The notes under the pieces: generated by a model
What the model was told of the DNA's origin: nothing
What the model saw: only the letters and a program-made list of their open reading frames with translations
The model's database searches: none
Position numbers and translations under genes: made by a program
Assembly: GCF_039634785.1 (NCBI RefSeq)
Contig: NZ_JBBIAB010000004.1
Coordinates: forward strand, 186,001-250,000
Origin: Tistrella mobilis
Lineage (GTDB): Bacteria > Pseudomonadota > Alphaproteobacteria > Tistrellales > Tistrellaceae
Direction of reading: 5' to 3'
Length of the DNA: 64,000 bases
Part shown: one piece after another, positions 1 through 64,000 of the stretch
Layout: each line of letters starts with the position of its first letter
How positions within the stretch are numbered: the first letter of the stretch is position 1

Positions 1-15
1 CCCGGCGGCGGCCGG

Positions 16-357
16 TCAGACCAGCAGCGCCGGCAGCCACATCGTCAGGGCCAGAGCTGCGGTAAGCGCCGGCAGCCGGCGCGGCGCATAGGCAAGCCCC
101 AGTACCAGCCCGCCACCGGCCAGGCCCAGCACGCCCCAAAGTGCCGCCAGCCCGATCGACCAGCCCCAGCCCGCCACCGAGGCGGCGCCGGCAAGGCCCA
201 GCAGCGCCCAGCCGGCCAGCGTCGCCAGCCGGCGGCGCCGCATCGAGGGCCTGCCGCCCAGCACCTGGTCGTGATGGCGGTCCATGGCGAGCGCCAGCCC
301 CAGGAAGCCCGCCCAGGCCAGCACGCAGGCGGGCCAGGTGAACGCAGCCGCCGTCAT
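16..357 (-). CDS. DUF3325-family small membrane protein
   Basis: This is a 113-residue protein that is almost entirely hydrophobic, with about four predicted membrane segments (around residues 6-24, 43-62, 66-85 and 95-112). It ends the iron-uptake operon. Its ATG overlaps the stop of the upstream PepSY protein in an ATGA arrangement, so I chose this start although the open frame runs further upstream as a shadow of the PepSY gene. Proteins of this size and position behind a TonB receptor and a PepSY reductase-like protein are usually DUF3325. Their exact role is unknown, but context suggests an inner-membrane part in handling imported ferric siderophore. Confidence 0.75.
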   Translation of the reverse strand: MTAAAFTWPACVLAWAGFLGLALAMDRHHDQVLGGRPSMRRRRLATLAGWALLGLAGAASVAGWGWSIGLAALWGVLGLAGGGLVLGLAYAPRRLPALTAALALTMWLPALLV

Positions 358-1916
358 GCCCGCTCTCCCGTCGCCAGGGCCGCGCGGCGGCGTGGGCCGG
401 GTTTGCTGGCGGGCCTGCCGGCGGGTGCCGGCCGCGACAGCCGACGCGCGGCCTGGGCAAGCCCCGCCGCGGTCGCCAGTGCCACCAGCGCGAAGCCGAT
501 CACCCGCGCATCCCCGGCCAGAAGACCGGCCAGCCCGGTCAGCGGCAGAACCGCCAGCAGCAGGGCCGCCACGCCCAGCTGTTCCACCCAGCCGCGGCGG
601 ACGGGGCGCGCCAGAGCGTGAAGCGCGGTCGCCGCCCAGACCAGGAAGAAGATCCGGATTTCCCAATCCGCCCGCCCGGCCAGACCTGCCGGCAACAGCC
701 GGTTGGCCCAGAAATAGCCGGCGGTGGCCAGGCAAAGCCCGGCGATACCCGCCACATTCAGCCGCTCGACGATCCGAAAGCCGATCGAGGGGCCGCCATT
801 GCGGGCATGCTGTGCGGCGCGCTTCACCACCCAGAGCACCAGTCCCGAGGCGACCATGATCGTGCCGGCAACCCCCGCCACGAAGAACAGCCAGCGCAAC
901 CAGGGCTCGGCAAAGCGGGCGCGGTGCAGCACGTTGATCACGGTGTTGATCTCGGCCACCGTGCTCATCCCCGCCGCCCCGTCCACCGCCCGGATCACCC
1001 GGCCGTCGGCGGCATCCAGGATCAGCCGGTCGCCGGTACGGCCTGCCGTCGGCAGGCTGGCGGCGTGCAGCGGCCGCAACTCGATCTCTGCCCCCGGCCG
1101 GCCGGGCCGGGTGACGGCGACACTGCCGACCGGCCCGCCCCAGCGGGCCTCGGCAGCAGCGATCAACGGCGCCAGCGGCACAACCGGCAGGGCGGGCGAC
1201 GCCGGGGCCACAGCCTGCGGCCGCGCCCCGCCCCGCTCGCCGCCACCGCGCGGCCCGTCGAACAGAAAGGGCATCAGCGTGCCGGCCAGCAGCACCAGGC
1301 CGCTATAGGTGATCATCACATGAAAGGGCAGCGCCAGAACCGCCGTGGCGTTATGGGCATCCAGCCACGACCGCTGCCCGGCCTTGTCGGGGCGGAAGGT
1401 GAAGATGTCCTTGAAGATCCGGCGATGGGTGATGATGCCGCTGATGATCGCCACGAACATGAACATGGTGGCGACGCCCACGATCCAGCGCGCGGTATCG
1501 CGCGGCATGCCGTACAGCTCGAAATGGAAGCGGTAGAGGAAATTCCCGCCCGCCGTCTCCCGCGGGTGCAGCTCGGCGCCGGTGGCGGGGTCGAGTTCGG
1601 CACGGCGGAAGCCGGCCCGCCCCTCGGGCGCGCCCTCGGGCCGCCAGGCGACCCCCAGCACGGGGGAGCGTTCATCGGGCAATGACAGCATCCAGGTCTC
1701 GGCGCCCTGCGCGTTGGCGCGCAGCCAGTCGAGCCCCCGGTCGGCCGCCCCGGCCTCGGCCCGAAGCCCGTGCAGCTCGGGCTGCATCCAGTGGGTGACC
1801 TCGTCGCGGAAGAAGGAGATGGTGCCGGTCAGGAAGATGGCGAAAAGCAGCCAGCCCGTCAGCAGCCCGGCCCATTCATGCAGCCACGCCATGGACTGTC
1901 GGAACCCGGCCCTCAT
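354..1916 (-). CDS. PepSY-associated TM helix protein (iron-uptake operon)
   Basis: This is a 520-residue inner-membrane protein with an N-terminal membrane helix (about 10-32), a periplasmic PepSY-like region containing 'YRFHFELYGMP', further helices near 145-165, 200-220 and 340-365, and several hydrophobic helices at the C-terminus. The family (PepSY_TM, in the same broad group as FsrB- and PiuB-like proteins) is associated with reduction or release of iron from siderophores at the inner membrane. It is overlapped at both ends by ATGA junctions with DUF3649 and DUF3325, so the three genes are translationally coupled. Family assignment is firm; the chemistry is inferred. Confidence 0.85.
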   Translation of the reverse strand: MRAGFRQSMAWLHEWAGLLTGWLLFAIFLTGTISFFRDEVTHWMQPELHGLRAEAGAADRGLDWLRANAQGAETWMLSLPDERSPVLGVAWRPEGAPEGRAGFRRAELDPATGAELHPRETAGGNFLYRFHFELYGMPRDTARWIVGVATMFMFVAIISGIITHRRIFKDIFTFRPDKAGQRSWLDAHNATAVLALPFHVMITYSGLVLLAGTLMPFLFDGPRGGGERGGARPQAVAPASPALPVVPLAPLIAAAEARWGGPVGSVAVTRPGRPGAEIELRPLHAASLPTAGRTGDRLILDAADGRVIRAVDGAAGMSTVAEINTVINVLHRARFAEPWLRWLFFVAGVAGTIMVASGLVLWVVKRAAQHARNGGPSIGFRIVERLNVAGIAGLCLATAGYFWANRLLPAGLAGRADWEIRIFFLVWAATALHALARPVRRGWVEQLGVAALLLAVLPLTGLAGLLAGDARVIGFALVALATAAGLAQAARRLSRPAPAGRPASKPGPRRRAALATGERA

Positions 1917-2212
1917 GGCAGCCTCCAGGCCAGAAGCAATGCCACGGCAAACGGGCAGAGCCAGACCCAGGCCCGGGCGGCACTCGCCGCCGCGAACACC
2001 CAGATCACCACACCGCCATGGACCAGAAAGCCCAGCATCATCCCCGCCTGGGCGGCATCGCGCGCGGGGCCCGGCAGATGGCGCGCGGCCACCAACGCCG
2101 TCATCGCCCCCAGCGCATAGCCCAGCGGCCCCGCCGCCAGAACCCGCAGGATCACGCCCAGCGCATGGGGCAGGCGTTCCCCTGCCCGTGCCTCGACCTG
2201 CGCCGTCACCAC
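1913..2212 (-). CDS. DUF3649-family membrane protein
   Basis: This is a roughly 99-residue protein with three hydrophobic segments (about 18-42, 55-77 and 80-97), matching DUF3649, which commonly sits between a TonB siderophore receptor and a PepSY protein. I placed the start at a GTG preceded by a GGGGAGG-type ribosome-binding site. A longer frame begins at a TTG at 2320, but its first 36 residues are polar, arginine-rich and lack a ribosome-binding site. The stop overlaps the next ATG (ATGA). Function is unknown beyond co-occurrence with iron uptake. Confidence 0.65.
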   Translation of the reverse strand: MVTAQVEARAGERLPHALGVILRVLAAGPLGYALGAMTALVAARHLPGPARDAAQAGMMLGFLVHGGVVIWVFAAASAARAWVWLCPFAVALLLAWRLP

Positions 2213-2403
2213 ATCGCCTCCCCGCCCCGGCGGCGGCCGCCCCGCCGCCCGTGCCGATCCGTCATGCCCGTCTCCATTCGTCTGTGTTTTTGCCGGCCGG
2301 CGACGGATGCCCGTCCGCAATTGCGTCGCAGACGCATCACCAGCAGGGTTTGAACGCAGCCAGCCGGAAAACCCGACACCGGCGGCGGTATTTTTTCCCG
2401 GAC

Positions 2404-4728
2404 TCAGAAGCTCGCCCGCAGCCCCAGCCAGAAACGGCGGCCGTCCTCGACATACCAGTACTTGCCCTCCTCGGGCTCATGCACCTGGTCGGTGACGTTG
2501 TAGACCGCGGCGTTCATCGACAGGTTGGGATGGATCTTCCAGGTGCCGCCCAGATCGAAAGTGGTGGTCGATCCGATGCCGTCGCTGGCGGTGTTGCCCT
2601 GGCCGAAGGAAATCCGGCTCTCGCGGCTGCGATAGGATCCCGTCACGAAGGTCGAGACATCCTCGGTCACCAGCCAGTCCAGCGTCAGGCTCAGCGTGTG
2701 GTCGGGCACGCCGACCAGTTTCTCGCCGTCCAGGCTTTCAAGGCTGTAGTTGTAAAAGGTGGCACCCTTGGTGTTCATCTCGGAATCGATGAAGGTATAG
2801 TTGCCGCGCAGGCCCAGCCTCTCGGTGATCTGCCAGCGGCCGGCCAGTTCCAGGCCGCGCATGGTCGCCTCGCCGATGTTGAAATAGCCGCTATAGGGCG
2901 TGCCGGATCCGTCGGGGCTGTAGATGATCTCACCATCCTGGTCACGCAGAATGGCCGAGCCGGTATTGGCGATCTTGTTCTTGTAGTCGGTATTGAACAG
3001 CGTCGCATTCACCGAGAATCCGGCGCCTTCGTAATAGAGGCCGATTTCGGTATTCACGCTCTCTTCGGGCTGAAGATCGGGGTTGCCCCAGGTGACGGCG
3101 CCGCCGCGCTGGGGGTTGCCGATATCGGGGTTGATCTGAACCAGAGTGGGCGATTTGAAACCCTTGGCGATGCCGCCCTTCAGCGTCCAGTCGGGCGCCA
3201 TCCGCCACACCGCATAGGCACGCGGGGTCCAGTGGTCGCCGAAATACTCGTTGTCGTCGACACGAAGACCGCCGGTCAGGCTCAGGCTGTCGGTCACCCG
3301 CCACTCATTCTCGACGAAGGCCGAACGCTCCCAGACGGAGGTGGTGGTGCGGTCACCATCGGTGCGTCCGCGATAGCCGCCGGAGGAAAGTTCGGACTCC
3401 TTCCATTGCAGGCCGATGGTCGGCACATGCTCCTCGAATTCCGTCACCACCAGCTTCGCATCGGCCACGATATTGGTCGCTTCGGGCCGCCAGGTCTCGG
3501 TCGGCCCCTCGCGACGGGCGACCTCGCGATACACCGCCACATCGCTGCGCCCGAACGACCAGTTGCCGCCATGAGAGATCGACATATGGTCGCGGGTGTA
3601 TTCGGTCTCGCGGTCCTGACCGCTTTTGTCCAGGCGGTTGCGGAATTCCTGGGTGGTGCGGCCGCCTTCCAGCTGGATTTCATGGATGTCGTCGGGGGTC
3701 AGGGTCAGCCGGGCCGTGCCGTTGCGGCGCAGCGACCGGCCATGGCCGCTGGCGATGTCGTCCTCGTCGCGCCGCTTCTCATAGCCCCAGACCTGCAGCC
3801 CCAGCCGGTCTTCGACCAGCGGTCCCGACAGGTAGACGTCTCCCTGCCATTCATCGCCGTATCTGCCGTGGCCCTGGGCGGTATAGTCGGCACCAATGGC
3901 CCCCGACCAGTCGCGGCCGACCTTGCGGGTGATGACGTTGATCACGCCGCCCATCGCTTCCGAGCCGTAAAGCGTCGACATCGGCCCGCGCACCACCTCG
4001 ATGCGCTCGATCGCCTCCAGCGGCGGGATCCAGTTCTGCGCCAGCCCTTCGGCATTGGCGCCCTTGGGGTTGGCGGCGCTGGTCTCCTGGCGCTTGCCGT
4101 CGACCAGGATCAGCACATGGCCGGCCTCCATGCCGCGGATCGAGATCGAACCCTTGTCGCCGCCCACAACATTCACGCCTTCGACATGGCGCACGGCATC
4201 CGACAGCGATCGGAAGGGCCGCTTCTCCAGCTCCTCGCGCGGGATCACGGTAACGCTCGCCGGTGCATCGACCAGCTTCTGTTCATAGCCGGCTGCCGTT
4301 GTGGTCACCAGCATGTCGGGCAGCACGACGGACCCCGCCTGTGTGCGCACCGGATCGATGGTGACGGTGCGCCCGTCGACGAAACGATGGCCGTAGCCCG
4401 TGCCCGCCAGCAACCGGCGCAGCGCCTCGTCCACCTGATGCGGCCCGCGAAGCCCGTCCGACGGAATACTCGCCGCCTCGGGTGCCGAGAACAGCAGCAC
4501 CAGCCCGGCCTGATCGGCCAGCGCCGTCAGCGCGCCATCCAGCATCTGCGGCGGAATGTCGAAGGTGACCAGCCCGGCCTCTGCGGTTGCCGCCGCCTGC
4601 GCTCTGGCCGGCGTTGCCAGCCCTGCCGGCGCCAGCGCAATCACCACCGCACCGGCCGCCGCCAGCCCGATCCCCGCCTTGCGCCCGCCGGGCCGGGCAC
4701 CCGGCCCCGCCATACCCCGTTCAGTCAT
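2404..4728 (-). CDS. TonB-dependent siderophore receptor with N-terminal STN signalling domain
   Basis: This is a 774-residue outer-membrane receptor. It has a signal peptide (to about residue 44, ending in an ARA-type site), an STN domain (about 52-110, 'FDIPPQMLDGALTALADQAG'), a plug domain (about 130-260 with 'LILVDGKRQ' and 'RIEVVRGPMSTLYGSEAMGG') and a 22-strand-type barrel ending in the aromatic C-terminus LRASF. It most resembles FepA/CirA-like catecholate receptors. The STN domain signals ligand occupancy to the FecR/ECF pair just upstream, so this is a cell-surface signalling receptor. It leads the DUF3649-PepSY-DUF3325 trio. The exact siderophore is unknown. Confidence 0.93.
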   Translation of the reverse strand: MTERGMAGPGARPGGRKAGIGLAAAGAVVIALAPAGLATPARAQAAATAEAGLVTFDIPPQMLDGALTALADQAGLVLLFSAPEAASIPSDGLRGPHQVDEALRRLLAGTGYGHRFVDGRTVTIDPVRTQAGSVVLPDMLVTTTAAGYEQKLVDAPASVTVIPREELEKRPFRSLSDAVRHVEGVNVVGGDKGSISIRGMEAGHVLILVDGKRQETSAANPKGANAEGLAQNWIPPLEAIERIEVVRGPMSTLYGSEAMGGVINVITRKVGRDWSGAIGADYTAQGHGRYGDEWQGDVYLSGPLVEDRLGLQVWGYEKRRDEDDIASGHGRSLRRNGTARLTLTPDDIHEIQLEGGRTTQEFRNRLDKSGQDRETEYTRDHMSISHGGNWSFGRSDVAVYREVARREGPTETWRPEATNIVADAKLVVTEFEEHVPTIGLQWKESELSSGGYRGRTDGDRTTTSVWERSAFVENEWRVTDSLSLTGGLRVDDNEYFGDHWTPRAYAVWRMAPDWTLKGGIAKGFKSPTLVQINPDIGNPQRGGAVTWGNPDLQPEESVNTEIGLYYEGAGFSVNATLFNTDYKNKIANTGSAILRDQDGEIIYSPDGSGTPYSGYFNIGEATMRGLELAGRWQITERLGLRGNYTFIDSEMNTKGATFYNYSLESLDGEKLVGVPDHTLSLTLDWLVTEDVSTFVTGSYRSRESRISFGQGNTASDGIGSTTTFDLGGTWKIHPNLSMNAAVYNVTDQVHEPEEGKYWYVEDGRRFWLGLRASF

Positions 4729-4783
4729 ACCGATACTCCGTGCAGATGCCGTCCTGTCGGCTGCCGCCGATCCACAAAGCGAT

Positions 4784-4798
4784 TGCGGATCATTCGCA
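4784..4798 (-). promoter_or_regulatory. 7-1-7 inverted repeat upstream of the TonB receptor
   Basis: On the minus strand the sequence TGCGAATGATCCGCA is an inverted repeat with a single mismatch between arms. It lies about 55 bases upstream of the receptor start, in the 164-base gap behind fecR. The 7-1-7 geometry is that of Fur-type sites, but the bases differ from the classical Fur consensus. It could also belong to the ECF-dependent promoter. No terminator was seen in the gap. Confidence 0.35.
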
Positions 4799-4892
4799 GC
4801 TTCTATGACCAGGACGACCGGGCGGACGGGAACCGACAGTGGGGGCCGTGATTTTTTTCGGGGCGGGGCGTTCAGGGCGTGGCGGGCACGGC

Positions 4893-5915
4893 TCAGGCCG
4901 CCGCAGTCACCACAGCCACACCCCCCACCCGCCGCACGCGCACCGGCAGCACGGTTGCGATCGCCCGCAGCGTCCCTTCCGGATCGTCCAGGTCGAAGAC
5001 GCCGGTGACGGGAAGGGTGCGGGCGGTGTCGCCCAGGACCAGCAGGCGCAGCGCACCGTCGCGGTCCAGGCGGGCGGCCACCTCGGACAGGGGCTGGCCG
5101 GTCACGATCAGCCGGCCGCGGGCCCAGGCGGTGAGGCTTGCGGCGTCGACCGGCTCTGCGGTCATGTCGGGGCCGGTGGTGGCGGCCTGGCCCGCGGTGA
5201 GGGTCATCGGCGCGCGGCCGTCGGCGGGGGCCACCTCGACGCGCCCCTCGACCACCACCACCCGGGCCGCCCTGCCCGCACAGGCAACCGAGAACAGCGT
5301 GCCCATGGCCTCTGCACGGCCGGTGCCGGCCGTCACGATGAAGGGGCGTGTGGTGTCGGCGGCCACCTGGAACAGCGCCTCGCCGGCCAGCAGCTCGATG
5401 CGTCGTCCGGCCGCCGAAACATCGACGCGGATCGCCGAGCGGCCGGCGAGTGTCACGCGGCTGCCGTCGGCGAGGGTGATCGCCCGGCGCTCGCCGCGGG
5501 ATGTCGTCTCGCCGCCATCGAGCGCGGCGATCAGCCGGCCGCCGGCCCCGGGCCCGGCGGCGACCAGGGCGCCTGCGCCTGCGGCTGCAACCACGCCGGC
5601 CGCAGCGGCGCCGGTCAGCAGGCGGCGGCGCGACAGGGCCGGGGGGTGCCGCAGGGTCGGGGCCGGGGGCGGGCGGAGCGGCACGACCCGCTCGGCCCCG
5701 AAGGTCTGTGCGGTCGGCGTCTGCCCGATCTCGTCGAGCAGGGCTTCGGCCTCGACCGCCGCCGCCTCATGCGCGGGTGAGGCCGCGCGCCAGAGAGCGA
5801 AGCCCTCCGGATCGGCCGCCCCCAGGCGCACACGCACCAGCCAGTCGATGGCGATATCCGAGACATCGCCACCCTCGGGCGGGGATGGGGGAGAGGATGG
5901 CGAGGACGCGACCAT
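4893..5915 (-). CDS. FecR-family anti-sigma factor / signal transducer
   Basis: This is a 340-residue protein with a DUF4880-type cytoplasmic N-terminus (about 15-60, 'DIAIDWLVRVRLG'), a single membrane helix preceded by twin arginines (about 105-130), a periplasmic FecR domain (about 145-245, 'ITLADGSRVTLAGRSAIRV') and a C-terminal STN-interacting tail. It relays receptor occupancy to the ECF sigma factor encoded immediately upstream. The ATG at 5915 overlaps the sigma-factor stop (TGATG), which fixes the start. A longer frame to 5990 is a shadow of the sigma gene. Confidence 0.88.
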   Translation of the reverse strand: MVASSPSSPPSPPEGGDVSDIAIDWLVRVRLGAADPEGFALWRAASPAHEAAAVEAEALLDEIGQTPTAQTFGAERVVPLRPPPAPTLRHPPALSRRRLLTGAAAAGVVAAAGAGALVAAGPGAGGRLIAALDGGETTSRGERRAITLADGSRVTLAGRSAIRVDVSAAGRRIELLAGEALFQVAADTTRPFIVTAGTGRAEAMGTLFSVACAGRAARVVVVEGRVEVAPADGRAPMTLTAGQAATTGPDMTAEPVDAASLTAWARGRLIVTGQPLSEVAARLDRDGALRLLVLGDTARTLPVTGVFDLDDPEGTLRAIATVLPVRVRRVGGVAVVTAAA

Positions 5916-6484
5916 CAGGCGCCGCCCTGCCGGCCATGCCCGACGAGCGGCAGAGCCCCCTCGTCGATCCGGCGCTGCCAGTCGCGGCAATGTTTCAGGG
6001 CCTGGGCCACGTATTTGATCACCATGCTTTCCGACACCCCCAGCCGCCGCGCGATCTCGGCCTGGGTCAGCCCCTCGACACGATGCAGCAGCAGCGCCCG
6101 GCGCGGGTTATCAGGCAGCGCCTGCAAAGCGGCGTCAAGCACCCGCAGCCGTTCGCGCGCCGCAACCGCGCGGTCCGGCAGGGGCCGCTCGCAGGGCACC
6201 GCCATGCCTTCGATCTCGTCGCTCTGCTCGCGCCGCAAGCGAAGGTCACGGCGCTGACCGTCGATCGCCAGGTTGATGGCGATCCGGCGCATCCAGGCCG
6301 GCGGATCCTCAACCACCCGCCCCTCTTCCTCGGCGGCGCGGACCCGGAAGTACAGATCCTGAATCAGATCGGCCGCACGTTCGGGGTCGCCGCAGCGCCG
6401 TTGCAGAAAGCGCAGCAGATCGCCGTAGTGCATCTGGAAGCTCTCGACCAGCCCGGGCAGGTCTGCGGATTTCGTCGGGGCCAT
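5915..6484 (-). CDS. ECF sigma factor, FecI type
   Basis: This is a 189-residue sigma-70 family protein of ECF size. Region 2 spans about residues 12-78 ('GDPERAADLIQDLYFRV', 'WMRRIAINLAIDGQRR') and region 4 spans about 118-172 ('LPDNPRRALLLHRVEGLTQ', 'EIARRLGVSESMV'). It is the first gene of the sigma/FecR/receptor set and should direct transcription of the receptor operon when released by FecR. A Fur-box-like site lies about 55 bases upstream of its ATG, consistent with expression under iron limitation. Confidence 0.92.
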   Translation of the reverse strand: MAPTKSADLPGLVESFQMHYGDLLRFLQRRCGDPERAADLIQDLYFRVRAAEEEGRVVEDPPAWMRRIAINLAIDGQRRDLRLRREQSDEIEGMAVPCERPLPDRAVAARERLRVLDAALQALPDNPRRALLLHRVEGLTQAEIARRLGVSESMVIKYVAQALKHCRDWQRRIDEGALPLVGHGRQGGA

Positions 6485-6536
6485 GGCCGGCAGCCGTCTG
6501 CGGAGAAGCGAAAAGGGACGGCAGGCTATCGATTCT

Positions 6537-6555
6537 GCAACTCATTATCAATATC
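6537..6555 (-). promoter_or_regulatory. Fur-box-like site upstream of the ECF sigma gene
   Basis: The minus-strand 19-mer GATATTGATAATGAGTTGC matches the classical Fur consensus at 14 of 19 positions by direct comparison. It lies in an AT-rich island upstream of the ECF sigma start, where a promoter would be expected. Fur or another iron regulator is the natural candidate given the downstream iron genes. In some alphaproteobacteria Irr or RirA replaces Fur, so the actual regulator is uncertain. Confidence 0.6.
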
Positions 6556-6560
6556 ACTGA

Positions 6561-6842
6561 AGCGCCGGAACCAAGACGGCCGCTGCCGGCCTGCCGGTGC
6601 TGGCCACGGCCGCCTATGGCATTCGCGTCATCGGGGATTTCGAAGGCAGCGCCCGCCGTTCGAAACGCATGGCCGCCGACATCGCCGCCCTGATCGCCGC
6701 CATGGAGGCCGACGATGCGGCCGGCACCGACGGCCTTGCCGCCGCACAGGAACGGGCGCGGCAGGCCGCCGACATCATGCTGGGCGATGTGGCAAGCTGG
6801 CGTGTCGCCGCCGAAGGCCGGACCCTCGCCATTCCGGGATGA
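6561..6842 (+). pseudogene. Remnant of a gene (C-terminal piece only)
   Basis: An open frame begins right after an in-frame TGA and ends at 6842. Its only plausible start is a GTG at 6597 without a clear ribosome-binding site. The translated end reads like the C-terminus of a larger protein: the tail of a hydrophobic segment, then 'YGIRVIGDFEGSARRSKRM', a helical stretch and a conserved-looking ending 'MLGDVASWRVAAEGRTLAIP'. The pattern weakly recalls C-termini of SLATT/DUF4231-like two-helix membrane proteins, from memory and with low confidence. The missing 5' part would overlap the iron-regulated promoter, so I read it as a deletion remnant. Confidence 0.4.
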
Positions 6843-6854
6843 CGAGATCCGGGT

Positions 6855-7484
6855 TCAGCCGCCAGCCAGCGCCCCAAGGCACATCCGCTCCAGCCGCCCG
6901 GCCCAGTCCCCCACCTCCGTCCCGGTCGGCTCCACCAGCAGCACATAGCGGCGGGTGCCGAGCACGGTGAGGAAGGCGGCGCGGATGGCCGCGGCGTCGA
7001 TGCCCGGCGGCCGGTCGGGGGTCACCTCCAGGATCCGCAGCCAGGCGGCGGACAATTCCTCATAGGCGCGGCGATGATGTTTCTCTTCGGCGATCGCGTG
7101 CTCGACCATCAGCATGTCGTGGTCGAAACAGGGCGCGGCACCATCCTGGCCGCAGGTCATCCGCACCAGCCGCACGATCCGCGGCGCCCAGGGCAGATCG
7201 GGTTCCGCGGCGGCATCGGCCTCCAGCCGCCGGATCAGATCGTCGATGCAGTGGCGGACATAGCCCGAAAGCAGCGCCGCCCGGTTCGGGAAATAGTCAT
7301 AGAGCGTGCCGACCGCAAAACCGGTCTCGGCGGCGACCGCCTTCATGGTCACCGCATCCGGCCCGTCGCGCAGCCAGATCCGAACCAGACCGTCATAGAT
7401 CGTCTGAACGGTGAAGCGCGCGCGGGCCTGAACCGGCCGTTTCAGCGGCCTTGCGACCGGCGGTGTCAGCGGCGTGGCAGGCAT
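6855..7484 (-). CDS. TetR-family transcriptional regulator
   Basis: This is a 209-residue protein with an N-terminal TetR helix-turn-helix (about residues 25-75, 'VTMKAVAAETGFAVGTLYDY' followed by FPNRAAL) and an alpha-helical ligand-binding remainder that I cannot assign to a ligand. It is divergent from the DUF2855 gene with only 67 bases between the starts, so it probably controls that gene and the SDR behind it. No clear palindrome stood out in the shared region. Confidence 0.85.
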   Translation of the reverse strand: MPATPLTPPVARPLKRPVQARARFTVQTIYDGLVRIWLRDGPDAVTMKAVAAETGFAVGTLYDYFPNRAALLSGYVRHCIDDLIRRLEADAAAEPDLPWAPRIVRLVRMTCGQDGAAPCFDHDMLMVEHAIAEEKHHRRAYEELSAAWLRILEVTPDRPPGIDAAAIRAAFLTVLGTRRYVLLVEPTGTEVGDWAGRLERMCLGALAGG

Positions 7485-7551
7485 GGCAAATCCGAACCCC
7501 CGGAGCCCGGCAAAGGGCTAGGCTGATGGCAGATAAAGGGAGGATACACCC

Positions 7552-8691
7552 ATGACAGACAGCCCTGCCATCACCCGCCTGCTGACACCGAAGGCCGATC
7601 TCGGCGCGGCCCTGGTCGAGACCATACCCGCCCCGGCCGCCGCGCCGGGCAGCATCCGGCTCCGGCTCGACCGCTTCGCGCTCACCACCAACAACATCAC
7701 CTATGCCGCCTTCGGCGAGGCGATGCGCTATTGGGATTTCTTTCCGACCGGCCGGCCCGATCACGGCCATATGCCGGTCTGGGGCTTTGCCGAGGTCGAG
7801 GCGTCCGATGTCGACGGCATCGCGCCGGGCGAGCGCTTCTACGGCTATTTCCCGATCGCGACCCGGATCGTCATGCAGCCCGGCCGGGTGACGGAGCGCG
7901 GCTTCTACGACCAGGCGGAGCATCGCCTGCCCCTGGTCTCGGCCTATAACCAGTATACCCGCTGCACCGCCGATCCGGTCTGGGCGCCGGCCCTGGAAAA
8001 CGCCCAGATGCTGATCCGGCCGCTGTTCATCACCTCTTTCGTGCTGGCGGATTATCTGGCCGACAATGGATGGTTCGGGGCGGCGCGGCTGGTGATCTCG
8101 TCCGCCTCGGCCAAGACGGCCTATGGGGCCGCCTTCTGCCTGGCGGGCCTTGCGGGTCGCCCCGAGCTGATCGGCCTCACCAGCCGGGCCAATCGCGGTT
8201 TCACCGAAGCGCTCGGCCTCTACGACCGGGTGGTGACCTATGACGAGCTGGGTGGCATCGCCGCCGACCGCCCGACCACCTATGTCGATTTCTCGGGCGA
8301 CGACGGGCTACGTGCGCGCATCCATGGCCATTTCGGCCCGGGCCTGGTCCATGACTGTCTGGTCGGATCGGCGGCCAACACTGCGCCGCTCGACCGGACG
8401 CTCGCGGCCGGTGCCGCCCTGCCCGGCCCGGCGCCGGTGATGTTCTTCGCGCCGGTGCAGATCCGCAAACGCAATGCCGACTGGGGCGGGGCCGAATTCA
8501 CCCGCCGCTTCAACCTGGACCAGACCCGGTTCATGACCGCCGCCACCACCGGCGCCGATCCCTGGATCCGGATCGAGGAAGCCCGCGGGCTGGGGGCCGC
8601 CGCCCGGATCATCCGCGCGCTCCATACCGGCACGGCGGATCCCCGGGCAGGCTATGTGGCGCTTCCAGCGGCCGGGCCGGAAACCGTATAG
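7552..8691 (+). CDS. DUF2855-family protein (MDR-like oxidoreductase fold)
   Basis: This is a 379-residue protein of the DUF2855 family. The order of motifs recalls a degenerate medium-chain dehydrogenase: an N-terminal GroES-like part ('LTTNNITYAAFGEAMRYWDF'), a central cofactor-like part ('RLVISSASAKTAYGAAFCL' near 175-195), and a C-terminal region with 'MFFAPVQIRKRNADWG'. Enzymatic activity has not been established for this family as far as I know. A GGGAGG ribosome-binding site precedes the ATG. It is followed after 55 bases by a co-directional SDR and is divergent from a TetR regulator, suggesting a small inducible redox unit. Confidence 0.8.
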   Translation: MTDSPAITRLLTPKADLGAALVETIPAPAAAPGSIRLRLDRFALTTNNITYAAFGEAMRYWDFFPTGRPDHGHMPVWGFAEVEASDVDGIAPGERFYGYFPIATRIVMQPGRVTERGFYDQAEHRLPLVSAYNQYTRCTADPVWAPALENAQMLIRPLFITSFVLADYLADNGWFGAARLVISSASAKTAYGAAFCLAGLAGRPELIGLTSRANRGFTEALGLYDRVVTYDELGGIAADRPTTYVDFSGDDGLRARIHGHFGPGLVHDCLVGSAANTAPLDRTLAAGAALPGPAPVMFFAPVQIRKRNADWGGAEFTRRFNLDQTRFMTAATTGADPWIRIEEARGLGAAARIIRALHTGTADPRAGYVALPAAGPETV

Positions 8692-8746
8692 TCTTCCCGC
8701 AACGTCTCACGAACCAAGAAACAGAAAAGCCGGAGGAACTCCCCCC

Positions 8747-9541
8747 ATGCAGCTGAAGGACAAGGTCGTCGTCGTCACCGGTGGCGGCGCGGGCATCGGC
8801 CGCGCGCTCTGCCGCCGCTTCACCGACGAGGGCGCCAAGGCGGTGATCGCCGTCGACCTGAACGAGGCCGGTGCGGCCGAAACCGTCGCCCAGGGCGCCG
8901 CCACCGCGTCTTACAGGGCCGATGTCTCGAAATTCGACGACATTCTGGCGGTGGTCGACGATGTCGAAGCGACGTTCGGCCCGATCGACCTTTTCTGCTC
9001 CAATGCCGGCATCGCGATCGGCGATCCGGATTTCGACGACGTCGCCTCCGCCACCGAAGCCGACTGGCAGCGCAGCTGGGGCGTGAACGTGATGGCCCAT
9101 ATTCATGCGGCCAAGGCGCTGCTGCCGCGCATGAAGGCGCGCGGCGCCGGCTATTTCCTGAACACCGTCTCGGCCGCCGGGCTGTTGTCGCAGATCGGCA
9201 GCACCACCTATTCCACCACCAAACATGCCGCGATCGGCTTCGCCGAATCGCTCGCCATCGCCCATAAGGATGACGGCATCAGGGTGTCGGTGCTCTGCCC
9301 GCAGGGCGTGGATACCGCCATGCTGCGCTCCATGGACGGCAATCCCGCCTCGCTCGACGGCGTGCTGACGCCGGAAGACGTGGCCGGCATCGTGGTCAAG
9401 GCGCTCGACGACGAGCGCTTCCTGATCCTGCCGCACGAGGTGGTGCTCAACTACATGCGCAACAAGACCAACGACTATGACCGCTGGATCGGCGGCATGG
9501 TCAAGCTGCGCCGCCGGATCAAGGACGCGCGCCCGGCGTAA
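8747..9541 (+). CDS. Short-chain dehydrogenase/reductase (SDR)
   Basis: This is a 264-residue classical SDR. It has a TGGGAGIG cofactor loop near residue 12, a SNAG motif near residue 85, and the catalytic serine and YSTTK near residues 144-162 ('TVSAAG', 'YSTTKHAA'). The ATG at 8747 follows a CGGAGG ribosome-binding site; the longer frame from 8654 overlaps the DUF2855 gene and is not needed. NAD(P)-dependent alcohol/ketone interconversion is expected, but the substrate cannot be read from the sequence. It is probably co-transcribed with the DUF2855 gene. Confidence 0.88.
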   Translation: MQLKDKVVVVTGGGAGIGRALCRRFTDEGAKAVIAVDLNEAGAAETVAQGAATASYRADVSKFDDILAVVDDVEATFGPIDLFCSNAGIAIGDPDFDDVASATEADWQRSWGVNVMAHIHAAKALLPRMKARGAGYFLNTVSAAGLLSQIGSTTYSTTKHAAIGFAESLAIAHKDDGIRVSVLCPQGVDTAMLRSMDGNPASLDGVLTPEDVAGIVVKALDDERFLILPHEVVLNYMRNKTNDYDRWIGGMVKLRRRIKDARPA

Positions 9542-9545
9542 GCCG

Positions 9546-11042
9546 TCAGCTCCCCCACCGCTTCCAGTGGGGGCGCAGCGCCTCGACCAGGGTGGTATAG
9601 ACGCCATAGCGGCGGTCGTGGATCTCTGCGGCCGCCGCATCCGGTTCATGGGCGCGGTCCACCACCACCATGCGCGCGGCGGCGGCGGCGAAATCCGGAA
9701 AGATGCCGGCGCCGACCCCTGCCACCATGGCGGCACCCAGCGCCCCGGTTTCCTGGCAGCGGGTGACGGTGACCGGCAGGTTCAGCACATCGGCGAAGAT
9801 CTGCGACCAGACCCGGCTGCGGGCCCCCCCGCCCGAGAGCACCGCATCGGCGACCGTGATGCCGCGATGGCGCAGATTGTCGACATGGGCGCGATGGCCG
9901 AAGGCGACACCTTCGAACAGGGAGAACATCAGATCCGCCCGCTGATGCCAGCCGGCCAGGCCGAAGAACCCCGCCCGCGCCGCGGCATCGTCACCGGCCC
10001 CGAACAGGAAGGGGTGAAAGATCGGCAGATCGGCCGAGGGCCTGACCGTACCGGCCAGCCGGTTGACCATGTCATAGGGCCGCTCGGCGGCATCGGCCTC
10101 GGGCGCCACCCATTCGCGCATGAACCATTCCAGATTGGCGGCCGAGGTCGCCGAGGCCTCGACCTCCATGAAGCGGGTGCCTTCATAGACCGAGGTGATG
10201 AAGGGCGGGTTGTCGCGGATCGGCTCGTCCACGATCACCTGATTGATGCTCCAGGTGCCGGCGACCAGAGAGGCGGCACCGGTGCGGACGACGCCCGATC
10301 CGAGCGCACTTGCGATCACATCGAACAGCCCGCCGACCACCGGCGTGCCGGCGGCAAGCCTGGCATCGGCCGCCGCCCGCGCCGTCACCCGGCCGGTCAC
10401 CGCGCTCGACCGGTGCACCGGCGGCAGGATGCCGCCGCAGCCCTCCAGCCCATAGGCGGCCAGCAGCTCGTCGTCATAGCGGCCGTCGGGCAGTTTCAGG
10501 CAGGCGGCGCCGCTCATATCGGTCTCGTCGCTCGCCACCTCTCCCGTCAGCCGGAAGGCGATGTAATCCTTGCAGGTAAACGCGGTGCCGATCCGGGCGA
10601 AGGTTTCAGGGTCGGTTTCGCGGATATGCGACAGCAGGGTCGGCAGCTGTGCCGCCCAGGGCCGTTGCAGGGCCAGACGGCAGATCCGGTCGGTGGTGCC
10701 GTCGCGGTTCCAGCGCTCGACCAGCCCGCCCGCGCGGACATCGATCGACTGAATGCCCATCAGCGGCTGCCGGTCGCGGTCCAGCGCATACAGCCCGTTG
10801 CCATGGCCGGCGCAGCCGATCGCCGCAATCTCGGCCGGGTCGATCCCGGCCCGGGCGATGCAGCCGCGGATCGCCGCGGCCGCACAGGCCCAGAGTTCGT
10901 CCAGGTCGCGTTCGACATGGCCCGGCCGCGGATGACGGGTCGACCCGCCCTTCTCGGCAACGGCAAGCTCGACGCCGTCGATCGAGAACAGCACCGCCTT
11001 CACCATGGTGTTTCCGGCATCGAGGCCCAGAAGATAGGCCAT
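9546..11042 (-). CDS. FGGY-family carbohydrate/polyol kinase
   Basis: This is a 498-residue kinase with an N-terminal FGGY phosphate-binding loop ('GLDAGNTMVKAVLF', residues 5-18) and a C-terminal ATP-site motif ('DAVLSGGGARSRVWSQIF' near 400). FGGY enzymes phosphorylate sugars or polyols. Here the kinase is the last gene of an ABC-import/SorC/dehydrogenase/aldolase operon. The ATG at 11042 was chosen over an upstream start at 11117 because the N-terminus then begins at the conserved beta strand. It resembles erythritol- or xylulose-kinase-like members, but the substrate is not determined. It is convergent with the SDR, with 4 bases between the stops. Confidence 0.88.
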   Translation of the reverse strand: MAYLLGLDAGNTMVKAVLFSIDGVELAVAEKGGSTRHPRPGHVERDLDELWACAAAAIRGCIARAGIDPAEIAAIGCAGHGNGLYALDRDRQPLMGIQSIDVRAGGLVERWNRDGTTDRICRLALQRPWAAQLPTLLSHIRETDPETFARIGTAFTCKDYIAFRLTGEVASDETDMSGAACLKLPDGRYDDELLAAYGLEGCGGILPPVHRSSAVTGRVTARAAADARLAAGTPVVGGLFDVIASALGSGVVRTGAASLVAGTWSINQVIVDEPIRDNPPFITSVYEGTRFMEVEASATSAANLEWFMREWVAPEADAAERPYDMVNRLAGTVRPSADLPIFHPFLFGAGDDAAARAGFFGLAGWHQRADLMFSLFEGVAFGHRAHVDNLRHRGITVADAVLSGGGARSRVWSQIFADVLNLPVTVTRCQETGALGAAMVAGVGAGIFPDFAAAAARMVVVDRAHEPDAAAAEIHDRRYGVYTTLVEALRPHWKRWGS

Positions 11043-11106
11043 GTCTTTTCCTCCCTGACGTCTTCTTACGGGTGGCGCTGCCTTGGGGGCAGCGCCCGCC
11101 CCCGCC

Positions 11107-11949
11107 TCAGGCGGCAACAGCCTTATACGCCGCGAAGGCCTCTTCCGCGGTGGCGTCGTCGTGGATCAGCGTCATCAGCGCCCGGGTCACCCCCGTCGGG
11201 TTGTCGTGCTGATAGACGTTGCGGCCATAAACCAGCCCCTTCGCCCCCTGCTTCAGCAGCGCTTCCGACTTCTTCAGCACCGTCAGCAGATCCTCCTTGC
11301 CGCCGCCGCGGACCAGCACCGGGCACCGGGCGGTTTCGACCACGCGATGGAAGTCTTCGGGATTGGTGGTCGGGTCGGCCTTGATCACATCGGCGCCCAG
11401 CTCGCGGGCGAAGCGGACCAGGGCGACGATCTTTTCGGCATCGCCGTCCACCATATAGCCGCCGGCCTCGGAATGGGGCGCCATCACCAGCGGCTCGATC
11501 ATCAGCGGCATGCGATAGCGATCGCAGGCGGCGCGGACCTTCGCGATGTTCTCCACGCACTGGCGGAACAGGTCGTGTTCGCCCGGCAGCATCAGCAGGT
11601 TGATCACCACGCAGGCCGCATCCAGCTGCACCGCCGGCAGCACCGGATCATCGGCCTGCTGCAGGGTCGACCACATATGGGTGTGCTTGTGGCGGTTGTA
11701 GACATTCGCCGCATCGACCCGCATCACCAGGGCCGGCTTCACCGGGGTCGGCACCGATTGCAGCAGGTCGGCCTGGCCGAAATTGGTCTGGATCGCATCG
11801 GGTGCGGCCGCGATCAGCCTATCGAACACGGCCTTCGCATCCTCCAGCCCCGACAGCATGGTCGGCTCGTTGAAGATGCCGTGGTCGATCGCGACGTCGA
11901 GGCAGCGGCCGTTGCGGAACAGGCGGTTGAGGCGGAATTTGTCGGACAT
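11107..11949 (-). CDS. DhnA/LsrF-type class I aldolase
   Basis: This is a 280-residue TIM-barrel aldolase of the DeoC/FbaB/LsrF superfamily. The likely Schiff-base lysine is K190 in 'ADVIKADPTTNPEDF'. The 'DHGIF' motif near residue 22 and the C-terminal phosphate site 'GAKGLVYGRNVYQ' are also typical. In the operon it should cleave a ketose phosphate made by the kinase and the GlpD-like dehydrogenase, probably releasing dihydroxyacetone phosphate. The exact substrate is inferred from context only. It follows the dehydrogenase by 18 bases. Confidence 0.87.
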   Translation of the reverse strand: MSDKFRLNRLFRNGRCLDVAIDHGIFNEPTMLSGLEDAKAVFDRLIAAAPDAIQTNFGQADLLQSVPTPVKPALVMRVDAANVYNRHKHTHMWSTLQQADDPVLPAVQLDAACVVINLLMLPGEHDLFRQCVENIAKVRAACDRYRMPLMIEPLVMAPHSEAGGYMVDGDAEKIVALVRFARELGADVIKADPTTNPEDFHRVVETARCPVLVRGGGKEDLLTVLKKSEALLKQGAKGLVYGRNVYQHDNPTGVTRALMTLIHDDATAEEAFAAYKAVAA

Positions 11950-11967
11950 CGACGATGGGCCCTTTCT

Positions 11968-13770
11968 TCAAGCCAGGTGTTCAGAGGCAGGTTCTGTCCG
12001 GGCCCGTTTTGCGGCCCGGGTTGTGTCGTTGCGCGCGCGGAGCATGTCTTCGGTCACGTCGTGCAGCGCGGCCAGCCGGTCCAGCGTCCGGGCGCGTTCA
12101 TCGGCGGCCCGGTCCGCCGTCCAGCCGCGCTCCCCGGCCAGCAGCGCCAGCAGTTCATCCAGCAGATCGGCCGACAGCTCGCCCGAGATGGCGAGCGAGG
12201 TGCGCCGGCAGATCAGGTCTTCCAGCGCCTCGACATGCTCGGCCCGGATCAGATGGCGGATTTCGGCGGTGCCATAGCCCGGATGGGTGGCCAGCGGCCG
12301 GTCGCCCGCGGCCACGAAATCATCCGCCAGCCGGCGCGCGGCAGAGCCGTAACGTTCGGCCAGCGCCCGTGCCCGATGGACACCGATGCCCGTCGCGGCC
12401 GCGAGATCGGCGATCCAGCGCTCCCGCGCCGGCCCGGCCGGCGGGAAATCGCGGCCGCCGCCGATCGCGAGCGTGTCGGTCGACACCCGCCGTCGCCCGC
12501 CCAGCCGGTCCAGCGCCTGATCGGCGGCGATCTCGCCGAAGCCGCGGAAGGTGGTCCATTTGCCGCCGATCATGCACATCACCGGGAAAGGCAGCCCCGC
12601 TTCTTCCGGCACGAAGCGGCAATGGTGGTCGCGCGGGATCTGCCCGGTGGTCGCCGCCGCGGCATTGGTCAGCGGCCGCACGCCCGAGAAGGTGTAGAGG
12701 ATCTGGTCGGGCGTGATCTCGATATCCGGGAAGACGAAGCGCAGCGATTGCAGCATGTAGGCCCGCTCGTCGGTCTCGCAATGCACACCCTCGGGCGTGT
12801 CGACCTTGATGTCGGTGGACCCGATCAGGACATTGCCGAAATAGGGGAACAGGATGCAGACCCGGCCTTCCTGGTTCTCGTAATAGATCATCTGGTCGCC
12901 CAGCGCCTTCAGCAGCCGCGGGTTGCGCACGATCAGATGCGAGCCCTTGGTGCCGCCGATCATCCGCGGCAGCGCACCGGCACCGGGGGCATCCACCAGG
13001 TTGGCCACCCGCCGGTTGGTCAGGTCGATCCAGGCGCCGGTAGCATTCACCACCAGTTTCGGCCGCAGGCGGAATTCCCGACCGCCGATGCGGTCGCGCA
13101 GCAGCAGGGCGTCGCCATCGGTGCCCTCGGCGGCCAGATAGTTCACCGCCACCGCATCGGGGCAGGTCGCTTCCAGATCGCGGATCATCTCCAGCCCCAG
13201 CCGTTCGGGATGGGTGATCCAGGCATCGTAATAGGTTGCGCTGCACTTGACCTTCGGATTGAGGTCGGGCCAGTCCCGCGCGGTCCGGGCCTTGCCGGCG
13301 AAGCGATGGGTCGGCACCATCCGGCTCTTGCGGGTGAAGATGTCGTAGAAGGTGAGCCCCAGCTTCAGCACCGCAGCCCCGCGCCGGCTGGGCTTGCGGC
13401 TCAACCCCACGAAGCGCAGCGGCGCATTGCCGATCCCTGAGAGATATTCGAAGACCGGCACGGTGGTGGCGAGCGGCGCCACGAAATGCGGCGCGTTGCG
13501 CAGCAGCAGGTCCCGCTCGCGCAATGCCTCGCGCACCAGATCGAACTCGCCGTTCTCCATGTAGCGCAGGCCGCCATGGATCATGCGCGACAGGGCACCG
13601 CTGGCACCGGCGCAGTAATCCTGCGCCTCTGCCAGCACCACCCGCAGCCCCTGCAGGGCCAGTTCACGATAGACGCTGATCCCGTTGATGCCGCCGCCGA
13701 TCACGACGACGTCAGGATCGGGCGCCTTGGCCAGAACATCCAGCCGGTATCCGCGTGTGCGGGTGGTCAT
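11968..13770 (-). CDS. GlpD/EryB-like FAD-dependent polyol-phosphate dehydrogenase
   Basis: This is a 600-residue flavoprotein of the glycerol-3-phosphate dehydrogenase family. The FAD-binding loop 'VVVIGGGINGISV' is near residue 20, followed by 'SRMIHGGLRYMENGEFDLV', a substrate-domain 'FSGVRPL', and a C-terminal DAO_C-type helical domain. I chose the ATG at 13770; an upstream start at 13854 adds a proline/arginine-rich stretch. In erythritol operons (EryB) the family oxidises a phosphorylated polyol. Its place between a SorC regulator and an aldolase gene suggests the same role here on a related polyol phosphate. Confidence 0.87.
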   Translation of the reverse strand: MTTRTRGYRLDVLAKAPDPDVVVIGGGINGISVYRELALQGLRVVLAEAQDYCAGASGALSRMIHGGLRYMENGEFDLVREALRERDLLLRNAPHFVAPLATTVPVFEYLSGIGNAPLRFVGLSRKPSRRGAAVLKLGLTFYDIFTRKSRMVPTHRFAGKARTARDWPDLNPKVKCSATYYDAWITHPERLGLEMIRDLEATCPDAVAVNYLAAEGTDGDALLLRDRIGGREFRLRPKLVVNATGAWIDLTNRRVANLVDAPGAGALPRMIGGTKGSHLIVRNPRLLKALGDQMIYYENQEGRVCILFPYFGNVLIGSTDIKVDTPEGVHCETDERAYMLQSLRFVFPDIEITPDQILYTFSGVRPLTNAAAATTGQIPRDHHCRFVPEEAGLPFPVMCMIGGKWTTFRGFGEIAADQALDRLGGRRRVSTDTLAIGGGRDFPPAGPARERWIADLAAATGIGVHRARALAERYGSAARRLADDFVAAGDRPLATHPGYGTAEIRHLIRAEHVEALEDLICRRTSLAISGELSADLLDELLALLAGERGWTADRAADERARTLDRLAALHDVTEDMLRARNDTTRAAKRARTEPASEHLA

Positions 13771-13938
13771 GACGGGCAGGCCTCCGGAAAACTGCGGTGA
13801 CGCGAAACAAGGGACGGGAAAGCGAGGGGGGGTGGGCCGGCGGCGCGGAGACAAAGCCTCCCCTCGCGCATCGCAAGGCTGCGATGCGGCGGGCGTCGTC
13901 GGCGGAAGGATCTGGGGGCTTGATGTGGGGGGTCGGGC

Positions 13939-14946
13939 TCAGCTCCCGGCGGCAGGTGCCTCCGCCTCAAGGCCGGGCAGCACGGCATCGGCCGTGGTCT
14001 CGTCGGTCACCAGCCCCTTCAGATGCCGGCCGCGCAGCACGGCGCGGATCGGGCCGATCTTGGCCGGCCCGACCGCGACGCCCATCGAGAACGGCACGCG
14101 CGAGAGTTCCGCCGGGGTGACCGCCACCAGCCGGTCGTTCATCTGATAGCGGCAGACCCGCCCGGCCCCATCCAGAAGATGGGCGAGCAGTTCGGCCTCG
14201 GCGCCCGAGCGCTCGATCTCCGTCCGGTCGTCGGCGAGTTCCGGATGAAGGTCGTAGTAAGAGCTGCCGGCCGGCGTGACCGAGCCCACACCCACCACCG
14301 CGATATCGGCATGGCGCGCCCGGTCCAGGATGTCGCGGGTGGAGCGCATATCGATCAGCATCGCCCGCTGGTCCACGGTGTCGGCGAACATCGGCGCATG
14401 GATGCGATGGGCGCGCCCGCCCAGCTTCTCGGCCATCTGCGCCGCCACATAGTTGACGTCGGTATAAAGCGGCCCTTCGACCAGGCCGGTTGCGGGCACC
14501 ACCGACACGTCGTAGCGCCTGGCCGGGTTCAGCCCGGCGACCAGGGCGCTGACGCCCTTGCCGCCCGAAATGCAGATCGTGTCGCCATCCTTGAGGCGCG
14601 AGAGCAGCAGCCCGGCCGCCGCCTCGCCCACGCTCGCCAGCGCCACCTCGTCATTGGTCGACAGGTTGGGCACCACCAGCGCCTCCATCAGCCCGGCCGC
14701 CCGGGCCAGCCGCCGCTCCAGCTCCAGCGAAGGCTGGAAGGGCGCACGGACGGTGATCTCCACCATGCCCAGATCATGGCCCTGCTTGATCAGCCGGCTG
14801 ACCGTCGCGATCGACTGGCCGGTCAGACGGGCGATCTCGGCCTGTTTCAGGCCCTCGACATAATGCATCACCAGCGCCCGGTAGATCCGGCGGGTCAGGT
14901 CGTATTGTCTGACATCCCCGGTGGGCGTCCGGTCGTCATGCCGCAT
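13939..14946 (-). CDS. SorC-family sugar-binding transcriptional regulator
   Basis: This is a regulator of about 335 residues with an N-terminal helix-turn-helix ('GLKQAEIARLTGQSIATVSR') and a SorC/DeoR-type sugar-phosphate-binding domain ('ICISGGKGVSALVAG', 'DIAVVGVGSVTPAGSSYYD'). I prefer the ATG at 14946 because GGAGAG precedes it; an in-frame ATG at 14991 lacks a ribosome-binding site. It sits inside the operon between the permease and the dehydrogenase, as EryD does in erythritol loci, and probably controls the whole unit in response to a phosphorylated intermediate. Confidence 0.88.
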   Translation of the reverse strand: MRHDDRTPTGDVRQYDLTRRIYRALVMHYVEGLKQAEIARLTGQSIATVSRLIKQGHDLGMVEITVRAPFQPSLELERRLARAAGLMEALVVPNLSTNDEVALASVGEAAAGLLLSRLKDGDTICISGGKGVSALVAGLNPARRYDVSVVPATGLVEGPLYTDVNYVAAQMAEKLGGRAHRIHAPMFADTVDQRAMLIDMRSTRDILDRARHADIAVVGVGSVTPAGSSYYDLHPELADDRTEIERSGAEAELLAHLLDGAGRVCRYQMNDRLVAVTPAELSRVPFSMGVAVGPAKIGPIRAVLRGRHLKGLVTDETTADAVLPGLEAEAPAAGS

Positions 14947-15006
14947 GGTCACTCTCCGCATGGGCACCCGACGTTTGAGCGGTTCGGTCATGGGTCGGGT
15001 GGCAGG

Positions 15007-16044
15007 TCAGGCGCGTCTGCGGTTCAGCATATGGTCGACCGAGACCGCGACAAGCAGGATCAGACCTTTCACCATATCCTGCCAGTAGACCGAGACGTCG
15101 AGCAGGATGAGCGAATTGGTCACCAGCGACAGCAGGGCGACACCCAGCACCGCGCCCAAGACCGAACCGGACCCGCCCTTCAGGCTGGCGCCGCCGATGA
15201 CCGCGGCCGCGATCACGTTCAGCTCCATGCCCACGCCGAAGGTGGGGGTGGCGGCGCCGAAGCGGGCCATGAAGATCACCCCGGCAAGCCCGGCCAGGGC
15301 CGAACTCAGCACCGTCACCCAGAAGATGACGCGCGAGGTGCGGATGCCGGAATAGTCGGCCGCCTTGGGGTTGCTGCCGGTATAGAACACCCGGCGGAAG
15401 GCAACGGCCCGGCGCATCAGCAGGTCGAAGACCACCACGATCGCCAGGAAGATCAGGATCACCACCGGCACCTGGCCGAGCGAGCCCTGACCGACGAATT
15501 TGAACTCTTTCGGCAGCGAGAACAGCGACAGCGGCGTGCCCTCGGTGATCACCAGGCAGGCGCCGCGGACGATCACCATCATCGCGAGCGAGGCGATGAA
15601 ATGGTTGAGACCGATCCGCGTGACACAGGCGCCCATGATCACGCCGCACATCGCCGCCGCGGCGATGCCGCCCAGCGATGCCGTCCAGGGGTCGACGCCC
15701 AGCAGGAACAGCTTGCCCGCCACCACCATGGCAAAGCAGACCACCGCCCCCACCGACAGGTCGATGCCGCCCACGATCAGCAGGATGGTCATGCCGACCA
15801 CCACGATGCCCTCGATCGAGAACGAGAGCATCAGCGCCTTCATGTTGGCGACGGTCAGGAAATAGGGCGAGGCGAAGCTCATGATCACGAACAGCGCCGC
15901 GATGATCACGATCAGCCCGGCCTCGCGCATCTTGTTGAACCGGGCAAGCAGCGACAGCCGCGGTTCGGCCGGCTGCGCCCCGGCCCTGATGTCTCCGGTC
16001 TCCCGCCCGTCAGTCTCTGCGCGGTTGGTTTCTGCCGTGCTCAT
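15007..16044 (-). CDS. Sugar ABC transporter permease (RbsC type)
   Basis: This is a 345-residue integral membrane protein with a short cytoplasmic N-terminus and about ten hydrophobic helices from residue 40 onward. The family motif 'GGIDLSVGAVVCFAMV' near residue 92 and 'IAAAVIGGASLKGGSGSVLG' near 283 identify a BPD_transp_2 (ribose-type) permease. Its ATG overlaps the stop of the ATPase gene (ATGA), so the two are coupled. It forms the channel for the sugar or polyol captured by the binding protein at 17740-18777. Confidence 0.93.
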   Translation of the reverse strand: MSTAETNRAETDGRETGDIRAGAQPAEPRLSLLARFNKMREAGLIVIIAALFVIMSFASPYFLTVANMKALMLSFSIEGIVVVGMTILLIVGGIDLSVGAVVCFAMVVAGKLFLLGVDPWTASLGGIAAAAMCGVIMGACVTRIGLNHFIASLAMMVIVRGACLVITEGTPLSLFSLPKEFKFVGQGSLGQVPVVILIFLAIVVVFDLLMRRAVAFRRVFYTGSNPKAADYSGIRTSRVIFWVTVLSSALAGLAGVIFMARFGAATPTFGVGMELNVIAAAVIGGASLKGGSGSVLGAVLGVALLSLVTNSLILLDVSVYWQDMVKGLILLVAVSVDHMLNRRRA

Positions 16045-17606
16045 GGCCGCAGGCTCCCTTCGCCGGCGGCGCCGGGGGCGCCCACGCCGGATGCAAGTCG
16101 GATGATGTGTTCCTCGGTCATCTCCGGCCCCGCCACCTCACCGGCGATCCGGCCTTCGCGGATCACCAGGATGCGATCGGCCAGGCCGATCAGCTCGGGC
16201 AGTTCCGACGAGATGACCACGACCCCCCTGCCCTCGGCCGCCAGGCCGCGGAGGATCTGATAGATCTCGGATTTGGCGCCGACATCGACGCCGCGGGTCG
16301 GCTCGTCCAGGAAGACGATGCGCGGGCCGGTCAGCAGCAGCTTGGCGATCGCCACCTTCTGCTGGTTGCCGCCCGACAGCTCCGACACCTTCTGGCCGGG
16401 CCCCGCCATGCGCAGCGACATCCGCCGGCCGAATTCGGCCGCCTGGGCCGCCTCGGCGCGGCCGTCGATCATGCCCAGCCGGCCGGCCACCCGGCCCGGA
16501 TCCTGGGCCGAGACATTGGCCGCGATCGACATGTCCAGGAACACGCCCGCCCCCTTGCGGTCTTCGGAAAGATAGGCGAGGCCCTGTTTCGTGGCGCCGC
16601 GATAGTCGGGGATCCGCGCCTCGTGCCCCTCGACCACCACCCGCCCGGCCGCGCGGTGGCGCAGCCCGCAGACGGTCTGGGCGATCTCGCTTCGCCCGGC
16701 GCCCATCAGCCCGGCCAGACCCAGGATCTCACCGGCCTTCAGGTCGAAGGCGATATCGGCGATGTGGTCGTCGGCATCGGCCAGACCCTCCACCTGCAGC
16801 AGCACCGGCGCGCCCGCGGGCACGCCCGGCTTTTCCGGGTAGAGGTCGCCCAGCTCGCGGCCGACCATGCGTTCCGCCACCTCTTCGGGCGTGGTGTCGG
16901 CGATCGCCTTGGTCACCACCTTGCGGCCGTCGCGCAGCACCGTGATCCGGTCGCAGATCTCGAAGATCTCGGCCATGCGATGGCTGATATAGATGATCGC
17001 GATGCCCCGTGCCTTCAGGGTGCGGATCACGTCGAACAGCCGCCGGGTTTCGGCCTCGGTCAGGGCGGCGGTCGGCTCGTCCAGGATCAGGATCCGGCAG
17101 TCGAGCGTCAGCGCCTTGGCGATCTCGACCAGCTGCTGGGCCGAAATGCCGATCTGCCCGACCAGCGTATCCACCGGCATCGGGTGCAGCAGCCCCAGCA
17201 CCGCCTCGGCCTTGCGCCGCAGCTCGCGCCGGTTCAGGAACCAGCGGCCGCGGGCATGGGGGGCCGCCATGAAGATGTTCTCGGCGATCGAGATATCGGG
17301 GCAGAGGGCGATTTCCTGATGCACGAAGCCGATGCCCCGCGCCTGGGCCTCGGCCGGCCCCGACAGATGCACCGCTTCGCCGAACAGCTCCACCCGGCCG
17401 CCATCGGGACGGTGGATGCCGTCGATGATGTTCATCAGCGTCGACTTGCCGGCACCGTTCTCGCCGGCCAGCGCATGGACCTCGCCCGCCTTCAGGTCGA
17501 AATCCACCCCGGTCAGCACCCTGACCGGGCCGAAGGATTTGGTGATGCCGCTAAGCTTCAGGACGGTCTCGCCCTGTGCGCCGGCCACCGGTTCAGGATG
17601 GGTCAT
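16041..17606 (-). CDS. Sugar ABC transporter ATP-binding protein (RbsA type, two ATPase domains)
   Basis: This is a 521-residue protein with two fused nucleotide-binding domains, usual for the RbsA/MglA class. The N-terminal half has a canonical Walker A 'GENGAGKSTLMN' and 'ILILDEPTAALTEAE'. The C-terminal half carries the degenerate 'GLMGAGRSEIAQ' (GRS in place of GKS) and a good signature 'LSGGNQQKVAIAKLL' with 'VFLDEPTRGVDVGA'. Such asymmetry is normal for this class. It lies downstream of the binding-protein gene with a hairpin between them. Confidence 0.94.
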   Translation of the reverse strand: MTHPEPVAGAQGETVLKLSGITKSFGPVRVLTGVDFDLKAGEVHALAGENGAGKSTLMNIIDGIHRPDGGRVELFGEAVHLSGPAEAQARGIGFVHQEIALCPDISIAENIFMAAPHARGRWFLNRRELRRKAEAVLGLLHPMPVDTLVGQIGISAQQLVEIAKALTLDCRILILDEPTAALTEAETRRLFDVIRTLKARGIAIIYISHRMAEIFEICDRITVLRDGRKVVTKAIADTTPEEVAERMVGRELGDLYPEKPGVPAGAPVLLQVEGLADADDHIADIAFDLKAGEILGLAGLMGAGRSEIAQTVCGLRHRAAGRVVVEGHEARIPDYRGATKQGLAYLSEDRKGAGVFLDMSIAANVSAQDPGRVAGRLGMIDGRAEAAQAAEFGRRMSLRMAGPGQKVSELSGGNQQKVAIAKLLLTGPRIVFLDEPTRGVDVGAKSEIYQILRGLAAEGRGVVVISSELPELIGLADRILVIREGRIAGEVAGPEMTEEHIIRLASGVGAPGAAGEGSLRP

Positions 17607-17696
17607 GGATCAGCCGGACCGTTCTCGGGTGATGCTGAGGCAGGAAAGAGAGGGGGCAGGAAAGAGAGGAAGCAGGAGAAAGAGGACGGGAGCATG

Positions 17697-17716
17697 CCGG
17701 GCGGTCACCCGCCCGG
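17697..17716 (-). terminator. Intergenic hairpin between binding-protein and ATPase genes
   Basis: A perfect 8-bp stem (CCGGGCGG / CCGCCCGG, 4-base loop) lies just after the binding-protein stop. On the minus strand it is followed by a long pyrimidine-rich tract rather than a clean T-run. Such hairpins after the first gene of binding-protein-dependent operons often act as partial terminators or 3'-end stabilisers, giving an excess of binding protein over membrane components. That role is inferred here. Confidence 0.5.
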
Positions 17717-17739
17717 CCGCAGGGGCCGCCCCCCTCAGC

Positions 17740-18777
17740 TCACTCGTCGATGCCCTTGGTGCCGCGGCGCTTCAGGTAGGCGTCCCAATAGAAATCCTGG
17801 GCGTTCTCGGGCGTCACGATCGAGAAGCCGTTGTCGATGACCGGCAGCGTGAACGGGTTGAAGCCGCTGCGCTTATAGTCGTTCATCGGGTCGATCAGGT
17901 CGGGATGGGCCGCCAGGAACAGCATCATGAAGCCCATATAGCCCTGCACGCCCTGGTTCGGGTTGATCGCGCCGAACATCTGGCCGGCCTTGATCATGTC
18001 GAGAACCTTGGCGTTCACGTCGACGCTCATGACCTTGATCTTGCCGCCCAGCTCGTTCGCCGCCTGGGCGGCGCCCAGCGCCGAACTCGCCTCGGGCATG
18101 AACACGGCGCCGAGCCCGGGATGGGCCTGGGCCATGGTCAGCACCGCGTTATAGGCGCGGGTCGGATCCTGGTTGGTGGCGGTGCGGGCCACCAGCTTCA
18201 TCTCCGGATACTTTTCCTCCATCTGCCTGATGAAGGACGACACCCGGCGGTCGTGATTGTCCTGGCCGGGGTTTTCCAGGATCGCGTATTCGCCCTTGCC
18301 GCCCATGGCCTTGGCGATGGTGTCGGCGGCCGTGGCGCCCTCGCGGAAATTGTCCGAGGTGACATAGGCGACGCGCTTGCTGTTGGGCGAATCGGCCGCG
18401 AAGGTCACGACCGGGATGCCCATCTCTGCGGCGCGATCGATCGGCTCGATGAACGGATCGGGGTTCATCGGGTGCAGCAGCACGCCGGCCGGCTGCTTGG
18501 CCAGCACCTGTTCGAAGGTCGCCAGCTGCTTGGTGACGTCGTAATCCGGCGTGCCGGTATAGACGGTCTTGCAGCCCATCTGATGGGCGGCCTGCTTGAA
18601 CATCTCATAGACCGGGAACCAGTATTCCACGCCCGACACCATGACGTTCATGGCATAGGTCTCGCCTTCCTTGCAGCGGAAGGGAGAGGTCTCTTCGGCC
18701 TTGGCCGCGGCGGTGGTCATGCCCATCCCGGCCACGGCGATCGCCCCCGCGAGCAGGGCGGCGGTGAAAGTCTTCAT
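17740..18777 (-). CDS. Periplasmic sugar-binding protein (RbsB-like ABC substrate-binding)
   Basis: This is a 345-residue protein with a signal peptide (residues 1-27, ending AAAKA) and a type I periplasmic binding fold ('MNVMVSGVEYWFPVYEMFK', 'GVLLHPMNPDPFIEPIDRA', 'VVTFAADSPNSKR'). The ATG at 18777 gives a good signal peptide; an upstream frame to 18954 does not. It is the first gene of the transport and catabolic operon and captures the substrate in the periplasm. Substrate identity is unknown; a polyol or pentose is plausible from the enzymes encoded downstream. Confidence 0.92.
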   Translation of the reverse strand: MKTFTAALLAGAIAVAGMGMTTAAAKAEETSPFRCKEGETYAMNVMVSGVEYWFPVYEMFKQAAHQMGCKTVYTGTPDYDVTKQLATFEQVLAKQPAGVLLHPMNPDPFIEPIDRAAEMGIPVVTFAADSPNSKRVAYVTSDNFREGATAADTIAKAMGGKGEYAILENPGQDNHDRRVSSFIRQMEEKYPEMKLVARTATNQDPTRAYNAVLTMAQAHPGLGAVFMPEASSALGAAQAANELGGKIKVMSVDVNAKVLDMIKAGQMFGAINPNQGVQGYMGFMMLFLAAHPDLIDPMNDYKRSGFNPFTLPVIDNGFSIVTPENAQDFYWDAYLKRRGTKGIDE

Positions 18778-18918
18778 CTCGGCGTTTCCCCAACGTCTCG
18801 GCCCGGGATCGCTTGGCTTCGGATCCCTCGGCGCCCGTTCTGGCCCATACCCTCCGCCCGGCCCTCCCGGCCTGCGTCGGTGCTTCACTGCGGCCGCATT
18901 CCGCGGCCCGATGATGGC

Positions 18919-18953
18919 TGTGAAAGTTTTTTCATAGATCAGAATTTCTTTCA
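18919..18953 (-). promoter_or_regulatory. Inverted repeat (candidate SorC operator) upstream of the sugar operon
   Basis: Arms GTGAAAG (18919-18925) and CTTTCAC (18947-18953) form a perfect inverted repeat in the AT-rich part of an otherwise GC-rich 322-base gap (18778-19099). The distance to the binding-protein ATG is about 140 bases. An operator for the operon-encoded SorC regulator is the simplest reading. Nothing else gene-like was seen in the gap except the terminator of the neighbouring unit at 19007-19048. Confidence 0.45.
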
Positions 18954-19006
18954 CGCCCCGACGTTACGGCGCCGTGACAGGCCGAGTCAAGGGGACCGGA
19001 ACACGC

Positions 19007-19048
19007 AAAAAAGCCGGTGCCGCTCGCCTCTCGCGCGCAGGCACCGGC
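19007..19048 (-). terminator. Rho-independent terminator after the TetR gene
   Basis: A 9-bp perfect stem (GCCGGTGCC at 19013-19021 pairs with GGCACCGGC at 19040-19048) is followed on the minus strand by six T residues. It lies about 50 bases after the stop of the TetR gene at 19100 and closes the SDR-TetR transcription unit. It also insulates the sugar operon promoter downstream. Confidence 0.75.
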
Positions 19049-19099
19049 CATCGCAACCGGTCGGATCAGGGAATAAAAGAGGGAGGATTCGGATTTATG

Positions 19100-19801
19100 T
19101 CAGGCAGGCTCTTCCGGACGGGCGGCCAGCCGTCCCAGGAACATGTCCCGCAGGGAATTCCCCATCAACCGTCTGAAATCAAGCCGATATGGCGCCATCT
19201 CGGGCCGCTCGTACAGCCCGGCCAGATTGGGCGGCGGCATCGCGACATGATGGCAACCGATCATGCACACGAACAGGCCGGGAACAACCTCCGCCGCCTC
19301 CCGCGCCGGCAGGCCGAGCACCCGGCCGAGATCGCGGGCGATGCCGTTCAACCGTTCGATCATGCCGATCTTGACCGCATAAAGCGCATCCGCATCCAGC
19401 CGCGGTTCCAGCGAGCCGTGCAGCGCGGCGTTCAGCCGGGCCATCAACGGCACATCCGTACAGGCCCCCACCACGGCGGCGGCCGCAGCCCGGGCCGCAT
19501 CGGCGGCATAGCCCGCCCGCGCCGGATCGGCCGCCGGCTTGGCGGCAAGCCGCGCCTCCAGCCGGTCGAGCCAGGCCAGGGTGGTGCGCTCATAAAGCGC
19601 CAGGAACAGCGCTTCCTTGGACGGCGCATAAAGATAGACCGTGCCCTTGGCGACACCGGCCGCGCGGGCGACCTCTTCGATACCCACCGCCTCGATCGTC
19701 GGCGCCGCCTCGTAAAGCCGCCGGGCGGCATCGAGGATCGCCTCGCGCCGGGCCGCCTTGGCTTCGGTACTGCGTGCGCGCCGTCCGGGGGCAATGGTCA
19801 A
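19100..19801 (-). CDS. TetR-family transcriptional regulator
   Basis: This is a protein of about 233 residues with a TetR helix-turn-helix at about residues 15-62 ('REAILDAARRLYEAAP', 'VARAAGVAKGTVYLYAPSKE') and a helical C-terminal effector domain of unknown ligand. No ATG exists in frame near the domain. I placed the start at a TTG preceded by GGATGGAG, so the start is uncertain by some residues. It lies downstream of a co-directional SDR gene, and a perfect palindrome upstream of that SDR is its likely autoregulatory operator. Confidence 0.78.
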   Translation of the reverse strand: MTIAPGRRARSTEAKAARREAILDAARRLYEAAPTIEAVGIEEVARAAGVAKGTVYLYAPSKEALFLALYERTTLAWLDRLEARLAAKPAADPARAGYAADAARAAAAAVVGACTDVPLMARLNAALHGSLEPRLDADALYAVKIGMIERLNGIARDLGRVLGLPAREAAEVVPGLFVCMIGCHHVAMPPPNLAGLYERPEMAPYRLDFRRLMGNSLRDMFLGRLAARPEEPA

Positions 19802-19968
19802 GGGGGCTCCATCCTGGCCAGTGGCGGGACGTCCGCACGGATCGTCCCATCTGGGTGTCAGAATGGCCGGGAAGTCGCAGCGGGGCAAGGCCGGGACGGC
19901 ATGTCGACCTGCGCGCACACGCGAAGCGGAGGGCCGCCGCCACGGCGCCCCTCCGGCTGTCACGAGGT

Positions 19969-20727
19969 TCAGAGGTCCTGCGCCGTCGGGCGGATGACGA
20001 TCTCGTTCACGTCGACGGTTGCGGGCTGGGCCATGGCATAGGCCACGGCATCGGCAATCGCCTCGGGGCCGATGGCGATCTCCTGATAGCGGCGGACCAT
20101 GGCCGCCACCTCGGGCACGGTGATCGTGTCGGCAAGCTCGGTCGCCACCGTGCCGGGCGAAATCACCGTGGTGCGGATCTTCGGCCCCGCCTCCATCCGC
20201 AGCCCTTCCGACAGGGCCCGGACGGCGAATTTGGTGGCGCAATAGACCGCGGCGCCGGGGAAGACCTTGTGGGCGGCGACCGAGGCCACATTGATCACAT
20301 GGCCGCGGCCCTGGGCCTGCATCTTCGGCAGCACGGCGGCGATGCCGTAGAGCACGCCCTTCAGATTGACGTCGACCATCCGCTCCCACTCGTCGACCTT
20401 GCCGGCGGCGAGCGGCGAGAGCGGCATCAGGCCGGCATTGTTGACCAGGACGTCGATTGCGCCGAAGCGGGCCTCGGTCTCGTCGGCCAGGCGCTGGACA
20501 GCGGCCCGGTCGGCGATGTCGACGGTGGCGATCGCGGCCGTGCCGCCGGCGGCGGTGATCTGGGCGGCAAGCGCCTCAAGGCGGTCGGTGCGGCGGGCGG
20601 CGAGCATCACGGCCGCGCCGTCGGCGGCAAGGCGGCGGCCGATGGCGGCGCCGATGCCGCTGCTGGCGCCGGTGACGAGAACGGTGCGGCCCGCGAAGGG
20701 CCGGCTGCTGGAGAGGGGCGTGGACAT
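19969..20727 (-). CDS. Short-chain dehydrogenase/reductase (SDR)
   Basis: This is a 252-residue classical SDR with TGASSGIG near residue 19, NNAG near 93, and the catalytic serine with YCATK ('[20 protein letters not shown]') near residues 143-162. It resembles YdfG/SDR-cp2-type NADP oxidoreductases. The ATG at 20727 follows an AGGAAG ribosome-binding site. It precedes a TetR regulator gene on the same strand and carries a TetR-type operator in its promoter region. Substrate unknown. Confidence 0.88.
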
Positions 20728-20766
20728 CGGCGGATCTTCCTGACAGTCGTGAACCGTGTCCGATAT

Positions 20767-20787
20767 TAAATGACCATCGGTCATTTA
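20767..20787. promoter_or_regulatory. Perfect palindrome, candidate TetR operator
   Basis: TAAATGACC and GGTCATTTA form perfect 9-bp arms around a 3-base centre (ATC), 40 bases upstream of the SDR start. The TGACCATCGGTCA core is typical of TetR-family operators. The TetR gene in the same unit is the obvious binder. The acyl-CoA synthetase gene starts 137 bases away in the other direction and could share the control. Confidence 0.65.
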
Positions 20788-20923
20788 TTCTGCGACACCG
20801 GTCACATACCGGGACACGACCCGTCTCGCGTCTCGACCGCGCGTCCCGGAACGGGCATCATCCGGCAACACCAGACCTGAAAAAACAGGCCCGAAAAATC
20901 AGGACGAAGGGAGACCGCCCCGG

Positions 20924-22858
20924 ATGCCCACGACCCCCAGCCCCGCCGCCACCCGCCACCCGATGGGGCCCCGGTTCCGCATCGCCTCGATCGCCGATGT
21001 CGAGCGGATCGAGACCGAGATGCCGCTCGACCAGCGCCTCGGTTTCACCAGCACCTATGACGTGCTGCGCTGGGCGGCCATGGCCTATGGCGATGCCCCG
21101 GCGATCACCCATCTGTCGGCCGGCACCGCCGAGGAGACCCCGCGCGAGCTTGGCTATACCGCCTTTTTCGAGAGCGTGACCCGGGCGGCCAACGCCTTCG
21201 CGGCCCTCGGCCTTGGCCGCAGCGAGGCCGTCGCCATGCTGATGCCCAACCTGCCCGAGACCCATATCGCGCTCTGGGGCGCGGAGGCGGCCGGCATCGC
21301 GGCGCCGATCAATCCGCTGCTCGGCATCGACCAGATCGTCGAAATCGCCGAGGCGGCGGATGCGAAGCTGATCCTGGCCCCCGGCCCCATCCCCGGGCTC
21401 GACCTCTGGGAAAAGGCGCTGGCCGCGGCCGAGCGCCTGCCGGGCATCACCGCGGTCATCAAGGTCGGCGGCGGGCCGGTGGACATGGCCGCGCATCCGA
21501 AGGTGAAGGACTGGGGGGCCCTGCTCACCGCCGCCCCCGCCGACCGGCCGGTCGGCTGGTCGGAACCCGGCCCGGACGATGTCTGCGCCTATTTCCACAC
21601 CGGCGGCACCACCGGAACGCCCAAGCTCGCCCGCCATCTGCACCGCAACGAGCTGTATATGGGCTGGATCCTGTCGCGGGTGATCGGCATGTCGCCGGCC
21701 GACTGCACGCTGTCGGGCCTGCCGCTGTTCCATGTCAACGCCGTCCATGTCACCGGTCTGGCGCCGTTCATGGCCGGTGCCCGGGTGCTGCTCGCCACCC
21801 CGGCCGGCTATCGCAACCCCGATCTGATCCGCAATTTCTGGAAGATCGTCGAGCGCTACCGGGTCACGACCTTCTCCTCGGTCCCGACGGTGTTGACTGC
21901 GCTGATGCAGGTGCCGGTGGCGGGTGCCGATCTCTCCAGCCTGCGTTTCGCCGTGGTCGGCGCCGCCCCCCTGCCGCTGGAGGTGATCCGCGGCTTTGAA
22001 GGCCTGACCGGCATCAAGCTTCTGGAAGGCTACGGCCTGACCGAGGGCACCTGCGCCTCGGCCGTGAACCCGCCCTATGGCGAGGCGCTGGCGGGATCGG
22101 TCGGCATCCGCTTTCCGTACCAGCCGATGAAGACCGTGATCCTGGATGCCGACGGCAAGGTGGCACGCGATGCCGCGGTCGACGAAATCGGCGTGCTGTG
22201 CCTCAAGGGCCCCAATGCCATCTCGGGCTACAAACAGAGCCGGTTCGATGCCGGGCTGTTCGTCGGCGACGGCTGGATTTCGACCGGCGATCTGGCCCGT
22301 ATCGACGCCGGGGGGCGGATCTTCCTGGTCGGCCGCGCCAAGGATCTGATCATCCGCGGCGGCCATAATATCGATCCGCAATCGATCGAAGAGGTGCTGC
22401 ACGCCCATCCCGCCGTGGCCCTGGCGGGCGCCGTCGGCCGGCCCGATGCCTATGCGGGCGAGATCCCGGTCGCCTTCGTGACGCTGAAGCCCGGCGCCGC
22501 CGCCAGTTCCGACGAGCTGGTCGCCTGGGCGCGCGACCGGGTACCCGAACGGCCCGCCGCCCCGCATGAGGTGATCATCCTGGCCGAGATGCCGGTGACC
22601 GCGATCGGCAAGATCTTCAAACCGACGCTGCGCCAGCTTGCCACCGACCGGGTCTATGCGGCCGAACTGGCAGCGCTGGAGGGCCTGGCCGCGACCGTGG
22701 CGACGGGCCCCGACGACAGGCTCGGCACCTGTGCGGTGGTGACGCTGACCCGAGGCGACGGCATGCCGGTTCCGGACGACGACCGGGCGGCGCTGGTCGA
22801 TCGGGTGGAGCAGATCCTGGGCCGCTTCCCGGTGCCGCACCGGGTCGTCTTCGGCTGA
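20924..22858 (+). CDS. Acyl-CoA synthetase (AMP-forming)
   Basis: This is a 644-residue ANL-superfamily enzyme. Visible motifs are A3 'YFHTGGTTGTPKLARH' near residue 225, A5 'LLEGYGLTEGT' near 370, A7 'WISTGDLARID' near 450, A8 'GRAKDLIIRGGHNI' near 470, and the catalytic lysine in 'AIGKIFKPTLR' near 565. A C-terminal extension of about 70 residues follows. It activates a carboxylic acid to its CoA thioester; chain length or aromatic preference cannot be read. It lies just upstream of the MarR/crotonase reading frame, which suggests a fatty- or aromatic-acid degradation unit. Confidence 0.9.
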   Translation: MPTTPSPAATRHPMGPRFRIASIADVERIETEMPLDQRLGFTSTYDVLRWAAMAYGDAPAITHLSAGTAEETPRELGYTAFFESVTRAANAFAALGLGRSEAVAMLMPNLPETHIALWGAEAAGIAAPINPLLGIDQIVEIAEAADAKLILAPGPIPGLDLWEKALAAAERLPGITAVIKVGGGPVDMAAHPKVKDWGALLTAAPADRPVGWSEPGPDDVCAYFHTGGTTGTPKLARHLHRNELYMGWILSRVIGMSPADCTLSGLPLFHVNAVHVTGLAPFMAGARVLLATPAGYRNPDLIRNFWKIVERYRVTTFSSVPTVLTALMQVPVAGADLSSLRFAVVGAAPLPLEVIRGFEGLTGIKLLEGYGLTEGTCASAVNPPYGEALAGSVGIRFPYQPMKTVILDADGKVARDAAVDEIGVLCLKGPNAISGYKQSRFDAGLFVGDGWISTGDLARIDAGGRIFLVGRAKDLIIRGGHNIDPQSIEEVLHAHPAVALAGAVGRPDAYAGEIPVAFVTLKPGAAASSDELVAWARDRVPERPAAPHEVIILAEMPVTAIGKIFKPTLRQLATDRVYAAELAALEGLAATVATGPDDRLGTCAVVTLTRGDGMPVPDDDRAALVDRVEQILGRFPVPHRVVFG

Positions 22859-22861
22859 GAT

Positions 22862-22924
22862 ACATCGACATCGATGGATATTGAAATGCATCGACGTCGA
22901 TGCATATACTTCGACGTCGATGCA
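22862..22924. promoter_or_regulatory. Three iterated palindromic operators upstream of the MarR frame
   Basis: Three copies of a TCGAC(A/G)TCGA core occur at 22865-22874, 22891-22900 and 22911-22920. The middle copy is a perfect 20-bp palindrome, ATGCATCGACGTCGATGCAT (22886-22905). They fill the 84-base gap between the acyl-CoA synthetase stop and the MarR start at 22943. This is a typical MarR autoregulatory arrangement. The first copy overlaps the position where a downstream promoter -35 would lie. Confidence 0.65.
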
Positions 22925-22942
22925 GTTCGGAGACAGGAGCGC

Positions 22943-24184
22943 ATGTCCAGAACGCCCCGCCTGATCCACCTTCTGGCCGCCGCCAACCGGCGGGTGATGG
23001 CGATCGCCGAGGCCGGGCTCGAGGATCTGGGCATCACCACGTCGCAATCGGCGGCGCTGTTCGTGCTGGGGGAGCGCGGGCCGTCGTCGGTAACGGCGCT
23101 GGGGGCGGCGCTGGATCTTGGCCAGTCCGCCACCTCCACCCTCGTCCAGAAGCTGGAAACGGCCGGGCTGGTCGCCCGCACCGACGATCCGGCCGACCGG
23201 CGGGCGGTCACCCTCCGGCTCACCGAGCGTGGCGAGGCGATCCGCCGGGTCGCCGCGCGCCGCGCCAACGACCTCACCCGCCGCATGGCCCACGGGCTTT
23301 CGCCCGAGGAGCGCGCGGTGATCGCGCATTGGCTGAAGACGGTCGGCACGAACACCGATGCCGGTCTCCCGCCCGAGGATCAGGAAAGCACCCCCATCAT
23401 GACGTCACCGATCGTGACCGACGATATCCGCACGACCACCGCCGACGGGATCATGGAGATCGTCTTCGCCCGCCCGGCGAAGAAGAACGCGATCACCAAC
23501 GAGATGTACGGCGCCGTCGCCGACGCGCTGGAAGCGGCCGAGGCCGATGATGCGATCCGCGTGGTGCTGATCCGCGGCGAGGGCGGCGATTTCACCGCCG
23601 GCAACGACCTCGGCGATTTCGCGAAGATCGCCGCCGGCCAGGGCCCGGCGGTGCGCCATGTCCAGCGGGTGCTGAAACAGCTCGCCCGGATGCAGAAGCC
23701 GGTGGTGGCGGCCGTGCTGGGCCAGGCGGTCGGCATCGGTACCACCATGCTGCTGCATTGCGACCTGGTCTATGTCGCCCGGGATGCCAAACTCTCCACC
23801 CCCTTCGTCGGCCTGGCCCTGGTGCCGGAAGCGGCATCGAGCCTGCTGCTGCCGGCCGCGATCGGCCATCGCCGCGCCTTCGCGATGTTTGCCCTGGGCG
23901 AGGTGCTGAGCGGTTTCGACGCGGCCGAGATCGGCCTGGTCAATGCGGCCCTGCCCGCCGACGATGTGCTCGGCGCCGCACGTGCTGCCGCCGGCCGGCT
24001 TGCGCAGCAGCCGATCGGCGCGATCAAGGCGACCAAGGGGCTGATGCGCGACGCGGCCGCCATCGCCACGGTGATGGACAGGGAAAGCCGGCTGTTCTTC
24101 GAGCGTCTGCAAAGCCCCGAGGCACGCGAGGCCTTCACCGCCTTTGCCGAGCGGCGGAAGCCGGACTTCACCAAACTCGGCTGA
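22943..24184 (+). CDS. MarR regulator and enoyl-CoA hydratase/isomerase in one continuous frame
   Basis: One uninterrupted 413-codon frame encodes a complete MarR protein (residues 1 to about 150, winged helix 'VTALGAALDLGQSATSTLVQ' and 'DDPADRRAVTLRLTERG') followed by a complete crotonase-fold protein (about 153-413). No stop separates them. An internal ATG at 23399, preceded by AGGAAAG, could give the crotonase as a separate product. In the crotonase half the oxyanion motif 'GGDFTAGNDL' is present, but the first catalytic Glu position is a Thr ('GIGTTMLLHCD') and only the 'VPEAASSLL' Glu remains, so an isomerase-like or other crotonase activity is more likely than classic hydration. The upstream start at 22943 follows ACAGGAG. 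Confidence 0.8.
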   Translation: MSRTPRLIHLLAAANRRVMAIAEAGLEDLGITTSQSAALFVLGERGPSSVTALGAALDLGQSATSTLVQKLETAGLVARTDDPADRRAVTLRLTERGEAIRRVAARRANDLTRRMAHGLSPEERAVIAHWLKTVGTNTDAGLPPEDQESTPIMTSPIVTDDIRTTTADGIMEIVFARPAKKNAITNEMYGAVADALEAAEADDAIRVVLIRGEGGDFTAGNDLGDFAKIAAGQGPAVRHVQRVLKQLARMQKPVVAAVLGQAVGIGTTMLLHCDLVYVARDAKLSTPFVGLALVPEAASSLLLPAAIGHRRAFAMFALGEVLSGFDAAEIGLVNAALPADDVLGAARAAAGRLAQQPIGAIKATKGLMRDAAAIATVMDRESRLFFERLQSPEAREAFTAFAERRKPDFTKLG

Positions 24185-24196
24185 TCACGATGCGTT

Positions 24197-24230
24197 CACG
24201 TCTCCTGACAAGATGCTGTCAGGAGACGTG
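24197..24230 (+). promoter_or_regulatory. 14-bp hairpin containing the ribosome-binding site of the next gene
   Basis: Arms 24197-24210 and 24217-24230 are perfectly complementary over 14 bp around a 6-base loop. The right arm contains AGGAG (24221-24225), about 9 bases before the ATG at 24235. The hairpin lies 12 bases after the stop of the MarR/crotonase frame. It could end that transcript, sequester the ribosome-binding site in read-through RNA, or act as a DNA operator for the WYL regulator two genes on. There is no T-run. Confidence 0.55.
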
Positions 24231-24234
24231 CGCT

Positions 24235-24597
24235 ATGGATGGGGCGCAGATGGGACAACCCAGACAAGGCCTCAGCCCCATGGACCAGATCAGTCAGCCT
24301 TCCCCGGTTCTCGAAATCGTCCGCTTCCGCCTCAGACCCGGCATAGATCCACAGGCCTTCACCGCCGATGCCGCCCGCATGGACGGCTGGCTGGCCACCC
24401 GCCCCGGCTTCGTGCGCCGGCGCCTGGGTCTCGCCGATATGGGGGTCTGGATCGACTGCATCGAATGGCAGGATCTGGCCACAGCCCGCGCCGCGGCCGA
24501 TGCGCTGATGCAGGAACCCACCGCCCGCCCCTTCCTTACTGCCATCGACGGGGGTAGCGTGGTGATGACCCATCTCGACATCGCCCACGCGAGCTGA
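24235..24597 (+). CDS. Small ABM/dimeric alpha-beta barrel protein
   Basis: This is a 120-residue protein. From about residue 25 it has the pattern of antibiotic-biosynthesis-monooxygenase-like ferredoxin folds: 'VLEIVRFRLRPGIDPQAF', then a helix, 'GFVRRRLGLADMGVWIDCIEW' and a final strand-like end. Members are often cofactor-free monooxygenases or stress proteins; no substrate is evident. The ATG at 24235 may be followed by a second start at 24280. It is separated by 5 bases from the WYL regulator gene, so they form one unit. Confidence 0.65.
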   Translation: MDGAQMGQPRQGLSPMDQISQPSPVLEIVRFRLRPGIDPQAFTADAARMDGWLATRPGFVRRRLGLADMGVWIDCIEWQDLATARAAADALMQEPTARPFLTAIDGGSVVMTHLDIAHAS

Positions 24598-24602
24598 CGC
24601 CG

Positions 24603-25295
24603 ATGCGCCGCGCCGACCGCCTCTTCGCCATTCTTCAGTCGCTTCGGGGCGGTCGGCTGCGCACGGCACAACAGCTGGCCGACGAGCTTGAAGTCTCGGT
24701 CCGCACGGTCTATCGCGATCTGGCCGATCTTCAGGCCCAGGGCGTGCCGGTGGATGGCGAGCGCGGCATGGGCTATCTGCTCCGCGACGGTTTCTTCCTG
24801 CCGCCGCTGGCATTGTCGGCCATAGAGCTTGAAGCCCTGACCTGGGGCGTGGCCATGGTCCGCGCCCATGCCGATGAAAGCCTGGCCCGGGCGGCGGAAG
24901 AGCTGGAGATCAAGCTCCGCGCCGCCACCCCCACCCGCGGCATAACCATCCCCACCACGGCCGCCGCCTATGGCTTCCGGCTGACCGCCGCCGACCGCCA
25001 GCGGCTCAAGGCCGCGCGCGAGGCGATTGCGACCCGCGAGAAGCTGATGCTCGATTATGCCGATGCGGCCGGCGCCGCATCCGAACGGGTGGTCCGGCCG
25101 CTGGAATTGCAGCATTGGGGCGCGGTCTGGACGCTGACCGGCTGGTGCGAGCTGCGCGGCGATTTCCGGGCCTTCCGCATCGACCGGATCCGCCAGCTTA
25201 CCCGCACCGGCACCCATTTCCGCCCCGAGCCCGGCAAGCGGATCGAGGATTACATGGCCCTGGTCAGGTGCGAAGCGCGGCCACCAGCGTCCTGA
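24603..25295 (+). CDS. WYL-domain HTH transcriptional regulator (YafY type)
   Basis: This is a 230-residue protein with an N-terminal HTH_11/DeoR-like domain ('AQQLADELEVSVRTVYRDLA', residues 20-40) and a WYL domain (about 135-200, 'LMLDYADAAGAASERVVRPL' and 'LTGWCELRGDFRAFRIDRI'). WYL regulators respond to nucleic-acid or small-molecule ligands. It is co-transcribed with the ABM-like protein and probably controls it. Its 3' end overlaps the convergent zinc-binding-protein gene by 32 bases. Confidence 0.87.
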   Translation: MRRADRLFAILQSLRGGRLRTAQQLADELEVSVRTVYRDLADLQAQGVPVDGERGMGYLLRDGFFLPPLALSAIELEALTWGVAMVRAHADESLARAAEELEIKLRAATPTRGITIPTTAAAYGFRLTAADRQRLKAAREAIATREKLMLDYADAAGAASERVVRPLELQHWGAVWTLTGWCELRGDFRAFRIDRIRQLTRTGTHFRPEPGKRIEDYMALVRCEARPPAS

Positions 25296-26223
25296 CATTG
25301 TAGTCCATCATCTCCAGATAGGTCGCAGCCGGCCCGCCCGCGGGCGAGAGCGCATCGGAATAGAGCGTGCCGCCGATCTTCGCATCGGTTTCCGAGGCGA
25401 TCCGATCCAGCAGCCGCGGATCCGAAATGTTCTCCATGAACACGGCCGGGATCTTCTCCGCCCGGATCTGATCGATCAGCTTTGCGACATCGCCCGCCGA
25501 GGCCTCGGCCTCGGTGCTCACCCCCACCGGCGCCAGAAACCCGACGCCATAGGCGGCCGCGAAATAGCCGAAGGCATCGTGGGACGTCACGACCTTGCGG
25601 CGGTCGGCCGGCACGCTCGCGATCTCAGCCCGGATCCGGGCGTCGAGCGCGTCGATCTTTTTCAGATAGGCCGCCGCATTGGCCTCGAACACCGACCGGT
25701 CGTCGCTGTCGGCCGCGATCAGCGCTTCCAGCACATTGTGGACATAGATCCTGGCATTGGTCAGGCTCTGCCAGGCATGGGGATCGGTGCCGCCATGGTG
25801 GTGGTCATGATCGTGATCACCACCCTCGGCATGATCATGATCCTCTTCGCCCGCCTCCGCTTCGGCCATCTGGCGGGGCACGATGCCGGTGGTCGCGACG
25901 GCAACCGGGCCGTCATAGCCCGCGGCCTGGACCAGGCGGTCCATCCAGCCCTCGAAACCCAGGCCGTTCATCACCACCAGATCGGCATCGGCAACGGTGC
26001 GGGCATCGGCCGGCGCCGGCTGCCAGACATGGGCATCGCCATCGGGGCCGACCAGGGTGGTGACGCGCACCCGGTCGCCGCCCACCTGCTGCACCATGTC
26101 GCCCAGAATGCTGAAGCTGGCGACGACCCTGATCGGCTCGTCGGCCGCAAGGGCGGGAACCGGCAGCCGGAGGGCAAGCGCAACCAGCGTGCCCGCGGCC
26201 AGCAGGTGGCGGCGGTTGATCAT
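25264..26223 (-). CDS. znuA: Zinc ABC transporter periplasmic binding protein
   Basis: This is a 319-residue cluster A-I metal-binding protein with a signal peptide (residues 1-27, ending ALA). A His/Asp-rich loop at about 129-143 is a hallmark of ZnuA-type zinc carriers. Candidate metal ligands are His65 ('DAHVW'), His149 ('DPHAW'), the His in 'VTSHDAFGYF' near 215 and an Asp in 'YSDALSP' near 290. The ATG at 26223 overlaps the permease stop (ATGA). The unrelated upstream extension of the frame is a shadow of the permease gene. Confidence 0.92.
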   Translation of the reverse strand: MINRRHLLAAGTLVALALRLPVPALAADEPIRVVASFSILGDMVQQVGGDRVRVTTLVGPDGDAHVWQPAPADARTVADADLVVMNGLGFEGWMDRLVQAAGYDGPVAVATTGIVPRQMAEAEAGEEDHDHAEGGDHDHDHHHGGTDPHAWQSLTNARIYVHNVLEALIAADSDDRSVFEANAAAYLKKIDALDARIRAEIASVPADRRKVVTSHDAFGYFAAAYGVGFLAPVGVSTEAEASAGDVAKLIDQIRAEKIPAVFMENISDPRLLDRIASETDAKIGGTLYSDALSPAGGPAATYLEMMDYNVRTLVAALRT

Positions 26224-27104
26224 GAGACGGTCCTTTCTGTCCGGGAGGAAGCGTCCGGGCGGACGCGGCGGCCTGCGCCGGCCGGGGTGGCGAGCAGCGC
26301 CGCCAGATAGCAGGCGCCGGCCGCCAGAATGATCGCCGGGCCCGAGGGCAGGCCCAGATGGTAGGAAAGCAGCAGGCCGACCACCCCTGAGAGGAAGGCG
26401 ATCGCCACCGCCGCCAGGATCCGCGGCAACAGGGCGTGGGGGGCAATGAAGCGCGCGGCGGCGGCCGGCAGGATCATGATCCCCACCGACATCAGCGTGC
26501 CCAGGGCATGGAAGCCGCCGACCAGGTTCAGCACCGACAGCACCAGCAGCCCGTAATGGGCCATGGGGCTGGAGCGGCCCACCGCGCGCAGGAAGCCCGG
26601 ATCGACGCATTCCAGCACCAGCGGCCGCCAGATCACCGCCAGGGTCAGCATCGATACCGAGGCGATCCCTGAGAGCAGGAACAGTGCCGCATCGTCCAGC
26701 GCCAGCACCGAGCCGAACAGCACATGCAGCAGATCGACATTGCTGCCGCGCAGCGACACGATCAGCACGCCCGCCGCCAGCGACAGCAGATAGAAGGCGG
26801 CCAGGCTTTCATCCTCGCGCCCGCCGGTGCGGCGGGCGACGAGGCCAGAGAGCACCGCCACCACCAGCCCGGCGATCAGGCCGCCCAGGGTCATCCAGGC
26901 GAGCGACAGCCCGGCGGCCAGATAGCCGATCGCGGCACCGGGCAGGATGGCATGGGACATGGCATCGCCGGTCAGGCTCATCCGCCGCTGGGTCAGGAAC
27001 ACGCCGATCGGCGTCGCCCCCAGCGCCAGCGCCAGACAGCCCGCCAGCGCACGGCGCATGAAGGCATAGTCGGCGAAGGGGCCGATCAGCAGGTCGTGGA
27101 TCAT
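26220..27104 (-). CDS. znuB: Zinc/metal ABC transporter permease
   Basis: This is a 294-residue ABC-3 family permease with about eight hydrophobic helices. The region 'LALGATPIGVFLTQRRMSLT' followed by GDAMSHAILPG near residues 30-60 is characteristic of the ZnuB/MntB group. It lies between the ATPase (14 bases upstream) and the binding protein (4-base overlap), forming a complete importer. Zinc is preferred over manganese because of the His-rich binding protein. Confidence 0.92.
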   Translation of the reverse strand: MIHDLLIGPFADYAFMRRALAGCLALALGATPIGVFLTQRRMSLTGDAMSHAILPGAAIGYLAAGLSLAWMTLGGLIAGLVVAVLSGLVARRTGGREDESLAAFYLLSLAAGVLIVSLRGSNVDLLHVLFGSVLALDDAALFLLSGIASVSMLTLAVIWRPLVLECVDPGFLRAVGRSSPMAHYGLLVLSVLNLVGGFHALGTLMSVGIMILPAAAARFIAPHALLPRILAAVAIAFLSGVVGLLLSYHLGLPSGPAIILAAGACYLAALLATPAGAGRRVRPDASSRTERTVS

Positions 27105-27118
27105 CCAGGGCCCCTCCG

Positions 27119-27877
27119 TCAGCTCTGCTGCATCCGGGCAAGCCGCGCCAGGGACAGGTTCCCGGGTGTCAGCACGCGATGGATGGGGCCGGCGGCGACG
27201 AGCCGGCCTGCGATCAGCAGACAGTCGGGGAAATGGCTGCGGATCGCGTCCAGATCGTGAAGCACCGCCAGCACGGTGCGGCCCTCGTCGTGCCAGCCAT
27301 GGATCACCCGGATCAGCTCGGCCGCCGTCGCCTCGTCGATCGCGGCAAAGGGTTCGTCGAGCAGGATCAGCCGGGCATCCTGCAGCAGCAGCCGGGCGAA
27401 GAGCAGGCGCTGCATCTGCCCGCCCGACAGGGCTGCGATCGGCCGGTCGGCCAGATCGGCGATCCCCACGGTCTCAAGCGCCTGCAGCACCGCAGCACCC
27501 TGCCGCCGGCCGATCGCCCGGAACGGCCCGAGCCGCTGCCAGAGCCCCATCGCCGCCATCTCGGCAACCCGGATCGGAAAGCTGCGGTCGATTTCGGTCT
27601 GCTGGGGCAGGTAGCCGAGGGCTCGCCGGCCCAGGCCACCCAGATCGATCTGCCCCGCCTCGGGGACGATCTGCCCGGTCAGCGCCTTGAGCAGGGTGGA
27701 TTTGCCGGCCCCGTTGGGCCCCGCGACGGCGGTCAGGCTGCCGGGGGCGAGCGTCAGGCTCACCCCCTCCACGACCGGTCGGCCGGATCCGTAGCCGAGG
27801 GTGAGACCGGTGCAGACGACCCGCGGCCCCGGGGCCGAAATCGGGGTCAGCCGCCCCCGGGCGGCAGGAGAGATCAT
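27119..27877 (-). CDS. znuC: Zinc ABC transporter ATP-binding protein
   Basis: This is a 252-residue ABC ATPase with Walker A 'GPNGAGKSTLLKAL' near residue 55, signature 'LSGGQMQRLLFARLL' near 150, Walker B 'LILLDEPFAAID' and a switch His in 'VLAVLHDLD'. The ATG at 27877 overlaps the stop of the small upstream gene (TGATG); an adjacent GTG at 27880 is possible. It powers the ZnuB channel. Confidence 0.92.
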   Translation of the reverse strand: MISPAARGRLTPISAPGPRVVCTGLTLGYGSGRPVVEGVSLTLAPGSLTAVAGPNGAGKSTLLKALTGQIVPEAGQIDLGGLGRRALGYLPQQTEIDRSFPIRVAEMAAMGLWQRLGPFRAIGRRQGAAVLQALETVGIADLADRPIAALSGGQMQRLLFARLLLQDARLILLDEPFAAIDEATAAELIRVIHGWHDEGRTVLAVLHDLDAIRSHFPDCLLIAGRLVAAGPIHRVLTPGNLSLARLARMQQS

Positions 27878-28038
27878 CACCGGATCGCCCCCGTCACCGC
27901 CAGCCAGAGCAGGGCAACCGGCACCGCCGCCACCATCAGCCGGCGCAGCACGCCCGCCCCCAGCGCGCTTCGTGTCAGCACCCTCCCCGGCGGCGGATGG
28001 GGAAGGGGCGGCGTGGCGACGGGGCGATGCATGTCCAT
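27877..28038 (-). CDS. 53-residue small membrane protein heading the zinc operon
   Basis: This short frame codes for a proline-rich, basic N-terminus ('HRPVATPPLPHPPPGRVLTR') and one C-terminal membrane helix ('LMVAAVPVALLWLAVTGAI', about residues 34-52). Its TGA overlaps the ATG of znuC, which argues for real, coupled translation. The ribosome-binding site is weak, and a second ATG lies two codons in. I do not recognise a family. A small accessory subunit or leader protein of the zinc importer is possible. Confidence 0.5.
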   Translation of the reverse strand: MDMHRPVATPPLPHPPPGRVLTRSALGAGVLRRLMVAAVPVALLWLAVTGAIR

Positions 28039-28095
28039 GGGCTCAAGGTCCGGAAGGAGACGGAACCCTTCCTGCTTACGCCTGCCGCCACGTCA

Positions 28096-28112
28096 ATGCA
28101 ACAGTATAACAT
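28096..28112 (-). promoter_or_regulatory. Zur-box-like palindrome upstream of the zinc operon
   Basis: The minus-strand sequence ATGTTATACTGTTGCAT has one perfect Zur-type half (ATGTTATA) and a second half matching the inverse at 5 of 8 bases. It lies in an AT-rich patch about 60 bases upstream of the small-protein start. A Zur site controlling the importer is expected for this operon. The binding itself is not shown. Confidence 0.5.
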
Positions 28113-28130
28113 AACTCTTACATGGACGAT

Positions 28131-28152
28131 CCCGACCGCCGGAGCGGTCGGG
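28131..28152 (-). terminator. Hairpin after the old-yellow-enzyme gene
   Basis: A perfect 9-bp GC-rich stem (CCCGACCGC / GCGGTCGGG) with a 4-base loop lies 12 bases beyond the stop of the reductase gene. No T-run follows on the minus strand, so termination would need Rho or be partial. It separates that gene from the zinc operon promoter. Confidence 0.45.
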
Positions 28153-28164
28153 TCAGAAGCCCGG

Positions 28165-29322
28165 TCAGAGCTGAAGAATGCCGCGGCTGTACTGGTCGGG
28201 CCAGGGCAGTTCCGCCCCCAGCGCCTTGGCGGCGCGGAGCGGCCAATGCGGATCGCCCAGGGTCACGCGGGCCAGCGCCACCAGATCGGCACGGCCATTG
28301 GCGATGATCTCCTCGGCATGTTCGGGCTGGGTGATCAGCCCGACGGCGGCGGTGGCGATGCCCGCCTCGCGCCGGATCGCCTCGGCGAAGGGCACCTGAT
28401 AACCGGGATAGGCGCGCAGCTTCTGGCGCGGATCGCCGCCGCCCGAGGAACAGTCGATGAGGTCGACATCGCCGCGCGCCTTCACCCGCTTCGCGATCTC
28501 GACCGAGGCCGCGATATCGAGCCCGCCCTCGACCCAGTCGGAACAGGAAAGCCTAAGGAACAGCGGCAGCTCCGCTGGCCATTCGGATCGCACGGCATCC
28601 AGCACCAGCATCAGCGCCGCCATCCGCCGGTCGGCATCGCCGCCGAAGGCATCGTCGCGGGTGTTGGACAAGGGGCTCAGGAAGGAATGCAGCAGATAGC
28701 CATGGGCGCCATGGACCTCGATGATCCGGAATCCGGCCCGGCGGGCGCGCGCGGCAGAGGCCGCGAAGGCATCGGCGATGCGGCGGATGCCGTCTTCGGT
28801 CAACGCCGTCGGCACCGCATGGGCGGGCGAGAAGGCGGCATCGGTCGGGCCCACCGGCTGCCAGCCGCCCTGATCGGGGGTAAGCAGCCCGCCGCCCCGC
28901 CAGGGCGCATCGGTCGACGCCTTGCGCCCGGCATGGGCCAGCTGGATCGCCGGCACCGCGCCCTGCCCGGCCACGAAATCGACCACGCGGGCGAAGGCGG
29001 CTTCCTGCGCATCCGACCACAGTCCCGGGCACCAGGGCGTGATCCGCCCTTCGGGCAGCACACCGGTCGCCTCGGCGAAGACGATGCCCGCCCCGCCCTT
29101 GGCGAAGCCGCCCAGATGCGCCAGATGCCAGTCGCCCACCAGCCCGTCCGGCACGCTGTACTGGCACATCGGCGCAATCATGATCCGGTTGCGCGCGGTG
29201 ACGCTGCGGAAGCTGATCGGCTTGAACAGCTGCGGATCCCGCCCCGGCGCCGGAATGGCACTCGGCACAGGCGTGGATGCAGGCGCAGAAGCGGGGGTGG
29301 CGGCGGCAGGCTTGTCGGACAT
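28165..29322 (-). CDS. NADH:flavin oxidoreductase, old yellow enzyme family (YqjM-like)
   Basis: This is a 385-residue FMN TIM-barrel ene-reductase. It shows the YqjM-class cysteine in 'IAPMCQYS' near residue 52, 'HAGRKAS' near 130, the active-site pair in 'EVHGAHGYLLHSFLSPLSN' near 205-222, and the C-terminal FMN-phosphate site 'GRADLVALAR'. An Ala/Pro/Ser-rich N-terminal extension of about 25 residues is unusual but not diagnostic. It reduces activated C=C bonds of unsaturated carbonyl compounds. It lies 90 bases after the membrane-protein gene. Confidence 0.9.
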   Translation of the reverse strand: MSDKPAAATPASAPASTPVPSAIPAPGRDPQLFKPISFRSVTARNRIMIAPMCQYSVPDGLVGDWHLAHLGGFAKGGAGIVFAEATGVLPEGRITPWCPGLWSDAQEAAFARVVDFVAGQGAVPAIQLAHAGRKASTDAPWRGGGLLTPDQGGWQPVGPTDAAFSPAHAVPTALTEDGIRRIADAFAASAARARRAGFRIIEVHGAHGYLLHSFLSPLSNTRDDAFGGDADRRMAALMLVLDAVRSEWPAELPLFLRLSCSDWVEGGLDIAASVEIAKRVKARGDVDLIDCSSGGGDPRQKLRAYPGYQVPFAEAIRREAGIATAAVGLITQPEHAEEIIANGRADLVALARVTLGDPHWPLRAAKALGAELPWPDQYSRGILQL

Positions 29323-29412
29323 CGGTCTCTCCGCGAGGCATCGAACGGGATCGCGGAGAGGATGGAACGACCGGGCGGCGGTGCCAAGCCCGGTGTCGAC
29401 ATCACGACGTAT

Positions 29413-30231
29413 TCAAACCCCGTTCGAGCGGCCCCGCCGGATCTGCCGGGCCGCCAGCCCCATCGGCGGCAGCAGCGAGGCCGCCAGCGACAGCACCCAG
29501 GCGGTCATCGGCGGGGTGGAGGTGACGGCAAGGGCCATGACGGTGGTGAAGACGGCAAGGCTGCTCATGCCGCCCAGCGCCGCAAGCATGGTCTGGCGGG
29601 CGGTTTCGCCGCCATAGCGCTGGTGGACGGTCAGCGAGATGGTGATCATGCCGATCGGGAAGCCCATCAGCAGCCCGGCCCAGACCGGCCCCGCCAGGGC
29701 CGCCACCACCGAGACGCTGGCGACCAGCGTGCCGGCCAGGATGCCGCGCAGGACAAGATCGGCGACGCGCCGCGCGCCCCGCGGGGCCGGGCCGTCGCCG
29801 GCGGCATTGCGGCAGAAGCGCAGCGCCAGGATGGCGACCACGACATAGAGCGGCAGCGCCACCACCAGTTCCACCGGCAGGGCCGCAGTCACCGCGGCCA
29901 CCACGCACCAGGCGAGGATGGCCGCGCCGACCGAGGCGAAGGGCCCTGCCCGTTTCGCCACCACGATGAAGCAGGCGACGAAGATCAGGGTCGCCACCAG
30001 CGCCATCAGCGTCGCCACCGCCGCATCATGCAGGAAATCCGGCGGGTGGTGGCCGATCAGGAAGAAGAAGCCGGGCCCCATGACGATGGGCAGCCCGGCG
30101 GCGATACCGCCGAGGGCGGGGCCCGCATGCTGAACCAGCAGCGAGACGCCCATGACGACGATCGCGGTCGCAACCACGCGGGCTGCGATCGGCAACAGCT
30201 GGACGGAGAGGTCGGCGAGCAGCGTTTCCAT
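29413..30231 (-). CDS. Polytopic membrane protein with internal duplication, unknown function
   Basis: This is a 272-residue protein with about eight hydrophobic helices. The two halves look like repeats: 'GPALGGIAAGLPIVMGPG' near residue 37 and 'GPVWAGLLMGFPIGMITI' near 182 share a GPxxxGxxxGxPI pattern followed by a polar loop and two further helices. I do not recognise the family. It lies downstream of the amidase by 23 bases, so it may transport a substrate or product of that operon. Confidence 0.75.
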   Translation of the reverse strand: METLLADLSVQLLPIAARVVATAIVVMGVSLLVQHAGPALGGIAAGLPIVMGPGFFFLIGHHPPDFLHDAAVATLMALVATLIFVACFIVVAKRAGPFASVGAAILAWCVVAAVTAALPVELVVALPLYVVVAILALRFCRNAAGDGPAPRGARRVADLVLRGILAGTLVASVSVVAALAGPVWAGLLMGFPIGMITISLTVHQRYGGETARQTMLAALGGMSSLAVFTTVMALAVTSTPPMTAWVLSLAASLLPPMGLAARQIRRGRSNGV

Positions 30232-30254
30232 GGCGCGGGGGGAGCCAGGGGCGC

Positions 30255-31613
30255 TCAGGCGGTGCGGGTGCGGACGACCAGCGCCTCCACACCGGCCGCC
30301 ACGTCGAGCAGGTCGTGATCGGCGCCGTTGCGGCCCAGCAGCATCAGCCCGGCCGGCAGCGCGCCCGGCTCTGCGATCGGCAGGGTGACGCCGCAGAGGT
30401 CGAGCACATTGCCGAAGGTCGGGTTGCGCAGCACCAGCAGGTTCAGCCGGGTGTAATCGGCATCATCGGCCAGATCCGCGATCCGCGGCGGCACGATCGG
30501 CACCGTCGGCATCAGCAGCGCGTCGAAGGGGCGGAGCGCCAGATCGGCGGCGGCCACCATCCGGCGGCGGCGCTTGATCAGGTCGATGTAATCGGCCGCC
30601 CCCATCGCCTCGCCCCGGCGGATGCGCGACAGCACCCGCGGATCATAGCGCTCGGCGCCGGTCTGGATGATCGCGCGGTGCCAGGCCCAGCTTTCGGCGG
30701 CCGAGAAGCCGCCGGCCGCGTTCAGCTGCGGCACCTCGGCAATCTCGGGCAGTTCCAGATCGATCAGCCGGACGCCGGCATCGCGCAGCCGCTTCAGGGC
30801 CGCGTCATAGGCATTGGCGACCTGGTCGTCGACACCGTCCATCGGCAGGCCGCGGGCAACGGCGAAGGTCAGCGTCTCGGGCGCCCGGGGGCGCAGGATA
30901 CGCGGCGCCTCGCCCGCCAGCACGGCATCGACCAGCGCGCAGCAGGCGACGGTGGGGGCCAGCGGGCCGATCGAATCCTGGGTGGACGACAGCGGCAGCG
31001 CGCCGTCCAGCGGCACCCGCGCCTGCGAGGGCTTGAAGCCGACGATGCCGGCGAAATTGGCCGGGATGCGGATCGAGCCGCCGGTATCGGTGCCGATGGC
31101 CGCCGCCGCCATGCCCTTCACCACCGAAATGCCGGCACCGGCCGACGAGCCACCGGGGATGCGCGCGGCATCGAAGACATTGCCGGGCGTGCCGTAATGC
31201 GGGTTGAGCCCGACGCCCGAGAAGGCGAATTCGGTCATGTTGGTCTTGCCGGTGATCACCGCACCGGCCGCACGCAGCCGGGCCACGATCGGGGCATCTT
31301 CCATGGCCGGGGCGGCATCCGTCATCACCACCGAGCCCGCCATGGTGGTCTCGCCCGCCACATCGAACAGATCCTTGATCGAGATCGGCAGGCCGGCCAG
31401 CGGCCCCTGGGACAGCCCGGCCGCGCGGCGGTGGTCGGCGGCCAGGGCCTCGGCGCGCGCAGAGGCGTCATAGACGCGGGTGAAGATCTGCGCGCCCGGC
31501 GCGAACCCCTCGTCATGAATGCGGGCGAGCGCAGTGTCGGCCAGCTTCAGGGCCGAGACGCTGCCGTCGTTGAACCCGGCCGCGATCCGGGACAGAGGGG
31601 TCGGATAGGTCAT
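30255..31613 (-). CDS. Amidase (amidase-signature family)
   Basis: This is a 452-residue amidase-signature hydrolase. The Ser-cisSer-Lys triad is visible: Lys80 in 'SIKDLFDV', Ser156/157 in 'IPGGSSAGAG' and Ser180 in 'TDTGGSIRIPA'. Members hydrolyse amides such as carboxamides, allophanate or ureido compounds. This one lacks the C-terminal allophanate-hydrolase domain. It is encoded in a TRAP transporter operon together with DUF2848 and a DUF1445 hydro-lyase-type protein, which suggests catabolism of an imported N-containing acid. Confidence 0.9.
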   Translation of the reverse strand: MTYPTPLSRIAAGFNDGSVSALKLADTALARIHDEGFAPGAQIFTRVYDASARAEALAADHRRAAGLSQGPLAGLPISIKDLFDVAGETTMAGSVVMTDAAPAMEDAPIVARLRAAGAVITGKTNMTEFAFSGVGLNPHYGTPGNVFDAARIPGGSSAGAGISVVKGMAAAAIGTDTGGSIRIPANFAGIVGFKPSQARVPLDGALPLSSTQDSIGPLAPTVACCALVDAVLAGEAPRILRPRAPETLTFAVARGLPMDGVDDQVANAYDAALKRLRDAGVRLIDLELPEIAEVPQLNAAGGFSAAESWAWHRAIIQTGAERYDPRVLSRIRRGEAMGAADYIDLIKRRRRMVAAADLALRPFDALLMPTVPIVPPRIADLADDADYTRLNLLVLRNPTFGNVLDLCGVTLPIAEPGALPAGLMLLGRNGADHDLLDVAAGVEALVVRTRTA

Positions 31614-31667
31614 CTCGCGCGCTTCCTCGTCGGACTGTTATGAAGGCGAAGGCCTGGTACCGCGGGG

Positions 31668-32348
31668 TCAGGCGACCACGGGCAGGATCTTCGGGGTATA
31701 GCGGTGCGTGATCCGCCGGCCAAGCACGGGGTCCTCCAGCTGGACCTCGAAAGCGTCGGCCGGGCGGATGCCGCCGATGACCGCGAGCGTGCCGCAGAGC
31801 ATCGCCTGGCCGGGGGCCAGACCGTCCCGGCCGGCATTGTAGTCCCGAACCAGCTCCCGCGGGTCAAGCAATCCGTTCACCGGGCCTTCCTGATAAAGCA
31901 CCGTCCGGGTGCCGAAGACGGCGCGGGAGCGCAGGATCAGCCGGTCCCAATGGGGGGCGACCTCGTCGAAACGCCAGGCGTCGCGGGCGACCGGCTTGGG
32001 GCACATCTGCTTTGAAACGGCGACCGAATAGGCCTCCACCCGCCGGTCGGTATGATCGGAGCCGACCGTCACCCAGATCGTGCCGTCGGTATCGCCGACC
32101 AGCACCGCCTCGGCCTCGCCCGAACTGTCGGGGCCCAGAACCTCGATGGTCTCGTCCTGGGTCAGCATCTGGGCGGAAAGCCGGTAGAACAGCGGCACCC
32201 GCGACGGGCGGGGCACGCCGATCGCCTCCAGCTCGCGGATATGTTCCTCCACATGATGGCGGTCGCGGCCGGCCCAGCCGGCGATGACCAGTTCGGCGAC
32301 GTCGATCCGGCGGGTGCCTTCGGTGGTGTCGAGGCTGATGACGGACAT
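31668..32348 (-). CDS. DUF2848-family protein
   Basis: This is a 226-residue protein matching DUF2848. Typical stretches are 'HVEEHIRELEAIGVPRPSRV', 'VGSDHTDRRVEAYSVAVSKQ' and 'QMCPKPVARDAW'. The overall shape (short acidic and His-containing motifs) recalls fumarylacetoacetate-hydrolase-like enzymes, but catalysis is not established. It lies between the TRAP genes and the amidase on the same strand, so it probably processes the imported compound before or after deamidation. Confidence 0.8.
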   Translation of the reverse strand: MSVISLDTTEGTRRIDVAELVIAGWAGRDRHHVEEHIRELEAIGVPRPSRVPLFYRLSAQMLTQDETIEVLGPDSSGEAEAVLVGDTDGTIWVTVGSDHTDRRVEAYSVAVSKQMCPKPVARDAWRFDEVAPHWDRLILRSRAVFGTRTVLYQEGPVNGLLDPRELVRDYNAGRDGLAPGQAMLCGTLAVIGGIRPADAFEVQLEDPVLGRRITHRYTPKILPVVA

Positions 32349-32441
32349 GAGGGGGGCGTCTCCTCTGAACGGGCGATCGGGCCCGGAGGTTGGCGGTGAT
32401 CTGCGATATGCGGGATGTGGGGGGGGCGGGATGCGGGGGGA

Positions 32442-33728
32442 TCAGCCCGCCATGGCCCCCGGCAGATAGAGGGCGATGCCGGGGAAGAGCACCAGCAGCA
32501 GCGCCATCACCAGCATGGCGGCGACGAAGGGCAGCGCGCCGGTCATCACCCGGTTGAGCGAGATGCCCCCGCCCACGCCCTGGACGACATAGAGGTTGAG
32601 CCCGACCGGCGGCGTGATCAGCGCCATTTCGATCATCAGGATCAGCAGCACGCCGAACCAGATCGGATCGAAGCCGAGCGCGATCACCACCGGGGCCACG
32701 ATCGGGATGGTGATGACCATCAGCGACAGGGTCTCGATGAAGAAGCCCAGGATGACATAGAGCAGGATGATGCAGGCGAGCATGCCATAGGCGCCGAAGC
32801 CCAGACCGTCTATCAGGGCGGCCAGCTGGCGGGTGACGCCGGCGCCGGCGAGCACGAAGTTGAGGAAATAGGCCGAGATGATGATCAGCATGATCATCGC
32901 CGTGGTCTTGACCGCGCTTTCCACCGCCTCTTTCAGCATGCGGAGGTTGAAGGTGCGGTTGGCGACCGACAGCGCCAGTGCCGCAACCACGCCCAGCGCC
33001 GCCGCCTCGGTCGGCGTCGCCCAGCCGGCATAGATCGAGCCCACGATCACCGCGAACAGGCCCAGCACCGGCAGCAGGTCGGGCAGCGCCCGGAACCGTT
33101 CCGACCAGCGCGCCGGGCGGCGGGGGCCGCCAAGCTCAGGGCGGAGCGTGCAGGCGGCGGCCGCGGTCGCCATGAACAGGGCCGCGAGCAGCAGGCCCGG
33201 GATCAGCCCGGCCAGGAACAGGCGCGGGATAGAGGTTTCGGTCAGGAAGCCGTAGACGATCAGGTTGATCGAGGGCGGGATCATGATGCCGAGCGTGCCG
33301 CCGGCCGCGATCGAGCCCGCGAACAGCCGGTCGTCATAGCCGAGCGCCTTGGCCTGGGGCATAGCGACCGAGCCCACCGTCGCCGCGGTCGCGACCGACG
33401 AACCCGAGGTGGCCGAGAACAGCGTCGCCGTGCCGATATTGGCGTGGAGCAGCCCGCCCGGCATCCAGGACAGCCATTTGTCGAGGGCGGCATAGGTGCG
33501 CCCGGCAATGCCGGCCCGGACCAGGATCTCGCCCAGCAGCACGAAAAGCGGCACCGCGATCAGCAGGAAACTGTTGCTCGCGCTCCAGAACACCTCGCCC
33601 ATCGCCTTGTAGAGCGGGAAGAACGAAAAGGTCTGGTCGAGGAACAGGCCGAGGCCGACCAGTGTGGCCGCGATCGGCACGCTGAGCAGAAGCAGGACAA
33701 GCAGGACGACAAGGGCGATGCCGAGCAC
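32442..33728 (-). CDS. TRAP transporter large permease (DctM type)
   Basis: This is a 428-residue membrane protein with 12 or so hydrophobic helices. Typical TRAP motifs include 'SGSSVATAATVGSVAMPQ' near residue 108 and 'GIMIPPSINLIVYGFLTETS' near 150. It is the sodium-coupled channel subunit. It sits downstream of the DctQ and DctP genes on the same strand and shares the substrate with the enzymes encoded next to it. Confidence 0.94.
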   Translation of the reverse strand: MLGIALVVLLVLLLLSVPIAATLVGLGLFLDQTFSFFPLYKAMGEVFWSASNSFLLIAVPLFVLLGEILVRAGIAGRTYAALDKWLSWMPGGLLHANIGTATLFSATSGSSVATAATVGSVAMPQAKALGYDDRLFAGSIAAGGTLGIMIPPSINLIVYGFLTETSIPRLFLAGLIPGLLLAALFMATAAAACTLRPELGGPRRPARWSERFRALPDLLPVLGLFAVIVGSIYAGWATPTEAAALGVVAALALSVANRTFNLRMLKEAVESAVKTTAMIMLIIISAYFLNFVLAGAGVTRQLAALIDGLGFGAYGMLACIILLYVILGFFIETLSLMVITIPIVAPVVIALGFDPIWFGVLLILMIEMALITPPVGLNLYVVQGVGGGISLNRVMTGALPFVAAMLVMALLLVLFPGIALYLPGAMAG

Positions 33729-33801
33729 GGGACGAGGTTCCCCTGAGGAGGCTGACGGGCGGAGCGAGGCGGAGAGCTACGGAGATGCTGGCGGCGGCAG
33801 G

Positions 33802-34410
33802 TCAGCCGCGCGTCGAATGGTCGTTCTCCGCGATCTCGTCCTCGATGCTGCGATTGCCCCAGACGCGGGCCACGGCATCGCGATCGCCGGTCAGCGCGCC
33901 GAGCACGGTGCGGGCGGCCAGCACGAAAACCGTGAAGGCGAACCAGACCAGGCCAGCCATCCACAGCATCTGCGGGATCCAGAGCGGCGTCTGCAGCGGC
34001 GTGTTGGCGGTGGAGCCGCGCTTCAGCGTGCCGGCAACCAGTTCCCAGACCTGGGAGAGCAGCACCACCACGAACAGCGCCATCATCAGGATCGCGATCA
34101 GGTCGAGCACGGTCCGCAGCCGGGGGCCGACCCGCATATAGATCACGTCGATCCGGATATGCGCCTTTTCGATCAGCGCCCAGGCCAACCCCCACGAGGT
34201 GACGATGGCCAGCACATAGCCCGAGAGTTCATGCGCGCCGTGCAGCGACGAGCCGAAGGCCCGGAGCACGATCTCGATCACGATCATCGCCACGGCGGCA
34301 AACAGCAGCGCGCCGCAGGCCCAGACCCCTGCCCGGCTGATCCTGGTCGATATGCCAAGAAGGCAATCGAGGGTTCGGACGAGCGGACCGGTAGAGGCGG
34401 TTCTGGCCAT
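33802..34410 (-). CDS. TRAP transporter small permease (DctQ type)
   Basis: This is a 202-residue protein with four membrane helices (about 28-52, 65-85, 105-127 and 145-170) and the DctQ-family pattern 'GYVLAIVTSWGLAWALIEKA' followed by HIRIDVIY. It pairs with the DctM subunit. The C-terminus is charged and cytoplasmic. Confidence 0.92.
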   Translation of the reverse strand: MARTASTGPLVRTLDCLLGISTRISRAGVWACGALLFAAVAMIVIEIVLRAFGSSLHGAHELSGYVLAIVTSWGLAWALIEKAHIRIDVIYMRVGPRLRTVLDLIAILMMALFVVVLLSQVWELVAGTLKRGSTANTPLQTPLWIPQMLWMAGLVWFAFTVFVLAARTVLGALTGDRDAVARVWGNRSIEDEIAENDHSTRG

Positions 34411-34473
34411 GGGGTCGGTTCCTGCGGCGGCTGGTGGCGTGGGACAAAGACTGATCTTACGCGAGGGCTGCGA

Positions 34474-35550
34474 TCACTTCTTCGCCGCCGTGAGGCCGGT
34501 GACCGCACCGACGCCCTGGTTCCAGGCGGTGACCACCGCCGGATCCACGCGCCCCGCCCAGCCGGGCAGGATGGTCTCGGTCAGCACCTTGCGGGCCAGA
34601 TCGCGATCGCCGTCGGTGACCTGAACCAGGGTCATCTTGCCGGGCTCGCCGCGGGTGCAGCTGCCCTTGCCGGTGAGGCAGGCGATGCCTTCGACCGTCT
34701 CGCCCACCGCGGCGTTCCAGACCGGGGTTTCGAACTTGGTCGCGATCTCGTGCTGGATGAACTTCTGCGTCGCCGGGTCGACCTCGGCCCATTTGTCCTT
34801 GTTGACCGCGGTCACGACATAGTCCCAGCCGCCCAGCGGCATGGGCAGAAGATGGGTCGAGACCTCGTGCCAGCCCGAGCTGTAGCCCGACAGCGAGCCG
34901 GTGACGGCGCAGTCGACGACCTTGCGCTGAAGGGCGGCCGGCACTTCCGAGAAGGCGAGCGTGATGCCCTCGGCGCCGATGGCGTTCAGGAATTCGGCGG
35001 TGGTGCGGCCGCTGGCGCGGACCTTCTTGCCCTTCAGATCGGCCAGGCTTGCGATCGGCGCGTTGCAGAACACGATCTGGCTGGGATAGGGCACGATCGC
35101 CAGGATCTCGGCATTGAAACGCTTGCCGAAGGCCTCGTTCAGGGTCGGACGATAGGCCTCCACCACCTTCTTCGCATCGGCGACACCCGGCGCGATCATC
35201 GGCATGTCCAGGCCCTCGATCTCGGGCGCATCCTCGATCGAATAGTCGGCGACGGTGGCGCCGATGGTGAACACGCCGCGCGACAGCAGGCGGTAGACCT
35301 CGGCACCGGCCAGACCCATCTGATCGAAGGTGGTGACCTGAACCTCGACGGCGCCCTTGCTGTCGGCGGGCAGGGTTTCGGACCAGAACGGCTTCTCGAA
35401 ATTCTTGTGCAGGCTGAGCCCGCTCCAGCTGCCCACGAAGCTGAGCTTCGCGGACGGAATGTCGGCGGCCGATGCCGGTGCCGCCAGAATGGCGAGGGCG
35501 GCCGCCGGAAGGGTGACGCCGGCGAGAAGGGCCTTGCTGATGCTGGTCAT
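34474..35550 (-). CDS. TRAP transporter substrate-binding protein (DctP type)
   Basis: This is a 358-residue periplasmic protein with a signal peptide (1-29, ending ASAA). It shows the DctP core 'LKGKKVRASGRTTAEFLNAI' near residue 170 (containing the conserved Arg that usually binds a carboxylate) and 'VDCAVTGSLSGYSSGWHEV' near 215. The carboxylate-binding Arg suggests an organic acid ligand. The ATG at 35550 gives the signal peptide; an upstream frame to 35604 does not. Confidence 0.92.
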   Translation of the reverse strand: MTSISKALLAGVTLPAAALAILAAPASAADIPSAKLSFVGSWSGLSLHKNFEKPFWSETLPADSKGAVEVQVTTFDQMGLAGAEVYRLLSRGVFTIGATVADYSIEDAPEIEGLDMPMIAPGVADAKKVVEAYRPTLNEAFGKRFNAEILAIVPYPSQIVFCNAPIASLADLKGKKVRASGRTTAEFLNAIGAEGITLAFSEVPAALQRKVVDCAVTGSLSGYSSGWHEVSTHLLPMPLGGWDYVVTAVNKDKWAEVDPATQKFIQHEIATKFETPVWNAAVGETVEGIACLTGKGSCTRGEPGKMTLVQVTDGDRDLARKVLTETILPGWAGRVDPAVVTAWNQGVGAVTGLTAAKK

Positions 35551-35642
35551 CTGATCCTGAACTCCTGTGTCGGTCGTCGGGCGGTTGCATTGCCGCCCGA
35601 TCACATCGCCACCCGATCTCGTCGATCGGGCCTGTCGGCTCG

Positions 35643-36470
35643 TCAGATCACCGCCAGCCGCGCATTGCGCAGATCGGTGATCAGCATATGTCCGGGGGCA
35701 TGGGCAATGGCGATCGGCGGCTTCGCCGCTTCCACCGCCACCTGGGGCGTGACGCCGCAGGCCCAGAAGACCGGAATTTCCCCCGCCTCCATGATCGGAT
35801 CGTCTCCGAAATCGGCGCGGTCCGGGTTGGTGATGCCGATCTCCGCCGGATCGCCCAGATGTACCGGCGCGCCGTGCACCGCCGGGAAGCGGCTCGTCAC
35901 CTGGATCGCACGGATGGCGTCTGCCGCCCTGAACGGCCGCATCGACACCACCATGCCGCCGCCGAAACGGCCGGCGGGCGTCAGCGGAATGGAACTGCGA
36001 TACATCGGCACATTGCGGCCGCGGGCGACATGGCGCACCTCCAGCCCGTCCTGGATCAGCGCCTCTTCGAACGAGAAGGAGCAGCCGATCACGAAGGTGA
36101 CGAAATCATCCTGCCAGAGATCACCGATATCGGTGGGTTCCTCTGCCGCGGCGACGCCGTCGCGGAACACGCGATAGCGCGGCACGTCGCTGCGGATGTC
36201 GATATCGGCGCCCAGCCCGGGCAGCTTCGGATCGCCCGGCTCCCCCACCGCCAGCAGCGGGCAGGGCTTGGGGTTGGCCTGGGCAAAGCGCAGGAAATCC
36301 CCGGCATACGCGGCGGGCAGGATGATCACATTGCCCTGCACGAAACCGGGGGCGAGCCCCGCCGTCTGCCCGGTGAAGGCGCCGCTGCGGATCGCCGCCC
36401 GGCAGATCGCCGGATCCGCCCGGTCGACGCACAGCTCTCCCGTCGCCGCATGCCTGGTGCCTGCCGCCAT
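35643..36470 (-). CDS. Putative hydro-lyase, DUF1445/YcsI family
   Basis: This is a 275-residue member of the YcsI/DUF1445 family (D-glutamate cyclase/putative hydro-lyase). It is recognised by '[20 protein letters not shown]', '[17 protein letters not shown]', '[10 protein letters not shown]' and the ending '[20 protein letters not shown]'. In several bacteria the family is linked to 5-oxoproline or D-glutamate metabolism. It is the first gene of the TRAP-amidase operon, 92 bases ahead of the binding-protein gene, which hints at an amino-acid-derived or lactam substrate. Confidence 0.85.
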
Positions 36471-36944
36471 CTCGTCCCGTCCGTCCTGTCGTCAACTGGG
36501 GGCCGGAGACGCCCTCCCATGGCATCTCCGTGTCCGTCAGGCTACGCCGTCCCGACTGAGCGGGTCCAATGATTCGTTTGGATGGTGACTGATCGGAATT
36601 TTCGATCAGTCACCACGGTTGCATAGTCTCCGGGCAAGGCGCGGCTTGAGTGGCCGTCCATGCACGCCATCGGGACCAGATAAAAAGGAGCCCGCCCTCT
36701 TTTCTTCTTTTGGTTGATGAAATGATGCATTTTGCGTCGTGGCGCGAAATTCAGAACAGTCGGCAACTGATGCTAATGAAAATTTAAGATGATCAGCATC
36801 ATCATGTCCTCACGCCTGCTCCGCACCTGTTCCAAAGATGCGCTGCGAAGATGAGACTGCCCTTCAACCTTCGCGACCAAGACCCGGGGCACCGTCAAAG
36901 ATGTCGCACAGACCATCAAAGCCCAGATCGTGAGGGACGACCAC
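36471..36944. other. 474-base intergenic region with 13-bp inverted repeat
   Basis: This region separates the divergent hydro-lyase operon and the chemoreceptor gene and is markedly more AT-rich than the surrounding genes. It holds a perfect 13-bp inverted repeat with a 7-base loop (arms 36583-36595 and 36603-36615) about 115 bases upstream of the hydro-lyase start, without a T-run on either side, so it is more likely an operator than a terminator. I saw no convincing gene; a 74-codon frame on the minus strand (36542-36766) lacks coding character. Confidence 0.55.
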
Positions 36945-38429
36945 ATGTTCGATTTCCTGTCGCCGCGTCGACGGAGCGATGCCGAGGCAGTGATTGCCGC
37001 CGTCAACCGTTCCCAGGCCATGATTACGTTTGATATGGATGGCCGGATACTCGATGCCAACGCCAATTTCCTGACCCTCGTCGGCTATACGCTCGACGAG
37101 ATCAAGGGCCAGAACCACCGCATGCTGGTGGATGTGGCGGAGCGCGAGAGCCCGGCCTATACCGCCTTCTGGGACGCGCTGCGCCGGGGCGAGTATCAGG
37201 CACGTCAGTTTCGCCGGATCGGCAAGGGCGGAAAGGTCGTCTGGATCGAGGCCTCGTACAACCCGGTGCTCGATGGCGCGGGCCGGCCGGTGAAAGTGGT
37301 CAAATACGCCACCGACGTCACCGCCGAGAAGACCGCCGCCGCCGATCTGGACGGACAGATGCGGGCGATCCGCAAGGCGCTGGCCGTGATCGAGTTCGAT
37401 CTGGACGGCAAGGTGCTGTGGGCGAACGACAATTTCCTGAACGTCATCGGCTATCGGCTGGACGAGATCCAGGGCCGCCACCATTCCATGTTCGTGGACG
37501 CCGCCGAACGGGATAGCGCCGATTACAAGGTGTTCTGGACGGCGCTGCGGCGCGGCGAGTATCAGGCCCGGCAGTTCAAGCGCATCGCCAAGGGCGGTCG
37601 CACGGTCTGGATCGAGGCCTCGTACAACCCGATCCTGGATGCCGAGGGCCGGCCGGTGAAGGTGGTGAAATACGCCACCGACATCACCCGGCAGATCGGC
37701 ATGCTGACCGATCTCAAGACCCTGATCGACCGCAATTTCGCCGAGATCGACCACGCGGTCGACCGCTCCACCAACGAGGCCGGCGCGGCCGCCACGGCCG
37801 CCGGCCAGACCAGCGGCGCGGTTCAGATGATGGTGGCGGGGACGGAAGAACTGGCAGCCTCGATCGCCGAGATTTCGCAGAGCATGGTGAAGTCGCGGGA
37901 AGCGACCGATGGCGCGGTCGACCGGGCCACGCGCGCCGACGAGGCCGCCCAGCGGCTGGACGGTGTCGCCCGCTCGATGGAAGGCGTGGTCGAGGTGATC
38001 CGCGGCATTGCCGGCCAGATCAACCTGCTCGCGCTCAACGCCACGATCGAAGCCGCCCGCGCGGGCGAGGCCGGTCGCGGCTTCGCGGTGGTCGCAACCG
38101 AGGTCAAGACCCTCGCCAACCAGTCGGCCGATGCCACCACCCGCATCTCGAACGAAATCGAGGGCATGCAGGGGCTGTCGGGCGAGGTGGCGGAAGCGCT
38201 GCGCACCATCCGCGGCTCGATCCTCACCGTCCGCGACCATGTCACCACCACCGCGGCCGCGGTCGAGGAACAGAGCGTCGTCACCCGCGACCTGTCGGCC
38301 AATATGCACACCACCGCCGCCGCAGTCGACACCGTCACCCGCAGCCTGGACGGCATCACCGACGCGGTCAGCCGCGTCGCCGGCACGGTTCAGACCACCA
38401 AACAGGCCGCGACGGTGCTGGCGCGGTAA
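36945..38429 (+). CDS. Soluble methyl-accepting chemotaxis protein with two PAS domains
   Basis: This is a protein of about 494 residues without membrane helices. Two tandem PAS domains (about 10-125 and 130-247) are close copies: both contain '[10 protein letters not shown]' and 'VWIEASYNP'. The signalling domain (about 250-494) has the conserved hairpin tip '[20 protein letters not shown]' and [16 protein letters not shown]. It likely senses a cytoplasmic redox or small-molecule cue through flavin or haem. The ATG at 36945 follows GAGGGACG; a GTG five codons upstream is less likely. It precedes the hxs genes but a 98-base gap separates them. Confidence 0.92.
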
Positions 38430-38527
38430 GCGACCAACAATCTTAAGCTGTGATTTTACGGCAGACATGTCTTTTCAATTGCAAAGAGTGACCATGCGGG
38501 ATTAGCGTCACCAGACGTTCTGCCGTC

Positions 38528-38875
38528 ATGGGCCTCCTTGCCATGCCTTTACCCGCCAGCCAGATTGCAGCAGCCGTCGAGCCGGAGCAGCTTCTCCGGC
38601 TCGACGCCGCCTATCCCGCCGAAGCCGTTCTTCACACGGCTTATGACATGGCGGCAGAGGCCCTGATCTGGCTTGTGCCCGATGCGCCCGAGGGCAGCCG
38701 GCTCGTGGCCTTTGCCCGCAGATCTCCGGACGGCGCGCCGGTCGATGCGGCGCTCGCCGCTCGTTTTCTGGACCGACTGACGGATCAGTCCCTGCGGGTC
38801 ATGTTGCGCGATCGCACTGCCGGCGTGCGGGACGCCGTCTTCAGCACGGCCATGGCGGCGCTGGCGCCCGGATGA
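38528..38875 (+). CDS. hxsD: His-Xaa-Ser system protein HxsD
   Basis: This is a small protein (115 residues; an internal ATG five codons in is also possible). The C-terminal pattern 'FLDRLTDQSLRVMLRDRTAG' with VRDAVFSTAM and the N-terminal 'RLDAAYPAEAVLHTAYDMAA' match HxsD, the small partner conserved with the two radical-SAM maturases of His-Xaa-Ser systems. Its role is unproven; a recognition or chaperone function for the substrate is plausible. Its stop overlaps the hxsB ATG (ATGA). Confidence 0.8.
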   Translation: MGLLAMPLPASQIAAAVEPEQLLRLDAAYPAEAVLHTAYDMAAEALIWLVPDAPEGSRLVAFARRSPDGAPVDAALAARFLDRLTDQSLRVMLRDRTAGVRDAVFSTAMAALAPG

Positions 38876-40332
38876 ACAAGCTCGACCTCATGCCCCTGCG
38901 CTTCGAGCGGCTGACCATCCCGCCGGGGCAGGTCCTCGTCACCCATGACGGCGGTGATTTCGCGTTTCTGAACCAGACGGACTTCCGCCGCCTGATCGAG
39001 GATCCCGCCGACCTGGCCCCCCACATCCGGGACGACCTTCTTGCCCGGGGCTTCCTGCACGACCCGCTGACCGCCACGACCCGGCGTATCACCGCGGCCC
39101 AGCTTGCGACCCGGAAGCGGTTCGTCGCCGAGGGACCGTCGCTGCATATCTGCGTGGTGACGCTGCGCTGCGACCACGGCTGCGACTACTGCCAGGTCTC
39201 GCGCCGCGGCCCCTCTGCCGCCGGCTTCGACATGTCGGAAGAGACAGCCCGAGCCGCGGTCGACCGGATCTTCGAAAGCCCCGCCCCCGCGCTCACCATC
39301 GAGTTCCAGGGCGGCGAACCGGCCTTCGCGTTCGACCGGGTCCGGCAGATCGTGGCCCTTGCCCGAGATCGCGCCGGGTCAGACGGAAGACCGCTCACCT
39401 TCTCGATGGTCTCCACCCTGCAGCGCCTCGATGACGACATGCTCCGCTTCTGCCTGGAGCACGAGATCGCGCTTTCGACCTCGATCGACGGCCCCGCCGC
39501 GTTGCATGACCGCCATCGCCGGCGACCTGGGGGCGGCGCCTTCGATGCCACCCGACGCGCGCTGGACCGCGCGCGCCGGATATTGGGAGCCGAGGCCGTC
39601 GCTGCGATTGCGACCATCACCGGCGACGCGCTCGACCGGCCCGACGAGGTCGTGGACGCTTATGTCGACCTTGGCTTCCGCTCGGTCTTTCTGCGGCCGG
39701 TCGCCCCCTACGGCTTCGCCCGCCGCCAACCCGGCCTTGCTCCTTCCGTCACCGGCTTCATCGAATTCTATCGCCGGGCGCTCGATCGCTGCATCGAACA
39801 TTGCCGTGCCGGCCGGCACATCGAGGAAGCCTATGCCACAATCCTGTTGACCCACATCCTCACCCCCTTCGGCGGCGGCTATGTCGATCTCCGCTCCCCC
39901 GCGGGTGCCGGGCACGGCGTGCTGGTCTATAACCATGATGGCGGCGTCTATGTCTCGGACGAGGCGCGGATGCTGGCGGCAAGCGGGGATCATCGGCTGA
40001 GGATCGGGGACGTTCACACGCCGTTCCGGGAGCTTGCCGGCAGCGGCACCCTCCGCGCCCTCCTCGCCGCCGGCCTGGCGGAAAGCCTGCCCGGATGCTG
40101 GAGCTGCGCCTTTCTGCCCTATTGCGGCAATGACCCGGTTCACCATCTGGCCACGCAAGGCGACCCGGTCGGCCATCGCGCTTTCAGCGATCACTGTGCA
40201 CGCCATAAGGCGCTGTTTCGCCTGCTCTTCGCCCGGATTGCAGCGAACGATGCCGAGGTCAACCGGATCTTCGCAGCCTGGATCGGCCGTCGACAGCCGG
40301 CCGAGCCTGGCGGCGATATCCGCCTCGACTGA
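38872..40332 (+). CDS. hxsB: Radical SAM maturase HxsB
   Basis: This is a 486-residue radical-SAM enzyme. The 4Fe-4S motif CX3CX2C is at Cys100, Cys104 and Cys107 ('VVTLRCDHGCDYCQVSRRG'), followed by 'TIEFQGGEPAFAFDRV', the SAM-binding GGEP-type motif. A C-terminal cysteine cluster ('GCWSCAFLPYC' and a later 'DHCARHK') looks like a SPASM-type auxiliary cluster domain, as in peptide-modifying enzymes. It is named after the His-Xaa-Ser system of TIGRFAM/NCBIfam. It is expected to modify the HxS region of HxsA, but the chemistry is not known to me. Confidence 0.88.
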   Translation: MNKLDLMPLRFERLTIPPGQVLVTHDGGDFAFLNQTDFRRLIEDPADLAPHIRDDLLARGFLHDPLTATTRRITAAQLATRKRFVAEGPSLHICVVTLRCDHGCDYCQVSRRGPSAAGFDMSEETARAAVDRIFESPAPALTIEFQGGEPAFAFDRVRQIVALARDRAGSDGRPLTFSMVSTLQRLDDDMLRFCLEHEIALSTSIDGPAALHDRHRRRPGGGAFDATRRALDRARRILGAEAVAAIATITGDALDRPDEVVDAYVDLGFRSVFLRPVAPYGFARRQPGLAPSVTGFIEFYRRALDRCIEHCRAGRHIEEAYATILLTHILTPFGGGYVDLRSPAGAGHGVLVYNHDGGVYVSDEARMLAASGDHRLRIGDVHTPFRELAGSGTLRALLAAGLAESLPGCWSCAFLPYCGNDPVHHLATQGDPVGHRAFSDHCARHKALFRLLFARIAANDAEVNRIFAAWIGRRQPAEPGGDIRLD

Positions 40333-40350
40333 TCGAAGAGGCTGCACGCC

Positions 40351-41577
40351 ATGTCCCTGCCCCTGCATCAGCGCCTGATCCGTACCGGCCCTCCGGCCGC
40401 CGTCGACGTCGCCAAGGTCGCGGATATCGATGTTCTCGCCACCGGCCGGGTGCCGATTGAGCACTGCCTGCTCTGGCAGGATGATCTTTCCGCGGGCATT
40501 CTGCCTGTCGGCATCGAGGCTCTTGCCGCCGGCGTCTTCGGGGCCGGCCATGCCGCGCCGCCGGTGGGATATCATGGCCCCTGGTGGGGCGGCGGAAGCC
40601 GACGGGATCTGGTGGCGCCGGGTGACGTGGTCGGGCTCGCCCCCGAAGGCGGGCTCGTCACCATACTCTGGCGGCGCGGCTCGCGTGCGAACACACTGCT
40701 TGCCACGGAACGCTGCAACAGCCTCTGCCTGATGTGCTCCCAGCCCCCGCGTGAGGTCGACGACACGTATCGCGTCGAACATCTGACGCAGATCATCACG
40801 CTGATCGACCCCGAAGAGACCCAGCTCGGCATATCCGGCGGCGAGCCGACCCTGCTCGATGACGGCCTGATCGAGGTGATCCGGAGCGCCCGCCGGCATC
40901 TGCCGGCAGCATCCCTGCATGTGCTGAGCAATGGCCGGCGTTTCGCCGATCCCGGCCTGGCACGCGCCATGGCCGGTGCCGCCCCCGAGGCAGTGACCTG
41001 GGGCATCCCCCTTTATGGCGACGTCGCCAGCCTGCATGACCATGTGGTGCAGGCCGAAGGCGCCTTCGCCGAGACCATGGCGGGCCTGTACAATCTTGCA
41101 GCGGTCGGCGCGACGGTGGAGATCCGTGTGGTCCTGACCCGACCGACCGTGGCGCGCCTGGAAGCGCTTGCGCGCTTCATCTATCGCGCCCTGCCCTTCG
41201 CGGCCCACATCGCCTTCATGGGGCTGGAACCGATGGGCTTCGCCCGGCGCAATCGCACGCTGATCTGGATCGATCCGGCCGACTATGCCGGTGCCCTGTC
41301 CCGCGCCGTCCATCGGCTGGCGGCGCTCGGCATGACGGTATCGATCTACAATCTGCCGCTCTGCGTGCTTCCTGCCGATCTTCTCGCTTTCGCCCGGGCG
41401 TCGATTTCGGATTGGAAGAACGATTTTGCCCCGGTCTGCGCCCCCTGCCCGGCCCGGCAGGACTGCGCCGGCTTTTTCACCTCGGCCGACAGCCGATGGA
41501 TCGGACGCGATGTCGGGCCGCTCGACCACTGGCCGCCCGCGGCCCATCAGGGAACCAGACCGTCATGTCCCGTCTGA
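40351..41577 (+). CDS. hxsC: Radical SAM maturase HxsC
   Basis: This is a 408-residue second radical-SAM enzyme with CX3CX2C at Cys122, Cys126 and Cys129 ('LLATERCNSLCLMCSQPPRE') and 'LGISGGEPTLLDDGLIEVI'. The long N-terminal extension before the cluster is typical of HxsC. A C-terminal cysteine set ('VCAPCPARQDCAGFF') is also present. It lies 18 bases after hxsB and its 3' end overlaps the hxsA start by 13 bases, so all four genes are tightly coupled. It is expected to act with HxsB on HxsA. Confidence 0.88.
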   Translation: MSLPLHQRLIRTGPPAAVDVAKVADIDVLATGRVPIEHCLLWQDDLSAGILPVGIEALAAGVFGAGHAAPPVGYHGPWWGGGSRRDLVAPGDVVGLAPEGGLVTILWRRGSRANTLLATERCNSLCLMCSQPPREVDDTYRVEHLTQIITLIDPEETQLGISGGEPTLLDDGLIEVIRSARRHLPAASLHVLSNGRRFADPGLARAMAGAAPEAVTWGIPLYGDVASLHDHVVQAEGAFAETMAGLYNLAAVGATVEIRVVLTRPTVARLEALARFIYRALPFAAHIAFMGLEPMGFARRNRTLIWIDPADYAGALSRAVHRLAALGMTVSIYNLPLCVLPADLLAFARASISDWKNDFAPVCAPCPARQDCAGFFTSADSRWIGRDVGPLDHWPPAAHQGTRPSCPV

Positions 41578-42173
41578 TCAGAAAGACCGTCACCGCCCTG
41601 GCGGGGCTCTCCCTGCCGGCGATGCTGTCCGGCCTGCTGCCGCAGCCTGCGCTTGCCGCGCCCGGCTCTGCCCCCGAATTCGGCCCGGACGGCCGTCTGC
41701 CTGTCCCCGTGTTCGACAACCCGTTCGATGCCGCAGGCGCCGGCCTCACTCGCTTCGCGGGCCACCGCAGCCATTCCAGCCACCGCAGCCACTCAAGCCA
41801 TCGTTCGCATTATTCGTCGAGCAGCTATCGCAGCACGCCCGGCTACACAGCCCCAGGCTACACGGCGCCGAACTATACGGCCCCGGACTATACGGCCCCT
41901 GGCCGGACATCTTCGGGCAGCAGATCCCCGGCCACGACTTCGGGACCGGGGACCGGCGGCGCGGTGGCGGCCACACGCCAGGAGCTGCGCGACATGGTCC
42001 TGAGGGCCCAGATTGCCCTGAATGCCCGCGGCTACGACGCCGGGCCGGCTGACGGGATCCTGGGCGAGCGGACCCGCTCTGCGATCAAGACCTTCCAGGG
42101 CGACAGCCATCTGCCGGTAACCGGCCGGCTGGATGGCGACACGCTGGTAAAGCTTGGCATCACCGGCATGTGA
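41565..42173 (+). CDS. hxsA: His-Xaa-Ser repeat substrate protein HxsA
   Basis: This is a 202-residue exported protein. It has a signal peptide (about 1-31, ending ALA), then six contiguous His-Xaa-Ser triplets (residues 67-84), a Ser-rich linker, four YTA-containing pentapeptide repeats (residues 92-111) and a peptidoglycan-binding domain at the C-terminus (about 138-199, 'AQIALNARGYDAGPADGILG' and ERTRSAIKTFQ). The ATG at 41565 lies inside the hxsC 3' end, after CAGGGA. It is the presumed target of HxsB/HxsC. The peptidoglycan-binding domain places the modified segment at the cell wall in the periplasm. Confidence 0.9.
   Translation: MSRLIRKTVTALAGLSLPAMLSGLLPQPALAAPGSAPEFGPDGRLPVPVFDNPFDAAGAGLTRFAGHRSHSSHRSHSSHRSHYSSSSYRSTPGYTAPGYTAPNYTAPDYTAPGRTSSGSRSPATTSGPGTGGAVAATRQELRDMVLRAQIALNARGYDAGPADGILGERTRSAIKTFQGDSHLPVTGRLDGDTLVKLGITGM
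41763..41816 (+). repeat. Six His-Xaa-Ser triplets in hxsA
   Basis: Six consecutive 9-base units code for H67-R-S, H70-S-S, H73-R-S, H76-S-S, H79-R-S and H82-Y-S. The middle residue alternates Arg and Ser until the last unit. At DNA level the copies differ by synonymous changes (CAC/CAT, AGC/TCA/TCC), so the pattern is kept at protein level rather than by recent duplication. Confidence 0.9.
41838..41897 (+). repeat. Four P-x-Y-T-A pentapeptide repeats in hxsA
   Basis: Residues 92-111 consist of four units PGYTA, PGYTA, PNYTA and PDYTA, followed by a decayed PGRTS. The 15-base units are similar at DNA level. This second array sits between the HxS block and the peptidoglycan-binding domain; it could be a spacer or a further modification site. 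Confidence 0.85.
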
Positions 42174-42176
42174 GGC

Positions 42177-42208
42177 AAAAAAAACCCGCCGGCACCAGGC
42201 CGGCGGGT
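42177..42208 (-). terminator. Rho-independent terminator of the beta-helix gene
   Basis: A perfect 9-bp stem (CCCGCCGGC / GCCGGCGGG, 5-base loop) is followed on the minus strand by eight T residues. It lies 7 bases after the stop of the minus-strand beta-helix gene and 4 bases after the hxsA stop, so the hairpin may also protect the end of the hxs transcript. Confidence 0.85.
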
Positions 42209-42214
42209 CTGACC

Positions 42215-43861
42215 TCACATCGTGTGCAGGTCGTGGGAGACGTTGTAGAAGCGGGTGCCCGGGAAGGTCACCGTCATGACCGCGGGATCGGTCGAAATGG
42301 CCGCGGCGCTGACATTGGTGCCGATGACGTTGTCGATCACCACCGTCGCCGTCGTGGCAGCCCCCGAGGCGCGGGTGAAGGTGATTTCGGCATAGGACGG
42401 GGTGCTGTTCCAGGAATTGGTCCAGACCTTGATCCGCCCACCGATCGCGTGGTCGATCGGCACGTCGACCGAGGCCGCCTGCGGCAGGCCATAGGGCTGA
42501 CGCGGCGTCGATGTGCCCGGGGTGGCAACGCGCCCCAGACGCACATTCCGGCCATAACCCAGCTGCTGATCCGCCGTATCGGTTCCGCCGAAGAGGCCCG
42601 AGCCGGCCGGATAGCTCAGCGCATAGCCGCCGAAAGCGCCGGTCGACCCACCCTCGCCGGCATTGGCGAAGATCGTGACGTTCGATGTGGCCCCAAAGTT
42701 GCCATCGATGTTGTAGACATAGCCGGGTGCGAAGGCACCACTGCCGCCGTCATCCACGCCGGCACGATAGCGGTTGCCGGTGATGGTGCAGTCACGCTGG
42801 TAATAGAGTTTGATATGGCAGCTGTCGGCCGGCGTGGGCGGTGCCAGATAAGCGCGGTGGTTCGGGGTCGCCCAGTTCCAGCGCCCCATGGTGCCGTCGC
42901 CGCCGGCGCCGTTGCGCGAGAAGTAGTTGCCGGTCACGACATTGCCCCAGCCGCCGTTCAGGTACAGGCCGGCCCAGCCGTTGCGGTCGAACAGGTTGGC
43001 GGTGAAGGTGTGCTCGCCGCTGTTCGACTGGATGCCGTAGGTGGCGTTCCATTCGATGCGGCAGCCGGTGACGATCCAGTAATTGGTCGTCAGCAGGATG
43101 CCGGCCTCGTGGCAGAACATGGTCACGCTGTTGGTGATCATGCCGTCAGAGCCGCTGGTGGTGATGCCCCGGCGCGAGCGCAAGATGTGGCAGCGCATCA
43201 GTTTGGTGGTGGTGCCCAGAACCATCGCCGAATCGGCAAAGCCCAGCGAGACCACGTCCTCGACCGTACTGGCCGAGCCGGCCTTCAGGCCGATCGAGGT
43301 GTTGCCGGTACCGGTGGGATAGACTGCCCGCTCATAGGTGACCGCCGCCTCGTTATGCGGCTGCAGCTTCAGATCGCGGATGGTGCAGGACTTCCCCGTC
43401 TCCATCACCGCATCGCCACCGGTGTCGCCATTGGTCTTGACGATAGTGGTGCGGGCATCGGTCGGGCGGAATCCACCCGAGCCCTCGCCGGTGACGATCG
43501 TCCCCACCGGCACGGTCAGCGTGGCCGAAACCGGATAGACGCCGGCCGGCAGATGCACCGCAGAGAAGCCCGCATCCAGCGCCGTCTGGATGGCGGCGGT
43601 GTCGTCGGTGCTGCCATCGCCACGGGCACCCCACCAGCGCACGCTGACCGGGGCGGCGCTGTCGACGATCCGCTGCCACAGACCGCCGGTCGCAACCGTG
43701 CTTTCGATCCACAGCCCACCGTCATCGGTGGCGGTCGCCCCCGCCCGCCAGGCGAACAGGCCGCCGCCGCCATCGGCAACGCCATGATAGCCCAGCACCT
43801 CGACTTCCGTGGTGGAAGACGTGACGGCCAGGGCCTTCAGGTCTGCAATGGTATTCGTCAT
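42215..43861 (-). CDS. Right-handed beta-helix (pectate-lyase-like/tailspike-like) protein
   Basis: This is a protein of about 548 residues. Residues about 75-100 contain 'VRWWGARGDGSTDDTAAIQT', the start motif of Pectate_lyase_3-type beta-helices found in glycosyl hydrolases and phage tailspikes. Many N-G-T/S-rich strand turns follow (for example 'GCRIEWNATYGIQSNSGEH', 'NVVTGNYFSRNGAGG') and a C-terminal beta-sandwich-like tail ends the protein. No signal peptide is visible. No other phage gene lies nearby. I chose the ATG at 43861 (AAGG upstream) over the one at 43879. It could be a polysaccharide-binding or -cleaving protein or a phage-derived orphan. Confidence 0.75.
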   Translation of the reverse strand: MTNTIADLKALAVTSSTTEVEVLGYHGVADGGGGLFAWRAGATATDDGGLWIESTVATGGLWQRIVDSAAPVSVRWWGARGDGSTDDTAAIQTALDAGFSAVHLPAGVYPVSATLTVPVGTIVTGEGSGGFRPTDARTTIVKTNGDTGGDAVMETGKSCTIRDLKLQPHNEAAVTYERAVYPTGTGNTSIGLKAGSASTVEDVVSLGFADSAMVLGTTTKLMRCHILRSRRGITTSGSDGMITNSVTMFCHEAGILLTTNYWIVTGCRIEWNATYGIQSNSGEHTFTANLFDRNGWAGLYLNGGWGNVVTGNYFSRNGAGGDGTMGRWNWATPNHRAYLAPPTPADSCHIKLYYQRDCTITGNRYRAGVDDGGSGAFAPGYVYNIDGNFGATSNVTIFANAGEGGSTGAFGGYALSYPAGSGLFGGTDTADQQLGYGRNVRLGRVATPGTSTPRQPYGLPQAASVDVPIDHAIGGRIKVWTNSWNSTPSYAEITFTRASGAATTATVVIDNVIGTNVSAAAISTDPAVMTVTFPGTRFYNVSHDLHTM

Positions 43862-43986
43862 GCTCGGAACCTTCTTCATGTCTGATCATGAAGACGAGGC
43901 CCGGCCCTATGTCCGCACCTCGCCCCCCGGCAGTGACATTCACCGCCGTGGGGACGACGCTATGATGTTTCCGGCATTGTCATTAT

Positions 43987-45726
43987 TCAGGACTTGTTGC
44001 AGGATGCGGCAACACAACCCGGATCCAGTGCCTGCATCGCCGCATGCTGGCTGAGGAAGACCTGGCCGGTCAGCTCGTCCAGGAAGTGGCTGCGCGCCAG
44101 CCGGTCCATCACCGGGCCCTTCACTTCCGACAGATGAAAGCTGATGCCGGCCTCGGCGAGGCGGCGGTTGATCGCCTCCAGGCTTTCCAGGGCGGAGAGG
44201 TCGATGAGATTCACCGCCGGGCACATCAGCACCACATGGCGGAGGCTGGGCCGGCAGGCGACCAGCGACGCAATCCGGTCTTCCAGCGCCCGCGCATTGG
44301 CGAAATAGAGGCTTTCGTCGATCCGCACCGTCAGCACGGTGTCAGAGACGGCGACGCGATGGCGATCGACATTGCGGAAATGTTCACTGCCAGGCACCTG
44401 TCCCACCACCGCCATATGCGGCCGGGCACTGTGGCGCAGGAACAGGGCGAGCGAGGCGACCACACCCGCCAGGATGCCGGCCTCCACCCCCGCCAGCAGC
44501 ACCCCCAGAATGGTCACCGCCATGGCGATGCCGTCGGCCCTGGAATAGGCCCAGGCCCTGAGCGGCGCCTTGAGGTCGACCAGCGACAGCACGGCGACGA
44601 TGATGGTCGCCGCCAGCACCGCCTGCGGCAGGTCGCGGAAGGCCGGGGTCAGGAACAGGGCGGCGAGCGCGATGCCGGCCGCGGTGAACACGCCCGCCAT
44701 CGGGGTTTCCGCCCCCGCGTCGAAATTCACCACCGACCGGGCGAAACCGCCGGTGACCGGATAGCCGCCGGTGACCGAGGCGGCAATGTTGGCCGCCCCC
44801 AGCCCGACCAGCTCGGCATCGGCGGAAATCCGCTGGCGGCGCTTGGCGGCCAGGGTCTGGGCGACCGAAATGCTCTCCACGAAACCGATCAGCGAGATCA
44901 GCGCCGCGGGGCCCAGCAGGGCCAGCACGGCATCGGCATCCAGCGGCGGCAGGGTCAGCGGCGGCAGGCCCGCGGGCAGCGCGCCCACGACTTTCACCCC
45001 CGCGGCGGCCAGATCCAGCTGCCCCACCGCCAGGATAGAGGCGAGCACCGCCACGGCCGGGGCGGCCTTGGCGACGGCATCGGCCGCACGCGGCCCGAAG
45101 CCGGCCGTGACCAGCAGCGGCTTCAGCCGCTTGCGGCACCAGAACAGGAAGATGAGCGACAGCCCCCCCACCACCAGGGTCGGCAGGTTGATGCCGCGGG
45201 TAAGCAGCCCGTCGTAAAGCGCCGTCAGAATGGCCGGCAGCGTGTCGCCGCGGGCGGAAACGCCCAGCAGATGGCCGGTCTGGCCCAGCGCGATCAGCAG
45301 GCCCGAGGCGGTGATGAAACCACCGACCACGGGGTGGCTGAGGAAATTGGCGACGAAGCCCAGGCGCAACGCCGCCATGGCGAGCAGCATCAGCCCCGAC
45401 AGCCCTGCCAGCAGCAGGGCCGCTGCGGCAGGCGCGATGCCGGTCGCCGCTGCCGCTTCGGCGGTGGCGGCCGCGGTCATCAGCGAGATGACCGCCACCG
45501 GCCCCACCGCCAGCGTCCGGCTGCTGCCGAAGGCGGCATAGGCGATCAGGGGCAGGATCGAGGCATAGAGCCCCGCTGCCGGCGGCAGGCCCGCCAGCAT
45601 GGCATAGGCCAGGCTTTGCGGTACCAGCATGATGGTCACGATGACTGCGGCAAGACCGTCGGCGCCGGCCGTCCGGCCGTCATAGCGCCGCAGCCAGTCG
45701 AGCGCGGCCGGACGGAAACGGGCCAT
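43987..45726 (-). CDS. SulP-family anion transporter with STAS domain
   Basis: This is a 579-residue SulP permease with about 12 hydrophobic helices. Family motifs are 'VPQSLAYAMLAGLPPAAGLY' near residue 35 and 'GFVESISVAQTLA' near 280, followed by 'NIAASVTGGYPVTGGFARSV'. A cytoplasmic STAS domain is at about 450-560. It carries sulfate or other anions. It is the last gene of the sulfide/persulfide operon, so moving sulfate or sulfite produced by persulfide oxidation is a reasonable role here; bicarbonate is also possible for SulP. Confidence 0.9.
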   Translation of the reverse strand: MARFRPAALDWLRRYDGRTAGADGLAAVIVTIMLVPQSLAYAMLAGLPPAAGLYASILPLIAYAAFGSSRTLAVGPVAVISLMTAAATAEAAAATGIAPAAAALLLAGLSGLMLLAMAALRLGFVANFLSHPVVGGFITASGLLIALGQTGHLLGVSARGDTLPAILTALYDGLLTRGINLPTLVVGGLSLIFLFWCRKRLKPLLVTAGFGPRAADAVAKAAPAVAVLASILAVGQLDLAAAGVKVVGALPAGLPPLTLPPLDADAVLALLGPAALISLIGFVESISVAQTLAAKRRQRISADAELVGLGAANIAASVTGGYPVTGGFARSVVNFDAGAETPMAGVFTAAGIALAALFLTPAFRDLPQAVLAATIIVAVLSLVDLKAPLRAWAYSRADGIAMAVTILGVLLAGVEAGILAGVVASLALFLRHSARPHMAVVGQVPGSEHFRNVDRHRVAVSDTVLTVRIDESLYFANARALEDRIASLVACRPSLRHVVLMCPAVNLIDLSALESLEAINRRLAEAGISFHLSEVKGPVMDRLARSHFLDELTGQVFLSQHAAMQALDPGCVAASCNKS

Positions 45727-45765
45727 GGCGAGGTCGACCTTCAGGCAGGGGGCGGGTTTATGCGG

Positions 45766-45966
45766 TCAGCGCCGCGCCAGCGGGCAGGTGCGGATGCCGA
45801 ACAGCGTATAGGCCGGGCACCAGCGGACCAGGCCGGTGGCGAGCGGCAGCAGGCCGATCAGCCCGTACCACTTCCAGCCCTCGTCACCCCAGAGCAGCAT
45901 CGACAGCAGGGCCAGGCCCACGACGATGCGCAGCACGCGGTCGAGACCGCCGACATTCGCCTTCAT
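45766..45966 (-). CDS. DUF2892-family small membrane protein
   Basis: This is a protein of about 66 residues that begins 'MKANVGGLDRVLRIVVGLAL' and has two membrane helices, the pattern of the DUF2892/YgaP membrane domain. I chose the ATG at 45966 because GGAAG precedes it; an in-frame ATG at 45984 lacks a ribosome-binding site. Such proteins often accompany rhodanese or persulfide dioxygenase genes and may help in sulfane-sulfur or thiocyanate transfer. It lies between the dioxygenase and the SulP gene. Confidence 0.8.
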   Translation of the reverse strand: MKANVGGLDRVLRIVVGLALLSMLLWGDEGWKWYGLIGLLPLATGLVRWCPAYTLFGIRTCPLARR

Positions 45967-46032
45967 GTTTTCATCTTCCGTCATCTGCGGGCCCGGTCGG
46001 GACCCTTTGGTTTCCGGCCGAATCCTGATGCC

Positions 46033-46941
46033 TTAGAAGAGGTTCACCGGGATCTTGAGATAGGCGACGCCATTGGCTTCGGCCGGCGGCATCTCGCCGG
46101 CCCGCATGTTCACCTGCACCGAGGGCAGAATCAGCCGGGGCATGGACAGGGTGGCGTCGCGGCCCTGGCGCATGGCCACGAAATCATCTTCGGAGATGCC
46201 TTCGTGGACATGGATGTTGCGCGCCCTCTCTTCCGCCACGGTCGTGACCCAGCGATAGTCGCTGCGCCCCTCGGGCAGATAGTCGTGGCACATGAACAGC
46301 CGGGTCTCGCCCGGCAGCGCGAACAGGCGCCGGATCGAGCGATAGAGCACCCGGGCGTCGCCGCCGGGGAAATCGCAGCGTGCGGTGCCGTAATCGGGCA
46401 TGAACAGCGTGTCGCCCACGAAGCCGGCATCGCCGATGACATAGGTCATGCAGGCCGGCGTATGGCCGGGCGTGTGCAGGGCCACCGCCTCGATCGAGCC
46501 GATGGCGAACCGCTCCCCATCCGCGAACAGATGATCGAACTGGCTGCCGTCGCGCGCAAAGCCGGGCTCGGCATTGAAGGCGTCGCCGAAGGTCTTCTGC
46601 ACGGTGCGGATATTGGCGCCGATCCCGACCCGTCCGCCCAGCGCGTCCCGGATATGGGGCGCCGAGGACAGGTGATCGGCATGGACATGGGTCTCCAGGA
46701 TCCAGTCGATGTTCAGGCCCCAGGCGCGGACATGGGCGATCACGGCATCGGCCGACTGCGTCGAGGTCCGGCCCGAGGCCGGGTCGTAGTCGAGCACCGG
46801 ATCGACGATCGCCGCCCGCTTCGTCGCCGGATCGGCGACCACATGGGTGACCGTGAAGGTGGCCGGGTCGAAGAAGCTCTCGACCTCGGGTGCCACGGCG
46901 GCGGGGATGGCGAAATCGGGCTGGAACGCGGTCGCGGACAT
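46033..46941 (-). CDS. Persulfide dioxygenase-like metallo-beta-lactamase protein (Blh/ETHE1 type)
   Basis: This is a 302-residue MBL-fold hydrolase/oxygenase with the metal motif 'ETHVHADHLSSA' (HxHxDH) near residue 84, 'LHTPGHTPACMTY' near 155, a GD at 'GFVGDTLFMPDYG' near 175 and a late 'MCHDYLP'. Members of this subclass oxidise glutathione persulfide to sulfite, or act on related persulfides. It follows DUF6691 by 4 bases in the BigR-type operon. Confidence 0.9.
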   Translation of the reverse strand: MSATAFQPDFAIPAAVAPEVESFFDPATFTVTHVVADPATKRAAIVDPVLDYDPASGRTSTQSADAVIAHVRAWGLNIDWILETHVHADHLSSAPHIRDALGGRVGIGANIRTVQKTFGDAFNAEPGFARDGSQFDHLFADGERFAIGSIEAVALHTPGHTPACMTYVIGDAGFVGDTLFMPDYGTARCDFPGGDARVLYRSIRRLFALPGETRLFMCHDYLPEGRSDYRWVTTVAEERARNIHVHEGISEDDFVAMRQGRDATLSMPRLILPSVQVNMRAGEMPPAEANGVAYLKIPVNLF

Positions 46942-46945
46942 CGGA

Positions 46946-47407
46946 TCACCTCTTCAGGGCAGCGGGGGACGCGGAGGCCGGAGACGCCGAAGCCGGCGCG
47001 GCGGAGATGAAGCGGGCGGCAATCATGCCGGCGAGCATGGCCGCCACGAAGATCACCACCTCGATCCGGCCGCCGGCGAGGGAGGCGATCGCCGGGCCCG
47101 GGCAATAGCCGGCGAGCCCCCAGCCGATGCCGAAGATCGCCGCACCACCGACCAGACGTCGGTCGATCGCGGTTGCGGTCGGCCAGGAAAAACCGGTGCC
47201 GAGCAGCGGATGGCGGCGGCCGCGCAGGATGCGGAAGCCGATGAAGGTCACGATCACCGCGCCGCCCATCACGAAGGCGAGTGCCGGATTCCAGGCACCG
47301 GCGACATCCAGGAAGCCCAGCACCACCGCCGGATCGGTCATCCCGGCAAGCGCCAGACCGGCACCGAAGATCAGACCGGTGATCAACCCTGAGGCGAGCT
47401 TGAGCAT
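46946..47407 (-). CDS. DUF6691/YeeE-family membrane protein (PmpB-like)
   Basis: This is a 153-residue protein with four hydrophobic helices and the C-G-rich motif 'GIGWGLAGYCPGPAIASLAG' near residue 93, the mark of YeeE/YedE sulfur-transport proteins. It pairs with the similar protein encoded upstream. The Cys in 'GYCPGP' is typical. Thiosulfate or another sulfur species is the likely cargo. In known BigR operons the same pair is named PmpA/PmpB. Confidence 0.85.
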   Translation of the reverse strand: MLKLASGLITGLIFGAGLALAGMTDPAVVLGFLDVAGAWNPALAFVMGGAVIVTFIGFRILRGRRHPLLGTGFSWPTATAIDRRLVGGAAIFGIGWGLAGYCPGPAIASLAGGRIEVVIFVAAMLAGMIAARFISAAPASASPASASPAALKR

Positions 47408-47467
47408 GAACGTCTCCTTGATCCGCAGGGTATGCGGATAGCGTGTTGTCTCAATATTTTGGCCTGA

Positions 47468-47905
47468 TCAGATCAGGTGTCGCATGACCAGAACGGTCAA
47501 CGCACCGGTGGCCATGAAGGTGCCTGTCGCGACCAGCGAACGCGCCGACAGCCGCGACAGGCCGCAGACCCCATGGCCGCTGGTGCAGCCCGAGCCGATC
47601 ACCGTGCCGAAGCCGACCAGCAGCCCCGCCACCACCAGGAGCGGCAGCGACACCACCGGGGCGCCGATCGCCGGGGCGCCGGTCACCGCCTGGACGATCA
47701 GCGGGCCGCCGATCAGCCCCAGCGCGAAGGTGATGCGCCAGCCGCGATCGCCACCCGCCGCAGGCTTCGGCGGCAGCAGGCCGGCCAGGATGCCGCTCAC
47801 CCCCATGATCCGCCCCTGGGCCGCCATCAGCCAGACCGCGGCCGCCCCGATCAGCACGCCGCCGATCAGGGCAATGCTCCAGCTCTGGATCATCTCGGGC
47901 GTCAT
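47468..47905 (-). CDS. YeeE/YedE-family sulfur transporter half (PmpA-like)
   Basis: This is a 145-residue membrane protein with about four helices and the motif 'GTVIGSGCTSGHGVCGLSRL' near residue 103, containing the conserved cysteines of YeeE-type thiosulfate channels. Its ATG overlaps the BigR stop (ATGA), which fixes the start. It is the first structural gene after the regulator. Confidence 0.88.
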   Translation of the reverse strand: MTPEMIQSWSIALIGGVLIGAAAVWLMAAQGRIMGVSGILAGLLPPKPAAGGDRGWRITFALGLIGGPLIVQAVTGAPAIGAPVVSLPLLVVAGLLVGFGTVIGSGCTSGHGVCGLSRLSARSLVATGTFMATGALTVLVMRHLI

Positions 47906-48243
47906 GCCACGCTCTCCGTGATGGGTGCCGCACCTTCGGTAGTTTCCGAAGGCGTGCAATAGGTTGCGTAGAGAAAGCCGAGCAGTTTCGCAACATCCGG
48001 CCGGGCCAGGCGATAGAGGATGCTCTGGGCCTCCCGCCGGGGGGCGACGATGCCCTCCCGGCGCAGCAGGGCCAGCTGCTGCGACACCGCGGTCTCGCGC
48101 ATATCGGTCAGCCGGGCGAGGTCGCCGACCGATCGTTCGCCTTCCACCAGGTTGCACAGGATCAGCAGACGCTTCGGATGCGACAGCGTCTTCATCAACT
48201 CGGCGACCCGCTCGGCGGTCTCTGTCATGGCTTCGATCTTCAT
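47902..48243 (-). CDS. bigR: ArsR/SmtB-family persulfide sensor (BigR/SqrR type)
   Basis: This is a winged-helix repressor of about 113 residues. The HTH ('LARLTDMRETAVSQQLALLR') and beta-wing are clear. Two cysteines, Cys30 ('LLILCNLVEGE') and Cys96 ('LYATYCTPSE'), fall at the two positions used by BigR and SqrR to form a tetrasulfide or disulfide when sulfide or persulfide is present. An alternative start five codons in (48228) is possible. It is predicted to repress the operon it heads. Confidence 0.87.
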   Translation of the reverse strand: MKIEAMTETAERVAELMKTLSHPKRLLILCNLVEGERSVGDLARLTDMRETAVSQQLALLRREGIVAPRREAQSILYRLARPDVAKLLGFLYATYCTPSETTEGAAPITESVA

Positions 48244-48264
48244 ATCTTCGAATATATGAAGATA
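48243..48264 (-). promoter_or_regulatory. Candidate BigR operator
   Basis: TATCTTC (48243-48249) and GAAGATA (48258-48264) form a perfect 7-bp inverted repeat around an AT-rich centre just upstream of, and partly overlapping, the bigR start. Such AT-rich palindromes at the promoter are usual for BigR/SqrR. Autoregulation of the sulfide operon is the expected function. Confidence 0.6.
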
Positions 48265-48373
48265 CGCAGATTCCACAAGCCCGAATCGGAAAGATCCTCC
48301 CGTCCCTGCCCGCGACGGGTTGCCGCATGCCGGGCGTTGACGGGGCGCCCCGATTGCGGCAATGCTTCAGGTC

Positions 48374-48460
48374 ATGATCACGATGCGCACATATCCGGCC
48401 ATCCATGGCCGCCAGTGGCGGGGCCCCGTTCGACCGGGGTCGCCGATCACGCGCGTCTGA
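48374..48460 (+). CDS. Possible trp leader peptide
   Basis: A 28-codon frame lies in the 362-base gap ahead of trpE(G). It begins 'MITMRTYPAIHGRQWRGP', has a single Trp codon at position 15 and is preceded by CAGG. Downstream are competing GC-rich stems: CCCCG/CGGGG just after the Trp codon, then a longer CGGCC...GGCCG arm at about 48470-48500. That is how a ribosome-mediated attenuator is built. Only one Trp codon and no T-run weaken the case. Confidence 0.4.
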   Translation: MITMRTYPAIHGRQWRGPVRPGSPITRV

Positions 48461-48605
48461 CCGACCGCACGGCCGCCCCGGAAGACGGGGGTCCGGCCGA
48501 GACTGCCGCCCATGCCCGCACGCGGGCGGGCCGCAACCCCTGCCCGCTCTCCCGCCCATCCGGCCGGACCATCCGGTTGTTCCACGGCAAAGGAGAGCCC
48601 GCCGC

Positions 48606-50768
48606 ATGACCGCCGAGACCATCCCTGCCCCGTCCAGCTGGCGCACCGCCGGCGGCGTGATCGTGCGCCGCCATGTCGAGGCCCTGCCCCATGACGGTGC
48701 CACCCAGCCGCTGATCGATGCGCTCGACACCCGGCCCGGCGTGCTGCTTGCGTCCTCTTACGACTATCCGGGCCGCTATGTCCGTTTCGATCTGGGCTTC
48801 ACCGATCCGCCGCTGGTCTTTACCGCGCGCATGACCGGGCTTGCCGGTGCCGAGGTCGACATCCGGGCGCTGAATGCCCGCGGCCGGGTGCTGCTGCCGG
48901 CGATCACCCGGGCGCTGGGCGATCACCCCCATGTCTCCGGGCTGATGATCGACGAAGACCAGGTCACCGCCCGCATTCTCGACGGCCCGGCCGAATTTCC
49001 GGAAGAGGACCGCAGCCGCCAGCCCTCGGCCTTCTCGGCGATCCGCGCGATCATCGATCTGTTCGCGAGCCCCGAGGATCCGCATCTGGGCCTTTATGGC
49101 GCCTTCGGCTACGACATCGCACTGGCCTTCGAGCGTATCCCCCTGGCCCGCAAGCGGATGTCGGATCATCGCGACATCGTGCTCTACCTGCCCGACCGGG
49201 TGATCTCGGTCGATCACGCCGCCCGCCGGGCCTGGTCGATCGCCTACGACTTCACCGTCGACGGCGCCTCCACCGACGATCTGCCGCGCGAGGTGCATGC
49301 CGACATCGCGGCGCCGCCCGCCGCCAATGCCGCGGCCGACGACATGGGCCCGGGCGAATACGCCGCGATGGTCGAAGCCGCCCTGCCTGAATTCGCCGCC
49401 GGCAATCTGTTCGAAGTGGTGCCCGGCCGCGTCTTCCGCCGCCCGGCGACGACACCGCCGTCGGAACTGTTCCGGCGCCTCTGCCGCCGCAACCCCGCCC
49501 CCTATGGCTTTCTGATCAATCTGGGCCGGTCGGAGCATCTGATCGGCGCCAGCCCCGAAATGTATGTCCGGGTGACCGGACGGCGGATCGAGACCTGCCC
49601 GATTTCCGGCACCATCGCGCGCGGCCGCGATGCGATCGAGGATGCCGAGCGCATCCGCACCCTGCTCGCCTCGGCCAAGGAAGAGGCCGAGCTGACCATG
49701 TGCACCGATGTCGACCGCAACGACAAGTCGCGGGTCTCGGTCCCGGGCAGCGTGCGCATCGTCGGCCGGCGCCAGATCGAGATGTATTCCCGCCTGATCC
49801 ACACGGTCGATCATGTCGAGGGCATGCTGGCCGACGGCTATGACGCGCTCGACGCCTTCCTCAGCCATTGCTGGGCGGTGACGGTGACCGGTGCGCCCAA
49901 GCGGGCGGCGATGAGCTGGATCGAGCGGATGGAGAAGAGCCCGCGCGCCTGGTATGGCGGCGCCATCGGCCGGATCGGCTTCGACGGCGACATGAACACC
50001 GGCCTTACGCTCCGCACCATCCGGGTGAAGGCGGGCGTGGCCGAGGTCCGCGCCGGAGCCACCCTGCTCTTCGACAGCGAACCGGCCGCGGAGGAGGCCG
50101 AAACCGTGCTCAAGGCCTCGGCGATGATCGACGTGCTGGAGCGTCCGGATCAGGAGCGCCGCGAGGCCATACCGCCCCGTCCGGGCAAGGGTCGCCGGAT
50201 CCTGCTGGTCGACCACGAGGACAGTTTCGTCCACACGCTTTCGGCCTATCTGAAGGCGACCGGCGCGGAAACCGTCACCTGGCGCGCGCCGCTCGCGGCC
50301 GACCTGCCCGCCCGCCTGGCCCCCGATCTGGCCGTGCTCTCCCCCGGGCCCCGATCGCCGGCGGATTTCGGCATGAACGCCACGCTCGACCTGCTGACCG
50401 CCGCCCGCATCCCGATTTTCGGCGTCTGCCTGGGTCTGCAGGGGATCGTGGAGTATTTCGGCGGCCGGCTGGGCCGCCTGCCGGTGCCGATGCACGGCAA
50501 GCCGTCGCGCATCCGCATCCTTGTCCCCGATCTGCTGTTCGAGGGCCTGCCGGAGCAGATCACCATCGGCCGCTACCATTCCCTGTTCGCCGCCGAACTG
50601 CCCGACTGCCTGGAGGCGACCGCCGTCGACGAGGCCGGCATCGTGATGGCTCTGCGCCACCGCGAGCAGCCGATCCGCGCCGTGCAGTTCCACCCCGAAA
50701 GCCTGCTCAGCCTTCAGGACGAGGCGGGCCCGCGCATGATCGCCAATCTGTGCCGGGGGCTGGGGTAA
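48606..50768 (+). CDS. trpE(G): Fused anthranilate synthase TrpE-TrpG
   Basis: This is a 720-residue fusion. The N-terminal TrpE part (about 1-510) carries chorismate-site motifs 'HLIGASPEMYVRV', 'ETCPISGTIARGRDAIED' and 'EEAELTMCTDVDRNDKSRV'. The C-terminal glutamine amidotransferase (about 525-720) has 'LLVDHEDSFVHTL', the nucleophile Cys near 608 in 'GVCLGLQGIVEYFGG' and 'VQFHPESLLS'. It converts chorismate and glutamine to anthranilate, the first step of tryptophan synthesis. The ATG at 48606 follows AAAGGAGAG. The fused form is common in alphaproteobacteria. Confidence 0.95.
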   Translation: MTAETIPAPSSWRTAGGVIVRRHVEALPHDGATQPLIDALDTRPGVLLASSYDYPGRYVRFDLGFTDPPLVFTARMTGLAGAEVDIRALNARGRVLLPAITRALGDHPHVSGLMIDEDQVTARILDGPAEFPEEDRSRQPSAFSAIRAIIDLFASPEDPHLGLYGAFGYDIALAFERIPLARKRMSDHRDIVLYLPDRVISVDHAARRAWSIAYDFTVDGASTDDLPREVHADIAAPPAANAAADDMGPGEYAAMVEAALPEFAAGNLFEVVPGRVFRRPATTPPSELFRRLCRRNPAPYGFLINLGRSEHLIGASPEMYVRVTGRRIETCPISGTIARGRDAIEDAERIRTLLASAKEEAELTMCTDVDRNDKSRVSVPGSVRIVGRRQIEMYSRLIHTVDHVEGMLADGYDALDAFLSHCWAVTVTGAPKRAAMSWIERMEKSPRAWYGGAIGRIGFDGDMNTGLTLRTIRVKAGVAEVRAGATLLFDSEPAAEEAETVLKASAMIDVLERPDQERREAIPPRPGKGRRILLVDHEDSFVHTLSAYLKATGAETVTWRAPLAADLPARLAPDLAVLSPGPRSPADFGMNATLDLLTAARIPIFGVCLGLQGIVEYFGGRLGRLPVPMHGKPSRIRILVPDLLFEGLPEQITIGRYHSLFAAELPDCLEATAVDEAGIVMALRHREQPIRAVQFHPESLLSLQDEAGPRMIANLCRGLG

Positions 50769-50828
50769 ACCGGCGAGCGTCAGGGGCCGCGCAACGAAGC
50801 ACCGAAAGCAACGGGGACCAGAAAAGAC

Positions 50829-50907
50829 TTGGACACACTTCGCGCATCTCTCATATCGTGCGAGAGAGCCGGCAGGGCGCATGCAATCCGCATGCATCCT
50901 GCCGGCT
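50829..50907 (+). promoter_or_regulatory. Putative promoter and long stem-loop ahead of the metallopeptidase
   Basis: TTGGAC (50829-50834) with a 17-base spacer to CATATC (50852-50857) resembles a sigma-70 promoter. Ten bases further on, a long hairpin starts: arms 50867-50876 and 50898-50907 (10 bp), a 2-base mismatch, then 6 bp more around a 5-base loop (50885-50889). The structure would sit at the very 5' end of the mRNA. It lacks a T-run. It may also mark the end of the trpE(G) transcript. Confidence 0.4.
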
Positions 50908-50935
50908 GCGCGACCAGATCGGATGCCCCGCCCGG

Positions 50936-52012
50936 ATGAAGCTTTTTTCCTGCCAGAACTGCAGCCAGACCCTGTTCTTCGAGAACACAACCTGCCTGCG
51001 CTGCGGGCACCGGCTGGGCTATCTGCCGGATGCCACGACGTTGAGCGCGCTGGAACCCGAAACCGGCGGGCGCTGGCGGCCGCTGGCGATGCCCGATCAG
51101 ATGTTCCGCTTCTGCGCCAATGCCACCCACGACGCCTGCAACTGGCTGATCCCGACCAGCAGCCCGCATGCCTGGTGCAAGGCCTGCCGGCTGAACCGCA
51201 CCGTGCCGGACCTTGCCGTGCCGGCCAATCTCGCCGCCTGGCAGAGGCTGGAGGTCGCCAAGCACCGGCTGATCTATGCCCTGCTCCGCCTGGGCCTGCC
51301 GGTCGCGGCCAAATGGGAGGATCCGGTCGGGGGGCTTGCCTTCAACTTCCTGGCCGATGTCGACCCCGAGGCGCCGCGGATCATGACCGGCCATGCCGAG
51401 GGGCTGGTCACCATCAACGTCGCCGAGGCCGATGATGCCGAGCGCGAGCGGATCCGCCGCGACATGGGCGAACCCTACCGCACCCTGCTCGGCCATTTCC
51501 GCCACGAGATCGGCCATTATTACTGGAACCGGTTGATCCGCGACGCCGATCCGTCATTGGGCCGGCTGGACCGGTTCCGGGCGATGTTCGGCGACGAGAG
51601 CTGCGACTATGCCGAAGCGCTGGCCCGCAACTATGCCGAAGGCCCGCCGGCCGACTGGCAGGAACGTTTCGTGTCGACCTATGCCGCCTCTCACCCCTGG
51701 GAGGATTTCGCCGAGACCTGGGCGCATTACCTTCACATCGTCGACACGCTGGAAACGGCGCATGCCTTCGGCATCCGCCTGAAGCCGCAGAACATCCTGG
51801 ATCCCGCCGCCCCCAGCGACGTCGCCTATGATTTCGATGCCTACCGCCAGCGCGATTTCGCACCGCTGATCGAGGCCTGGCTGCCGCTGACCTATGCCGT
51901 CAACAGCCTGAACCGCAGCATGGGCCAGCAGGATCTCTATCCCTTCGTGCTGGCCCCCGCCGTGATCGACAAGCTGCGTTTCGTCCACGATCTGATCCGC
52001 GAGGCGGGCTGA
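50936..52012 (+). CDS. Zinc-ribbon putative metallopeptidase
   Basis: This is a 358-residue protein. It has an N-terminal zinc ribbon with two CxxC pairs ('CQNCSQTLFFENTTCLRCGH', residues 6-25), a central domain with further cysteines ('WCKACRL' near 84), and the metal site 'HFRHEIGHYYWNRLI' near residue 187 (HEXXH). It matches the 'putative zinc-binding metallopeptidase' family. A conserved downstream 'PWEDFAETWAHYLH' may supply the third ligand. Substrate unknown. The ATG at 50936 starts directly at the ribbon; there is no signal peptide, so it is cytoplasmic. Confidence 0.85.
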   Translation: MKLFSCQNCSQTLFFENTTCLRCGHRLGYLPDATTLSALEPETGGRWRPLAMPDQMFRFCANATHDACNWLIPTSSPHAWCKACRLNRTVPDLAVPANLAAWQRLEVAKHRLIYALLRLGLPVAAKWEDPVGGLAFNFLADVDPEAPRIMTGHAEGLVTINVAEADDAERERIRRDMGEPYRTLLGHFRHEIGHYYWNRLIRDADPSLGRLDRFRAMFGDESCDYAEALARNYAEGPPADWQERFVSTYAASHPWEDFAETWAHYLHIVDTLETAHAFGIRLKPQNILDPAAPSDVAYDFDAYRQRDFAPLIEAWLPLTYAVNSLNRSMGQQDLYPFVLAPAVIDKLRFVHDLIREAG

Positions 52013-52062
52013 CGCCGCCCGGACCAGGGCTCCCTCGCCCAGCCCCCACTCGACCAGCCCCC

Positions 52063-52965
52063 TCAGGCCTCGGTATCGCCTGCCGCAGTCTCGATCGCGG
52101 CTTCGGCAATGGCGCGGGCCAGGGGCGTATCGGCCTGGGCCTGCCAGGAGACGGTAAAATCCATCCCCGGCAGCATGGCGGCGGCATCGGCTTCCACCAG
52201 ATGCAGGGCGCCGGACGCCAGTTCCTCGCGCACGATCCGGGGCGGGATGGCGCTGATCCCGATCCCGTCCAGGGTCATCCGCACGATGGTGGCGAGCGAG
52301 CTGGAGCCGTAGATCCGCGGCCGGCGGCCGGGCAGGCCGTGCATCATGTCCTGAATGGCGATATAGGGCCGGCTGAGCCGCGGATAGGTGATGATCGGCC
52401 AGTTGGCGAGGGTGTCGAGCGTGACCGCGCCGTCGCGCGGCAGCCCGAGCCTGGGGCTCGCCACCCAGGCCAGGGGATAGTGGCAGAGCGGCCGGTTCTG
52501 CACCGTCGGCTGGCTGACCGGTCCCAGCAGGAAAGCGATGTCCAGCCCGCGATTGACCAGCCCGTCACGCAGGTTGAGCGAGGTATCGACCTCCAGCTCC
52601 AGCGTGACACCCGGGTAATGCTTGTGGATCCGCTCGATCAGTCGCGGCAGCCAGGTGTGGACGATGGTCTCGGCCGCCCCCATGCGGATGGTGCCGCCCA
52701 GCCCCGAAATATCGGCCACAGCCGAGAGCATCGAGGCCCTGAGCCCCAGCAGCCGTTCGGCATAGTCCAGCAGCACCCGCCCTTTCGAGGTGAGCGTCAC
52801 ATTGCGGGCGCTGCGATCGAAGAGCTGGACGCCCAGCTCCTGCTCCAGCTTGGCGATACGCGCTGAAACCGAGGGTTGTGCCGCATTCAGCTTGTCCGCC
52901 GCCGCCCGGAAACTGCCGAGGCGGGCGATCCAGACGAAGCTCTCCAGGCTGCGGAAATCGACCAT
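52063..52965 (-). CDS. LysR-family transcriptional regulator
   Basis: This is a 300-residue LysR protein with the N-terminal HTH ('GSFRAAADKLNAAQPSVSAR', residues 17-36) and a type 2 periplasmic-like effector domain (about 90-295). It is divergent from the lipoprotein gene, with 149 bases between the starts. The ligand and target genes are not apparent, and no biosynthetic neighbour suggests them. Confidence 0.9.
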   Translation of the reverse strand: MVDFRSLESFVWIARLGSFRAAADKLNAAQPSVSARIAKLEQELGVQLFDRSARNVTLTSKGRVLLDYAERLLGLRASMLSAVADISGLGGTIRMGAAETIVHTWLPRLIERIHKHYPGVTLELEVDTSLNLRDGLVNRGLDIAFLLGPVSQPTVQNRPLCHYPLAWVASPRLGLPRDGAVTLDTLANWPIITYPRLSRPYIAIQDMMHGLPGRRPRIYGSSSLATIVRMTLDGIGISAIPPRIVREELASGALHLVEADAAAMLPGMDFTVSWQAQADTPLARAIAEAAIETAAGDTEA

Positions 52966-53044
52966 GGCGGCAGTCTAGGCTTTCGGCCGCGTCGCGCAAG
53001 CCGCCATAGAGGCCGATCGTCCCCCGCCCCACACGCCCTTATGG

Positions 53045-53072
53045 TTGACAGAACAGGTGACCATGATACCGT
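53045..53072 (+). promoter_or_regulatory. Sigma-70-like promoter of the lipoprotein gene
   Basis: A consensus TTGACA (53045-53050) is followed after 16 bases by TACCGT (53067-53072), preceded by TGA, as in an extended -10 element. It lies about 40 bases before the lipoprotein start and is in the AT-rich part of the gap. Confidence 0.45.
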
Positions 53073-53114
53073 TTATGCATATTATTCAGGTCTTCACCAG
53101 ATGTGAGTCCGGGC

Positions 53115-54182
53115 ATGCACAGAGAAATCAAGAGGCTCCTGGTCGTCGCGACGACCGCACTCGCGATCAGTGGCTGTGCCGGCATCTATATTCCCAATGT
53201 GCCCAAAGTCGAGGTCGGCTCGGTGCCGTCGACGATGCCGCGTTACGAGATTGCCGACCTGGTGTCTTCTGCGAACAAGACGATCACCACGTGGAATGCC
53301 AACTACGTCGAGTCCGCACGCTACTCCGATCTGTATTCAATCGGCCTGATCGGGCTTGCCGGCGCAGGCGTTTCGGCTCTGGCTTTCGGGGCGCCGACGG
53401 ATCTGTCGATCGGCATCGCGATCGGTGCCGGTCTGCTGGGCATTACCCGCGACTATGTGGCCCCGCCCGGACTCGACCTGCTCTATATCTCGGGCGTGGC
53501 AGCGCTGCAGTGCTTCGTGAGCGAGGCGATCCGCTTTCCGCCTTACGCCAGCGAGGCCCAGGCCAAGGCCCTGGTCCAGGCGGCGACGGACCAGAACCGC
53601 CCCGGCTACCAGGCAGCAGAGGCGATCAACACCACCCGCTTCAAAGAATGGGCAGACTTCGTCGAGGCCGCACATTCTCTCAAACAGGCAACGATCAACG
53701 CACGTGCGGCCTATGACGGATCGTCGGATGCGGCAGCGGTCCGGGTTCTGGCCGCGACACTGGCCGAAGCCGACAAGCTGAACGCCATCACTCGCGACGA
53801 ATATGCGGCCTGGGGCGAGCGTCAGAGCCGGCTGACCGGAGCCTTGCAGCGGATCTATGTCGAGATCCCGAAACGGGTGCGAAGTGGCCGGGGCATCGAC
53901 TATCAGACGATCTATTCGGCACTTGCGGCCCGGGCCCTGCCGGGCCAGGCGGGGGGTGCGGCCGCCTCGGCGTCCTCCCCCGAAGCGGCAATCGCGCAGG
54001 CGCGTGCAACCACCGACGCGATGGCCCTGGCCAGCAGAAGCCAGAAGGATACACAGGGTATTAACTATACCGAGGTGCTTCAAAAGCTGTCCGGAGCCGT
54101 CGACGACTATCAGGCCGCCTATCGGGCCTACGCGCCGACGCTGAACCGGGCCGATGACTGCATCAAGCTGATCGGGGGCTAG
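53115..54182 (+). CDS. Lipoprotein of unknown family
   Basis: This is a protein of about 355 residues with a lipoprotein signal peptide and lipobox 'LAISGCAG' (Cys near residue 21). Two glycine-rich hydrophobic stretches follow ('GLIGLAGAGVSALAFG' and 'IGIAIGAGLLGI' near 78-110), and the rest is mostly helical and Ala-rich. I do not recognise a family. The ATG at 53115 was chosen; a GTG at 53103 is an alternative. The 3' end overlaps the convergent diguanylate cyclase gene by 20 bases. Confidence 0.75.
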   Translation: MHREIKRLLVVATTALAISGCAGIYIPNVPKVEVGSVPSTMPRYEIADLVSSANKTITTWNANYVESARYSDLYSIGLIGLAGAGVSALAFGAPTDLSIGIAIGAGLLGITRDYVAPPGLDLLYISGVAALQCFVSEAIRFPPYASEAQAKALVQAATDQNRPGYQAAEAINTTRFKEWADFVEAAHSLKQATINARAAYDGSSDAAAVRVLAATLAEADKLNAITRDEYAAWGERQSRLTGALQRIYVEIPKRVRSGRGIDYQTIYSALAARALPGQAGGAAASASSPEAAIAQARATTDAMALASRSQKDTQGINYTEVLQKLSGAVDDYQAAYRAYAPTLNRADDCIKLIGG

Positions 54183-55107
54183 ATCCGTCGTCACCGGCCC
54201 GCGCCACCCGATCGCGGCCGGCCGCCTTGGCGGCGTAAAGGGCGGCATCGGCGGCTGCGATCAGGGCATCACGGTCGCGATGGCTGCCGTGATCGACGGC
54301 CGGCAGGCTGGCGACCCCCAGGCTGATGGTCACATGGCCCCAGGGCACACCGTCATGGGGGATCGTCTGGTCGGCCACCGCGCAGCGCATCCGCTCGGCG
54401 ACATCGGCGGCACCATCGGTGCCGGTTCCGGGCAGGATGGCGACGAATTCCTCGCCACCATAGCGGCACAGCTCGTCCTCGCCCCGGCCCAGCGCCGCCG
54501 ATGCGGCCTGCGCCACCAGGCGCAGACAGTCATCGCCGGCCGGATGGCCATAGCGGTCGTTATAGGATTTGAACCGGTCGATATCGGCCATCACGATCGA
54601 CAGCGCCTGCCCGCCACGTCGGGCACGGCGAACCTCGCGCGCCAGGGCGGCATCCAGATAGCGGCGGGACGGAATGCCGGTCAGGTGATCTTCCCAGACC
54701 CGCGCCTTCAGCCGCCGGTTTGTTTCGGACAGGCGCCGTTCAACCCGCTTCAACCGGCTGATATCGGTGAAGGCGACCACAACGGCCGCCACCTCGCCCG
54801 TGTCGTTGCGGACCGCACGGACCGATACCTGATACTGCCGATCGCCGAATGTCACCTGGTGATCCGGAATCTCCAGGCCCGCTTCAGCCAACCAGAGGTC
54901 ACGTGCCATGTTACGGATTGCGTCGGGATGGATGTACGCCACCTGCTGGCCCAGCATCGCCTCTGGCGGGCCCTTCTGCAGGACTGCGGTCGCGGGATTG
55001 GCGGCGAGAATGCGGCCGTCGCGACCGATCAGCATCACCGCGACCGGCAGCGCCGCAAACAGCGCCGGCAGCGAGATCGCGGTCTCACCGGTCAGGATAT
55101 TGGCCAT
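54163..55107 (-). CDS. PAS-GGDEF diguanylate cyclase
   Basis: This is a 314-residue protein with a PAS domain (about 12-120) and a C-terminal GGDEF domain (about 140-305). The active-site motif reads GGEEF at 217-221, which is catalytically competent. An RGED I-site at 208-211, five residues before it, predicts feedback inhibition by c-di-GMP. It has no membrane segment and so is cytoplasmic. The ATG at 55107 follows GGGAGGGG; longer frames upstream are a shadow of the neighbouring acetoacetyl-CoA synthetase. It makes c-di-GMP from two GTP. Confidence 0.9.
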   Translation of the reverse strand: MANILTGETAISLPALFAALPVAVMLIGRDGRILAANPATAVLQKGPPEAMLGQQVAYIHPDAIRNMARDLWLAEAGLEIPDHQVTFGDRQYQVSVRAVRNDTGEVAAVVVAFTDISRLKRVERRLSETNRRLKARVWEDHLTGIPSRRYLDAALAREVRRARRGGQALSIVMADIDRFKSYNDRYGHPAGDDCLRLVAQAASAALGRGEDELCRYGGEEFVAILPGTGTDGAADVAERMRCAVADQTIPHDGVPWGHVTISLGVASLPAVDHGSHRDRDALIAAADAALYAAKAAGRDRVARAGDDGSSPRSA

Positions 55108-55247
55108 CCATTCCCCTCCCCAGCCGGCCCCTCCGCAACCAGCTGGTCGGGCCGTCATGAGGTTAGAATATGGGCCGCCCCGGATAAGAAACCATGAAGA
55201 GTTCAGAGGAAACGCCCCGCCGCGCGGGCGGCGGGGCAAAGCCCGAC

Positions 55248-57275
55248 TCAGGCCGCAGTCTCTTCCGCATCGCGGATCCGGCGGCGGACCTCGTCGGCAT
55301 AGGCGACGAAGACGTCGAGGCTTTCCGGGTTGCGCATGGCCCCCGGATTGGCCGCCTTCTCGATCGGCGCCCCCATCAGGATGCGGCGCACCGGCACCTC
55401 GATCTTCTTGCCGGTCAGCGTGTAGGGCACGTCGGGGATCTCGACGATCACATCGGGCACATGGCGGGGGGAGCAGGCCTCGCGGATCTCGCGGCGGATC
55501 CGGTTCTGCAGCGCCTCGTCCAGGCTCGCCCCCTCTTCCAGCGACACGAAGAGCGGCATGAAGAACCGGCCATGAGGCAGGTCCAGGTTCACGATCAGGC
55601 TGTCGCGCACGCCGGGCAGATTGTCGACCACGCGATAGACCTCCGCCGTGCCGATGCGGATGCCGTGACGGTTGAGCGTGCTGTCCGACCGGCCATAGAT
55701 CACCGCAGTGCCGCGCTTGGTGATCTTCAGGAAGTCGCCATGGCGCCACCAGCCGGGATACATCTCGAAATAGCTTTCGCGATAGCGGCTACCGTCCTCG
55801 TCGTTCCAGAACATGACCGGCATCGAGGGCATCGGCCGGCGGATCACCAGCTCGCCCACCTCGCCGATCAATTCACGGCCCTCGTCGTCCAGCGCCGCGA
55901 CATCGACGCCGAGCGCCCGCGCCTGCATCTCGCCGGCATTGACCGGCAGAATGACCGATCCGCCGACGAAGGCGGCGCAGGTGTCGGTGCCGCCGCTGAT
56001 CGCGTTCAGCCACAGATCCCGCTTCACCTTTTCGTAGACGAAGGCATAGCCCTCGGGCGGCAGCGGCGAGCCGGTGGAGCCGATCGAGCGCAGGGCCGAC
56101 AGGTCGAACATGGCGCCGGGCTCGACCCCGGCGGCGGCCTGGGCCGTCAGCCAGGCGGCCGAGGTGCCGAAGACGTTGAGCTTCGTCTTCTCGATCAGCC
56201 GCCAGAGCGGATAGGGGTCGGGCCAGGCCGGGTTGCCGTCATAGATCACCAGCGTCGCGCCGACCAGCAGCCCCGACAGCTGGCTGTTCCACATCGTCCA
56301 GCCGGTGGTGGTGAACCACATGAAGCGGTCGCCCGGATTGAGATCGCCAGCAAGGCCGTGGCTCTTCACATGCTCCAGCACGATGCCGCCATGGCTGTGG
56401 ACGATGCCCTTGGGCAGGCCGGTGGTGCCGCTGGAATACTGAATCCAGAGCGGGTGTTCGAACGGCACCTCTTCGAATTCCTGGGTCGCGGCAAGGGCCA
56501 TCGCCTCGGGCCCCTCGACCAGATCGTCCCAGAGCACGGCGCTCTCGACAGGCAAGCTGCGATCGGCCGGGTTCAGATAGGGCAGGAAGACCAGATGCTC
56601 GGCATCGGGCAGATGTTCGAAGATCTGCTTCACCACCGCCCGCCGGTCGAACTGCCGGCCGCTATAGGCATAGCCGTCCACCGCGAACACCACTTTCGGC
56701 CGGATCTGGCCGAAACGGTCGAGCACCGATCGGGTGCCGAAGTCGGGCGAGCAGCTGGACCAGATGGCGCCGACGCCGGTCGCCGCCAGGCAGGCGATCG
56801 CCGCCTCGGGCGTGTTGGGCAGATAGGCCGCGACCCGGTCGCCGGGCTTCACGCCCATGGCGCGCAGCCGGCCCATCAGCGCCCGCACCTTCACCTCGAA
56901 CGCGTCCCAGGTCAGCGCCTGGAGCGGGCGGACTTCCGACTGGTGGAAGATCGCGACCTCGCCCGGCCGGGCCTGATCGAAGGCGACCCGGGCATAGTTG
57001 ATCGTCGCCCCCGGAAACCACACCGCCCCCGGCATCTCTTCCGAGGCGATCGCGGTTTCGGCCGGGCTGGAGAAGCGGATGCCGAAGCGGTCGATCAGCG
57101 CCTGCCAGAAGGCCGCGGGCTCGGTCACCGACCAGCGGCGCAGCGCCTCGTAATCGCCGGTTTCGACGCCGCGCTCGGCCGCGAGCCAGCGCATGAAATC
57201 TGTGATGCGCGCGGCCTCGACGGTCTCGGCCGAGGGGCGCCAGAGTTCGGCGCCCTCTTCGATACGCATGGGCAT
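55248..57275 (-). CDS. Acetoacetate--CoA ligase
   Basis: This is a 675-residue AMP-forming ligase of the acetoacetyl-CoA synthetase subgroup. Motifs are 'WIQYSSGTTGLPKGIVHSHG' near residue 272, 'NAISGGTDTCAAFVGG' near 412 and 'GRSDSTLNRHGIRIGTAEVY' near 525. The catalytic Lys is in 'LTGKKIEVPVRRIL' near 622. The family converts acetoacetate, ATP and CoA to acetoacetyl-CoA for ketone-body or polyhydroxybutyrate metabolism. It is a single-gene unit divergent from the gamma-glutamylcyclotransferase gene. Confidence 0.92.
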   Translation of the reverse strand: MPMRIEEGAELWRPSAETVEAARITDFMRWLAAERGVETGDYEALRRWSVTEPAAFWQALIDRFGIRFSSPAETAIASEEMPGAVWFPGATINYARVAFDQARPGEVAIFHQSEVRPLQALTWDAFEVKVRALMGRLRAMGVKPGDRVAAYLPNTPEAAIACLAATGVGAIWSSCSPDFGTRSVLDRFGQIRPKVVFAVDGYAYSGRQFDRRAVVKQIFEHLPDAEHLVFLPYLNPADRSLPVESAVLWDDLVEGPEAMALAATQEFEEVPFEHPLWIQYSSGTTGLPKGIVHSHGGIVLEHVKSHGLAGDLNPGDRFMWFTTTGWTMWNSQLSGLLVGATLVIYDGNPAWPDPYPLWRLIEKTKLNVFGTSAAWLTAQAAAGVEPGAMFDLSALRSIGSTGSPLPPEGYAFVYEKVKRDLWLNAISGGTDTCAAFVGGSVILPVNAGEMQARALGVDVAALDDEGRELIGEVGELVIRRPMPSMPVMFWNDEDGSRYRESYFEMYPGWWRHGDFLKITKRGTAVIYGRSDSTLNRHGIRIGTAEVYRVVDNLPGVRDSLIVNLDLPHGRFFMPLFVSLEEGASLDEALQNRIRREIREACSPRHVPDVIVEIPDVPYTLTGKKIEVPVRRILMGAPIEKAANPGAMRNPESLDVFVAYADEVRRRIRDAEETAA

Positions 57276-57536
57276 GTGCTTCCTCCTGGGGCGCGGCCCT
57301 CGGCTATGCCGGTCTTCACCGGCCGTTTCCCTGCCCGGGGCCGTTCGTGTCGTCCAAGTGTTAGCCTCTGAGAGGCAAGATACGCAAGACTGTTGTATTA
57401 TTTCGCATGCCGATCAATTGCGCTCGCCGCTGCGGCGCGCCGAGACAAAAGGTCGCTGCGTCGCTATACTGTCATTCTCCACGGGGCCTGCGCCACACTT
57501 CCGCAGGCCGCCGGCCATCATCGGTGACGCCACGGC

Positions 57537-58376
57537 ATGACCTCACCCGACAACGGGCGTGCGGCCGCCCTTTCCGAGACCACCGCCGCAGCGGCTTCGG
57601 GAACCACCACCGGCTCCGGAACGATTGGCTCCGGAATGGCCGACGGACCGCTCGCCGGCGGCGGGCCGCATGGCGTCACCCGCGAAATGTTGCAGGCCGA
57701 CGAGATCCGCCGCCGCTTCGCCCGGCTTTATCCGCACATCCATATTCTGGACGATGCCGAGCTGGCGCAATCGCTGGAAGAGATGCTCGACACCGCCCCG
57801 CCCGGCGCATTCGCGGGCGGCGCGCCGCGGCTGTTCGGCTATGGCTCGCTGATGTGGAACCCCTGCGTGGCGATCACCGAGCGGCGGCGCGCGCGGGTGG
57901 TGGGGTTGCACCGCAGCTTCTGCCTGTGGATGCCCTTCGGCCGCGGCACGCCCGATCAGCCCGGGCTGATGCTGGCGCTCGACCGCGGCGGGTCGTGCAC
58001 CGCTATGACCCTGATGCCCGACCCGGCCGACTGGCGCGCCGAACTTGCCCTGATCTGGCGGCGCGAGATGCTGACCGCCTCTTACCTGCCGCGCTGGGTA
58101 TCGGCCCAGACACCAGAGGGGCCCGTGCCGGCCCTGACTTTCGTGATCAACCCCGCCCATGAACGCTATGCCGGCCGGCTGACCGAAGACCAGACCGCCC
58201 GGATCATCGCCCATGCCACCGGCGAGCTGGGCTCGTCGGCCGACTATCTGCGGGCCTGCGTGGGGGCGCTCGACGCCGCCGGCATCCACGACCGGCGCAT
58301 GGTCGCCCTGCTATCACGGGTGGAATACCACCAACAGGCGTACACGGATATGCCCGAAGACATCAGTGGTCGCTGA
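57537..58376 (+). CDS. Gamma-glutamylcyclotransferase (ChaC-like)
   Basis: This is a 279-residue protein with a low-complexity N-terminal stretch (1-45), then a ChaC domain from about residue 98 to 260. It begins 'LFGYGSLMWNP', the family's phosphate/substrate loop, and contains 'VVGLHRSFCLWMPFGRGTPD' and 'LPRWVSAQ'. ChaC proteins degrade glutathione to 5-oxoproline and Cys-Gly. The start is supported by the lack of other in-frame starts before the domain except around residue 34. Confidence 0.9.
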   Translation: MTSPDNGRAAALSETTAAAASGTTTGSGTIGSGMADGPLAGGGPHGVTREMLQADEIRRRFARLYPHIHILDDAELAQSLEEMLDTAPPGAFAGGAPRLFGYGSLMWNPCVAITERRRARVVGLHRSFCLWMPFGRGTPDQPGLMLALDRGGSCTAMTLMPDPADWRAELALIWRREMLTASYLPRWVSAQTPEGPVPALTFVINPAHERYAGRLTEDQTARIIAHATGELGSSADYLRACVGALDAAGIHDRRMVALLSRVEYHQQAYTDMPEDISGR

Positions 58377-58503
58377 GTCCCATATTCGTCACGCGGAATG
58401 CTGTGGACAGGACCGTCACCACGGGTTAACCAGGACACATCATGCGCCCTGCACTGTGGAACGGGCGCGCCACCGCGGGCGGCGACCGGGCCGCGCAGGA
58501 GAG

Positions 58504-59781
58504 ATGACGTTCGACCTGACCACCGACCGGCGGAAAATCGAGACGCTGCGCCGCTATCGGGTTCTCGGATCGGAGTCTGCGCCGGCGTTGAGCCAGCTGG
58601 TAACGGCCGCGGCCTCGGCGCTTGACGCAACCGCCGGTCTGTTGGTCGGGCTGGATGAACGCGGCCCGCGTGTCCTTGCGGGCACACAGGCCGATGGGCG
58701 CGGCAGCCCCGGTTCCCAGGACCTGTTCGCCCGGGTGACACGTCAGCTGGGCGGCGAAGGTGATGAGGATCTGCTGCTGGCCGCGATCCGGGCGAAAGAC
58801 GGCACCACGATCGCCGTTCTGGCGCTGGACGGCTGCCCGCGCATGGATGCCCACGCCACCGCCGTTCTGCAGCGGCAGCTCGACGCCCTGGGCGCGGTGA
58901 TGGATCTGGGCGTGACGGTGGCGACCGCCCTCGATCAGGCCGACCGCCTGGCCGCACACGAGGCCGAACTGACCCATCAGAGCAGCCTTCTGGAACAGCA
59001 GGCGGAAGAACTGGTCCGGCTGGCCGAGGAAAACTACGCCCAGCGGCTGTCGGCCGAAGGCGCCTTTCAGCAGAAATCGCTGTTTCTGGCCACGCTGACC
59101 CACGAGCTGCGCACGCCGCTGACCGCGATCATCGGTTTTGCCGAGCTGATGGAACAGCAGGTTCTGGGACCGATCGGCAACGAGACCTATCTGGGCTATC
59201 TGAACTCGATCCACGGCAGCGGCAAGCACCTGCTCTCGATCATCAACGACCTGCTCGACATGGCCAAGATCGAGGCCGGCAAATACGACGTCACACCAAC
59301 CGCCATGGCCGCCAATCCGGTGCTGTCGCAGACCATTCGCGTGGTCGGCGGGCTTGCGATCGAAAAGCGGGTGCGGATCGCCTGGACGCCGCTGCGCCCC
59401 TCGCCCGAGATCGTCGCCGACGATCGGGCACTCAAGCAGGTGATGCTGAACCTGCTGTCGAACGCCATCAAATACAGCCCGCCCGGCGGGTCGATCACCG
59501 TCGACAACCGGGTGCAGAACGATCGCTTCATCGTGGCGATCAGCGATGAAGGCCCCGGCATCGCTCCGGAAGATCTGGCGCGGCTGATGCGCCCCTACGA
59601 GCAGGCCCGCAACGGCGGCGCCGAAACCCAGGTCAAGGGCACCGGGCTCGGCCTGACGATCAGCCGCATGCTGGTGGAATTGCAGGGCGGCACGCTGACG
59701 CTTGAAAGCACCGAGGGCCGGGGCACCACCTCGTGCTTCGACCTGCCGCTGGCCGCACCCGACGCCCGACGGGCGGACTGA
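58504..59781 (+). CDS. Soluble sensor histidine kinase
   Basis: This is a 425-residue protein without membrane helices. The N-terminal 140 or so residues look GAF-like. A coiled-coil linker follows (about 150-190), then a HisKA box 'LATLTHELRTPLTAIIGFAE' (His near 201) and an HATPase domain with N ('LNLLSNAIKYSPPGG'), G1 ('DEGPGIAP') and G2 ('GTGLGLTISRML') boxes. It probably senses a cytoplasmic signal. No response regulator is next to it. The ATG at 58504 follows CAGGAGAG. It is directly upstream of the flagellar genes. Confidence 0.88.
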   Translation: MTFDLTTDRRKIETLRRYRVLGSESAPALSQLVTAAASALDATAGLLVGLDERGPRVLAGTQADGRGSPGSQDLFARVTRQLGGEGDEDLLLAAIRAKDGTTIAVLALDGCPRMDAHATAVLQRQLDALGAVMDLGVTVATALDQADRLAAHEAELTHQSSLLEQQAEELVRLAEENYAQRLSAEGAFQQKSLFLATLTHELRTPLTAIIGFAELMEQQVLGPIGNETYLGYLNSIHGSGKHLLSIINDLLDMAKIEAGKYDVTPTAMAANPVLSQTIRVVGGLAIEKRVRIAWTPLRPSPEIVADDRALKQVMLNLLSNAIKYSPPGGSITVDNRVQNDRFIVAISDEGPGIAPEDLARLMRPYEQARNGGAETQVKGTGLGLTISRMLVELQGGTLTLESTEGRGTTSCFDLPLAAPDARRAD

Positions 59782-59815
59782 CCTCTCGCGCACACCCGCA
59801 TATCCGACCCGTGAC

Positions 59816-59831
59816 TGGCACGGTACTTGCT
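59816..59831 (+). promoter_or_regulatory. Sigma-54 promoter upstream of fliK
   Basis: TGGCACGGTACTTGCT matches the -24/-12 consensus (TGGCACG-N4-TTGCW) at every consensus position. It lies 64 bases upstream of the fliK ATG. Sigma-54 promoters are common for hook and basal-body genes, so the fliK-flgD-flgE unit is likely activated by a FlbD/FleQ-type enhancer protein. No activator site was searched for. Confidence 0.8.
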
Positions 59832-59895
59832 GTTTCCGGGGGCGCACGCATTCCCGACCGTCGGGGTGCGGCCCCCCGGTCGAAAGCCGTTGCCG

Positions 59896-62820
59896 ATGTC
59901 CGCTGTTGCCCCCGCATCGCTGACCGAACTTCTGTCGGGCCTGGTCGGCCGTTCCGCCGGATCTGCCGGCGGCACGGCTGCCCCCCAGGCCGTGACGGTG
60001 TCGGACGACAGTGCAGCCGCCTTCCAGGCGCTGCTTGCCGCACATGTGACGGCGGCCGCCGATGTGGCGGGCGAGGTGCGTGCCCCGGCCCAGCCCACAG
60101 CCCCCTCGGCATCCGGTCCCGCCATTCCTGCCCCGGCCGGCCGCACGGTCGGTGTGACGGTGGATCAGGGCACCGATACGCCCGCATCCCCGCCCGCCGC
60201 CCCTGCCACCCCGATGGCGGCAGAGGCGCCACAGACCCCGGGGGCCGCGAACACACCGCCCGTGACGCACGCAGCGGCAGGCGCCGAGGCCACGTCGGAG
60301 CCTCCGCACCACGCCACCGATCCGGCAGTTTCCCCCCGGCAGGATTTGCCGGGACCGGCAATTGCTGCCGTCGATCGCCCGGCGCCCGATACCGGGAGCG
60401 ATACCGATATCGACGACGACACCGCCGCATCGTCGCCGCTTGGCCAGGACCTGGCCGCCCGCGCGGTGACCGCGGCCGCAGTGGTGATCGATACCGCCCG
60501 CATCCGCATGGACGGCGCACCGGCCGTGCCCGAGGGCGGCGTCAACCTCCGACCCGGGCGAGCTGCCGGCATAGAGGCCCCCGCCGGCCAGGCGCCGCGC
60601 GCCCCCCGCGCCATCGCCGATGACGACGATGAGATCGATCCGGCGACGCTGGCGGCGGTCGCGAGCGCCGCGGCCCCTGCACCGGCAATCCTTGCGCCCG
60701 CGACGACGGCCGCGGCACCCCTGACGTTTACCCCCGACGAGGTCGTGGTCGCCGGCGTGGCGCAGCCGCCCGCGGCAGCGCCCGCCCTGCCCGATGCAGC
60801 CGGGGCCGGACGAACCGTCACCGTGCCGGGGGCGATCAGCTTCGAAGAGGCGGTTTCGGCGGCGCTCGACAACCCGCCGGCAGGCGACGACGCCGTTCTG
60901 GCGGTGACGGTCCGGGCCGGCAATGACGGCGTGGTCACCACCCGCACCCGCCAGTCGGTCGTCGCCGACCAGGCCGTGGACATGATGGGCGGCGAGCTGG
61001 TGGCGCGGATGGATCTGCCCGTCGGTCTGGCGCGCCCGGCCGGCCGCACCGTCGCCTTCACCGCCCATACCGATACGACCACGGTCGCGACCGGCCGCAA
61101 CGCCACCCCTGATGCCGCGCCGGTTTCGCCAGAGCCGGTTTCGCCAGAGCCGGCGGCAGCCGGGACCCCTGCACCGGCCGGCCGCCCGGTTGCCCCCATG
61201 ACCGGTTTGGAAACGGCACCGGTGATCGATGGCCCGGCCGTCGACCGCCCGGTCACGGTTCGTGCGACGGCCGGCGGGACGACGACGCCCGAGATGGCAA
61301 CGCCCGAGATGGCGGCGGCCGACACGACGCCGATCGTCGCGCCGCGTGACGTGGCGGATGCCCGCACCGCAACGACGGCCCCCTCTGCCGAGACGAAGCC
61401 GGCCCCGCAGGCGGCATCGATGGCGGAAACCACCCCGGCCGGGCGCGACGTGCCCGAGACCGCGACCATCACCGACGACACCGTTCAGGCGGCGCCTGCT
61501 CGGGTGACGACGGCACAGGCCGCAAGCGTGCCGGCGGCCGCTGGCCGGAGCGCCGCGGCGACCGCCCAGGCCCCGACCATGCAGGCACCGACCATGCAGG
61601 CCCCGACCACGCAGGCCGCGGCCGTGCAGGCACCGACCGTTCAGGCCCCGACCGTTCAGGCACCGGCTGCTGAGGTCCAGGCCGAGCGGACCCAGACCAA
61701 CCGGGTCCAGGCCGCCGAAACCCCGGCGGCCCCGGCCCCGCAGACGGCAAGGACTGCCGCGCCGGCCCCGGCCCCGACGGCAGAAACTGCCGCCCCGGCA
61801 GGAAATGCCCGCGCAGCCGGTCAGAACCTCCCGCCCCGGCAGGATCCGCCGGCCGGCCGCACGGAAATGGCGGCAGCCCCGGCGGCATCCGCCGCAACCG
61901 ATGCCGCCCCCGCCGCGGCGGCCCGGACGGATCGGGCCTCAGAGCCGATGACCGCCCGACCGGACGCAGCCGCCGGCCCCCGGCAGACCGATGCCGAGCC
62001 GACCGCGGCCCCGCGTTCCGCCGCCGAACCGGCCCGCGAGGCCGCAAATCCCAGGGTTCAGGCCCCGATTCAGGCGCTTCCCGCCGGTGCGGCAGCCCTT
62101 TCGGCCATGACCAGCTTCGACGAGGTGAGCCGCCCCACGGCAGCCGGCGGCGATCTGGCCGCGGCGATGGGTCTGCCCGAAACCGGTCAGTTCCGCACCG
62201 GCTGGGCCGGCCAGACCCAGGCCCTGCCGATGCAGGATGCCGCACCGGGCCGGCCGGCGATGCAGGTGGCACAGCACATGCATACGGCCTTGGCAGGCAG
62301 CATGTCTCCGGCAGGTGGTATGCCGCTGGCAGGTGGTGAGAGCCACTTCGTGATGACCCTGATGCCGGCCGATCTCGGCCGGGTCCGGGTCGAAATGAAG
62401 ATCGACGCCCAGGGCCGGATCAGTGCCCGCTTCTCGGCCGAAAAGCCGGAGGCCGTCGATGCCCTCTCCGCCGATGCGGGCGATCTGGAACGCAGCCTCA
62501 CCCAGGCCGGGTTCAAGATCGAGCCGGGCGCACTGCGCTACGACGTCGACCGTTCGCTCGCCAACCAGGCGGGTGGACAGCAGATGGCGGGGCAGCAGGG
62601 CTCCGGTCAGCAGGGCCAGGGCTTTGCAGGCCAGAACTTCGCAGGCCAGGGCTTTAACGGAATGGCCGGTGACGGCGACCGCCGCGGCAATGGCGCCCCG
62701 CGCCGCGACCGCGACACGAATATCGATCGCGACCCGCTGGCCGGGATCGGCAGTCTGAACGGCCTGGCGGCGGACCAGGTGGCCACCATCGACGGCCGCC
62801 GCGTCGACATGCGGATCTGA
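59896..62820 (+). CDS. fliK: Flagellar hook-length control protein FliK
   Basis: This is a 974-residue protein, long for FliK, made mostly of an Ala/Pro/Thr-rich low-complexity region (about 60-760). The C-terminal FliK domain (about 800-900) contains 'MTLMPADLGRVRVEMKIDAQ' and 'FSAEKPEAVDALSADAGDLE', the conserved LxPxxLGxVxV core. It measures hook length and switches export specificity. The ATG at 59896 is preferred; an upstream start at 59827 would lie inside the sigma-54 promoter region. It is followed by flgD after 22 bases. Confidence 0.88.
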   Translation: MSAVAPASLTELLSGLVGRSAGSAGGTAAPQAVTVSDDSAAAFQALLAAHVTAAADVAGEVRAPAQPTAPSASGPAIPAPAGRTVGVTVDQGTDTPASPPAAPATPMAAEAPQTPGAANTPPVTHAAAGAEATSEPPHHATDPAVSPRQDLPGPAIAAVDRPAPDTGSDTDIDDDTAASSPLGQDLAARAVTAAAVVIDTARIRMDGAPAVPEGGVNLRPGRAAGIEAPAGQAPRAPRAIADDDDEIDPATLAAVASAAAPAPAILAPATTAAAPLTFTPDEVVVAGVAQPPAAAPALPDAAGAGRTVTVPGAISFEEAVSAALDNPPAGDDAVLAVTVRAGNDGVVTTRTRQSVVADQAVDMMGGELVARMDLPVGLARPAGRTVAFTAHTDTTTVATGRNATPDAAPVSPEPVSPEPAAAGTPAPAGRPVAPMTGLETAPVIDGPAVDRPVTVRATAGGTTTPEMATPEMAAADTTPIVAPRDVADARTATTAPSAETKPAPQAASMAETTPAGRDVPETATITDDTVQAAPARVTTAQAASVPAAAGRSAAATAQAPTMQAPTMQAPTTQAAAVQAPTVQAPTVQAPAAEVQAERTQTNRVQAAETPAAPAPQTARTAAPAPAPTAETAAPAGNARAAGQNLPPRQDPPAGRTEMAAAPAASAATDAAPAAAARTDRASEPMTARPDAAAGPRQTDAEPTAAPRSAAEPAREAANPRVQAPIQALPAGAAALSAMTSFDEVSRPTAAGGDLAAAMGLPETGQFRTGWAGQTQALPMQDAAPGRPAMQVAQHMHTALAGSMSPAGGMPLAGGESHFVMTLMPADLGRVRVEMKIDAQGRISARFSAEKPEAVDALSADAGDLERSLTQAGFKIEPGALRYDVDRSLANQAGGQQMAGQQGSGQQGQGFAGQNFAGQGFNGMAGDGDRRGNGAPRRDRDTNIDRDPLAGIGSLNGLAADQVATIDGRRVDMRI
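61567..61671 (+). repeat. Seven 15-base tandem repeats in fliK
   Basis: Seven tandem 15-base units code for QAPTM, QAPTM, QAPTT, QAAAV, QAPTV, QAPTV and QAPAA in the disordered middle of FliK. A second exact 15-base duplication lies at 61120-61149. Copy number changes here would alter the length of the molecular ruler. Confidence 0.85.
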
Positions 62821-62842
62821 GGCGAGAGGAGCAGAGGACATC

Positions 62843-63622
62843 ATGGCGACCAGCTCCGTCACGAACACCACGACGACCACTGCGACGACGTCGAAGGCGA
62901 CGCTCGCCAACAACAAGCTCGCCGATGATTTCGATCAGTTCCTGACGCTGCTGACCACGCAGCTCAAGAACCAGGATCCGACCAATCCGCTCGACACCAA
63001 CGAATTCACCAACCAGCTGGTCCTGTTCACGCAGACCGAGCAGCTCGTCCAGTCCAACAGCAATCTGGAGAGCCTGATCTCGCTGTCGGAAGGCCAGCAG
63101 GTTGCGAACGCCGCCTCGTATATCGGCAAGGTCGTCGACGCCAATGGCGACACGATCCAGATGACCGACGGCAGCGCCAGCTATCACTACCGCCTGCCCG
63201 AGAACGCCGAAAAGGTGACGGTCAACATCATCGACGAAAGCGGCAAGGTGGTCCGCTCCGAAGCGGGCGAGACCACGGCGGGCGTGCACAACTATGAATG
63301 GGATGGCAAGGACAGCGAGGGCAAGCTGCTGGACGACGGCCAGTACCGGATGAGCGTCACCGCGCTCGATGCCAAGGGCAAGACGATCGCGGTCACCACC
63401 TCCATCACCGGCACCGTCGACAGCGTCGGCATCACCAACGGCAATGTCGTGCTGAACGTGAACGGGGTGGAAATCCCGCTCTCCGAAGTGACCGGCATCC
63501 GCGATGCCTCGGCCGCGACCAGCGAGGCCGACGCCACGCTGAAGGCCCTCCAGCAGCTCTACAACTCCGGTCTCATCGACCAGTCGACACTTCTCGCGGC
63601 TCAGGAAGCGGCCGCGGCTTAA
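62843..63622 (+). CDS. flgD: Flagellar hook assembly protein FlgD
   Basis: This is a 259-residue hook-cap protein. The N-terminus shows the family core 'FLTLLTTQLKNQDPTNPLDT' and 'NEFTNQLVLFTQTEQL' (residues 34-70). A FlgD Ig-like/TUDOR region follows (about 95-225, 'YIGKVVDANGDTI', 'YEWDGKDSEGKLLDDGQY'). It caps the growing hook and is removed when filament assembly starts. It lies between fliK and flgE, the usual order. Confidence 0.94.
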   Translation: MATSSVTNTTTTTATTSKATLANNKLADDFDQFLTLLTTQLKNQDPTNPLDTNEFTNQLVLFTQTEQLVQSNSNLESLISLSEGQQVANAASYIGKVVDANGDTIQMTDGSASYHYRLPENAEKVTVNIIDESGKVVRSEAGETTAGVHNYEWDGKDSEGKLLDDGQYRMSVTALDAKGKTIAVTTSITGTVDSVGITNGNVVLNVNGVEIPLSEVTGIRDASAATSEADATLKALQQLYNSGLIDQSTLLAAQEAAAA

Positions 63623-63789
63623 GGATCTCGGGAAGCGACGGCGCAGACCGCGCCGACCTTCAGAGCTTGGGCGGGTCGCCAGGACGGCAGCCCGTCAGAA
63701 CCATCGGCCGGTGGACCAGATACCCCGGCCCGAAAGTCAGAATCAGGCGGGCGGACGTGCCCCGCCCCCATGATTGAGGAGTGCCCCTG

Positions 63790-64000
63790 ATGAGCTTCGG
63801 TCTCTACGGCTCGCTCTATTCCGGTGTGTCGGGCCTGGGCGCCCAGAGCACGGCGATGGGCGTCATCTCGGACAACATCGCCAACGTCAACACCGTCGGC
63901 TACAAGGCGAAGACCACCAACTTCCAGACCCTGGTCACCGACAGCGGTTCCGAGTCCTTCTATGCCCCGGGCGGTGTGCGCGCCAGCGTGCAGCAGCTGA
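63790..64000 (+). CDS. flgE: Flagellar hook protein FlgE (5' part, cut by window end)
   Basis: The first 70 codons are present. The N-terminal D0 motif of rod/hook proteins is clear ('LYSGVSGLGAQSTAMGVISD', then NIANVNTVGYKAKTTNFQTL). The ATG follows GAGGAG. The 167-base gap before it has no gene. The rest of the gene lies outside the window. Confidence 0.92.
   Translation, partial: MSFGLYGSLYSGVSGLGAQSTAMGVISDNIANVNTVGYKAKTTNFQTLVTDSGSESFYAPGGVRASVQQL

Follow-up and report, generated by a model that had tools for sequence, protein, structure and literature searches.

What do two radical SAM enzymes do beside an exported protein that carries six His-Xaa-Ser (HxS) triplets in a row? The locus that raises this question lies on the + strand at positions 38528–42173 of the window (the 64,000-nucleotide stretch of DNA that was analysed), with its four genes in the order hxsD-hxsB-hxsC-hxsA. 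Both order and coordinates are as given in the sequence-only reading of this DNA.

Gene layout and family assignment

38432..42177, + strand: hxsDBCA cassette unit, about 3.75 kb, between the stop codon of an MCP gene and a terminator
38543..38875, + strand: hxsD, 110 aa (115 aa from the alternative start at 38528)
38872..40332, + strand: hxsB, radical SAM maturase, 486 aa; TIGR03978, 516 bits
40351..41577, + strand: hxsC, radical SAM maturase, 408 aa; TIGR03977, 369 bits
41565..42173, + strand: hxsA, exported array protein, 202 aa; TIGR03979, 131 bits
42182..42210, - strand: intrinsic terminator hairpin of the convergent gene, also found at the empty site in a congener (G001)

The hxsD and hxsB genes overlap, a gap of 18 bases separates hxsB from hxsC, and the hxsA ATG at 41565 lies inside the end of hxsC. 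The hxsD start is probably 38543, as in Tistrella mobilis, where the counterpart begins at the equivalent position. No sigma-70-like promoter was seen near the locus, and an Rfam search gave no riboswitch match near its gathering score there.

Family membership was judged by NCBIfam HMM scores against curated cut-offs. HxsB (516.2 bits, E 7.6e-155, against TIGR03978; cut-off 370), HxsC (369.3 bits against TIGR03977; cut-off 267.9) and HxsA (131.4 bits against TIGR03979; cut-off 121.65) all passed, and HxsD fell below (40.1 bits, E 3.6e-10, against TIGR03976; cut-off 50). The model search proposed earlier therefore succeeded for three of the four proteins. The locus also has the D-B-C-A order, signal peptide, HxS array and peptidoglycan-binding domain of the family (TIGR03976–TIGR03979). 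By these sequence measures it is almost certainly a member of the known Hxs (His-Xaa-Ser) system rather than a new system.

The Hxs system was predicted by Haft and Basu in 2011, as cited in PMC9062424. Our literature search found that prediction, by way of its citation, and nothing further; it found no experimental study of Hxs. This agrees with the earlier remark that the chemistry and role of the system are not settled.

The HxS array is conserved and patterned

41565..41657, + strand: Sec-type signal peptide of HxsA, residues 1–31, MSRLIRKTVTALAGLSLPAMLSGLLPQPALA; assigned by eye and by hydropathy
41754..41762, + strand: [Y/F/L]-A-[G/A/Q] motif, here F-A-G, directly 5' of the first triplet
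41763..41816, + strand: (HxS)6 array, the presumed modification site, HRSHSSHRSHSSHRSHYS, HxsA residues 67–84
41817..41993, + strand: fast-evolving linker with many YTAP repeats; 14 nonsynonymous changes when two Tistrella species are compared
41994..42155, + strand: PG_binding_1 domain of HxsA; PF01471, E 8.9e-16

HxsA thus runs from a signal-like N-terminus (residues 1–31, ending in LLPQPALA with A next) through a spacer, F-A-G, the array and the YTAP-rich linker to PG_binding_1. The signal-like N-terminus, the six contiguous triplets (HRS-HSS-HRS-HSS-HRS-HYS) and the peptidoglycan-binding domain had all been described from the sequence and are all present. The N-terminus was hydrophobic in the HxsA homologues examined, the PG_binding_1 domain was found in 93 of 97, and Ala stood at position -2 before the array in 33 of 38 diverse HxsA proteins.

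Given the local residue frequencies, chance would yield a run of six in-frame triplets about 6e-12 times per 2 million residues, and a chance origin of the array is excluded. A recent origin as satellite DNA was ruled out as well, because the repeats use different synonymous codons. The three-residue phase was strict in the 85 distinct array sequences compared, most arrays had 5–8 triplets, all six Ser codons occurred, and the x residue was Ser 240 times, Arg 191 times, Tyr 58 times and Ala 16 times.

The x residues follow a pattern in which Arg and Ser alternate along the array. In 28 distinct x-strings, Arg neighboured Arg 3 times against 14.9 expected, and none of 5000 shuffles gave a count as low, a result whose strength is overstated because arrays of related strains are not independent. 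Tyr was confined to the last triplet of these strings (15 occurrences, against 0 elsewhere). Residues i and i+2 of an extended chain lie on the same face. We infer that the His and Ser of one triplet share a face and that the alternating x residues point to opposite faces.

A comparison of the two Tistrella species counted 7 synonymous changes (10.7 sites) but 0 nonsynonymous ones (43 sites) in the array, whereas the linker had 14 nonsynonymous changes in 120 sites. Judged from this comparison, the amino acids of the array are held by selection. The peptidoglycan-binding domain is under purifying selection.

The array occurs with HxsC

We searched 398 genomes of the phylum for arrays of at least five in-frame triplets. 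HxsC scored over its cut-off in 15 of the 398, and each of those 15 had a codon-diverse (HxS)5+ array. Among the matches listed, the only other strict, codon-diverse HxS array was in genome G158, so that an array without HxsC was found in 1 of 383 genomes. The co-occurrence of array and HxsC had a Fisher p of 3e-26, calculated over genomes that are not independent and from matches sorted by eye. Together, the 15/15 co-occurrence and the selection on the array strongly support the action of HxsB and HxsC on the HxsA array, as had been predicted for this locus. On such comparative grounds, we consider it very likely that HxsB and/or HxsC modify the array.

The G158 array (G158:C32, L217:6904-7221) is part of an hxsA fragment of 106 residues next to a transposase-like ORF, without hxsB or hxsC. 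This orphan fragment is a decayed Hxs locus.

The two radical SAM enzymes, with HxsB modelled as RiPP maturase-like

The CX3CX2C clusters reported earlier for both enzymes are present. In HxsB, a β3-α3 N-terminal domain (residues 10–81) precedes the cluster at 100–107 (C100/C104/C107), and C409/C412/C418/C442 are further conserved Cys. HxsC has its cluster at 122–129 (C122/C126/C129) and further conserved Cys at C338/C363/C366/C372; its Cys are invariant in 38 sequences. Both enzymes thus conserve the three radical SAM Cys and a single additional group of four, making seven in HxsB.

The AlphaFold2 model of HxsB (pLDDT 89) gave its best Z score against anSME (Z 35.7, 361 residues aligned, rmsd 3.0), followed by CteB (5wgg; Z 34.9, 408 residues, rmsd 3.6, model range 8–460 by alignment) and ChlB (Z 33.4 over 348 residues); TigE and SuiB were also matched among RiPP maturases. 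HxsB models as a CteB/anSME-like enzyme. In the model, residues 1–81 form three strands and then three helices, and the CteB alignment begins at residue 8. Profile comparison gave no match of this domain to PqqD; by the order of its elements the predicted fold is RRE-like.

Sequence scores placed HxsB outside the cyclophane families. It was far below cut-off for the cyclophane models GrrM/OscB (53.4 against 310), YhhB (53 against 445), XyeB (29 against 450) and AmcB (46 against 425). The thioether model PapB was nearer (98.8 bits against a cut-off of 340) and was the best sequence match outside the Hxs family. CteB, among the best structural matches, and PapB have a layout of RRE, radical SAM and SPASM domains, to which HxsB would correspond with its RRE-like N-terminal domain. 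These thioether maturases act on Cys, however, and the HxsA of the window has none.

Anaerobic sulfatase maturases (anSMEs) carry two auxiliary clusters and oxidise Ser or Cys. With only seven conserved Cys, HxsB would lack the ligands for one of two anSME-type auxiliary clusters. Membership of the formylglycine-generating anSME family was rejected on this ground and on score (55.6 bits against a cut-off of 349).

A His–Ser cross-link is the leading candidate modification

Radical SAM chemistry with Fe-S clusters is cytoplasmic, which is why we place modification before Sec export. HxsA would be made with its Sec signal peptide, and HxsB (probably via its RRE-like N-terminal domain) and HxsC would act on the array in the cytoplasm, beside the [Y/F/L]-A-[G/A/Q] motif. 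Each His would most likely be bonded to the Ser at i+2, from His C2 to Ser Cβ, as a three-residue cyclophane, and the product would be a stiff ladder of rings with Arg and Ser on opposite faces. Modified HxsA would then leave the cytoplasm and be anchored to peptidoglycan through its C-terminal domain. HxsD would serve as an accessory factor, omitted in some lineages, and the cassette would move as a self-contained unit that gives a host-envelope trait. The analysis demonstrates what the locus is and how it is built, that its array is under selection and linked to the enzymes, and that the cassette is present or absent at one exact site; the order of events, the cross-link chemistry and the function are what we infer. 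To the core of this explanation (His–Ser cross-linking by HxsB/HxsC before Sec export, with HxsA bound to peptidoglycan) we assign a probability of roughly 0.4, and we regard it as the best overall.

The enzymes known to form three-residue cyclophanes link position i to position i+2, as in MscB (Phe C4–Ser Cβ), HaaB (His C2–Ala Cβ) and YhhB (His C2–Arg Cβ) (PMC11002830). The H-x-S triplet has this spacing, both partner types and a strict phase, and it matches the aromatic-x-acceptor (i,i+2) precursor motif, with six units in HxsA. By analogy, we therefore rank an i/i+2 His–Ser cross-link first among the possible products, at somewhat less than even odds. Hxs and the triceptide enzymes (OscB, XncB, YhhB, HaaB, MscB) have in common a SPASM-type radical SAM maturase and aromatic-x-acceptor triplets (PMC11002830). 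They differ in that HxsB is far under the triceptide family cut-offs, that Hxs has a second radical SAM enzyme in HxsC, and that its substrate is an exported, cell-wall-binding protein. The scores of HxsB far below all cyclophane-enzyme cut-offs count against this explanation, as do its higher PapB score, the lack of a PqqD profile match for its N-terminal domain, and the presence of two different radical SAM enzymes, which suggests steps of more than one type.

The same two enzymes could instead handle His and Ser separately, altering single residues and leaving an open chain, whether by oxidation of Ser or by epimerisation, dehydrogenation or hydroxylation of His or Ser. We think this rather unlikely, even though the best structural match of HxsB is a Ser/Cys oxidiser. 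The low anaerobic sulfatase-maturase score and the missing auxiliary Cys set speak against it, and it does not on its own explain the strict three-residue phase.

The alternation of x residues over six residues would allow a two-triplet unit, with cross-links between triplets (His–His or Ser–His), but arrays of 5 or 7 triplets also occur, odd counts that fit poorly with a strict pairing of triplets. In a related proposal, the array would be mainly a metal scaffold tuned by modification. Copper binding by noursin needs a His cross-link (PMC10206099), and bufferins are Sec-exported copper chelators (PMC12452194), yet no gene recurs beside the cassette across genera. We judge this pair of options improbable. 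The metal or redox role suggested earlier for the segment neither gained nor lost weight from these comparisons. Least probable is that HxsA is cut after export, perhaps at the [Y/F/L]-A-[G/A/Q] motif, to free the modified array as a small secreted toxin or signal: in short phage-borne HxsA proteins little follows the array and the peptidoglycan-binding domain is missing, but neither a protease nor a dedicated exporter nor an immunity gene was found to recur, and the domain is otherwise nearly constant and selectively maintained.

For the favoured His–Ser cross-link before export, bufferins offer an experimental precedent of a modified precursor with a Sec signal peptide, a feature called highly unusual among bacterial RiPPs (PMC12452194). 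Bufferins differ from HxsA in being copper-chelating and MNIO-modified, with unrelated enzymes and Cys chemistry. If the cross-link is real, it would put multi-ring RiPP chemistry into a structural cell-envelope protein, and it should be readable by mass at about -2 Da per triplet. The fullest version, in which the array is a continuous ladder of His–Ser rings in a Sec-exported, peptidoglycan-bound protein that prophages and conjugative plasmids have repeatedly acquired as a mobile envelope trait, is doubtful. If true, that trait could, for instance, shield the host from incoming DNA of phages or plasmids, or from a toxin aimed at the envelope.

What appears new here is comparative: the array-enzyme linkage, selection on the array, its alternation and cap rules, and an empty site. 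To these come a predicted HxsD fold, the apparent dispensability of that protein, and the RRE-like domain of HxsB.

HxsD is divergent and seems dispensable in a sister clade

The AlphaFold2 model of HxsD (pLDDT 90) has the order strand-helix-strand-strand-long helix. An RRE (PqqD-like, β3-α3) was ruled out by this topology and by the lack of a PqqD profile match. Against the PDB the model gave middling matches of mixed ferredoxin-like and KH-like kinds (top Z 7.4), none of them clear. The protein can be aligned with 37 relatives and is in the correct place in the cassette.

In a tree of HxsB and HxsC, the sequences of the window and of T. mobilis stood apart on a long branch. Their sister group (100/97) was a clade rich in Caulobacterales, where we looked for HxsD and did not find it. 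HxsD is therefore not defining for the Hxs core; in that clade it seems dispensable, and a three-gene core without it is possible. The earlier description of the system as complete holds for the presence of four genes and needs qualifying for HxsD, which has diverged in the window and is missing from the sister clade.

The cassette is exactly absent from a congener

In congener G001 the terminator hairpin that follows hxsA in the window comes immediately after the MCP stop codon, the cassette is exactly absent, and no HxsB scored above its cut-off. The ends of the cassette share no word of at least 6 bases, direct or inverted, as terminal or target-site repeats, and no integrase or transposase was seen inside it. 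The nearest locus is that of Tistrella mobilis KA081020-065 (HxsC 94% identical in its matched part), to which DNA identity is 89.8% in the cassette and 96.0 and 92.7% in the flanks. GC3 of the cassette (0.76–0.82) is slightly below that of three flanking genes (0.85–0.88). The comparison of three species is equally compatible with gain of the cassette in the Tistrella branch and with loss in G001; its rarity among relatives (HxsB over cut-off in 1 of 58 related genomes searched) leans towards gain. A pair of Tistrella species that differ at the exact cassette site makes the question directly testable.

The upstream MCP gene (36930–38429) encodes two PAS domains in tandem. Its stretches 37056–37322 and 37422–37688 have about 75–78% DNA identity to each other's counterparts, and the PAS unit looks duplicated. 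The convergent neighbour (42215–43879) encodes a right-handed beta-helix/pectate-lyase-like protein and adjoins the MCP gene in the congener. PqqD-family matches occurred at 7 places each in G001 and in the window's own genome, the most among the 58 relatives searched, and Tistrella genomes possibly hold many RRE-type pathways.

Hxs relatives on plasmids and in phages

Hxs-related sequences are present in hundreds of genomes. Relatives were found on 432 plasmids (332 from Klebsiella), in one Leptospira phage and in 18 viral contigs, and close relatives of one viral-contig form occurred in 90 of 5,426 E. coli genomes. When flanking ORFs were clustered at 99 loci, no partner gene beyond the four recurred across genera, and a defence-system library gave weak radical SAM matches to viperins only. 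One locus on a 5.4-kb contig of Paenibacillus dendritiformis (L114) nested among Lysobacteraceae and is probably contamination.

Five viral or phage loci (L127, L128, L129, L131 and L182) encode a short HxsA, about 91–109 aa long, in which the chain stops shortly past the array and no peptidoglycan-binding domain follows; hxsA is upstream of hxsDBC in L127–L129 and L182. In Pseudomonas aeruginosa, a region with hxsA-D has been described among mobile-element genes (PMC8446631). In the one E. coli genome inspected, hxsDBCA (L184:7348-10745) lies within a P2-like prophage, flanked by ogr and a tail gene and near a Hok/Gef gene, a position that looks like a cargo site.
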